Positions 1 through 33,980 of a DNA stretch of 33,980 nucleotides are shown one piece after another (position 1 is the first letter of the stretch; every line of letters begins with the position of its first letter). The stretch is from NCBI GenBank assembly GCA_903954045.1, contig CAJBMJ010000204.1, positions 1-33,980 of the forward strand. Direction: 5' to 3'. Under the pieces are notes generated by a model, which saw nothing but the letters and a program-made list of their open reading frames with translations, did no database searches and was not told the DNA's origin. The DNA is from an uncultured beta proteobacterium (GTDB taxonomy: Bacteria > Pseudomonadota > Gammaproteobacteria > Burkholderiales > Burkholderiaceae_C). The position numbers and the translations under genes were made by a program.

Positions 1-463
1 CCTTGCCAATGGCGCGTGGCAAACGCTGGGTGCCGCCTGCGCCGGGAATCACACCGAGCTTGATCTCTGGCTGGCCGAACTTGGCGTTGTCGGCGGCGAT
101 GATGAAGTCGCACATCATGGCCAGCTCGCAACCGCCACCCAGCGCGAAGCCGCTGACCGCCGCAATGATCGGCTTGCGGATGCTGCGAATGACTTCCCAG
201 TTGCGGGTGATGTAGTCGCCCTTGTACACATCGGCGAAGGTGTAGGTGGCCATGGCGCCGATGTCGGCACCGGCCGCAAAGGCTTTTTCGCTGCCGGTGA
301 TGACCATGCAGCCAATGGCCGGATCGGCCTCAAAGCCCTTGAGCGCGTGGCCCAACTCGTCCATGAGCTGGTCATTGAGCGCGTTGAGCTGCTTGGGCCG
401 GTTCAGGGTGATGATGCCGACTTTGTCGCCTTCGGTACGGGTGGTGATGCATTCGTAGTTCAT
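1..463 (-). CDS. enoyl-CoA hydratase (partial, C-terminus beyond left edge)
   Basis: Translating the minus strand from the ATG at 463 gives [20 protein letters not shown] and continues open to the window edge (154 codons seen of roughly 258 expected), so it is missing from the ORF track only because its stop lies outside. It is a crotonase-fold enoyl-CoA hydratase, which hydrates 2-enoyl-CoA to 3-hydroxyacyl-CoA in fatty-acid or phenylacetate degradation. Visible family marks are the oxyanion-hole segment AFAAGADI, the first catalytic-glutamate segment [11 protein letters not shown] and the second, [16 protein letters not shown]; both glutamates are present. It is divergent from the paaG-type gene with a gap of only 58 bp, so a shared control region is likely. 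PaaF is possible, but this sequence could equally be a general short-chain hydratase, so no symbol is given. Confidence 0.93.
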
Positions 464-521
464 GATGTCCCGGTCTGGTTAAATTGCGTGAATCACCAAC
501 TATAGCGAAGAGGCATTGCAC

Positions 522-1310
522 ATGGCTGACCCCACCGTCCTGTTTGAAAACAAGGGTTCCGTAGCGCTACTTACCCTGAACCGGCCTGATGCATTGAACA
601 GCCTGACGCACCAGATGCACCGGGACCTTTGGGCTGCGTTGGACCAAGCCGAGGCAAACCCTGAGATTCGTGCCCTGGTCATCACGGGCGCGGGTCGAGG
701 CTTCTGTGCCGGAGCTGACCTCAATGGTTCAGACCTGGCCCCAGGCCCGACGGGGCGGCCCGATCCGGGTGTAACGATAGATGCCAACTTCAACCCCACC
801 ACCCGGCGCATGCAGAACCTGCGCATGCCCTGTGTGGCTGCAGTCAATGGCGTGGCTGCTGGGGCGGGTGTGTCGCTGGCGCTGGCGTGTGATGTGACCA
901 TTGCCGCTCCGGGTGCACGTTTCATTCAGGCTTTCAGCAAAATCGGGTTGATTCCGGATGCGGGAAGCAGCTGGTTTTTGCCACAGCGCCTGGGGCTAGC
1001 CCGCGCCATGGTGCTGGCCATGACCGGCGAACCATTGGGTGCGGCGCAGGCCAAGGAATGGGGCCTGATCTGGGATGTGGCCGACGATTGCGTAGCCGCA
1101 TCATTGAGCTTTGCACACAAATTGGCAGAAATGCCGACTCTGGCACTGGTGACCACGCGGCATTTGTTGCGGGACGGCACGCAGCGCACGCTGAATCAGC
1201 AGCTGGACGCCGAGCGGGACGCGCAGTCAGCCATGGGCAAAACCAAGGACTATGTGGAAGGGGTAACGGCGTTTCGTGAGAAACGACCGGCCAAATTCAC
1301 GGGAACTTAA
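522..1310 (+). CDS. paaG: enoyl-CoA hydratase/isomerase, PaaG-type (2-(1,2-epoxy-1,2-dihydrophenyl)acetyl-CoA isomerase)
   Basis: A 262-residue crotonase-family protein. In the phenylacetate pathway PaaG isomerises ring-epoxide-CoA to the oxepin form and also shifts double bonds in later intermediates. The oxyanion-hole segment GAGRGFCAGADL and the segment IGLIPDAGSSWFLP are visible. The Asp in the latter is the position used by PaaG-type isomerases, where hydratases carry Glu. I chose the ATG at 522 over the track's TTG at 516 because a GAAGAGG ribosome-binding site at 507-513 sits 8 bp upstream of it. The gene is divergent from the hydratase at 1-463, and its stop overlaps the stop of the convergent M61 peptidase by 4 bp. 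The paaG assignment rests on motif recognition; the rest of the paa operon is not in this window. Confidence 0.85.
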   Translation: MADPTVLFENKGSVALLTLNRPDALNSLTHQMHRDLWAALDQAEANPEIRALVITGAGRGFCAGADLNGSDLAPGPTGRPDPGVTIDANFNPTTRRMQNLRMPCVAAVNGVAAGAGVSLALACDVTIAAPGARFIQAFSKIGLIPDAGSSWFLPQRLGLARAMVLAMTGEPLGAAQAKEWGLIWDVADDCVAASLSFAHKLAEMPTLALVTTRHLLRDGTQRTLNQQLDAERDAQSAMGKTKDYVEGVTAFREKRPAKFTGT

Positions 1311-3151
1311 CTGCCGGGGCCTTCCAGCCACTGATTGACATCCTTTGCATCGCGCACAGATAGGCGAACAGCCAGGCTGGGCTTAGGCATCGTCAATGTT
1401 AGTGTCTGGAGCCGCTTGTCACGGGCGATCCAGGCTTTCACTAGTCTGTCTTTGCCGGTGTAGAGCGTGAGGTCTTCCAGCGTCTGCATGCGCCAGGGGC
1501 CGTCCTTGGCCGAAGTGGCTTCTACGGCAATCCACTCGTCTCCTGCGGCAAAGCCTGCTTGCTCTGCCACGCCATCGCGAAGTACCTGGTGGATGAACAA
1601 GCCGCCGGACTCCTTGACGCGCAGCCCCAATTGCTGGGCAATCTGGTCGGGCTCTTTGTTGACCTGCAGACCATGCTGTTCCAACAGCTCCGCAAGGGGT
1701 AGTTCCCTGGTGCTGTGTACCCACTGCTTGATTTCTTTGGCGAAAGACCGCCCCCCGAGTTCCTGCAGCACGGCCAGCAGATCCGACTCGGCCATGGGGC
1801 CACCGTCACAGCGCTTCCACAAACCACGCATCACATTGTCCAGCGTGGTTTTTCCCTCTGCCCGCAGAGTCAGGTCCAGGCACAAGGCCACCAAAGCGCC
1901 TTTGGTGTAGTAGCTCACCGTGGCATTAGGGGTGTTTTCGTCCTGGCGGTAGTACTTCACCCAGGCATCAAAGCTGGCCTGGGCCACGGATTGCAACTGG
2001 CGCCCGGGTGTTTGCAGCACCTGGTTGATGGTCTTGGACAACAATTTGCAGTAAGTGGTGCTGTCGATCAACCTGGCGTGGCGAAGGAACAGGTCGTCGT
2101 AATAGCTGGTGAAGCCTTCAAAGAACCACAGCAGCGCGGTGTAGTTCTCCTGGGCGTAGTCGTAACGGGCCAGTTCCGCCGGGCGCAGACGCTTGACGTT
2201 CCATGTGTGGAAATACTCGTGGCTGATCAGCCCCAGCAAGGTGGTGTAGCCCTCGGGCTGCTTGTGCGTGGTGGGTGCCAGCGTGGTGCGGGGCTGGCGG
2301 GGCAGGTCTTTGCGGGTGCAGATTAGCGCAGTGGAGTTGCAATGCTCCAGCCCGCCGTAGCCGTCGTGCACCGCATTGAGCATGAAAAGATAGTTTTTGA
2401 ATGGAATTGGGCTCTCGCGCTTATGGGTACTGCGTGAGGCGCTATTGTTTTTGACGATTTCCGGGTGCCAAAACCGTAGCTCTGCTTCGCAAATGGCCTG
2501 TGTGTCTTTGAGCAGCTGCCCGCCATCAAAACTGGGTGGCGCGCCTGCCACCACAAAGCGGTGCGCTATGCCATAGGCCTCAAAACTGCCACTCCAGAAG
2601 TCTCCCAACTCAACCGGGCAATCCACCAGCGTGTCGTAGTTGTTTGCCAGATAGCTGCCAAAACCGTGCCGGTCGACTTTGCGAGCACTTAATCCGGTAG
2701 CTACTTTCCAGGCGGGCACTTGGGCACACGGAACCAGTTCCAGAGCGTGGGGCAGCGCCTCTTGACCTTTCACTTGAAAAAACAGGCTGGTGCCATTGAA
2801 AAATCCGCGCTCTGCGTCCAGCCAGGCCGTGCGCACCGAGCTATCAAACGCGTAAACCTCGTACTGCACTTGCAGTGGTACATCGGCCACACAATCCACA
2901 CTCCACTGGGCCTTGCTGAGTTGCTCGGTCTTCAGCCGCCGCCCTCCCTGGAGCGCCTGCAAGTTCTGCAGGTTTTTGGAAAACTCCCGCACCAGGTAGC
3001 TACCTGGAATCCAGACCGGCAGATGCAGAGACTGTTTCTCTGCCGGACGAAGCACGGTCAGGGTGACACGAAACAGGTGCGCATGGAGGTCTGCAATCTC
3101 TACCCGGAAGCTGACCGGCGCCGGGGTAAGCACGCGGGGCGCGCGCGTCAT
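1307..3151 (-). CDS. M61 family metallopeptidase with C-terminal PDZ domain
   Basis: A 614-residue protein of the M61 (glycyl aminopeptidase-like) family. The zinc motif HEYFH is at residues 311-315, followed by TWNVKRLRP, the usual M61 continuation, and by a downstream FFEGFTSYY that carries the third zinc-ligand Glu. The N-terminal third resembles the M61 beta domain (LHLPVWIPGSYLVREFSKN). A PDZ-like segment near the C-terminus (LFIHQVLRDGVAEQAGFAAGDEW) fits substrate recognition. No signal peptide is seen, so it is probably cytoplasmic. Its ATG overlaps the dsbC stop in an ATGA junction, which implies translational coupling, although the functional link to disulfide chemistry is unclear. 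Substrate unknown. Confidence 0.9.
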   Translation of the reverse strand: MTRAPRVLTPAPVSFRVEIADLHAHLFRVTLTVLRPAEKQSLHLPVWIPGSYLVREFSKNLQNLQALQGGRRLKTEQLSKAQWSVDCVADVPLQVQYEVYAFDSSVRTAWLDAERGFFNGTSLFFQVKGQEALPHALELVPCAQVPAWKVATGLSARKVDRHGFGSYLANNYDTLVDCPVELGDFWSGSFEAYGIAHRFVVAGAPPSFDGGQLLKDTQAICEAELRFWHPEIVKNNSASRSTHKRESPIPFKNYLFMLNAVHDGYGGLEHCNSTALICTRKDLPRQPRTTLAPTTHKQPEGYTTLLGLISHEYFHTWNVKRLRPAELARYDYAQENYTALLWFFEGFTSYYDDLFLRHARLIDSTTYCKLLSKTINQVLQTPGRQLQSVAQASFDAWVKYYRQDENTPNATVSYYTKGALVALCLDLTLRAEGKTTLDNVMRGLWKRCDGGPMAESDLLAVLQELGGRSFAKEIKQWVHSTRELPLAELLEQHGLQVNKEPDQIAQQLGLRVKESGGLFIHQVLRDGVAEQAGFAAGDEWIAVEATSAKDGPWRMQTLEDLTLYTGKDRLVKAWIARDKRLQTLTLTMPKPSLAVRLSVRDAKDVNQWLEGPGS

Positions 3152-3876
3152 GGCTTGGCTTCAGCCAGCAGTTTCTCGATTTGTTTGGTATCTATGGCGC
3201 CGGGCACCCGGTTGCCGTTGACGAATACCAGCGTAGGCGTTCCGGTGATCTTGTAACCACGGCCCAGTTCGGTGTTGCGCGTCAGCGCGCTGGAATCGCA
3301 CATCGCAGCAGCAGCGGGTGGGGGCTGGTCACGCACCATCCAGTCTTGCCAGGCTTGCGCCTTGTCTTTGGCACACCAGATGGCTCTGGATTTATCGGTT
3401 GAGTCAGGTCCGAGGATGGGGTAGAGGAACATGTAAACCGTGACGTTGTCTATTTTTTGCAAATCGCGCTCAAAGCGCTTGCAGTAACCACAGTTAGGGT
3501 CTTCAAAAACCGCCAGCTTGCGTTGGCCGTTACCACGCACGATAGTAAAAGCGTCTTTGAGCGGCAGGGTGTCAAACTTGATGGCAGTGAGCTTGTCCAC
3601 CCGCTCTTCGGTCAGGTTGCGTCGGCTGCGGGTGTCAATCAGGTTGCCTTGCACCAGATAGTTGCCGGTAGCGTCCGTGTAAAAAATGTCGGTGCCATTC
3701 ACCCGGATCTCAAACAAACCGGGTACGGGTGTTTTGCTCACCTCGTCAATGGCCTTGAGCTGGGGGATCCTGTCGCCAAGATTTTTGCGAATCGCAGCTT
3801 CGTCTGCCAGCGCGCTCCACGAAAAAACGGCCAGTGCGGTAGCCAGTACAGCGCGTGTCAATGAGGTGTGTTGCAT
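3148..3876 (-). CDS. dsbC: thiol:disulfide interchange protein DsbC
   Basis: A 242-residue periplasmic protein-disulfide isomerase. A signal peptide is evident (basic n-region, hydrophobic VLATALAVFSW, cleavage near ALA-DEAA). The N-terminal dimerisation domain is followed by a thioredoxin fold with the redox motif CGYC at residues 129-132 (context FEDPNCGYCKRFERDL) and a cis-Pro segment TGTPTLVFVNG. Length and motif match DsbC/DsbG; CGYC is the DsbC form. It reshuffles wrong disulfides in exported proteins and is normally kept reduced by DsbD, which is not in this window. The gene sits 12 bp after the ubiH-like gene and overlaps the M61 peptidase start by 4 bp, so the three are probably one leftward transcript. 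Confidence 0.93.
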   Translation of the reverse strand: MQHTSLTRAVLATALAVFSWSALADEAAIRKNLGDRIPQLKAIDEVSKTPVPGLFEIRVNGTDIFYTDATGNYLVQGNLIDTRSRRNLTEERVDKLTAIKFDTLPLKDAFTIVRGNGQRKLAVFEDPNCGYCKRFERDLQKIDNVTVYMFLYPILGPDSTDKSRAIWCAKDKAQAWQDWMVRDQPPPAAAAMCDSSALTRNTELGRGYKITGTPTLVFVNGNRVPGAIDTKQIEKLLAEAKP

Positions 3877-3888
3877 GAAGAAGCCTAA

Positions 3889-5028
3889 TTACGATGAGTG
3901 GGTAGGAGAGGCGCCATAAGTGCCCATGGCACGCTGGGCGATCCAGTGTTTGAGGGGGCCGCTGCGCTCGAAGCCGGTCATCCCCCAGTTGCGAAGGGTT
4001 TGCAAGGCGGGGTGGGTGTGGGTAAACAGGCGTTGCAGTGTGTCGCCAGCACCGCCCACCAGCGCATAGTCCGCCTTGCGGGCACGTTCATACTGGCGCA
4101 AGAGGCGCGGATCGTCCACATTGCGCCAGAAAGGGCGGGTGTCGAGCACGCGAACCAGTTCGGCCACATCCCCCAGCCCCAGGTTCAGCCCCTGCCCGGC
4201 CAGCGGGTGCACATTGTGGGCCGCGTCACCCGCCAACACCCAGGCGCCAATCGCGCTCCTTCCGGTCCAGCGCCTGGCCTGCGCTTGCTGCAGCGCCCAC
4301 ACAGAGCGTTGCGCAGTCAGCGTCAAACTGCCGGCCTCGCCATGGCTGGCAGCTTCGAGTGCCTGGCAGAAGGCGGTTTCGTCAAGGTTTTGCAATTCTT
4401 TGGCCCGGTCAGGACTGACAGACCACACCAGCGCACACAAGTTCCCCTGGGCTCCACCCAAGGGCAAAAGGGCCAGAATTTCGCCATTGGCAAACCATTG
4501 CCGTGCAATCTGCTGGTGGGGCTTGGCGCAAAGTACCCGCGTTGCCAGGGCGGATTGGCCATAGGGGCTGGCATCAAACTCCACCCCAAACTCGGCACGC
4601 GTGCTGCTGGCGCGCCCCTCGCACACCACTGTCAGGGCTGCTGGTTGAGGCGTGTCCACCACTTCAATAAGGGGCTGAAATCGCACGGCCTCGGCCAGTT
4701 GGGCCTCCAGCGGCGGCACATCCACAATCCAGTTCAGTGCGTCCACGCCTTGCCCTGTGGCTGAAAAAGACACCTGGCCGCCACCGTCGCCCTGCACCTG
4801 CATGGACATGACCGGCGTGGCGTGCTCTTCCTGCGGCCAGCAACGCACAGATTCCAGCATCGCGCGGGCCGGACGGTTCAGGGCATAGGCGCGCACATCA
4901 CTGTGACCTGGGGCGGGCGGAATGGGCGCTGTGAGCGCTACGCGAAGCCGCTTGGACGCCAGCTGCAGCGCCAGGGTGCGCCCCACAATGCCAGCGCCGC
5001 GTATACATATGTCATAGGTTTTTGCCAT
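3889..5028 (-). CDS. FAD-dependent UbiH/UbiF/VisC/COQ6-family hydroxylase
   Basis: A 379-residue flavoprotein monooxygenase of the family that hydroxylates ubiquinone precursors. The N-terminal Rossmann motif is GAGIVGRTLALQLA, and the second FAD-binding segment GDAAHNVHPLAGQGLNLGLGD is complete and diagnostic. The track start at 5076 would add 16 low-complexity residues. I prefer the ATG at 5028 (MAKTYDICIRGAG), which places the Rossmann motif at the normal distance from the N-terminus. The gene heads the leftward dsbC/M61 series and is divergent from the rhodanese gene. Which ring position it hydroxylates cannot be told from sequence by eye, so no symbol is assigned. Confidence 0.88.
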   Translation of the reverse strand: MAKTYDICIRGAGIVGRTLALQLASKRLRVALTAPIPPAPGHSDVRAYALNRPARAMLESVRCWPQEEHATPVMSMQVQGDGGGQVSFSATGQGVDALNWIVDVPPLEAQLAEAVRFQPLIEVVDTPQPAALTVVCEGRASSTRAEFGVEFDASPYGQSALATRVLCAKPHQQIARQWFANGEILALLPLGGAQGNLCALVWSVSPDRAKELQNLDETAFCQALEAASHGEAGSLTLTAQRSVWALQQAQARRWTGRSAIGAWVLAGDAAHNVHPLAGQGLNLGLGDVAELVRVLDTRPFWRNVDDPRLLRQYERARKADYALVGGAGDTLQRLFTHTHPALQTLRNWGMTGFERSGPLKHWIAQRAMGTYGASPTHSS

Positions 5029-5097
5029 GCCGGGATTGTAGGAGGGGGCGCTCGCAGCCGCCTTGCCTACAATCAAAGGCAGTTTGATAAGGTGTAT

Positions 5098-5457
5098 ATG
5101 GATTTATCGGGATTTATTCAAAATTATTGGCCGTTCCTGGCTTTGGGTCTGTGGTTCGCCTACAAATGGTGGAATTCGAGCCGTGTCGTCGCTATGCTGC
5201 CAGCCCTCAAGGAACGGGGTGCTTCGCTGGTGGATGTGAGATCAGCGGCCGAGTTTGCCAGCGCCAATGCGCCAGGAACTATCAACATTCCCCTTCAGGA
5301 ACTGGGTAGCCGTCTGGCCGAAATTTCTAAAGACAAGCCCGTGGTTCTTTGCTGTGCCAGTGGAACACGCAGTGGCATGGCCAAAATGGTGCTGAAGAAA
5401 AACGGCTATCGGGACGTCTACAACATTGGAACCTGGAGCAAGTTTCTGGCTTCGTAA
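5098..5457 (+). CDS. membrane-anchored rhodanese-like sulfurtransferase
   Basis: A 119-residue single-domain rhodanese with an N-terminal hydrophobic anchor (WPFLALGLWFAYKWW). The domain shows the DVRSAAEF entry motif and the active-site loop C86-A-S-G-T-R91, with the thiol that carries persulfide at C86. The track ORF begins at 4822 but runs antisense through the ubiH-like gene. The ATG at 5098 fits the family length and has an AAGG ribosome-binding element at 5089-5092. A possible -10 TACAAT lies at 5068-5073. It probably moves sulfane sulfur at the inner membrane face, but the acceptor is unknown. A strong hairpin follows the stop. Confidence 0.88.
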   Translation: MDLSGFIQNYWPFLALGLWFAYKWWNSSRVVAMLPALKERGASLVDVRSAAEFASANAPGTINIPLQELGSRLAEISKDKPVVLCCASGTRSGMAKMVLKKNGYRDVYNIGTWSKFLAS

Positions 5458-5466
5458 TTCATACAG

Positions 5467-5489
5467 CTGATGTGCCACCGGCACATCAG
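5467..5489 (+). terminator. hairpin after rhodanese gene (possible terminator)
   Basis: A perfect 10-bp stem CTGATGTGCC / GGCACATCAG with a 3-nt loop (ACC) starts 9 bp after the rhodanese stop. There is no T-run after it, so it may be a weak terminator or an RNA-stabilising hairpin. Confidence 0.5.
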
Positions 5490-5706
5490 TCCTCACGCCT
5501 TTGGACCAGCCGAATCCCAAAGACCTTGCCCTGAACGACGCGCAGGTATATCGGATCGCTGATCTCGATCTTTCCCCCGAATTTCTCAAGGGCTGTGCGC
5601 AATCCGGCGCGTATTCATCCATCAGTACAATCAGCGCCAGTTTTCCCCGAGGCAAAAAACCGACAGAAGGTCGCGTTTTTCTGCCCAACGCAGCAAGGAT
5701 ATTTCC
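5490..5706. other. intergenic region upstream of ychF
   Basis: About 217 bp with no convincing gene. The 69-aa ORF at 5501-5710 has no recognisable features and overlaps the ychF start. An AAGGAT ribosome-binding element sits just before the ychF ATG. I could not pick out a strong sigma-70 promoter. Confidence 0.5.
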
Positions 5707-6798
5707 ATGAGTTTGAAGTGTGGCATCGTCGGTTTGCCCAATGTGGGCAAGTCGACACTTTTCAATGCGCTGACCAAAGCAGGCATTGCGGCCGAAAACT
5801 ATCCCTTTTGCACCATTGAGCCCAATGTCGGCATCGTGGAAGTGCCCGACAGCCGCATGGCCCAGCTGGCTGAAATTGTGAAGCCCGAACGCATGGTGCC
5901 TGCTGTGGTGGAGTTTGTCGACATCGCAGGACTGGTGGCGGGCGCGAGCACCGGTGAGGGCCTGGGCAACAAGTTTTTGGCCCACATTCGCGAAACCGAC
6001 GCCACCGTCAATGTGGTGCGCTGCTTCGAAGATGACAACGTCATCCATGTGGCAGGCAAGGTTGACCCCATCGCTGATATTGAAGTCATCCAGACAGAGC
6101 TGTGTCTGGCAGATCTGACTGCGGTTGAAAAGGCCCTGCACCGTGTTACCAAGACGGCGCGCTCGGGCGACAAGGAGTCCATCAAGCTGGTGGCGATTCT
6201 GGAGAAGTGCCAGGCTGCTTTGAACGAAGCCAAGCCTGTGCGTGCCCTGGACTTCAGCAAAGAAGAGATGCCACTCTTGCAGCAGTTTTTCCTGATTACG
6301 GCCAAGCCCGCCATGTTTGTGGCCAACGTCGCCGAGGACGGGTTTGAGAACAACCCCCTGTTGGACCGCCTCACAGCGTTTGCGAACGCACAGAAAGCAC
6401 CCGTGGTGGCGATATGCGCCAAGCTGGAAGCCGAAATGTCAGAGATGAGCGACGAAGATCGCCAGATGTTTCTGGAAGAGTTGGGCCAGACCGAACCCGG
6501 CCTGAACCGCCTGATCCGCTCGGCTTACACACTGTTGGGCTTGCAAACCTACTTCACTGCCGGGGTGAAAGAAGTGCGCGCCTGGACCATCCATGTGGGA
6601 GACACCGGACCGCAGGCCGCAGGTGTCATCCATACCGATTTTGAAAAGGGCTACATCCGTGCCCAGACCATCGCGTTTGACGACTTTATCGCCTTCAAGG
6701 GCGAGCAAGGCGCCAAGGATGCGGGCAAGATGCGCGCTGAAGGAAAAGACTACGTCGTCAAGGATGGCGACGTGATGAACTTCTTGTTTAGTTCTTAA
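5707..6798 (+). CDS. ychF: redox-regulated ATPase YchF (Obg-like)
   Basis: A 363-residue protein, the standard YchF length. It is an Obg-family P-loop NTPase that prefers ATP, binds ribosomes and is implicated in oxidative-stress responses. Seen here are the P-loop GLPNVGKS at residues 8-15, the switch/G3 segment [27 protein letters not shown], and the C-terminal TGS domain with [14 protein letters not shown] and [13 protein letters not shown]. The ATG at 5707 starts directly at [16 protein letters not shown], as in homologues. A bidirectional hairpin terminator lies just after the stop and is shared with the convergent secreted-protein gene. Confidence 0.97.
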
Positions 6799-6802
6799 TT
6801 GG

Positions 6803-6823
6803 CGCCCCGAGCCAGTCGGGGCG
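6803..6823. terminator. hairpin terminator between convergent ychF and the small secreted protein gene
   Basis: Perfect 8-bp stem CGCCCCGA / TCGGGGCG with a 5-nt loop, followed by TTCTGC. It lies 5 bp after the ychF stop and 7 bp after the stop of the leftward gene, so it can serve both directions. Confidence 0.7.
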
Positions 6824-6830
6824 TTCTGCA

Positions 6831-7229
6831 TCAGACCGAATCGTTCAGCAGATAGATTTCACTGCCGTTGCCAGCTGCATCGTAGTAGACCAGCAAGATA
6901 AATCCAGCCATGGACGCGCTGGAGGCCTTGAAAAAGTCGACTCTGTTTTGCGAGGCAGTCAGCGTGAAGCCAGCAGAAGCCACGGCTGAAAGCACAATGC
7001 TTTTTGGAACCAGGCTGCCGATACCAGAAGTGGCGGCACTGACCGAGGTAAACCCGTTAGCAGTAGCTAGGTAACCACGAATCACAGTTTGAGTAGTGGC
7101 CTTTTCCTGATTTTGGAGTCCAGCTTCCTGTTGCGCGGCGCGCATGGCCGCAAAAATGTCATCCAAAGTCCCGGCTTGCGCGAAAAAGGAAGAAGTAACC
7201 AAGCTGATAAGCAAAAGCAGTTTTTTCAT
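6831..7229 (-). CDS. hypothetical small secreted protein
   Basis: A 132-residue protein that I do not recognise. A clear Sec signal peptide is visible (MKKLLLLISLVTSSFFAQAG, cleavage likely at AQA-G), so the mature protein of about 113 residues should be periplasmic or secreted. The mature part has a short helical opening rich in Ala/Gln (DDIFAAMRAAQQEAGLQNQ), then Ser/Ala/Gly-rich segments and a C-terminal LLVYYDAAGNGSEIYLLND. It contains no cysteine, so it is neither a lipoprotein nor disulfide-bonded. The gene is monocistronic and convergent with ychF. No function is proposed. Confidence 0.7.
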   Translation of the reverse strand: MKKLLLLISLVTSSFFAQAGTLDDIFAAMRAAQQEAGLQNQEKATTQTVIRGYLATANGFTSVSAATSGIGSLVPKSIVLSAVASAGFTLTASQNRVDFFKASSASMAGFILLVYYDAAGNGSEIYLLNDSV

Positions 7230-7345
7230 TTTCTATACCCTGATATAGATTCGGTCGCCCGAAGGGATTCCGGACAAGACACCAAAATAGGCAGCGAAAT
7301 ATGCTGCCATAAAGTAGCCTAGTACAAACGGGGCCCGCTGTCCAT
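7230..7345. other. divergent intergenic region (secreted protein / exporter)
   Basis: 116 bp between divergent genes, probably carrying both promoters. It contains small inverted repeats: CTATA/TATAG at 7233-7248 and the perfect 6-bp GGCAGC/GCTGCC at 7290-7308. Either could be a regulator site; neither is recognised. Confidence 0.4.
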
Positions 7346-8275
7346 GTGAGTCATCAATTGGAAGTTCAAAACTTGATATCTGTTTCTCCCCAAGACCTTT
7401 TTGCACTCGGTGCCGCGTTCTGCTGGGCCTTGACCGGCTTTATCTCCAGCGGTCCGTCCAAATATCTGGGTTCCATGGCCTTCACCCGCTGGCGCATGCT
7501 GCTGGTGGCGCTGATGCTATGGCCCATTGTGCTGGTCTTGGGCTCGTGGCAAACGCTGCAAGTTTCCCAACTGGGGGTGCTGGCCTTGAGCGGCTTGATC
7601 GGGATTTTTGTGGGAGATACCGCCTTGTTTGGCGCTCTGAATCGGCTGGGGCCGCGGCGTACCAGTGTTGTTTTTGCCACGCATGCCTTGTTCAGCGCAT
7701 TGCTGGGATCGGTTTTCCTGGGCGAGCGAATCGGCTTGCAGGCCGGATTGGGAGGCATTCTGGTGGTGGGCGGCGTGATGATTGCCGTGATGTTTGGCAA
7801 GCACAAGGATGACGACCACGACTGGGAAACCCTTGGCGGCGCTTGGAAAACTGGCGTGGCCCTGGCCCTGCTGGCTGCGCTTTGCCAGGCAGTGGGCTCC
7901 TTGATTGCCAAGCCGGTCATGGCCCAAGGCGTGGACCCGGTGGCCGCCACCACGGTGCGGGTCACGGCCACTTGTCTGGCCCAGTTCGCCCTGCTTTGGT
8001 CAGGCTTTGCGGCGGCCAAGGCGCAGCAGGCTGCTAATGCGGCGGTGTTGCGTCAGGTGGCGCTCAGCGGTTTCATTGGAATGGGTATTGGCATGAGCAT
8101 GGTGCTCATGGCGCTTAAGCACGGCGATGTGGGCACGGTCGGCATCTTGTCGTCGGTAACACCGGTGTTGGTGCTGCCCGTACTCTGGGTTTTGCTGGGC
8201 CGCGCACCCGCCAGAGGAGCCTGGGCGGGCTCCTTGCTCACCGTGGCTGGAACGGTGATGGTTTTAGCCCGCTAG
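7346..8275 (+). CDS. DMT-superfamily transporter with two EamA domains
   Basis: A 309-residue inner-membrane protein with about ten hydrophobic segments in two EamA-like halves of about 150 residues each, separated by a charged stretch (GKHKDDDHDW). Typical marks are FVGDTALFGALNRLGPRRTSVVFATHALFSALLGSVFLGE in the first half and VGTVGILSSVTPVLVLPVLWVLLG in the second. Such proteins export metabolites or amino acids; the substrate cannot be inferred. The likely start is GTG at 7346. An overlapping ATG at 7344 is followed immediately by TGA, and the ribosome-binding site is weak, so the exact start is uncertain. The last 55 bp of this gene recur at 10880-10934. Confidence 0.88.
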   Translation: MSHQLEVQNLISVSPQDLFALGAAFCWALTGFISSGPSKYLGSMAFTRWRMLLVALMLWPIVLVLGSWQTLQVSQLGVLALSGLIGIFVGDTALFGALNRLGPRRTSVVFATHALFSALLGSVFLGERIGLQAGLGGILVVGGVMIAVMFGKHKDDDHDWETLGGAWKTGVALALLAALCQAVGSLIAKPVMAQGVDPVAATTVRVTATCLAQFALLWSGFAAAKAQQAANAAVLRQVALSGFIGMGIGMSMVLMALKHGDVGTVGILSSVTPVLVLPVLWVLLGRAPARGAWAGSLLTVAGTVMVLAR

Positions 8276-8318
8276 CCCTCGTAAATGCTGCATGAGAAGC
8301 TATCAAAATGAGAGTAAC

Positions 8319-8349
8319 GTCATGCGGCGGAGGTGTTGCGCCGCATGAC
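8319..8349. terminator. hairpin downstream of the EamA gene
   Basis: Perfect 11-bp stem GTCATGCGGCG / CGCCGCATGAC with a 9-nt loop. A version with one internal mismatch exists at the equivalent place in copy B (10981-11006). There is no T-run. It coincides with the remnant of an IPTL-CTERM gene end, so the palindrome also encodes the C-terminal MRR codons. Confidence 0.55.
8320..8349 (-). pseudogene. remnant: last ten codons of an IPTL-CTERM gene
   Basis: Read on the minus strand this is VMRRNTSAA followed by TGA, matching VMRRNPGVA-stop at the end of the intact IPTL-CTERM gene (10979). The rest of the gene body is displaced to 9593-9747 by the ATPase gene. Confidence 0.7.
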
Positions 8350-8362
8350 TATGGCACGAACT

Positions 8363-8392
8363 TTGAGCGAAGCCCAACTGCAGCTGTACACT
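8363..8392 (+). promoter_or_regulatory. candidate sigma-70 promoter of the ATPase gene
   Basis: TTGAGC (8363-8368) and TACACT (8387-8392) are separated by 18 bp, about 40 bp before the ATPase start. A TAAGG ribosome-binding site at 8422-8426 follows. Found by eye only. Confidence 0.4.
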
Positions 8393-8433
8393 TACAATTC
8401 TGCGAACTAAAAGCGAATTTGTAAGGCTTTTTT

Positions 8434-9588
8434 ATGATTCCACGCCTGACCACCCCCCTGCTCGACGAACTGCGTGCAGGCTATCCTGTGATCACCATCA
8501 CAGGGCCACGCCAGTCTGGCAAGACCACCTTGGCGCGCGCCGCTTTCCCCGACAAGCCCTATGTTTCGCTGGAAACGCCCGATGAGCGCGAATTCGCTGC
8601 CACCGACCCGCGCAGTTTTCTGGCGCGCTGGCCCAGCGGGGCCATCATCGACGAAGTGCAGCATGTGCCACAGCTCTTCTCATGGATTCAGACCGATGTG
8701 GATGCCAGTGCGCAGATGGGCCGCTATGTGCTCACAGGTTCGCAAAACTTTGCCTTGATGGCCAATATCACCCAAAGCCTGGCCGGGCGCTCAGCCTTGG
8801 TGCAATTGCTACCCCTGTCAATCGCCGAGTTGTCCGCAGCAGGGCAATTGCCAGCTGATCTGGATGCCATGCTGCTGCGTGGCGGCTACCCGGCGCTCTA
8901 TGCCCGCACGCTGAACCCGGCGCGCTGGCTAGCAGACTACACCATGTCGTACCTTGAACGCGATGTGCGCCAAATCACTCAGGTGCAAGACCTGTCGGCC
9001 TTTCAGCGTTTTTTGCGCCTGTGTGCCGGGCGCACGGGACAACTCCTCAACCTGAGCAATCTGGCACAGGATGCGGGTATCGCCCAGACCACGGCGCGCG
9101 CCTGGATGTCGGTGCTGGAGGCCAGCTACATCGTTTTTTTGCTGCAGCCTCACCATCGCAATCTGGGCAAACGCGTCGTCAAGATGCCCAAACTGTATTT
9201 TTTGGATACAGCTCTGGCTGCTTCGTTGATGGGGATTCAGACCACCACGCAGTTGTCCATTCACCCGCTGCGCGGCGCGCTGTTTGAGACCCTGATCGTG
9301 TCGGAATTTCTGAAGGCACGATTCAACGCGGGGTTTGCCTCCAACCTGTTTTTCTGGCGTGACAACGTGGGATTGGAGGTGGATTTATTGCTGGACGAAC
9401 CCGAAGGCTTGTACCCCATTGAGATCAAATCGTCAGCCACCGTCACCGACGATTTGTTCAAGGGTTTGCGCAAATGGCTGGCCGTTGCAGGTGACGCGGC
9501 AGGCCTGCCACGCCTGGTTTGCGCTGCGCCAACAAGCTACCAGCGCGATGGCATCAACGTGCGCCGATGGCAAGAGACTACCGGCTAA
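8434..9588 (+). CDS. AAA family ATPase with DUF4143 domain
   Basis: A 384-residue intact protein. The N-terminal AAA_14-type ATPase has Walker A GPRQSGKTT (about residues 24-32), Walker B AIIDEVQH and sensor LTGSQN. The C-terminal DUF4143 part ends in FFWRDNVGLEVDLLL...YPIEIKSS, which resembles a PD-(D/E)XK-like core (the D of EVD, then E-x-K). The role of this family is not established. Members are often multicopy single genes scattered in genomes, and a nuclease or toxin-like role has been suggested only by resemblance. Here it lies inside a broken IPTL-CTERM gene (tail at 8320-8349, body at 9593-9747), which indicates insertion as a unit with its own promoter. A TAAGG site 7 bp before the ATG supports the start. 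Confidence 0.92.
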   Translation: MIPRLTTPLLDELRAGYPVITITGPRQSGKTTLARAAFPDKPYVSLETPDEREFAATDPRSFLARWPSGAIIDEVQHVPQLFSWIQTDVDASAQMGRYVLTGSQNFALMANITQSLAGRSALVQLLPLSIAELSAAGQLPADLDAMLLRGGYPALYARTLNPARWLADYTMSYLERDVRQITQVQDLSAFQRFLRLCAGRTGQLLNLSNLAQDAGIAQTTARAWMSVLEASYIVFLLQPHHRNLGKRVVKMPKLYFLDTALAASLMGIQTTTQLSIHPLRGALFETLIVSEFLKARFNAGFASNLFFWRDNVGLEVDLLLDEPEGLYPIEIKSSATVTDDLFKGLRKWLAVAGDAAGLPRLVCAAPTSYQRDGINVRRWQETTG

Positions 9589-9592
9589 GGGT

Positions 9593-9747
9593 TTGAGGCC
9601 GGCCTGAGCGGCCAGCGCGCCAGGGTCGGCAATGTTGCCGCTGACGGAAACGTTGGGCAACGCATACCAATGCGGCGTTTGGCTTCCACCAAATTCTGGC
9701 CCGTATTTGTAGTACTTGGCGTTGGTCGGCACGGCTGTGGGATACCT
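9593..9747 (-). pseudogene. remnant of an IPTL-CTERM / choice-of-anchor U surface protein gene
   Basis: The minus strand encodes YPTAVPTNAKYYKYGPEFGG, then SQTPHWYALPNVSVSGN joined to IADPGALA. This matches the C-terminal anchor region of the intact protein at 10979-14440. Relative to that protein about 21 residues (QISFDITDD...) are missing in frame, and homology stops before the IPTLSEW sorting signal, where the ATPase gene ends. The upstream body of the gene is gone. Several synonymous-type differences show this is a diverged paralogue rather than a fresh copy. Confidence 0.85.
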
Positions 9748-9790
9748 GCGTCACCCTTGTCAGTATCCGGGTTCAACCAACAGAGAGCAA

Positions 9791-9823
9791 GTTCAGGTGA
9801 ATTTCATGTTCAGGTGAATTTCA
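9791..9823. repeat. 16-bp tandem direct repeat upstream of antitoxin promoter
   Basis: GTTCAGGTGAATTTCA occurs at 9791-9806 and again at 9808-9823, a 17-bp period. It directly abuts the antitoxin operator and could be an extra protein-binding site. Confidence 0.75.
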
Positions 9824-9872
9824 GCACTTAAAAAGTTTCGACTAATTGCATATAATCGAAACACTTAAGTGC
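9824..9872 (+). promoter_or_regulatory. antitoxin promoter with nested palindromic operator
   Basis: Nested inverted repeats GCACTTAA...GTTTCGA and TCGAAAC...TTAAGTGC (9824-9831, 9835-9841, 9856-9862, 9865-9872) enclose a consensus -10 TATAAT at 9851-9856. A TTAAAA -35 lies 17 bp upstream (9828-9833). The right arm also contains a perfect 10-bp palindrome CACTTAAGTG (9862-9871). This layout is typical of autorepressed toxin-antitoxin promoters, with the antitoxin as likely repressor; that last step is inference. Confidence 0.8.
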
Positions 9873-9888
9873 CTCAAGGAGATTTACC

Positions 9889-10338
9889 GTGCGCTCTTCC
9901 ACTGCCAGTCCTTCACCTCAAGGCTTTGATCCTGCACTGCGCGGAGTTTGCGAGAAATCGGCCCGCTCGGTCATGTCCGTCTTGCGTCGTGAGGCACCAG
10001 CGGGTACATCACCAGAAATCATGATGGACTTTGCCGCGTCGCTGACAGGTGTCATTGAACGTACGACCGTCATGCTTCTGGCTGGCAAACAGGTTCGGGT
10101 CATTGAAGACGACGAAGCGATCACGACACAGGAGGCCGCAGACTTGCTGAACGTCTCGCGCCCCCACCTGGTCAAACTGCTTGACCGTGGAGAAATCCCG
10201 CCCTTACCCAAGGTGGGCCGTCATCGTCGTGTTGCACGTGCCAGCGTCCTTAAATACAAACGCACCCGTGATGCCCAACGGGAATCTGCCCTCAAGGAAC
10301 TCGCTGCGCTTTCCCAACATCACGGACTTGGCTATTGA
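9889..10338 (+). CDS. antitoxin with excisionase-type helix-turn-helix domain
   Basis: A 149-residue protein, GTG start at 9889, with a strong AAGGAGA ribosome-binding site at 9876-9882. The C-terminal half is an excisionase/MerR-like HTH (TTQEAADLLNVSRPHLVKLLDRGEIPPLPKVGRHRRV), the type found in antitoxins paired with PIN-domain toxins. The N-terminal half is helical and may be the dimer or toxin-contacting part. A PIN-toxin pseudogene begins 2 bp after its stop, the standard antitoxin-toxin arrangement. The reading frame looks intact although the toxin is ruined, so it is either an orphan antitoxin still acting as a regulator or a gene that has not yet decayed. Confidence 0.85.
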   Translation: MRSSTASPSPQGFDPALRGVCEKSARSVMSVLRREAPAGTSPEIMMDFAASLTGVIERTTVMLLAGKQVRVIEDDEAITTQEAADLLNVSRPHLVKLLDRGEIPPLPKVGRHRRVARASVLKYKRTRDAQRESALKELAALSQHHGLGY

Positions 10339-10340
10339 GC

Positions 10341-10776
10341 ATGACTCCGGTAGTCGTGCTGGACGCTTGCGGCCGGGGGTGCAATTCGCGCAGTTGATGA
10401 ACCGGGCAGCGGGAGAGGCCTTGATCAGACGGTATCGCCAGCACGAAGGGCTATTTCCCAAGACCGATGCCAAAGATCGTCATGTTGCTGCGGCTGCTGT
10501 TACAGCACGCAAACAATCGGCGGTGAATGTCGTGACCGTCATCACATGGAACCTCAAAGACTTCAACCGCAAAGAGTTGGCGCAGGCCGGGCTCGCCGTG
10601 GAAAATCCAGACACATTTTTGTGTCGCATGATGACTCTCCAGACAGCGTCGTTTCGGCTTTCGTGCGCATGCGCGACAACCTTCGCAACCCAACCAAGAC
10701 AACGCAGGAATGTGCGGACACCCTTTTTGCGCAGGGATTAAAGACTTTTTCCGGCTTGATAAAAGCAAGCACTTGA
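10341..10776 (+). pseudogene. broken PIN-domain toxin gene
   Basis: The start is intact: ATG at 10341 reads MTPVVVLDAC, the PIN opening with its first metal-binding Asp. After ten codons the frame goes to a stop at about 10397. The rest of the toxin appears in the next frame (ALIRRYRQHEGLFPKTDAKDRHVAAAAV then VTVITWNLKDF...NPDTFLC), including the TDAKDRH and NLKDF acidic motifs. A further frameshift around 10620 moves the C-terminus (HDDSPDSVVSAFVRMRDNLRNP, ending GLKTFSGLIKAST and TGA at 10776) to a third frame. PIN toxins of this class run to about 180-190 residues, so an internal segment of some tens of codons is also missing. A functional ribonuclease toxin cannot be made. Confidence 0.85.
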
Positions 10777-10780
10777 ACCC

Positions 10781-10828
10781 ATGACCACGTACTCGATCCT
10801 CTTTGTTTGCATGGGCGACATCTGCCGC
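10781..10828 (+). pseudogene. N-terminal relic of a low-molecular-weight protein tyrosine phosphatase gene
   Basis: ATG at 10781 reads MTTYSILFVCMGDICR, very close to the usual LMW-PTP opening ending in the catalytic P-loop C-x-GNICRS. Here the loop reads CMGDICRR, and similarity stops at codon 16. After another 14 unrelated codons the frame ends in TAA at about 10873. The next ~50 bp (10829-10879) resemble nothing I know, and copy B of the exporter tail begins at 10880. This is a gene start left by a deletion or recombination event. Confidence 0.7.
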
Positions 10829-10879
10829 AGGACGACCCCGCCGCCTTGCTGGCCGCAATTGGCTTGCGCGTAAGCGCGC

Positions 10880-11008
10880 CTGGGCAGGCTCCCTGCTCAC
10901 CGTAGCCGGAATGGTGATGGTTTTAGCCCGCTAGCGCTTATATAGGCTGCATGAGCAGCTATCAAAAAGAGAGTAAATTCATGCGACGCCTGGGTTACGC
11001 CGCATCAC
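10880..11008. repeat. direct repeat copy B: exporter 3' end plus IPTL-CTERM gene tail
   Basis: Partner of 8221-8349, same length and ungapped. Its first 55 bp encode WAGSLLTVAGMVMVLAR and a stop, a headless EamA C-terminus. The remainder contains the true end of the intact IPTL-CTERM gene. Confidence 0.85.
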
Positions 11009-14000
11009 TAGCAGGGTGCCCAGAGCCAGCAGCGCGGAAAGAAGCATCAACGCCCATTCAGACAGAGTAGGAATGCTGGCCGCATCTAATGGAATGGCCA
11101 GCGCGCCGGGATCGGCAATGACGCCTGGGTCAACTAGGTTGCTGTCACCCAGATGGTCGTCGGTGATGTCAAAACTGATCTGATTGCCGTTGATACTCAC
11201 GTTGGTCAGGGCATACCAGTGTGGGGTCTGGCTGCCACCAAACTCTGGCCCGTATTTGTAGTACTTGGCATTGGCGGGCAGTGTCGCTCCTGGGTAAGTG
11301 ATGGTGAAGCGCAACGTGTTTCCGGTGCCGCAGTTGTTGGTGGTAAAGCTCAACACCCCGTGCGGATAAGAGAACCCGGCCGGAGGCGTTGTAGGCGCTG
11401 ACGAAACTGCGGAGAACGCTGAGCTGGCATAGGCGCAGCCGGCGCTGCCCCCGGTAAACGAAGCTGTGATGTTGCCGCCCGATGGCGAGGTGCCGGTGAT
11501 GCTGGTGACTGGGATACTGACCGTATGCGCAGTACCAGCGGTGTAGCCGCTGGCAATGGCTGTTAACCCGGCCGCTGTCGCCGCAATGCCGGTGCCCGAG
11601 CTTTTGAGGTCCAGTCGCAAAGTGCCTGCGCCCGTGATGGCGCTGACGGGTACTGTCCAGGTCAGACCGCTGTCGCTGGTACTGGGTGTGCCCACCGTGC
11701 CGCTGGCGCTGCCCGTGGCGGTGAGCGTGAAGTCGCTTGCATCCACTCCGCTAACCGCCTCGCTAAAGGTGACCAGAAAACTCATGCTGGTGACACTGGC
11801 AGCGGGTGAGCCCACCGGTGCGCTACCTGAGACCGACGGAGCGCTGGGTGCTACAAAACCAAAACTCACAGGGCAGTCAGCGGTGATGGCCCCGGTGGTA
11901 AAGGTGCCGCTGGTGCTGGTGTTAAGCGTTCCGCTGAAGTTGCCGCTGCATCCGCTGGCCGCACTCACCCGGTTGAAGCCGGTGCCGGTCAACACAAATT
12001 CCTTGGTGGCGTTGTAGGCCACCACTTGCGCAGTGGACGGGCTGACGGTGCCACCACTGGGGCTGTTGGGTGTAACGGTGTAGCCACGCGGCACACTGCA
12101 CGCACCTCCGGTGGTGGTGCTACCCCCGCCTGAGCCCGCACAGTCCCAGGTGAACTGGCTGGCGCTCGATGCAGCATTCGTCACGCTGCCCGCAGTGCAG
12201 GCTGCCATGCCGCTGGGTGCGCTAGTTACGGCAGTGCTGCTGATGGCGCAGGTGCCGTTGATGAGCGGAACATTGACCGTATGCACCGTGCCAGCGGTGT
12301 AGCCGCCAGCAATGGCTGTCAACCCAGCCGCTGTGGCAGCAATGCCAGTGCCCGAGTTATTGAGGTCCAGGCGCAAAGTGCCAGCGCCCGTGATGGCGCT
12401 GACGGGTACTGTCCAGGTCAGACCGCTGTCGCTGGTACTGGGTGTGCCCACCGTGCCGCTGGCGCTGCCCGTGGCGGTAAGCGTGAAGTCGGCGGCATCC
12501 ACACCACTGACCGCTTCGCTAAAGGTCACCAGAAAACTCATGCTGGTGGCACTGGCAGCGGGTGTGCCCACCGGGGCGCTACCCGAGACCGACGGAGTGC
12601 TGGGTGCTACAAAATCAAAACTTACAGGGCAGTCTGCTGTGATGGCTCCGGTGGTAAACGTGCCACTGGTGCTGGTGTTAAGTGTCCCGCTGAAGTTGCC
12701 GCTGCAACCACTGGCGGCACTCACCCGGTTAAAGCCGGTGCCGGTCAACACAAATTCCTTGGTTGCGTTGTAGGCCACCACTTGCGCAGTGGACGGGCTG
12801 ACGGTGCCACCACTGGGGCTGTTGGGCGTGACGGTGTAGCCATGCGGCACACTGCACGCACCTCCGGTGGTGGTGCTACCCCCGCCTGAGCCTGCGCAGT
12901 CCCAGGTGAACTGGCTGGCGCTGGATGCGGCGTTGGTCACGCTGCCTGCGGTGCAGGCGGCCACGCCGCTGGGTGCGCTGGTTACGGCGGAGCTGATGAT
13001 GGCGCAGGTGCCGTTCACGGGGACGGCCGAAACTGCCGCTGTTGCCGCTGAGCAGACTTCGGTACCGGGTGAGGTTCCAGTGCTGGCCTTGGGCGTTACG
13101 CAATAGAACAGATACTGGCCAAGGTCACCCGCAACCACGGTATAGGTTTGGTTGCTGCCACCGGTGCTGCCCGTGGCAATGTCGGTGTTGTCGCCAGTGG
13201 TGGCTGCGCTGTTGTCTGTTGAGCGCACGAAACGATAGGTTGAAATGCCTTCCGCGTCGGTTTCGCTGTCGCCGTAGGTGTAGCTGCCCGTCAGTTGCAC
13301 ACCTACCTGGGCTGTTCCGACGATCGTTACTGCGCTGGCGGAGGGCGCGACGTTGGTGCTCGGTTCGGCCGCCGCCTGCACATTGCCTAAAAAGTCACCC
13401 CAGATCATGAAAAGCATAGTTCCTGGGTCGGCGGGGATGGTTTTAGTGACCAGGTTGGTGGCAACATCAATCACATGGGTAGTACCGTTGTCCATCACGG
13501 CATACAGGGCAGCATCATTGGCCGAGATACCCAAACCGCCGATTGATGTAGCACCCGACACAATCAAGTTGATCTCGGTTTGCGTGGCCGTGTTGGTGGC
13601 GTCAATGATATGCAGCTTGCCCCCACCGTCGCCGACATAGACTTTACTGCCGTTCTTGCGCACAGCCACTGTGCCTGCACGGTTGCCGCCAATGTTGTTT
13701 ACAGTGATTGTTGCAACCGAGTTATCGGACAGGTCAATCTTCTTGAAGCCACTATCGGTCATGCTTGCCACGTATATCTTTTCGTTGCCTGTCGGATCGT
13801 AGGCAAGGCTGTACGCAGGGTCGAGTCCGGTCGCGGCGACAAGAGTGATTGCATTGCTGATGGTGTTGAAACTTTTGACCTCACCGGTGTCACAGAGGAA
13901 GTACAGCAGCGATCCGTCGGCTTTCATCGCCGAGCTGATGGGGAAACAAGTATCACCGGTAGGGTAGGATGTTACGAACCTGGTTGCGGCGTTGACCACA

Positions 14001-14440
14001 TGTAGCTTATGCCCAACGTAATCAGACACATAGGCGGTAGCGCCATCGGTTGAGAATGTGATCGCAGCGGAATCCCCCGTGCCCGCTATCGGTGTCTTCA
14101 AGGTATTGTTGGTGGTGTCAATCACGCCCAGCATGTTGTTGTTGCCAGATACTTGTCCAAACCAGACCTCGTTGCTTGAACCGGGCCGCACAGTGGCGGT
14201 GTATATAGCCCCGTTTAAGGCGGGGTTAAGGGTAACCGGCACGATGGTGCCGGTAAGTACGCCTGTGGCGGTATTGATCACCGACAGCGTTAAGCTACTT
14301 GAGTTAGGAATATAGGCAAAGTCAGCCGCAAGCAACTTTGCTGAAGAAAACAAAGAGGCCGCGGTAGCCATGGTTACTACCAAGATGCGCATACTTGGCT
14401 TTTGAATGCTCAGGAATGAGCGAAGGTGTTTTGAATTCAT
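10979..14440 (-). CDS. IPTL-CTERM-anchored surface protein with beta-propeller and tandem repeats
   Basis: A 1153-residue secreted protein, start ATG at 14440 (MNSKHLRSF). The longer track start has no support, and a signal sequence (MRILVVTMATAASLFSSAKLLAA) follows soon after this ATG. Order of parts: signal peptide; about 330 residues of YVTN-like beta-propeller (AYIPNSSSLTLSVINTATG, LYFLCDTG, KVYVGDGGGKLHIID); an Ig-like segment (GVQLTGSYTYGDSETDAEG); two near-identical 252-residue units; a choice-of-anchor U-like domain (NAKYYKYGPEFGGSQTPHWYAL); and the C-terminal sorting signal IPTLSEWALMLLSALLALGTLLVMRR. The PTL motif, membrane helix and basic tail mark a substrate of an exosortase-like transpeptidase (XrtH class), which is not in this window. 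A role at the cell surface or in the extracellular matrix is inferred. Confidence 0.9.
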   Translation of the reverse strand: MNSKHLRSFLSIQKPSMRILVVTMATAASLFSSAKLLAADFAYIPNSSSLTLSVINTATGVLTGTIVPVTLNPALNGAIYTATVRPGSSNEVWFGQVSGNNNMLGVIDTTNNTLKTPIAGTGDSAAITFSTDGATAYVSDYVGHKLHVVNAATRFVTSYPTGDTCFPISSAMKADGSLLYFLCDTGEVKSFNTISNAITLVAATGLDPAYSLAYDPTGNEKIYVASMTDSGFKKIDLSDNSVATITVNNIGGNRAGTVAVRKNGSKVYVGDGGGKLHIIDATNTATQTEINLIVSGATSIGGLGISANDAALYAVMDNGTTHVIDVATNLVTKTIPADPGTMLFMIWGDFLGNVQAAAEPSTNVAPSASAVTIVGTAQVGVQLTGSYTYGDSETDAEGISTYRFVRSTDNSAATTGDNTDIATGSTGGSNQTYTVVAGDLGQYLFYCVTPKASTGTSPGTEVCSAATAAVSAVPVNGTCAIISSAVTSAPSGVAACTAGSVTNAASSASQFTWDCAGSGGGSTTTGGACSVPHGYTVTPNSPSGGTVSPSTAQVVAYNATKEFVLTGTGFNRVSAASGCSGNFSGTLNTSTSGTFTTGAITADCPVSFDFVAPSTPSVSGSAPVGTPAASATSMSFLVTFSEAVSGVDAADFTLTATGSASGTVGTPSTSDSGLTWTVPVSAITGAGTLRLDLNNSGTGIAATAAGLTAIAGGYTAGTVHTVNVPLINGTCAISSTAVTSAPSGMAACTAGSVTNAASSASQFTWDCAGSGGGSTTTGGACSVPRGYTVTPNSPSGGTVSPSTAQVVAYNATKEFVLTGTGFNRVSAASGCSGNFSGTLNTSTSGTFTTGAITADCPVSFGFVAPSAPSVSGSAPVGSPAASVTSMSFLVTFSEAVSGVDASDFTLTATGSASGTVGTPSTSDSGLTWTVPVSAITGAGTLRLDLKSSGTGIAATAAGLTAIASGYTAGTAHTVSIPVTSITGTSPSGGNITASFTGGSAGCAYASSAFSAVSSAPTTPPAGFSYPHGVLSFTTNNCGTGNTLRFTITYPGATLPANAKYYKYGPEFGGSQTPHWYALTNVSINGNQISFDITDDHLGDSNLVDPGVIADPGALAIPLDAASIPTLSEWALMLLSALLALGTLLVMRRNPGVA
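11504..13015 (-). repeat. two tandem 756-bp coding repeats inside the IPTL-CTERM gene
   Basis: The units 12260-13015 and 11504-12259 are nearly identical, each 252 codons running from NGTCAI to the HTV-x-x-P segment. Each unit joins a Cys-containing stretch (FTWDCAGSGGGSTTTGGACSVP), a bacterial-Ig-like stretch (GYTVTPNSPSGGTVSPS) and a SwmB-like stretch (FLVTFSEAVSGVD, DFTLTATGSASGTVG). The high DNA identity points to recent duplication or ongoing homogenisation, and copy number may vary between strains. Confidence 0.9.
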
Positions 14441-14642
14441 GTGCAAGTTCTCGCGTGGCCGTTGGTGGTAGCGGGTGAAGGTCTTGGGATAGTAGAAATA
14501 AGCAGCCATCCGATGTCTTATGAATCGCTGCAAAACCTAACCAAAGCTCACCAATCCTTGCAAGGCAGGCACAAACACCCCGTTTGCTTGATGCAGCACA
14601 AACCCTGCTGCCCTATAGTTGCTGGCATTCGATTGCATCCCC
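14441..14642. other. divergent intergenic region (IPTL-CTERM gene / response regulator)
   Basis: About 200 bp with no gene. It contains a 6-bp hairpin GCAGCA/TGCTGC (14593-14611) and a candidate -10 TATAGT at 14614-14619 facing the response regulator. No good -35 was found. No ribosome-binding site is obvious before either start. Confidence 0.4.
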
Positions 14643-15341
14643 ATGCCCCGCACTGCCCCGCACCTTGTATTTGTGATTGACGACGACGCGCGCCTGCGCG
14701 ACGACCTGGTGGACTACCTGCTGAGTGAGGGTTACGAGGCCATGGGATTTGCCAGCTACGAGCAGTTTTTGCCGGTGTCGCACCGTTTGCAGCCGGACCT
14801 GATCCTGCTGGACCTGGGCTTGCCCGGGCTTGATGGCATGGACGTTTGCCCGCTGCTGCGCCAGCGCTGGCCCCAGGTCGGGCTGGTTATGCTGACCAGC
14901 CGTAGCGGTGTGGAGCAGCAGCAGGCCGGGCTGCAAGCGGGGGCCGATGCCTATTTGTCCAAAACAGCCACGCTGGCCCTGGTGGAAGCCACGGTATCCA
15001 GTGTGTTGCGCCGCTTGCAACCGGCACCGCCAGCGTCACCGCTTGCAGCGTGGCCCATCAACGAAGCCCTGTTGCAGCTCAGTACACCGCAGGGCCAGGC
15101 CACGGTGCTTACTTTCAACGAGTTCCGTCTGGTGCAGGCGGTGTTGCAGGCACAGGGCCAGTCTGTGCCGCGCGAGACCTTGCTAGCCCTGACCGGAAAG
15201 CCCGACAACCCGACCAACCGGCGCAACCTGGACGCCGTCATCAGCCGAATTCGCGCCAAGGTGCGTGCCAGCACCGGGGCCGACCTGCCGCTGCGGGCCA
15301 GCTATGCCAACGGTTACGCGTTTACGACTGACCCAGCTTGA
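14643..15341 (+). CDS. OmpR-type two-component response regulator
   Basis: A 232-residue regulator. The receiver domain has the acidic pocket VIDDD, phospho-acceptor D57 (LILLDLGLPGLDG), conserved Thr (VMLTSRS) and Lys (LSKTAT). The C-terminal winged helix (LTFNEFRLVQAVLQAQGQSVPRETLL ... DAVISRIRAKVR ... LRASYANGYAF) is of the OmpR/PhoB type. I chose ATG 14643 over the track's TTG at 14619, since the receiver begins right after it; no ribosome-binding site decides the matter. Its partner is almost certainly the convergent 7TMR-DISM kinase, whose 3' end overlaps this gene by 20 bp. Target genes are unknown. Confidence 0.9.
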   Translation: MPRTAPHLVFVIDDDARLRDDLVDYLLSEGYEAMGFASYEQFLPVSHRLQPDLILLDLGLPGLDGMDVCPLLRQRWPQVGLVMLTSRSGVEQQQAGLQAGADAYLSKTATLALVEATVSSVLRRLQPAPPASPLAAWPINEALLQLSTPQGQATVLTFNEFRLVQAVLQAQGQSVPRETLLALTGKPDNPTNRRNLDAVISRIRAKVRASTGADLPLRASYANGYAFTTDPA

Positions 15342-17202
15342 GTACCCAGCAAACGCCCTGGGTTTGACCGGGGCTGGCACTGAAGCTGCCACCATGTGCC
15401 CGCGCTATATGCGCTACCAGTGACAGGCCCAGACCAAACCCCGGCTTGTCCTGATTAGGCTTGCGCAACTGCACGGTTTGTCCAATTTGGGCGTATTGCT
15501 CAGGCTCGAGCCCCGGTCCTTGGTCTTCTACCGTGAATTCTGCGTGACCGTTGCGGTCGACCGCCAGCCGAATCTGCACCGGTTTGTCTGCCCCGGCATA
15601 TTTGAGTGCGTTGATGACAATGTTTTCCAGGGCCAGTTTGGCCAGCAAGGGATCAAAGCTGGTGGTGACAGGGGCGGCGTCTGGGGGCATCGTCCAAACC
15701 AGTGTGGCGTGGGCGTAGTTCAGTGTCAATTCGGCCTGTACGTTCTTGGCCCAGGTGTTGAGCTGCACGCGTTCAGGCTTGACGACCACTTGCCCGGATT
15801 CCAGAGACGCGCTGTTGAGGAATGCTTCCACCAGCTTTCCGGTCTCGAAAGCCCAGAGGCGAATGTCGGTCACGCGTTTGCCTGCGCGCTCCGCCAGGCT
15901 GGAATCGCGCAGCAACATCTCGGCAGAGCGGCCAATGCGCGCCAGTGGCCCTAGCAACTCGTGCGCCACAAAGGCAGAAAACGACTGAATCTGGTCGCGC
16001 TGGGTGGTGAGCAGGCGTTGCTGAAACAGGCCTTCACGGTGCGCAGTTTCAAGCACGCGGATGGACCGGTTGGTGGCAATACCCAAAATCAATACGTGTA
16101 CCAGCGACGACATATCAAACGCCGCAGCAAACCACGGCTGCGCCGGGATGACCCCGGCCACGCTGAGGTTGTTGGCAATGGCGGTGGCCGTGCTGAGGAA
16201 AAAAGCCAAAACAAATAGGCCAATGGAGACACGACGCTCAGGGCGGCGCATGGCCCACAGGGCCAACACCAGATTGACAATGCTGATTACCAGAATACCT
16301 AGCACGGCGGTTTGTGCTGCCTGCCGGTAATACGGGGTGTTGACGCTGAGCATGCTCAGCAGGCAATAGGCAATGATGCCCAGATAGGCTTTGAAAAGCC
16401 GGGGTGAGTTGCTGCGCAGTTGCAAAATGATGATCCACAGCAGGCAGGACACAGCCGGTGCCAGCAAGATGCCAAAGCCGGTGACCCAATTGGCCAAAGC
16501 CGCAGAGCCCAGCCAGGCATTGAACAAAATGGGCTGATTGACTCCGACAAAAATAGCCAGAAGGCACAGCAGGTAGGCGCTGTAACCGAGTTGCACTGCT
16601 TGCCGCATCACGATGGCACCCACGGCGTACATGATGGCTGTGAGCAAATAAAGCGTGATGAATATGCCAGCCTTGAAAGGGTTGCTCGACTGACCTATGA
16701 GCAACTCTTCGTCCGTCAGTAACTGGGCCCGCACATTGAGCGCGCTGGTGGTTTGCACGCGCAGCAGGTAGCTGGTTTCTTCCGCCAGCGCGGGTAGTCG
16801 CACCACGTGGCTGGCGTAGGACAACGGGGGAGGCTCCGACAGAATGGTGTCACCCATGCTGACCCAGGGGGTCGTTTGGCCCCAGGAATAAATGTCAATG
16901 CGGTCAAGATAAGGGTAGCCCACGGAAAGGAGCCACCCCTTTGCACCAGCGGGTACGGCGGGAACTTTGAACCGCGCCCAGAGTACGCCGGGGCTGTAGC
17001 CATAAAAACCTTGCCTGGCGTCTTGCGACCAGTTTTGCGGCTCGGTGAAAATTTGTTCGGCCTGCAATTGTTCGCTGCGGTCCAGCAAGACGGACCATTG
17101 CATATTGAGATTGGTGGCCCAGGCCATTGGCAGCGCACACCACAAAGCCAATCCCAGCAAAGCCGAGCGGAGCCAGGCGGTGAGCTGAATATTTACCACC
17201 AT
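15322..17202 (-). CDS. 7TMR-DISM sensor histidine kinase
   Basis: A 626-residue membrane kinase. From the start chosen (ATG 17202, MVVNIQLTAWL): signal peptide ending MAWA, a periplasmic DISMED2-type carbohydrate-binding-like domain (WSVLLDRSEQL ... LLSVGYPYLDRIDIYSW), seven hydrophobic helices typical of 7TMR-DISM receptors, then a kinase core. The phospho-accepting H414 lies in VAHELLGPLARIG, with N-box ENIVINALKYAG, G1 VEDQGPGL and G2 GFGLGLSLVAHIARAHGG, so it should be active. The start overlaps the end of the YqaA-like gene by 10 bp, suggesting translational coupling; its end overlaps the response regulator. The ligand is unknown, though extracellular sugars are a family-based guess. Confidence 0.92.
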   Translation of the reverse strand: MVVNIQLTAWLRSALLGLALWCALPMAWATNLNMQWSVLLDRSEQLQAEQIFTEPQNWSQDARQGFYGYSPGVLWARFKVPAVPAGAKGWLLSVGYPYLDRIDIYSWGQTTPWVSMGDTILSEPPPLSYASHVVRLPALAEETSYLLRVQTTSALNVRAQLLTDEELLIGQSSNPFKAGIFITLYLLTAIMYAVGAIVMRQAVQLGYSAYLLCLLAIFVGVNQPILFNAWLGSAALANWVTGFGILLAPAVSCLLWIIILQLRSNSPRLFKAYLGIIAYCLLSMLSVNTPYYRQAAQTAVLGILVISIVNLVLALWAMRRPERRVSIGLFVLAFFLSTATAIANNLSVAGVIPAQPWFAAAFDMSSLVHVLILGIATNRSIRVLETAHREGLFQQRLLTTQRDQIQSFSAFVAHELLGPLARIGRSAEMLLRDSSLAERAGKRVTDIRLWAFETGKLVEAFLNSASLESGQVVVKPERVQLNTWAKNVQAELTLNYAHATLVWTMPPDAAPVTTSFDPLLAKLALENIVINALKYAGADKPVQIRLAVDRNGHAEFTVEDQGPGLEPEQYAQIGQTVQLRKPNQDKPGFGLGLSLVAHIARAHGGSFSASPGQTQGVCWVLKLGQS

Positions 17203-17666
17203 TGCACCAGCCCGGTCAGCGCCGCCGTCATCACCAGGTAGCGAAAAAACTTTCCGATGGCCATGTACATCACGCAGGGCCAAAAAGGCAGTTGCAACCA
17301 ACCCGCCACTGCGCAAAGTGGGTCACCCACGACCGGCAGCCACGACAACAGGCAGGCTTTGGGGCCCAGGCTTTTCAGCCAGTCCAGAACTCTGAGGTGC
17401 GTGTGGGAGTGCTTGTATTTGTCGGCGACCTTGTGTGCGCCGTAGCCCAGCCACCAGTCCAGCGCTCCACCCAGCGTGTTGCCAGCCGTGGCTACCAGAA
17501 TAGCGGGCCAGAAAAGCTCCGGGTTGAGCTGGACCAGCCCAAATACTGCGGGCTCCGAGCCCAGCGGAAGCAGGGTTGCTGAAATAAATGAAATCAGAAA
17601 CACCGTACTCAAGCCGAACTGCGGCAGAGCCAGCAGGGTGAGAAGATGGTCGATCCAGAGGGGCAT
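17193..17666 (-). CDS. YqaA/DedA-family small membrane protein
   Basis: A 157-residue inner-membrane protein of the YqaA branch of the DedA/SNARE-associated (VTT) family. It has several hydrophobic segments, a conserved FISATLLPLGSEP near the N-terminus, ATAGNTLGGALDWWLGY in the middle and SWLPVVGDPLCAVAGWLQLPFWPCVMYMAIGKFFRY, which matches the family's G-D-P and G-K-x-x-R-Y pattern. The start ATG 17666 (MPLWIDHLL) removes an unlikely 18-residue extension. DedA-like proteins are linked to lipid-carrier flipping and envelope integrity. Overlap with the sensor kinase start suggests co-expression, perhaps as part of an envelope-sensing unit. Confidence 0.88.
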   Translation of the reverse strand: MPLWIDHLLTLLALPQFGLSTVFLISFISATLLPLGSEPAVFGLVQLNPELFWPAILVATAGNTLGGALDWWLGYGAHKVADKYKHSHTHLRVLDWLKSLGPKACLLSWLPVVGDPLCAVAGWLQLPFWPCVMYMAIGKFFRYLVMTAALTGLVQWW

Positions 17667-17807
17667 GGGGGCAGTGTAGTGGCTGCAGCAAACACCAAGA
17701 ACGCTGGAAGTAAGCTGCATTTCAATTGCTGAAATTTTGAGCAGGTAGAATTAGTTTCGGCACTCGCCCTCGCACCTTCCACCCCCGTTTCTATTTCCAC
17801 TACGCAT
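17667..17807. other. divergent intergenic region upstream of dusB-fis
   Basis: 141 bp expected to carry the dusB-fis promoter. TAGAAT (near 17745) is a possible -10, but no convincing -35 is seen at the right distance. Confidence 0.35.
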
Positions 17808-18860
17808 ATGCACATTGGCCCGTTCGCTTTGGCGAATCCCCTGTTGGTGGCACCTATGGCCGGTGTCACGGACAGGCCCTTTCGCCAGTTGTGCAAACGT
17901 CTGGGGGCAGCCTATGCCGTCAGCGAGATGGTGACATCCCGGCCAGACCTGCTGAAGACGCTCAAAACCTCTCGCCGTGCCAACCACGATGGCGAACCGG
18001 GGCCCATTGCGGTGCAGATAGCTGGTACCGATGCGGCCATGATGGCCCACGCCGCGCGTTACAACATAGACCGGGGCGCGCAGATTATTGATATCAATAT
18101 GGGCTGCCCAGCCAAGAAGGTGTGCAACAAGTGGGCCGGTTCGGCGCTAATGCAGGACGAGGCGCTGGCGCTGGAGATAGTTCAGGCAGTGGTGAATGCC
18201 TGTGAACCCCACAAGGTGCCGGTCACCCTAAAAATGCGCACCGGCTGGTGCCAGAGCCATAAAAACGCACTGTCCATTGCCCGCGCCGCCGAAGCGGCCG
18301 GAGTGCAGATGATTTCGGTGCACGGTCGCACCCGCGAGCAGGGCTACAAAGGCGCGGCCGAGTACGACACCATTGCAGAAGTCAAGGCAGCGCTGCGCAT
18401 ACCGGTGGTAGCCAATGGCGATATCGATACGCCCGAAAAAGCCAGAGAAGTGTTGCGCCTCACCGGCGCCGACGCCCTGATGATTGGGCGTGCAGCCCAG
18501 GGCCGCCCCTGGATATTCCGTGAAATAGCCCATTTTTTGGCTACCGGCACCCATCTGGCGCCACCGCTGGTCAGTGAGGTCAAACGCCTGCTGGTGGAGC
18601 ATCTGCACGATCACTACCAGTTGTATGGTGATTTCATTGGCGTGCGTTCGGCCCGCAAGCACATCGGCTGGTATGTGCGGTCTTTGCCTGGGGGCGAGCA
18701 ATTTCGCTCGGAGATGAACGCGCTGGAAGATTGTGAGGCCCAGGTGGCCGCAGTCGAGCGGTATATGGACCAGATCAATCAGAACATGGACCGCATCCCC
18801 GTCTACGGTGGGGACAAGGTTGATAAAGAGGAACAAGATATGAGGGAAATAGCAGTATGA
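17808..18860 (+). CDS. dusB: tRNA-dihydrouridine synthase DusB
   Basis: A 350-residue FMN-dependent enzyme that reduces uridine to dihydrouridine in tRNA. Landmarks are the opening LLVAPMAGVTDRPFRQL, the FMN-barrel segment INMGCPAKKVC with the catalytic Cys at 106 followed by NKWAGSALM, the phosphate-binding HGRTREQGYKG, and VVANGDIDTPEKA ... DALMIGRAAQGRPWIF. The tail (about residues 320-350) is polar and variable. The ATG of fis lies within the dusB stop (ATGA), the classical dusB-fis operon of proteobacteria, which supports DusB over the DusA or DusC types. Confidence 0.95.
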   Translation: MHIGPFALANPLLVAPMAGVTDRPFRQLCKRLGAAYAVSEMVTSRPDLLKTLKTSRRANHDGEPGPIAVQIAGTDAAMMAHAARYNIDRGAQIIDINMGCPAKKVCNKWAGSALMQDEALALEIVQAVVNACEPHKVPVTLKMRTGWCQSHKNALSIARAAEAAGVQMISVHGRTREQGYKGAAEYDTIAEVKAALRIPVVANGDIDTPEKAREVLRLTGADALMIGRAAQGRPWIFREIAHFLATGTHLAPPLVSEVKRLLVEHLHDHYQLYGDFIGVRSARKHIGWYVRSLPGGEQFRSEMNALEDCEAQVAAVERYMDQINQNMDRIPVYGGDKVDKEEQDMREIAV

Positions 18861-19093
18861 GCAGCAAACACATTGAAGAGAGCGTTCGCTCCGGCCTGGA
18901 GGTTTATTTCAAAGATCTGGGTGGGTCAGAACCGGACCGCATGCACGACATGGTGGTGCGTCTGGTGGAGAAACCCCTGCTCGAGGTGGTAATGCGCCAT
19001 GCCGACCACAACCAGTCCAAGGCGGCCCAGTGGCTGGGCCTGAACCGCAACACGCTGCGCAAGAAGTTGCTGGAGCACAAGCTGATCGCCTAA
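18857..19093 (+). CDS. fis: Fis-family nucleoid-associated DNA-binding protein
   Basis: A 78-residue Fis homologue, shorter at the N-terminus than the 98-residue E. coli protein, as is usual in betaproteobacteria. The C-terminal helix-turn-helix is fully recognisable ([29 protein letters not shown]). Fis bends DNA, adjusts supercoiling and activates rRNA and growth-phase genes. Translation is coupled to dusB through a 4-bp overlap, so its level follows that operon. Confidence 0.95.
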
Positions 19094-19139
19094 GGTCGCT
19101 CGTGCCACTGCCCGTCAAGAATTCACTTTTCAATCATTT

Positions 19140-20759
19140 ATGAACGCACTTCTTTCTGTCTCTGACAAAACCGGCATCGTCGAACTCGCCCAGGCGCTGC
19201 TTGCGCAGGGCATCAAATTACTCTCTACCGGAGGCACCGCCAAACTGCTGGCTGAGAATGGCTTGCCCGTGACCGAAGTGGCCGATATGACGGGCTTTCC
19301 CGAAATGCTGGATGGCCGTGTCAAAACCCTGCACCCCCGGGTGCACGGTGGTTTGCTGGCGCGGCGTGACCTGCCTGCCCACATGGCTGCATTAGCCGAG
19401 CACAAGATCGACACCATCGACGTTCTGGTGGTGAACCTGTACCCCTTTGAAGCCACCGTGGCCAATCCAGACTGCACGCTGGAAGATGCCATTGAGAACA
19501 TTGACATTGGTGGCCCCGCCATGGTGCGCAGCGCTGCCAAAAACTGGAAAGACGTGGCGGTGCTGACCGACGCATCGCAATACGCCACCGTGATTACCGA
19601 GTTGAAGGCCAATGGCAAGGTGAGCGACAAGACCAAGTTTGCTTTGAGCGTGGCTGCCTTTAACCGCATCAGCCAGTATGACGGCGCGATCAGCGACTAC
19701 CTGAGCGCCGTGCAGGTGGGTGACGAAGTGCCCGCAGGCAACGCGACTCCCAAGCTGGACCTTTTCCCCGGCCAGAGCAATGGCCGCTTCGTCAAAGTGC
19801 AAGACCTGCGCTATGGCGAAAATTCTCACCAGAGCGCAGCGCTTTACCGCGACCTGTACCCCGCGCCCGGCTCTTTGGTCACTGCCCAGCAATTGCAGGG
19901 TAAGGAACTGAGCTACAACAACATTGCCGATGCGGATGCAGCCTGGGAATGTGTCAAGAGCTTCGACTCCCCGGCCTGCGTGATCGTCAAGCACGCCAAC
20001 CCCTGCGGTGTGGCTTTGGGCGCCGACGCACTGGAGTCGTACAGCAAGGCGTTTCAGACCGACCCCACCAGCGCATTTGGTGGCATTATTGCCCTCAACT
20101 GCCCGCTGGATGAGCGTGCGGCGCTACAAATTTCGAAGCAGTTTGTCGAGGTGCTGATGGCGCCTGCCTTTACCCCGGAAGCCCTGGCCGTATTCAAAAG
20201 CAAGGTGAATGTGCGCATTTTGCAGATTGAGCTTCCTGTGCCCCTGGGCGGTGCCCACGCGAGCGGAGCCACCGACTGGGAATGTGGCCGCAACGCTATG
20301 GATATGAAGCGTATTGGCTCAGGCATCCTTCTGCAGACGTCTGATAACCACGTGTTGACACTGGCTGACCTGAAAGTGGCAACGACCAAGCAGCCAACCC
20401 AGGAAGAACTGCAAGACTTGCTGTTTGCCTGGAATGTGGCCAAGTTTGTCAAATCCAATGCCATTGTTTTCTGCAAGGGTGGCATGACCATGGGCGTGGG
20501 CGCAGGGCAAATGAGCCGCCTGGATTCGGCCCGCATTGCCAGCATCAAGGCGGGTCACGCCAATTTGTCACTGGCGGGTACCGTGGTGGCCAGCGACGCG
20601 TTCTTCCCCTTCCGCGATGGCCTGGATGTGGTGGTCGACGCGGGTGCTACCTGCGTGATTCAGCCGGGTGGTTCCATGCGCGACGACGAGGTCATTGCCG
20701 CCGCCAACGAACGTGGCGTGGCCATGGTGTTCAGTGGCGTGCGCCACTTCAGGCACTAA
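19140..20759 (+). CDS. purH: bifunctional AICAR formyltransferase / IMP cyclohydrolase
   Basis: A 539-residue enzyme catalysing the last two steps of IMP synthesis. The N-terminal MGS-like IMP cyclohydrolase domain ([35 protein letters not shown] ... [19 protein letters not shown], about residues 1-150) is followed by the transformylase domain with KHANPCG (catalytic Lys-His pair), a [16 protein letters not shown] segment and a C-terminal [30 protein letters not shown]. Length and ends are canonical. It starts 46 bp after fis with no obvious ribosome-binding site, so it may be partly read from the dusB-fis transcript. Its stop overlaps the stop of the convergent lipoprotein gene by 4 bp. Confidence 0.97.
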
Positions 20760-21004
20760 CGAGTAGCGTCGGTGCTCCAGCCTCTGGAAGCCATGCATCC
20801 AGAGAGCAGGCTGCGGCGTTGTTCCACCAACTCGGCACACATGCCGTAGTCTCTTTCCAGAACACCGCGGCCCCGGTCACCCCACAGGTCTACCCAGGCA
20901 ATGTCCGACAGCGGTGACGGGAGAGCAGCGCATCCGGCAAAGGTAAATGCAATAACCGACACCAGACACAAGCCCAAAAGATGGGCGGGTTGTTTGTATT
21001 TCAT
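20756..21004 (-). CDS. hypothetical small lipoprotein
   Basis: An 82-residue protein with a lipoprotein signal peptide: hydrophobic [14 protein letters not shown] and the lipobox FAGC, so Cys24 should be lipidated and the mature form is about 59 residues. The mature part includes [40 protein letters not shown], with two more cysteines flanking an amphipathic stretch that might form a disulfide. I do not recognise a family. The AAGGAT ribosome-binding site (21010-21015) and the 21-bp distance from the upstream metallohydrolase gene suggest one transcript. Confidence 0.75.
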
Positions 21005-21025
21005 GTTGGATCCTTGTCTCTCGCC

Positions 21026-21664
21026 TTAGCGGTCTGCCACAAAAGGATTGCTTTTTCGTTCGCGTCCAAAGGTGCTCTCGGGCCCATGGCCGGGAATGAA
21101 CACGGTGTCATTGCCCATGGGCCACAAGCGCTGTTGAATGCTGGCGATCAAGGTGTCGTGGTCGCCCTGGGGAAAGTCGGTGCGGCCAATGGAGCCGGCA
21201 AATAGTACATCGCCCACAAAAGCCCGCTTGGCTTCGCTGGAATAGAACACCACATGCCCAGGGGTGTGGCCTGGGCAGTGGCGCACTGTCAGGCTGCTGT
21301 TTCCAATGGTGACCGTGTCGCCGTCGTGCAGCCAGCGCGTGGGCTTGAAACTTTCTGCCTGCGGAAAACCAAACATCTTGCCCTGCTGCGCCAAGCCGTC
21401 GATCCAGAACTGGTCACCCTCATGGGGGCCCACGATGGGCAGTTGTAGTTGCCGCGCCAGGGTGCCAGCGGCTCCAGCGTGGTCGATATGGGCGTGCGTC
21501 AACCAGATCTCTTTCAAGGTCAAACCCTGGCTTTTCACAGCGGCCAAAATCTTGTCAATGTCGCCGCCCGGATCAATCACCGCCGCTTGCATTGTTTGGT
21601 CGCACCAGACCAATGAGCAGTTCTGGCTGAAAGCAGTAACAGGAACAGTGAGGTACTTCAGCAT
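21026..21664 (-). CDS. MBL-fold metallohydrolase, glyoxalase II-like (YcbL type)
   Basis: A 212-residue metallo-beta-lactamase-fold enzyme. The metal motif THAHIDHAG, the later metal ligands in HCPGHTPGHVVFY, VGDVLFAGSIGRTDFPQGD and the final PGHGPESTFGRERKSNPF are the pattern of the short, YcbL-like type of glyoxalase II, which lacks the long C-terminal glutathione-binding helices. Likely a thioesterase acting on S-acyl-glutathione or a related small thioester in the cytoplasm; the substrate is inferred from the family. It is probably cotranscribed with the downstream lipoprotein gene and lies in the same direction as hemL. Confidence 0.9.
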   Translation of the reverse strand: MLKYLTVPVTAFSQNCSLVWCDQTMQAAVIDPGGDIDKILAAVKSQGLTLKEIWLTHAHIDHAGAAGTLARQLQLPIVGPHEGDQFWIDGLAQQGKMFGFPQAESFKPTRWLHDGDTVTIGNSSLTVRHCPGHTPGHVVFYSSEAKRAFVGDVLFAGSIGRTDFPQGDHDTLIASIQQRLWPMGNDTVFIPGHGPESTFGRERKSNPFVADR

Positions 21665-21719
21665 GGGTGATGAAAATGGGCTCTAGTGCTTGATGGGTCT
21701 GCGTAAGTAGCTATGTTGT

Positions 21720-23012
21720 TTATAGCAAACCAAAGACTTCCGAGGCCGCCGCTACGGTCTGTGCAATGTCGGCATCGGTGTGCGCCGCGCTCATGAATCC
21801 GGCCTCGTACAGCGCGGGCGCAATGTAGATGCCCCGGTCGAGCAGGCCATGGAACAGGGTGTTGAAGCGTTTGTTGTCGGTGGTCATGACTGTGGCGTAG
21901 TTCTGGGGCAGGTCCTTGAACAGGAAAAACCCGAACATACCGCCTTCACTGTCGCCACAGAAGGGAACGCCCGCCTTATCAGCTGCTCCTTGCAAGCCGC
22001 TGATCAGGGTTTGGGTTTTTCGGCTCAGATCTTCGTAGAACCCTGGCTTGCGGATTTCCTTGAGCGTGGCCAGACCGCAGGCGGTGGCCACCGGATTGCC
22101 AGACAAAGTACCTGCCTGGTAGACCGGACCCAATGGTGCGAGTTGCTCCATGACCGCGCGTTTGCCGCCAAAGGCGGCCAGCGGCATACCGCCGCCAATA
22201 ACTTTGCCCAAGACTGTCATGTCGGGCTCAAAGTCGGGTATCGCTCTGGCATACACGCTTTGCGCGCTGCCCAGTGCTACGCGAAACCCGGTCATCACCT
22301 CGTCAAACACGAATAACGCCCCGTACTCGGTGCACAGTTCACGGCAGCGCTTCATGAAGGGTATGGAAGCCCGCACAAAGTTCATATTGCCAGCAATGGG
22401 CTCGATGATCAGGCAGGCCAGGTCTTTGCCGTGCAGCGAAAAGGCTTCTTCCAGCTGGGCCACATTGTTGTATTCCAGCACCAGCGTGTGTTGCACCACT
22501 TCAGCGGGAACGCCCGCGCTGGTGGCGTGGCCAAAGGTGGCCAGACCGGAGCCCGCCTTGACCAGCAGCGCATCTGCATGGCCGTGGTAACAGCCCTCGA
22601 ACTTGATGATCTTGTTGCGACCCGTAGCGCCCCGGGCCAAACGAATAGCACTCATGCCCGCTTCAGTGCCAGAACTCACCAGGCGCACCATCTCCATGCT
22701 GGGCACCAGGCTCAGAATTTCTTCCGCCAGTTCCACTTCGCGCTCGGTGGGGGCTCCAAAAGAAAATCCTTCCAGCGCAGCTTTCTGTACAGCTTCCAGC
22801 ACGGCAGGGTGGCCATGGCCCAAAATCATGGGCCCCCAGGAGCCGATGTAATCGATATAGCGCTGGTCGTTGGCGTCCCAGAAATAGGCACCCTGGGCGC
22901 GTTGTACAAAACGGGGTGTTCCACCCACGGCCTTGAAGGCCCGCACAGGGGAGTTGACGCCGCCTGGAATGACTTGGCGGGCACGGTCAAAGAGGGTCTG
23001 GTTACGGTCCAT
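21720..23012 (-). CDS. hemL: glutamate-1-semialdehyde 2,1-aminomutase
   Basis: A 430-residue PLP enzyme converting glutamate-1-semialdehyde to 5-aminolevulinate in the C5 haem pathway. Visible marks are [35 protein letters not shown], the PLP-Asp segment [12 protein letters not shown] and the Schiff-base Lys at residue 270 in [18 protein letters not shown] place the start at ATG 23012 (MDRNQTLFD), since the 24 extra residues of the track ORF have no family counterpart. It lies 7 bp after the thiD-like gene, so the two are likely an operon. A small GCTAT/ATAGC hairpin (21710-21726) overlaps the stop. Confidence 0.96.
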
Positions 23013-23019
23013 GGTGGCT

Positions 23020-23937
23020 TTAGTGGCGGGTGTCGTTGGGGGAAATTTCAAAACTCGACTCGGATGCGGGCTCATCCTCGTCATCGTCCTCTTCTGCGTG
23101 GGCCCAGAACAGACGGTCTGGCTGGGCGTTGCCCATGCCGGGCCTAAATCCGTCTTCCAGGCAGCGGTCCAGATAGCTCAAAGCCTCTGCCACGCACTCG
23201 GTCAGCTCTGTTTCGCTGGCAATGAGTGCGGCAACGGCCGCTGACAGGGTTTCGCCAGCGCCATTGAAAACAGCTTCAAAGCGCTCGAACTTATGGCTGC
23301 ACAGTACCGAAGTGGGGGAACTCAGCACGTTGTCGATGAACTGGTCTGGCAGGGCAATTCCGGTGACCAGCGTGTAGGGCACTCCAAATTCGTTGGCTGC
23401 GCGGGCAATGTCGCGGGCGGAGGGGCTGCGCTCGGAGCTCCAGTCCGGCAGCAACCAGCGTGAAAGGGTGCTGTGGTTGCCCACCAGCACGGTGGTCTGG
23501 GGCAGCAGCAGTTCAGTGCAGGCATCCTGGTACAGGTCGATCTGGTCTTCCTGCCACCACGAGAGGTCGGGCATGTAGGTGACCATGGGCACATCGGCGT
23601 AGTCGGACGCCAACTCTGCGATGGCGCTCAGGTTTTCTGGCGTGCCAACAAAGCCTACCTTGAAGGCTTGCACCGGCATGTCTTCCAGGATGACCCGGGC
23701 TTGCTCGGACACGGCTTCGTCATCAAAGGCAAAGTGGTCGTACACCGCGCTGGTATCTCTGGCGTAACTGCCTGTAACAATTGCAAGCGCGTGTGCGCCG
23801 ACCGAGGCAATGGCCATCACGTCGGCGGTCAGGCCTGCGGCACCGCTGGGATCATTGGCATTAAAGACCATGACACAGGCAGAGGGACCTTCTTCCAGAC
23901 TTTCATTTACGGGGAGTGTGGGTGTAGAAGCCGTCAT
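23020..23937 (-). CDS. thiD: ThiD-like hydroxymethylpyrimidine/phosphomethylpyrimidine kinase (divergent)
   Basis: A 305-residue ribokinase-fold protein. The opening [31 protein letters not shown] is the ThiD substrate/Mg entry motif (GSDSGGGAGIQADLK-like), and [18 protein letters not shown] matches the next conserved block. However, the anion-hole loop, normally GTGC in ThiD and GTGD/GAGD in relatives, reads [11 protein letters not shown] here, so the catalytic Cys/Asp position carries Glu. The C-terminus adds an acidic tail ([12 protein letters not shown]). It may still phosphorylate a pyrimidine or pyridoxal-like substrate, but activity is not assured. Family assignment is confident; the exact role in thiamine synthesis is not. 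The gene is probably cotranscribed with hemL. Confidence 0.78.
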
Positions 23938-24019
23938 CGGGTGGGACCGTCCAAGTTGTTGCCATCAGGCAGAATGGTTCGCTTCGGACGGAAGGGCCGA
24001 AAGGCCGCAGTCGCATCGA

Positions 24020-24025
24020 TACAAT
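24020..24025 (+). promoter_or_regulatory. candidate -10 box overlapping the upstream rubredoxin start codon
   Basis: TACAAT, preceded by CGA and followed by GGC, overlaps the ATG at 24024. If used as a -10, transcription begins near 24032, downstream of that ATG, and favours the GTG at 24057. No clear -35. Confidence 0.35.
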
Positions 24026-24230
24026 GGCTTTATTCTATTCGAAGGCCCGCAACGCTGTGACTGACAAAAATACGTGGATGTGTCTTATTTGTGGCTGGAT
24101 TTATGACGAGGCCACGGGTGCCCCGGACCATGGAATTGCAGCTGGAACCCTATGGGCAGACGTCCCCATGAATTGGGTCTGCCCTGAATGTGCAGCGCGC
24201 AAGGAAGACTTTGAAATGGTTCAGATTTGA
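24024..24230 (+). CDS. rubredoxin
   Basis: A small one-iron electron-transfer protein with both Fe(SCys)4 pairs, MCLICGW and VCPECAARKEDF, and the core WIYDEATGAPDHGIAAGTLWADVP. The track start at ATG 24024 gives 68 residues; GTG at 24057 would give 57 residues (VTDKNTWMCLICG), nearer the usual 54-57. The shorter form is plausible because a -10-like TACAAT overlaps the ATG and a GAAGG element precedes the GTG. It is divergent from the thiD/hemL pair and 62 bp upstream of pilG, an arrangement I recall as common in Burkholderiales. The electron partner is not in view. Confidence 0.93.
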   Translation: MALFYSKARNAVTDKNTWMCLICGWIYDEATGAPDHGIAAGTLWADVPMNWVCPECAARKEDFEMVQI

Positions 24231-24292
24231 CCGGTGCATATGGCGGTCCTGTGTTTAGTGGTTGAACGCAAAGCCTCTTGGGAGTAAGCCTT

Positions 24293-24691
24293 GTGAGTAA
24301 CGATCAATCGGCGCTAAAAATTCTGGTGGTGGATGACAGCAACACCATTCGGCGCAGCGCCGAGATTTTTCTGAAGCATGGCGGCCATGATGTGATGCTG
24401 GCTGAAGACGGTTTTGATGCCCTCTCGAAGGTCAATGATTACCAGCCCAACCTGATTTTTTGTGACATCCTGATGCCCAGGCTTGACGGGTACCAGACCT
24501 GCGCCATCATCAAGCGCAATGAGCGGTTCTCGGGCGTCCCCATCGTCATGCTTTCTTCCAAAGATGGCGTTTTTGACAAGGCCCGGGGGCGCATGGTGGG
24601 TGCGCAGGACTACCTGACCAAACCTTTTACCAAAGAGCAGTTGCTGCAAGCGGTGCAGCAATTCGGCACTGTTGTGCAGGGAGCCGCCTGA
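24293..24691 (+). CDS. pilG: twitching motility response regulator PilG
   Basis: A 132-residue single-domain receiver. Phospho-acceptor D58 lies in LIFCDILMPRLDG, with acidic pocket VVDDSNTIRR, Ser at VMLSSKDG and Lys in DYLTKPFTKEQL. The start is GTG 24293, with a GGGAG ribosome-binding site 8 bp upstream (24280-24284); the track's 24278 start would include that site. PilG is phosphorylated by the ChpA kinase and promotes type IV pilus extension and cAMP signalling in Pseudomonas; the same role is inferred here. It is the first gene of the five-gene Pil-Chp operon, and its stop shares a base with the pilH ATG. Confidence 0.93.
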   Translation: MSNDQSALKILVVDDSNTIRRSAEIFLKHGGHDVMLAEDGFDALSKVNDYQPNLIFCDILMPRLDGYQTCAIIKRNERFSGVPIVMLSSKDGVFDKARGRMVGAQDYLTKPFTKEQLLQAVQQFGTVVQGAA

Positions 24692-25056
24692 TGGCCATTA
24701 ACAAGGTGCTCATTGTGGACGACTCCAAAACCGAGCAGATGTTTTTGACCGATCTGTTGCAACGCAATGGGTTTGCCGTTCGGGCGGCTGGCAATGCGGA
24801 TGAGGCCTTCAAACGCTTGACCGAAGATCGCCCTGACCTGATCCTGATGGATGTGGTGATGCCGGGGCAGAACGGTTTTCAGCTCACCCGAACACTGCAC
24901 CGGGACCCCCAGTTCAATACCATTCCCATTTTTCTGTGCACCAGTAAAAGCCAGGAAACCGACCGGGTCTGGGGCATGCGCCAAGGGGCATGCGACTACC
25001 TCACCAAGCCGGTCAACGCGGCCGAGTTGTTTGCAAAAATCAGGGCCTTGGGCTAG
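24691..25056 (+). CDS. pilH: twitching motility response regulator PilH
   Basis: A 121-residue single-domain receiver with VDDSKTEQMFL, phospho-acceptor D54 (LILMDVVMPGQNG), CTSKSQETDR and the Lys in DYLTKPVNAAEL. In Pseudomonas PilH acts as the second CheY-like regulator, favouring pilus retraction or draining phosphate from the kinase. It overlaps pilG by one base (TGATG) and is followed after 12 bp by the CheW-like pilI, so translation is tightly linked. Confidence 0.93.
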   Translation: MAINKVLIVDDSKTEQMFLTDLLQRNGFAVRAAGNADEAFKRLTEDRPDLILMDVVMPGQNGFQLTRTLHRDPQFNTIPIFLCTSKSQETDRVWGMRQGACDYLTKPVNAAELFAKIRALG

Positions 25057-25068
25057 TTAGAGCAAGCC

Positions 25069-25599
25069 ATGGCCAATAGTGAAGCCCTTCAAGAGTTGCA
25101 GTCTAGGCTGGCAAGCCGCCTGCAAGCGGCGCGCAGCGAGGGAGTCTCGGCAAACTGGTTGGCCGTTAAGGCGGGGGGGCGCAACTACCTCTTGCCCTTG
25201 AGCCAGTCCGGCGAAATTTATCCGCTTGCGCACCTTCAGTCGGTGCCCTACACCCGCCCATGGTTCATGGGGGTCATCAATATCCGGGGTGGACTTTTTG
25301 GTGTGGTGGATCTTGCCGATTTTCTGGCCCACAACGGTGGAGCGAGTCGCCTGGCCCCACTGGGAGCTACTGGCAGTGTGGTCTCACTCAATCCGGCGCT
25401 GGAAGTGAACTGTGCTTTGCGCGTGGATGCGCTGGCGGGCCTGCGGGGAACGGATGCATTCAAGACAACTACACCCGCACAAGCTGATGGGCCAGAGTTT
25501 TTAGGGGGCCAGTTTGTGGACGCCCAGGGCGAGTCGTGGCAAGAAATCAATGTGCGCGTTTTGTCGCAGGCTGCGAGCTTTCTGGGTATCGGCGTTTAG
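25069..25599 (+). CDS. pilI: CheW-like adaptor PilI
   Basis: A 176-residue CheW-domain protein: VKAGGRNYLLPLSQSGEIYPL, then VPYTRPWFMGVINIRGGLFGVVDLADFL, the CheW hallmark that joins receptor and kinase. It should dock PilJ to the CheA-like kinase ChpA in the polar chemosensory array. The position between pilH and pilJ is the standard order. It ends 19 bp before the chosen pilJ start; the track's longer pilJ ORF would overlap this gene. Confidence 0.92.
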   Translation: MANSEALQELQSRLASRLQAARSEGVSANWLAVKAGGRNYLLPLSQSGEIYPLAHLQSVPYTRPWFMGVINIRGGLFGVVDLADFLAHNGGASRLAPLGATGSVVSLNPALEVNCALRVDALAGLRGTDAFKTTTPAQADGPEFLGGQFVDAQGESWQEINVRVLSQAASFLGIGV

Positions 25600-25618
25600 G
25601 CGCCCATACGTCAAAAAC

Positions 25619-27097
25619 ATGGCCCAACTTGGACTTTTCAAGAAGTGGTTTTCCAGGAACAAGGCCTTGCCAGATGGCGACTCACGCTTGAGTCTCGCCA
25701 TGCCCGGAGAGTCTGAAGCGCAGGAAACGGTTCAAGCTCTGCCCCGTGCGGTGGCTGGCGAAAGCGTACCACCTAAACCCGATGACACCATCCAGCTGCC
25801 ACTTCTTGGCAGGCGTTTAGCAGCCCAACACCAGCGCTATTTAATTGGTTTGTTGTTGCTGTCTCTGCTGGTGCTTTCAGGCATCGCTGTGGGGGTTGTT
25901 GCGCAGGCCCATACCGGCGTTGCGGATGGATCTTCTGGCACAGTGATTGCGCTGGCAGGATTGCTGCTTGCTGTGCTGGTGGCTGTGGCCTGCACAGCTG
26001 CTTTGTCGCGTGTACAGTCGCTCGAGAGCCTTAAGCGGCTGGAGATCCAAGAACGTGAACGCCAGGAAACCGAGCGCCAGCGGCTGGATGCCAAACGCAT
26101 CAACGATGCCAATCAGGCCGCCATTTTGCGACTGATGAATGAGCTGCAAACGGTGGCTGAAGGTGACCTGACCCAGCAGGCGACGGTGACCGAAGACATC
26201 ACCGGTGCGATAGCCGATTCGGTGAACTACACCGTAGAAGAATTGCGCACATTGGTAGGGCATGTGCAAAGCACGGCGGCACGAGTAGCACAAACCACTT
26301 CCGACGTAGATGCCACCTCAACAGAGTTGCTGGCCGCATCCAATGAGCAATTGCATGAAATCCGTGAAACCGGGCGCAGTGTGCTCGACATGGCCGGGCG
26401 CATCAACGAGGTGTCGTCCCAGGCACAGGAGTCGGCGCGGGTAGCACGTCAGTCCCTCAAGGCAGCAGAAACGGGCTTGACGGCAGTGCAGAACGCCATT
26501 GGCGGAATGAACTCCATCCGTGACCAGATTCAGGAAACATCCAAACGGATAAAGCGCCTGGGAGAGTCGTCACAGGAGATTGGTGAAATTACAGAACTGA
26601 TTTCCGACATCACCGAGCAAACCAATGTGCTGGCCCTCAATGCAGCCATTCAGGCAGCCTCTGCCGGAGACGCGGGGAGGGGCTTTTCCGTGGTGGCGGA
26701 AGAGGTGCAGCGTCTGGCCGAGCGTTCGGCAGATGCCACTCGGCAAATTGCCGCACTCGTCAAGGCCATTCAGACCGACACCCACGATGCCATGGGTGCG
26801 ATGGAGCGTTCCACCCAGGGCGTAGTGGAAGGTGCCAAGCTGTCGGACAACGCCGGCACCGCCCTGAGCGAAATTGACCGGGTATCCCGTCGGGTTGCGG
26901 ATTTGATTGAGCAGATTTCCAGCGCTGCGTCGCGCGAGGCGGGACTGGCCAATGTGGTGGCAGACAACATCCAGCACATTTTTGCTGTGACGGAGCAAAC
27001 CGGTGACGGCACGCGCACGACGGCCGCACAGGTGCGTGAGCTTTCGCGCATGGCAGAAGAATTGCGTCAGTCGGTTCTGCGTTTCAAAATTAGCTGA
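25619..27097 (+). CDS. pilJ: PilJ-type methyl-accepting chemoreceptor lacking the periplasmic sensor domain
   Basis: A 492-residue receptor, start ATG 25619 (MAQLGLFKKWF). Two hydrophobic helices (about residues 74-95 and 108-130) are separated by only about 12 residues (AHTGVADGSSGT). PilJ proteins normally carry two periplasmic PilJ helical-bundle domains there and run to about 680-750 residues. The cytoplasmic part is complete: a HAMP-like segment (LMNELQTVAEGDLTQQATV), long coiled coil, the signalling tip EITELISDITEQTNVLALNAAIQAASAGDAGRGFSVVAEEVQRLAERS, and a C-terminal coiled coil. The frame is open, so the missing domain looks like a clean in-frame loss. It can still assemble with PilI/ChpA, but should not sense pilin or tension the usual way. 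Confidence 0.9.
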   Translation: MAQLGLFKKWFSRNKALPDGDSRLSLAMPGESEAQETVQALPRAVAGESVPPKPDDTIQLPLLGRRLAAQHQRYLIGLLLLSLLVLSGIAVGVVAQAHTGVADGSSGTVIALAGLLLAVLVAVACTAALSRVQSLESLKRLEIQERERQETERQRLDAKRINDANQAAILRLMNELQTVAEGDLTQQATVTEDITGAIADSVNYTVEELRTLVGHVQSTAARVAQTTSDVDATSTELLAASNEQLHEIRETGRSVLDMAGRINEVSSQAQESARVARQSLKAAETGLTAVQNAIGGMNSIRDQIQETSKRIKRLGESSQEIGEITELISDITEQTNVLALNAAIQAASAGDAGRGFSVVAEEVQRLAERSADATRQIAALVKAIQTDTHDAMGAMERSTQGVVEGAKLSDNAGTALSEIDRVSRRVADLIEQISSAASREAGLANVVADNIQHIFAVTEQTGDGTRTTAAQVRELSRMAEELRQSVLRFKIS

Positions 27098-27122
27098 TGC
27101 GCGTTCAGGAGATCATTAGCCC

Positions 27123-30100
27123 ATGCCCATGAACACTGCTGTTGAGCAAGATTCCAATCTTCAGGATCTTGGGCCACTGGCCTGGGTTCTGGACGAATTG
27201 CGCAAATCTCTGGATGGCGCCACCAAAGCCATGCGCCGTTTTGTGCGTGATGCAGAGCTGGCCCGTGGTGAGAACCTCAGCGAGCTTGACGCCAGCCAGT
27301 TGCGTGTTGCCAGACAGCAGTTGCACCAGGCCGTGGGTGCTCTGGAAATGGTGGGTATGTCAGCACCTGCCAAGGTGCTGCGGGCTATGGAGTCGTTGGC
27401 GCAGAAGTTTGTGGAGCGCCCGGAGTTGTGCAGCGAAGACGCAGCCGCCCGCTTGGAGCGCGCCAGTTTTGCTCTCACTGAATACCTGGAGGGTGTGATC
27501 AAGGGGCGTACTGCGTCGCCAGTCGGTCTTTTTCCACAGTACCGCGCGGTCATGGAGTTGGCTAGTGCGGACAGGGTGCATCCGGCGGATCTCTGGCCCA
27601 CACCCTGGCGCTGGCAGAGTATTGAAATGCCTCTGGGTGCATCTGCACTGGCTTATGCCACCGAGGTGCGCGCCAGAATGGACCAGTCCGTACTGAAATT
27701 GGTGAAGACCGCAGACCACGATGCGGCGCAGCGCCTGTCTGACGTGTGCATAGGTCTGGCCGTCGGGCATGAACCCGGTCAGGCGCGCGCCTTCTGGGCT
27801 TGCGCCGCTGGATTTTTTGAAGCCATGGGGCACGGCCTCTTGCCAGAGGATGTGTACACCAAACGCACGGCTTCGCGAATCCTGCAGCAGTATGCATCGC
27901 TGGCCAAAGGTGATCCCAGCGTGTCTGAGCGTTTGGCGCAGGACCTGGTTTTTTTCTGTGCACTGGCAGAACCTTCCGGGGAAAGTGAAGCCCGTGCATT
28001 AACCGCAGTACGCGAGGCCTATGGCTTGCAGCAAAGCCAAGCCATTGACTACGAAAAAGCGCAATACGGTCGATTTGATCCTGCCGTGTTGGAACAGGCC
28101 CGCAAACGCATTGCCGCCGCCGCCGAGAGTTGGTCTGTTCTGACGGGTGGAGATTCACAGCGCATCAGACAAGTGGTGGAGCAGTTTGCCGCAGTTGCTG
28201 AGTCCATGGCCAAGCTGGACCCGGACGACAAAGCGCTTGCACAGGCGCTGACCGAAGCCATGGATGTCACCGCGCGTTCTGCAGCGGTGCCTCCTCCGGC
28301 TTTGGCCATGGAAGTAGCAACCTCGGTGCTGTATCTTGAAGCGGCCTACGAAGATCTGGACCCCACAGACACCCATAGAGCGGAGCGTGGCGAGCGACTC
28401 GCGCAGCGCTTGCGCAAGGTGATCGCCGGTGCAGAACCAGAGCCCATGGAAAACTGGATGGAAGATCTGTACCGCAGGGTCAGTGACCGTCAGACCATGG
28501 GCAGCGTGGTCGATGAGTTGCGTGCCAACCTTTCGGCCGTTGAGAAGTCGCTGGACCAGTTTTTCCGCAACCCCCAGGATAAGTTGCCACTGCACGAAGT
28601 GCCCAATCAGTTGGCCCAAATGCGGGGCGTTTTTTCTGTCCTGGGCCTTGATCAGCCATCCATCGCCGCACTGCGTATGCGCAGCAGCGTGGAACGCCTG
28701 ATGGTGGGCCCCTTGGATATGGACGCGGCGCGCCCTGTTTTTGAGAAACTCGGAAACAGTTTGGGCGCCATGGGCTTCCTGATTGACATGCTGAGTTACC
28801 AGCGTGCGTTGGCCAAACAACTGTTTGTGTTTGACGAAGCACTGGGTGAATTCAAGCCCCTGATGGGCCGCGAACGCACTGCTCCTGCAGTTGTGGCACC
28901 AGTGGTGGCACCGCCTCCTGTGGCAGTTCCCGCTGAAGTGGAAGACGACGATCAGGAGCTTCTGGACATTTTTCTCGAAGAGGCTCGAGAGGTTGTGCAG
29001 ACCGGTTCGCAGGCGCTGCAGGCCCTTGCAGACGATCCCACCAACCTGGCAGACCTCACCACTTTGCGCCGCGCGTTTCACACACTCAAGGGCAGTTCGC
29101 GCATGGTCGGGTGCAAGGACTTTGGCGAGGCGGCCTGGGCCTTTGAGCAGTTGCTCAACAGCTGGCTTGCCGACCACCGACCCGCTTCAGCGGATCTTTT
29201 GACACTCTGCAAAGCGGCCACCGCTGCTCTGGGCAGATGGGTGGAAGATATTGCAGCCAAGTCGGATGTCCAATGGAGTTCCAGCGGCTTTCGCAAGTCG
29301 GCCGACGCACTGCGTCTGGACGGTACCTTTGTACCTCTGCGCGGGCCTGGCGAGTCGCCAGAACCTGGGCCAGCGCAAGCTGCTCCCGCCGACTTCGCTT
29401 CTACCCAAATCTTCGAGGTGCCTGAACTGGAGACCCCGGCGGCCAAGGGAGTTGAAAAATCGGAGACCTTGGCGGATCTTCTCGATTTTGACGTTGAGCC
29501 CGCCAAGCCAGATTTCGCATCCACGCAGATATTCGAGGCCAGCGACTTTGAGCTGGCGCAGGGCGAAACGCAGGTACTGACACCAGAGCCACAGGCGCAG
29601 CCGCTGGAAATTTCACTTGACCTGGATTTCCCGCCCGTGGAGGCTACGCCAGCCCATGCCGAGGGCGAGCCAGACGAGCACACATCGGCCGATGAACAGG
29701 TGAAGGTGATTGGCTCCTTGCGCCTGGGTATTCCTCTGTACAACGTCTACCTCAATGAAGCCGACGAGTGGTCCAGGCGCCTTCAAACCGAGTTGGGTGA
29801 ATGGGCTTTGGAATTGCATGAGCCGCTGCCAGAAGCGGCTGTGGCGCTGGCGCACTCGCTGGCGGGCACCTCTGCCACGGTGGGATTTACGGCTTTGTCG
29901 CATTTGGCCCGCACCCTGGAGCATGCGCTGGAGCATGTTCAGTTGCATGGCCAAAGCCGTGCTGAGGATGCCGTTGTATTCAATGACGCGGCGGAGGAAG
30001 TTCGCCGCCTTTTGCACCAGTTTGCTGCTGGCTTCCTGAAAGAAGCTCAACCAGCGCTTGTGGATGCGCTGCTGGCCATTACAGCGACTGAGTTTGTGGC

Positions 30101-32438
30101 CCCCGAAGAGGCGCCTGTGGTGGCACAGGCGGAAGCGAAAGTTGAGCTTGGGCTTGAAGTAGATGCACTGGGTCGTCTGGACCCCGATCTGTTCCCCATA
30201 TTTGATGAAGAGGCAGCGGAACTTTTGCCGGCCCTGGGAACCGCTCTGCGCCAATGGGTGGCCCGACCGGACAACCTGAGTGCCCGGGGCGAGGTTTTGC
30301 GTCTGCTCCACACGCTCAAAGGCAGTGCCCGTCTGGCCGGCGCCATGCGCCTGGGGGAAATGGCGCACAAGCTGGAGTCCGATATTGAAGTCCTGGGAAC
30401 GGAGGATTTGACGGCGCCCCAGTTGGAGCCCCTGTTGGGCCGATTTGACGTCCTGCAAGCTGCGATGGACGGCTTGCGTAAACAGGCCCAGGCACTTCTG
30501 AGCCCAGAGGCATCACCGGCCACACCTGTCAAGGGGGCCGATGCGGCAACCACTGCGCCGCCCACTTCCGAGTCGGCCCCTGCGCGCAGTGCTGCCTCGC
30601 CGCCCGTACGGGTCAAAGCCCAGTTGCTGGACCGCCTGGTAAACCAGGCTGGCGAAATGATGATGAGTCGTTCGCGCATGGAGTCACATCTGACGCAGAT
30701 GCAGACTTCGTTGCAGGACCTGACAGGAAATCTGGACCGCTTGCGTCAGCAGTTGCGCGATGTAGAGTTGCAAGCGGAAACCCAGATGCAATCCAGGCTG
30801 CAGCAAACCAAGGACGTGGCACAGGGGTTTGATCCGCTCGAGTTTGACCGTTTCACCCGGGTGCAGGAATTGACTCGCATGATGGCCGAGTCGGTCAACG
30901 ACGTGGCGACAGTGCAGCGCAACCTGCAAAGGTCTATTCAGGGCGCCGAAGACGACCTGATTGCCCAGGGCCGTCAAGCCCGAGATTTGCAGCGTGATCT
31001 GCTGCACACCCGAATGGTCGAATTTGACAGCATTCTTGACCGACTGCACGGCGTGGTCCGTCAGGCCGCCAAGGAGGCAGACAAGCAGGTGCGGCTTGAG
31101 GTGGTAGGAGGCTCCATCGAAATGGACCGGGGCATACTGGACCGCATGACCCCGGCTTTTGAGCACATGTTGCGCAATTCGGTGGTTCACGGTATCGAGA
31201 GCGCCACGGCGCGTGCCGCACGCAACAAACCCGAGTCAGGCGTCATTAGCATCACGGTGCAGCAAGAGGGCAATGACGTGTCGGTCGCTTTTGCGGACGA
31301 CGGCGGTGGCCTGCATCTTGGAAAAATTCGCTCCAAGGCAATCGCACAAGGGCTGATTGGCGCAGACGCGGATCTTCGCGACGACCAGGCCATCAGCCTG
31401 CTGTTTACCCCGGGCTTCTCGACAGCAGAACATGTCACTGAACTCTCGGGGCGCGGCATTGGAATGGATGTGGTGCGTTCGGAGGTCAACGCCCTGGGCG
31501 GGCGCATAGAGACCGTGTCCCACCAGGGTCGTGGAAGCACATTCACACTGATCTTGCCTCTGACAACCGCAGTGACCCAGGTGGTGATGCTGCGAGCCGG
31601 TGAATTCAGTTTTGGTGTCCCCGCCAATTTGATGGAACCTGCCCGGCGTGTGTCATTGGCGGTTCTGGAACAGGCCGATGCCACGGGCGAATTGGACCTC
31701 GACGGCCATTTGATTCCCTTCTATTGGTCTGGGGCACTTTTACAGGTTTCGGGGCAGAGCACAGAGTTGCGTGACAAGACTGCCCAGATCGCTGTGTTCA
31801 GAAGTGCAGGCCAGCGTGTGGCCTTGCATGTCGACGAGGTCCTTGGCCACCGCGAAGTCGTGGTCAAGCATCTGGGACCTCAACTGGCGCGTTTGCCCGG
31901 TCTGGCGGGTATGTCGGTGCTGGCGTCGGGTGCAATCGTCCTGATTTACAACCCGGTGGCCTTGGCGGCGGTGTATGGCGCGAAATTGCGCGCGGCCCAA
32001 AAGGATGGCAGTCCAGCCCCAATAGGCATGGCATTGGGCGGCCGGGCCGGGGCTGCGAATGTGCCCCTAGTCATGGTGGTGGATGACTCCATCACGGTGC
32101 GGCGTGTAACGCAGCGTCTGCTCAAACGCGAGGGCTATCGCGTTTTGCTGGCTAACGATGGTCAGGATGCCTTGGAAAAGTTGCAGACCGAGAAGCCGGA
32201 TTTGATGTTGACCGACATCGAAATGCCTCGCATGGACGGCTTTGATCTGGTGCGCACGCTGCGCGCCGATGCGCGCATGAAGGATCTGCCCATCATCATG
32301 ATCACCTCCCGCATTGCTGAAAAGCATCGCGACCATGCCAAGTCGCTGGGTGTGGACCACTACCTTGGCAAGCCCTACTCTGAAGATGGCTTGCTGTCTT
32401 TGGTGCGCGCTTACTGCTCAGAGTCCACTGCGGCCTGA
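27123..32438 (+). CDS. chpA: hybrid chemotaxis-type histidine kinase ChpA/PilL
   Basis: A 1771-residue CheA-like hybrid kinase for type IV pilus control. After a long helical N-terminal region, three Hpt domains are recognisable by H653 (FHTLKGSSRMVG), H911 (AHSLAGTSATVGF, atypical) and H1063 (LHTLKGSARLAGAMRLGE). The dimerisation/linker region follows, then the CheA ATPase (MLRNSVVHGIES, DDGGGLHLGKI, LSGRGIGMDVV), a CheW domain (FSFGVPANLMEPARR) and a C-terminal receiver with phospho-acceptor D1698 (LMLTDIEMPRMDG). The acidic Pro-rich linker between Hpt1 and Hpt2 repeats DFASTQIFE twice. An AGGAG site at 27107-27111 supports the start. It phosphorylates PilG and PilH. Its 3' end overlaps the convergent photolyase gene by 28 bp. 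Confidence 0.95.
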   Translation: MPMNTAVEQDSNLQDLGPLAWVLDELRKSLDGATKAMRRFVRDAELARGENLSELDASQLRVARQQLHQAVGALEMVGMSAPAKVLRAMESLAQKFVERPELCSEDAAARLERASFALTEYLEGVIKGRTASPVGLFPQYRAVMELASADRVHPADLWPTPWRWQSIEMPLGASALAYATEVRARMDQSVLKLVKTADHDAAQRLSDVCIGLAVGHEPGQARAFWACAAGFFEAMGHGLLPEDVYTKRTASRILQQYASLAKGDPSVSERLAQDLVFFCALAEPSGESEARALTAVREAYGLQQSQAIDYEKAQYGRFDPAVLEQARKRIAAAAESWSVLTGGDSQRIRQVVEQFAAVAESMAKLDPDDKALAQALTEAMDVTARSAAVPPPALAMEVATSVLYLEAAYEDLDPTDTHRAERGERLAQRLRKVIAGAEPEPMENWMEDLYRRVSDRQTMGSVVDELRANLSAVEKSLDQFFRNPQDKLPLHEVPNQLAQMRGVFSVLGLDQPSIAALRMRSSVERLMVGPLDMDAARPVFEKLGNSLGAMGFLIDMLSYQRALAKQLFVFDEALGEFKPLMGRERTAPAVVAPVVAPPPVAVPAEVEDDDQELLDIFLEEAREVVQTGSQALQALADDPTNLADLTTLRRAFHTLKGSSRMVGCKDFGEAAWAFEQLLNSWLADHRPASADLLTLCKAATAALGRWVEDIAAKSDVQWSSSGFRKSADALRLDGTFVPLRGPGESPEPGPAQAAPADFASTQIFEVPELETPAAKGVEKSETLADLLDFDVEPAKPDFASTQIFEASDFELAQGETQVLTPEPQAQPLEISLDLDFPPVEATPAHAEGEPDEHTSADEQVKVIGSLRLGIPLYNVYLNEADEWSRRLQTELGEWALELHEPLPEAAVALAHSLAGTSATVGFTALSHLARTLEHALEHVQLHGQSRAEDAVVFNDAAEEVRRLLHQFAAGFLKEAQPALVDALLAITATEFVAPEEAPVVAQAEAKVELGLEVDALGRLDPDLFPIFDEEAAELLPALGTALRQWVARPDNLSARGEVLRLLHTLKGSARLAGAMRLGEMAHKLESDIEVLGTEDLTAPQLEPLLGRFDVLQAAMDGLRKQAQALLSPEASPATPVKGADAATTAPPTSESAPARSAASPPVRVKAQLLDRLVNQAGEMMMSRSRMESHLTQMQTSLQDLTGNLDRLRQQLRDVELQAETQMQSRLQQTKDVAQGFDPLEFDRFTRVQELTRMMAESVNDVATVQRNLQRSIQGAEDDLIAQGRQARDLQRDLLHTRMVEFDSILDRLHGVVRQAAKEADKQVRLEVVGGSIEMDRGILDRMTPAFEHMLRNSVVHGIESATARAARNKPESGVISITVQQEGNDVSVAFADDGGGLHLGKIRSKAIAQGLIGADADLRDDQAISLLFTPGFSTAEHVTELSGRGIGMDVVRSEVNALGGRIETVSHQGRGSTFTLILPLTTAVTQVVMLRAGEFSFGVPANLMEPARRVSLAVLEQADATGELDLDGHLIPFYWSGALLQVSGQSTELRDKTAQIAVFRSAGQRVALHVDEVLGHREVVVKHLGPQLARLPGLAGMSVLASGAIVLIYNPVALAAVYGAKLRAAQKDGSPAPIGMALGGRAGAANVPLVMVVDDSITVRRVTQRLLKREGYRVLLANDGQDALEKLQTEKPDLMLTDIEMPRMDGFDLVRTLRADARMKDLPIIMITSRIAEKHRDHAKSLGVDHYLGKPYSEDGLLSLVRAYCSESTAA

Positions 32439-33904
32439 TCGGGTTTTCTCACCACTGCATATCGCTGCAGAGTGGCTGCCCGGGCGGTGGCGTGGTCCAC
32501 GATCGGGTTTGGATAGTCTTTGCCCAGATTCAAGTGCGCCATTTGCAATTCCAGGGTTTTGGCAGTCCAGGGCGCATGGATGGCCTTGGGGCCCAGTCCC
32601 GAGAGCTGTGGCAAATAGCGCTTGATGAACTTGCCTTGCGCATCGAATTTCTCGCTTTGCGTGACCGGGTTAAAAATCCGAAAGTAAGGCTGGGCGTCGC
32701 AACCGCTGGAACTGACCCATTGCCAGCCTCCGTTATTGGCTGAAAGGTCAAAGTCATTGAGCTTCTCTGCAAAATAGCGTTCGCCCCAGCGCCAGTCCAA
32801 GCCCAGGTGTTTGACCAGAAAACTGCCGGCCACCATGCGCAGACGGTTGTGCATATAGCCGGTCTGGTTGAGCTGAAGCATGGCTGCGTCCACCAGGGGA
32901 TAGCCCGTGGCCCCTTTGCACCAGGCCTCAAAAAGTGATTTTGCGTGAGACCCCTGTTCCCAGGCGATGTGGTCATATTCCGGCTTGAAGCCCCCTGACG
33001 CCACATGGGGGAAATTGGCCAGAATCTGACAATAGAAGTCGCGCCAGATCAGTTCTCCCAGCCAGGTAGTGGCTCCAGCACTGCCTGCGATTTGTCTTTG
33101 CAGCGCCAGCGAGACCAAATGGCGGATCGAGACGGTTCCAAAACGCAGGTGCACACCCAAGTAGCTCGGACCTTTGACGGCCGGAAAGTTGCGAGTCTCG
33201 TCATAGGTATCCATTCGATCCCAGAAGTCGTCCAGCAACTGGGCTGCACCTGACATTCCGGTTGGAATTTTGAGTTGCCTCAGGTTGGTGGCAGCAAAGC
33301 CCAAGCGGGGGAGTTCTGGCACGGGTACTGAGTAGTGGGCTGGGCGCGCAGCCAAAGCCTTGCCAAGGCGGCTGCAGTCGTGGCTGGCGAACGGAACATT
33401 GGCCAAGCGGGCGCGCCAAGCGCGCATATAGTGGGTAAACACACCATAGGGCTTGCCTGCCTGTGTCAGTACTTCACGGCCTTCAAAGATGACATGGTCC
33501 TTGAATGTCAAAAACTCGATGCGGCTGGTTTGCAATGCATCTGCCACCCGTGCGTCTCTGGCGATGGCTCGGGGTTCGTAGTCGCGGCCCGCAAACACCG
33601 CCTCCACCTGTAAATCTCTGGCCAGTGCAGCAATCTCTGAATGGACGAATCCGTGCCTGACGATCAGACCCAGTTCGGGCTTTTTGCCCGATTCGCGCAG
33701 GCTGGAATCCAGTTCTACCAGGGACTCGCGAATGAACTCCACTCTGCGGTCCCCACGCGGCAGGCTGTCCAGGATATCGCGGTCGAAAACAAAAACACAA
33801 TGCACCTGTTTGCAACTGCCCAGAGCTGCGCTCAGGGCGGCGTTGTCGTGGATGCGCAAATCCCTGCGGAACCACACCAGTCCGGTCTCAAATTGAGTTT
33901 GCAT
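32411..33904 (-). CDS. phrB: deoxyribodipyrimidine photolyase (class I)
   Basis: A 497-residue DNA-repair flavoprotein that uses light to split cyclobutane pyrimidine dimers. The N-terminal antenna domain opens LVWFRRDLRIHDNAAL. The FAD domain holds YPLVDAAMLQLNQTGYMHNRLRMVAGSFLVKHLGLDWRWGERYF, then DFDLSANNGGWQWVSSSGCDAQPYFRIFNPVTQSEKFD, the conserved FAD/DNA-binding block of class I CPD photolyases. I chose ATG 33904 (MQTQFETGLVWF) because the antenna domain begins there; the longer track start adds 20 residues that overlap the yqgE start. Its 3' end runs 28 bp into chpA. A cryptochrome-like role cannot be excluded, but the block resembles PhrB closely. Confidence 0.93.
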   Translation of the reverse strand: MQTQFETGLVWFRRDLRIHDNAALSAALGSCKQVHCVFVFDRDILDSLPRGDRRVEFIRESLVELDSSLRESGKKPELGLIVRHGFVHSEIAALARDLQVEAVFAGRDYEPRAIARDARVADALQTSRIEFLTFKDHVIFEGREVLTQAGKPYGVFTHYMRAWRARLANVPFASHDCSRLGKALAARPAHYSVPVPELPRLGFAATNLRQLKIPTGMSGAAQLLDDFWDRMDTYDETRNFPAVKGPSYLGVHLRFGTVSIRHLVSLALQRQIAGSAGATTWLGELIWRDFYCQILANFPHVASGGFKPEYDHIAWEQGSHAKSLFEAWCKGATGYPLVDAAMLQLNQTGYMHNRLRMVAGSFLVKHLGLDWRWGERYFAEKLNDFDLSANNGGWQWVSSSGCDAQPYFRIFNPVTQSEKFDAQGKFIKRYLPQLSGLGPKAIHAPWTAKTLELQMAHLNLGKDYPNPIVDHATARAATLQRYAVVRKPDQAAVDSEQ

Positions 33905-33925
33905 GGCAACCGCTAAAATGAATGT

Positions 33926-33980
33926 ATGTCCGGCGATTCTGCACCCATCAACCTCACGAATCACTTCCTGATTGCAATGC
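33926..33980 (+). CDS. yqgE: YqgE/AlgH family protein (partial, N-terminus only)
   Basis: Only 18 codons are present before the window ends, and they are too short for the ORF track: ATG at 33926 reads MSGDSAPINLTNHFLIAM. The INLTNHFLIAMP opening is very characteristic of the UPF0301/YqgE (AlgH) family, whose biochemical role is unsettled. It is divergent from the photolyase gene with a 21-bp gap, so the two promoters must overlap coding DNA. A TAAAAT element at 33914-33919 would put the transcript start at or next to the ATG. Confidence 0.75.
   Translation, partial: MSGDSAPINLTNHFLIAM

Follow-up and report, generated by a model that had tools for sequence, protein, structure and literature searches.

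Relationship to described systems

The closest described relative of the gene studied here is PDC-S01, a phage-defence candidate of PADLOC that combines AAA_14 and DUF4143 domains and that is reported to be widespread, to have been transferred across domains and to rank fourth in frequency among the defence candidates of prokaryotes (PMC12988326). The same source states that the antiviral activity of most such candidates (PDCs) awaits experimental validation. The AAA_14-DUF4143 ATPase encoded in the window (the whole stretch of 33 980 nt that was analysed, which is a single contig, C204, of the 4.4 Mb assembly G000, itself fragmented into 605 contigs) corresponds to PDC-S01, being a single gene whose product is covered by the profile over residues 1–355, and is a member of this known candidate defence family. 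Unlike PDC-S01 as presented in the available part of PMC12988326, where neither a gene-borne operator nor flanks with displaced gene ends were found, the window ATPase has a proposed operator of its own and displaced gene ends nearby. Almost nothing was found on DUF4143 by name in the library that was searched, where the name appears in one paper, and the operator, its genome-wide specificity and the displaced-end signature appear to be undescribed in this searchable literature, outside which lie most subscription journals and preprints.

The nearest parallel for the surroundings of the gene is found in T6SS immunity arrays, for which homology-facilitated illegitimate recombination has been proposed (PMC5361080). 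As in those arrays, a new module stands beside a conserved gene with displaced 3′ ends downstream, but the cargo in the window is a stand-alone ATPase and the event is reconstructed from its remains. A single gene with its own proposed switch, often lying amid broken ends of its neighbours, suggests how stand-alone candidate defence genes pass between bacteria.

The ATPase gene and its predicted product

The ATPase gene (8434–9588, + strand) is an intact ORF, as the initial annotation had it, and encodes a protein of 384 aa with AAA_14 (E=8e-25) and DUF4143 (E=3e-49) domains, both of which exceed the curated Pfam cut-offs. The best PADLOC match is the PDC-S01 profile PDLC04790 (E=1.2e-102 over the residues given above). 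A phmmer search of solved structures gave no match for the ATPase. An AlphaFold model of the whole chain has a mean pLDDT of 91.6, and the best PDB match in a whole-model fold search is the archaeal STAND-type ATPase 2QEN (E=4e-07), the closest fold for the complete model but with 16 % identity and a TM of about 0.5. A separate model of residues 183–384 (pLDDT 91.7) matches McrC and Can2, whose PD-(D/E)XK fold corresponds to the C-terminal domain of the ATPase with E-values of about 5e-4 to 8e-4 but a TM of just about 0.4, and, more weakly, the winged helices of the ArsR-type repressors SmtB and CzrA (TMt about 0.55–0.59, E about 0.01–0.04).

The ArsR-like winged helix occupies residues ~187–256 and the PD-(D/E)XK core residues 280–335, the latter with E285, E315, D317, E330 and K332. 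Together with the Walker residues G29, K30, D73 and E74 these nuclease residues are essentially invariant in 98 sequences, and the PD-(D/E)XK signature (an acidic residue, D and E-x-K on the core fold) is present as E285, D317, E330 and K332 in 98 of 98. The protein is predicted to be a STAND-like ATPase with an ArsR-like winged helix and a PD-(D/E)XK nuclease, and differs from McrC and Can2 in joining ATPase, DNA-binding domain and nuclease in one chain. A hyphenated dyad near the promoter is a feature in common with ArsR-type repressors; unlike SmtB and CzrA, however, the winged helix is fused to an ATPase and a nuclease, and metal sensing is not implied. The protein probably cuts DNA, and from its fold and conserved residues we propose that it may act as an ATP-dependent nuclease with invading or damaged DNA as its target.

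Limits and distribution of the proposed mobile unit

A contig scan for ATPase homologues gave 80 loci, the close named ones of which are Rhodoferax MAGs. In homologues with 84–93 % protein identity, the DNA that matches the window mostly begins at 8391 (~43 bp ahead of the ATG) and stops where the ORF ends; the closest relatives, L080 and L081 (93 % protein identity), have only window positions 8391–9591 and 8391–9576 in common with it. Of the 305 homologue pairs that have ≥70 % DNA identity and flanks of >200 bp at both ends, 268 have at most 70 bp in common outside the ORF on either side. Members of a Gallionellaceae/Nitrosomonadales group (~90 % identity) have mostly unrelated flanks, with homology ending at about −66 to −110 at the 5′ side and near the stop codon at the 3′ side. 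A conserved 3′ terminus was not seen, nothing past the stop codon being common beyond close groups; neither was an attC-like site found 3′ of the ATPase, where flanks are unrelated between loci, which argues against an integron cassette. The presence of the gene is patchy, with 63 of 103 genus genomes containing a match (E≤0.001, a count that includes distant family members). These limits, and in particular the 268 pairs and the comparisons with L080–L089, support the earlier suggestion that the ATPase behaves as single-gene cargo, DNA homology between species being confined to a 33 bp dyad and the ORF (8391–9588); as to the moving itself, no sign of transposition of its own was found.

A scan of viral contigs found no close ATPase relative; phage records contain ten distant relatives, and 377 plasmid records contain relatives, all with <60 % identity. 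One of the plasmids is a Wolbachia plasmid of Aedes albopictus (NZ_CP101659.1), in which the ATPase is at 49 % identity. At L080 (Rhodoferax bin_44) a second ATPase 3′-end fragment (3700–3819) lies upstream of the intact ATPase. A candidate for an interrupted ATPase, on contig G029:C85, was dropped, this contig appearing to be chimeric or repetitive.

Remains of neighbouring genes in the window

The ATPase gene lies within ~9 kb bordered on the left by an EamA transporter gene (7346–8275, + strand; Pfam EamA, E=9e-37 on 7370–8272), around which gene order is kept in relatives of the genus, and on the right by a VTT-domain gene (17193–17720, − strand; Pfam VTT) and DusB (17808–18860, + strand; TIGR00737), which are conserved beside this slot in the relatives. 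Between these borders are gene shards, the ATPase, a toxin–antitoxin-like module, a copy of the EamA tail, an intact IPTL-CTERM gene and a 7TMR-DISM sensor histidine kinase (15322–17316, − strand).

That the ATPase is flanked by two shards of an IPTL-CTERM gene, as the initial annotation reported, is confirmed by minus-strand translation and self-BLAST. The first shard (VMRRNTSAA-stop) is at 8320–8351 and the second, the anchor part (YPTAVPTNAKYYKYGPEFGGSQTPHWYALPNVSVSGNIADPGALA), at ~9610–9747, both on the − strand. By self-BLAST, 8219–8351 matches 10878–11010 (84 %, E=2e-35) and 9650–9731 matches 11199–11280 (85 %, E=3e-20), and both shard matches are well above chance. The first of these pairs is a duplicated stretch (+ strand), of which copy A (8219–8351) comprises the EamA 3′ end, a dispersed repeat and the final IPTL codons, and copy B (10878–11010) a displaced EamA tail, the dispersed repeat and the IPTL 3′ end; the repeat (~8261–8317 in copy A) is dispersed across the genus. 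The intact IPTL-CTERM gene (10979–14533, − strand, 1184 aa; TIGR04174, choice_anch_U, PF18203) is a homologue of the broken copy, lies 1.1 kb from it, has the diverged duplicate of the EamA tail (10878–10934) in front, and had been overlooked.

Relative to this gene, the broken copy is without ~85 bp (11011–11095 of the intact copy, IPTLSEW included), the place of which is occupied by the ATPase, and its anchor shard has lost a further 63 bp in frame; ~170 bp is left of a 3.5 kb gene. The ATPase had been placed exactly between the shards: these do flank the ORF, but only approximately, with filler at 8352–8390 and 9589–9609 that has no match in the IPTL gene or at other ATPase loci. Nor is the picture of one IPTL gene cleanly interrupted by the ATPase supported, the host being a diverged duplicate shard with an intact IPTL gene next door. 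The broken copy also abuts the toxin–antitoxin-like module (9812–10779, + strand), which consists of an excisionase-type HTH protein gene (9889–10338; HTH_17, TIGR01764) and a second gene that is broken; compared with the paralogue L304 of the same genome (89–90 %), the module has a deletion near 10372–10383. The second gene is presumed to encode a PIN protein, for which there was no match. Ahead of the first gene (9812–9888) is an inverted repeat, GTTTCGA...TCGAAAC. An unoccupied allele, in which the IPTL gene would be whole and the ATPase missing from this site, was not found in other genomes, and for this reason we infer the order of events.

We consider it moderately probable that the ATPase gene belongs to a horizontally acquired unit with its own operator, that it encodes an autorepressed putative defence nuclease and that it was imported by one-sided homology. 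Positions 8391–9588 would then be a self-contained unit of one gene and its own operator-promoter. The winged helix of a dimer would bind the promoter-overlapping 33 bp dyad and repress its own gene, and release, or the sensing of invading DNA, would free the ATPase-nuclease for defence. Apparently not transposing by itself, the unit would most likely enter on DNA from related strains, the incoming DNA pairing with a conserved neighbour gene on one side and joining illegitimately at the other, so that displaced, diverged ends of the conserved neighbour would be left behind. In the window, a piece with an EamA tail, an IPTL end, the ATPase and perhaps the toxin–antitoxin module may have entered by recombination within EamA, pushing the resident EamA tail and IPTL gene aside; the EamA tail copy, the IPTL shards, the broken toxin–antitoxin module and the intact IPTL gene would be what such turnover of the slot left behind.

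In an alternative history, an old tandem copy of the IPTL gene had already degenerated when the ATPase entered it by plain illegitimate insertion, and the EamA tail would be an ordinary tandem duplication unrelated to import. The two EamA tails of the window are identical at 51 of 57 bases and are nearer to each other than to those of relatives (~58–74 %), and the same IPTL end is present on both copies; since the tails are closest to each other, tandem duplication plus plain insertion is a live rival, but it leaves unexplained why displaced gene ends are in excess around ATPase genes, as described below, and we regard it as rather unlikely.

The intact IPTL-CTERM gene contains an internal tandem duplication of 780 bp (11481–12259 and 12242–13015, 91 %). 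There are 38 IPTL-CTERM motif matches above the cut-off in the 4.4 Mb of G000, and as several of these are within short frames, shards of IPTL genes are common in this genome. An IPTL motif and a DUF4143 ATPase are found together on its contigs C168, C174 and C552.

Flanking repeats and displaced gene ends

When the upstream and downstream 500 bp of the 91 ATPase genes with flanks were compared (threshold ≥30 bits), direct repeats were found around 18, whereas the expectation from mismatched flanks is 0.24 and, of 320 neighbouring ORFs at the same loci, 4 have such repeats. With the threshold raised to ≥50 bits, 14 of 91 ATPase genes and 2 of 320 neighbouring ORFs remain (Fisher P=2e-8), although these control ORFs are mixed neighbours rather than matched accessory genes, so that the excess may hold for all cargo genes. 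Four of five ATPase copies have no flanking repeat above the threshold. The repeats are 20–227 bp long and 75–97 % identical, with variable filler between repeat and unit. At two loci, G077 and L102, they are clearly the ends of neighbour genes: the G077 repeat is a displaced creC 3′ end, and that of L102 is a gene start, the gene in question also occurring close to the ATPase at seven further loci of the same group. A diverged end-copy of a conserved neighbour beside the cargo is present both in the window (10878–11010) and at G077 (creC).

A displaced creC end is also found in G080, which has no ATPase there; of the two copies in G080, the right one clusters with G069 and the left one with G068. 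The creC tree, with one starred branch, does not separate the origins of the two G077 copies. The slot that follows creC and extends to a VIT-type gene (L239, L269–L273) is occupied by a small cargo gene that differs between all six genus genomes read, and is likely to be a cargo hotspot. Because the repeats are 75–97 % identical, range from 20 to 227 bp and are displaced gene ends at two loci, target-site duplication accounts for them less well than does import by one-sided homology resembling illegitimate recombination. Their interpretation as long target-site duplications was dropped, none being identical, their length being variable and the copies not being clearly sisters. The displaced-gene-end signature offers a testable route for stand-alone defence genes into chromosomes without transposases.

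These repeats also bear on whether the gene could be an active single-gene transposon or homing element, mobilized by its own nuclease and winged helix and producing long target-site duplications. Such an element would account for a 5′ edge fixed at the dyad, an end near the stop codon, the direct repeats at 18 of 91 copies and the position of the repeats of L066 and L102 near the unit on both sides. The lengths of the repeats vary, however, and all are below 98 % identity; repeat and operator can be as much as 137 bp apart, with other DNA between them, the L102 left copy is closer to that of L130 than to its own right copy, and creC is duplicated in G080 without the ATPase. Fixed-length identical target duplications, as expected of a transposon or IS, are not seen among the repeats, and of conserved termini at both ends there is one, the 5′ edge at the dyad. 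We hold such an element to be improbable. The shared boundaries or target duplications for which the initial annotation had proposed to look are found in part: there are boundaries at the operator and near the stop codon, whereas the repeats, diverged and of variable length, are unlike the products of transposition.

A gene starting MATLIPSLGAARFD, or its start, lies ~5 kb or less from the ATPase at L102, L112, L116, L119, L122, L130, L136 and L137. Presumably it resembles NERD-helicase genes, and it is possibly a defence partner or an island mate of the ATPase.

The dyad ahead of the start codon

The 5′ edge of the unit is formed by a 35 bp dyad, CTTACAATTCTGCGAACTAAAAGCGAATTTGTAAG (8391–8425, + strand; core of 33 bp at 8392–8424), which is the proposed operator. 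Almost all close homologues, in genera as far apart as Rhodoferax and Pedobacter, have a dyad directly before the start codon, and start-proximal dyads are present in homologues of Betaproteobacteria, Desulfobacterota, Melainabacteria and Bacteroidota. The best dyad score from −80 to +5 in 97 genes has a mean of 12.1 out of 16, whereas two control stretches give 8.7 and 8.3, and shuffled sequences 8.3 (P ~1e-25); dyad centres were picked for maximal symmetry, which favours the score, and these controls followed the same rule. The arms also covary, with 12.65 of 16 pairs matched in 77 distinct operators against 9.27 when shuffled (maximum 9.77 of 500), a control to which the rule for picking centres was not applied. 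Examples of covarying arm pairs are TTACAA/TTGTAA, TATGCAA/TTGCATA and TGGACAA/TTGTCCA.

The pattern TTACAA-N21-TTGTAA occurs three times in the 4.4 Mb of G000 (C168:4999, C174:3714 and C204:8392), all three sites being 2–9 bp ahead of a DUF4143 ATPase, and a control pattern does not occur. In 103 genus genomes there are 14 pattern sites against six for the control; eight of the 14 are at ATPases and a ninth (L232) is at a decayed ATPase gene with a surviving operator, syntenic to the intact L079. At least seven of the 15 other genomes reached via the loci have exactly one pattern site, which reads as the operator of their ATPase locus. The dyad is thus conserved at the promoter and specific to the DUF4143 ATPase gene, specific enough to lead to ATPase genes, including one or more that have decayed. 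Its specificity and the covariation of its arms support the proposed autorepression by the winged helix at this candidate operator. The presence of a gene-borne operator before nearly all close homologues provides a direct handle on regulation and predicts that the winged helix binds DNA.

Three genus loci, L233, L234 and L235, have pattern-matching dyads without an adjacent close ATPase, that of L233 being ~150 bp ahead of another AAA ATPase and that of L235 having a distant DUF4143 homologue ~900 bp off; these and the remaining genus sites are due to chance or without explanation. Orphan dyads were considered as empty target sites, an idea that was abandoned when L232 turned out to be a decayed ATPase beside its operator.

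A T run follows the dyad in the window, and the 56 nt RNA folds at −9.6 kcal/mol, as would suit a leader RNA hairpin or terminator rather than a DNA operator. The z-score of the fold is just −1.6, however, with 14 of 200 shuffles folding equally well, and the structure is not significant. Furthermore, many Desulfobacterota homologues have TTGACA, resembling a −35 box, inside the dyad and a −10-like box near the ATG, so that the transcript would have little or no leader and the dyad would serve as a DNA operator that is not itself transcribed. A role of the dyad in RNA seems to us doubtful. We give still less credence to a scheme in which the ATPase-nuclease drives its own spread as a transposase-free homing gene, by recognizing the operator, cutting near gene ends and having repair copy gene and operator with long duplications.

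The variable slot between EamA and VTT/DusB

In seven genus relatives (L041–L047) EamA is followed by the VTT gene and/or DusB ~0.6–1.1 kb on, with one unrelated gene in between: an ORF of ~204 aa in three of the seven and of 350–380 aa in four. The longer ORF we take, from its sequence, to be MnmH/SelU. The EamA-to-VTT/DusB site is a variable slot, and the IPTL gene, the ATPase and the histidine kinase are all absent from it in these seven relatives, which further weakens the claim of a clean insertion into an IPTL gene. That the ATPase and the IPTL shards form a conserved functional arrangement can be dismissed, since nothing was found in its support and it is contradicted both by the flanks of close homologues, which have no DNA in common with the IPTL shards, and by the orthologous slot of the seven relatives.

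Between the toxin–antitoxin-like module and copy B of the duplicated stretch, positions 10780–10877 contain a fragment that reads MTTYSILFVCMGDICRR, which we presume to resemble the start of a low-molecular-weight protein tyrosine phosphatase.
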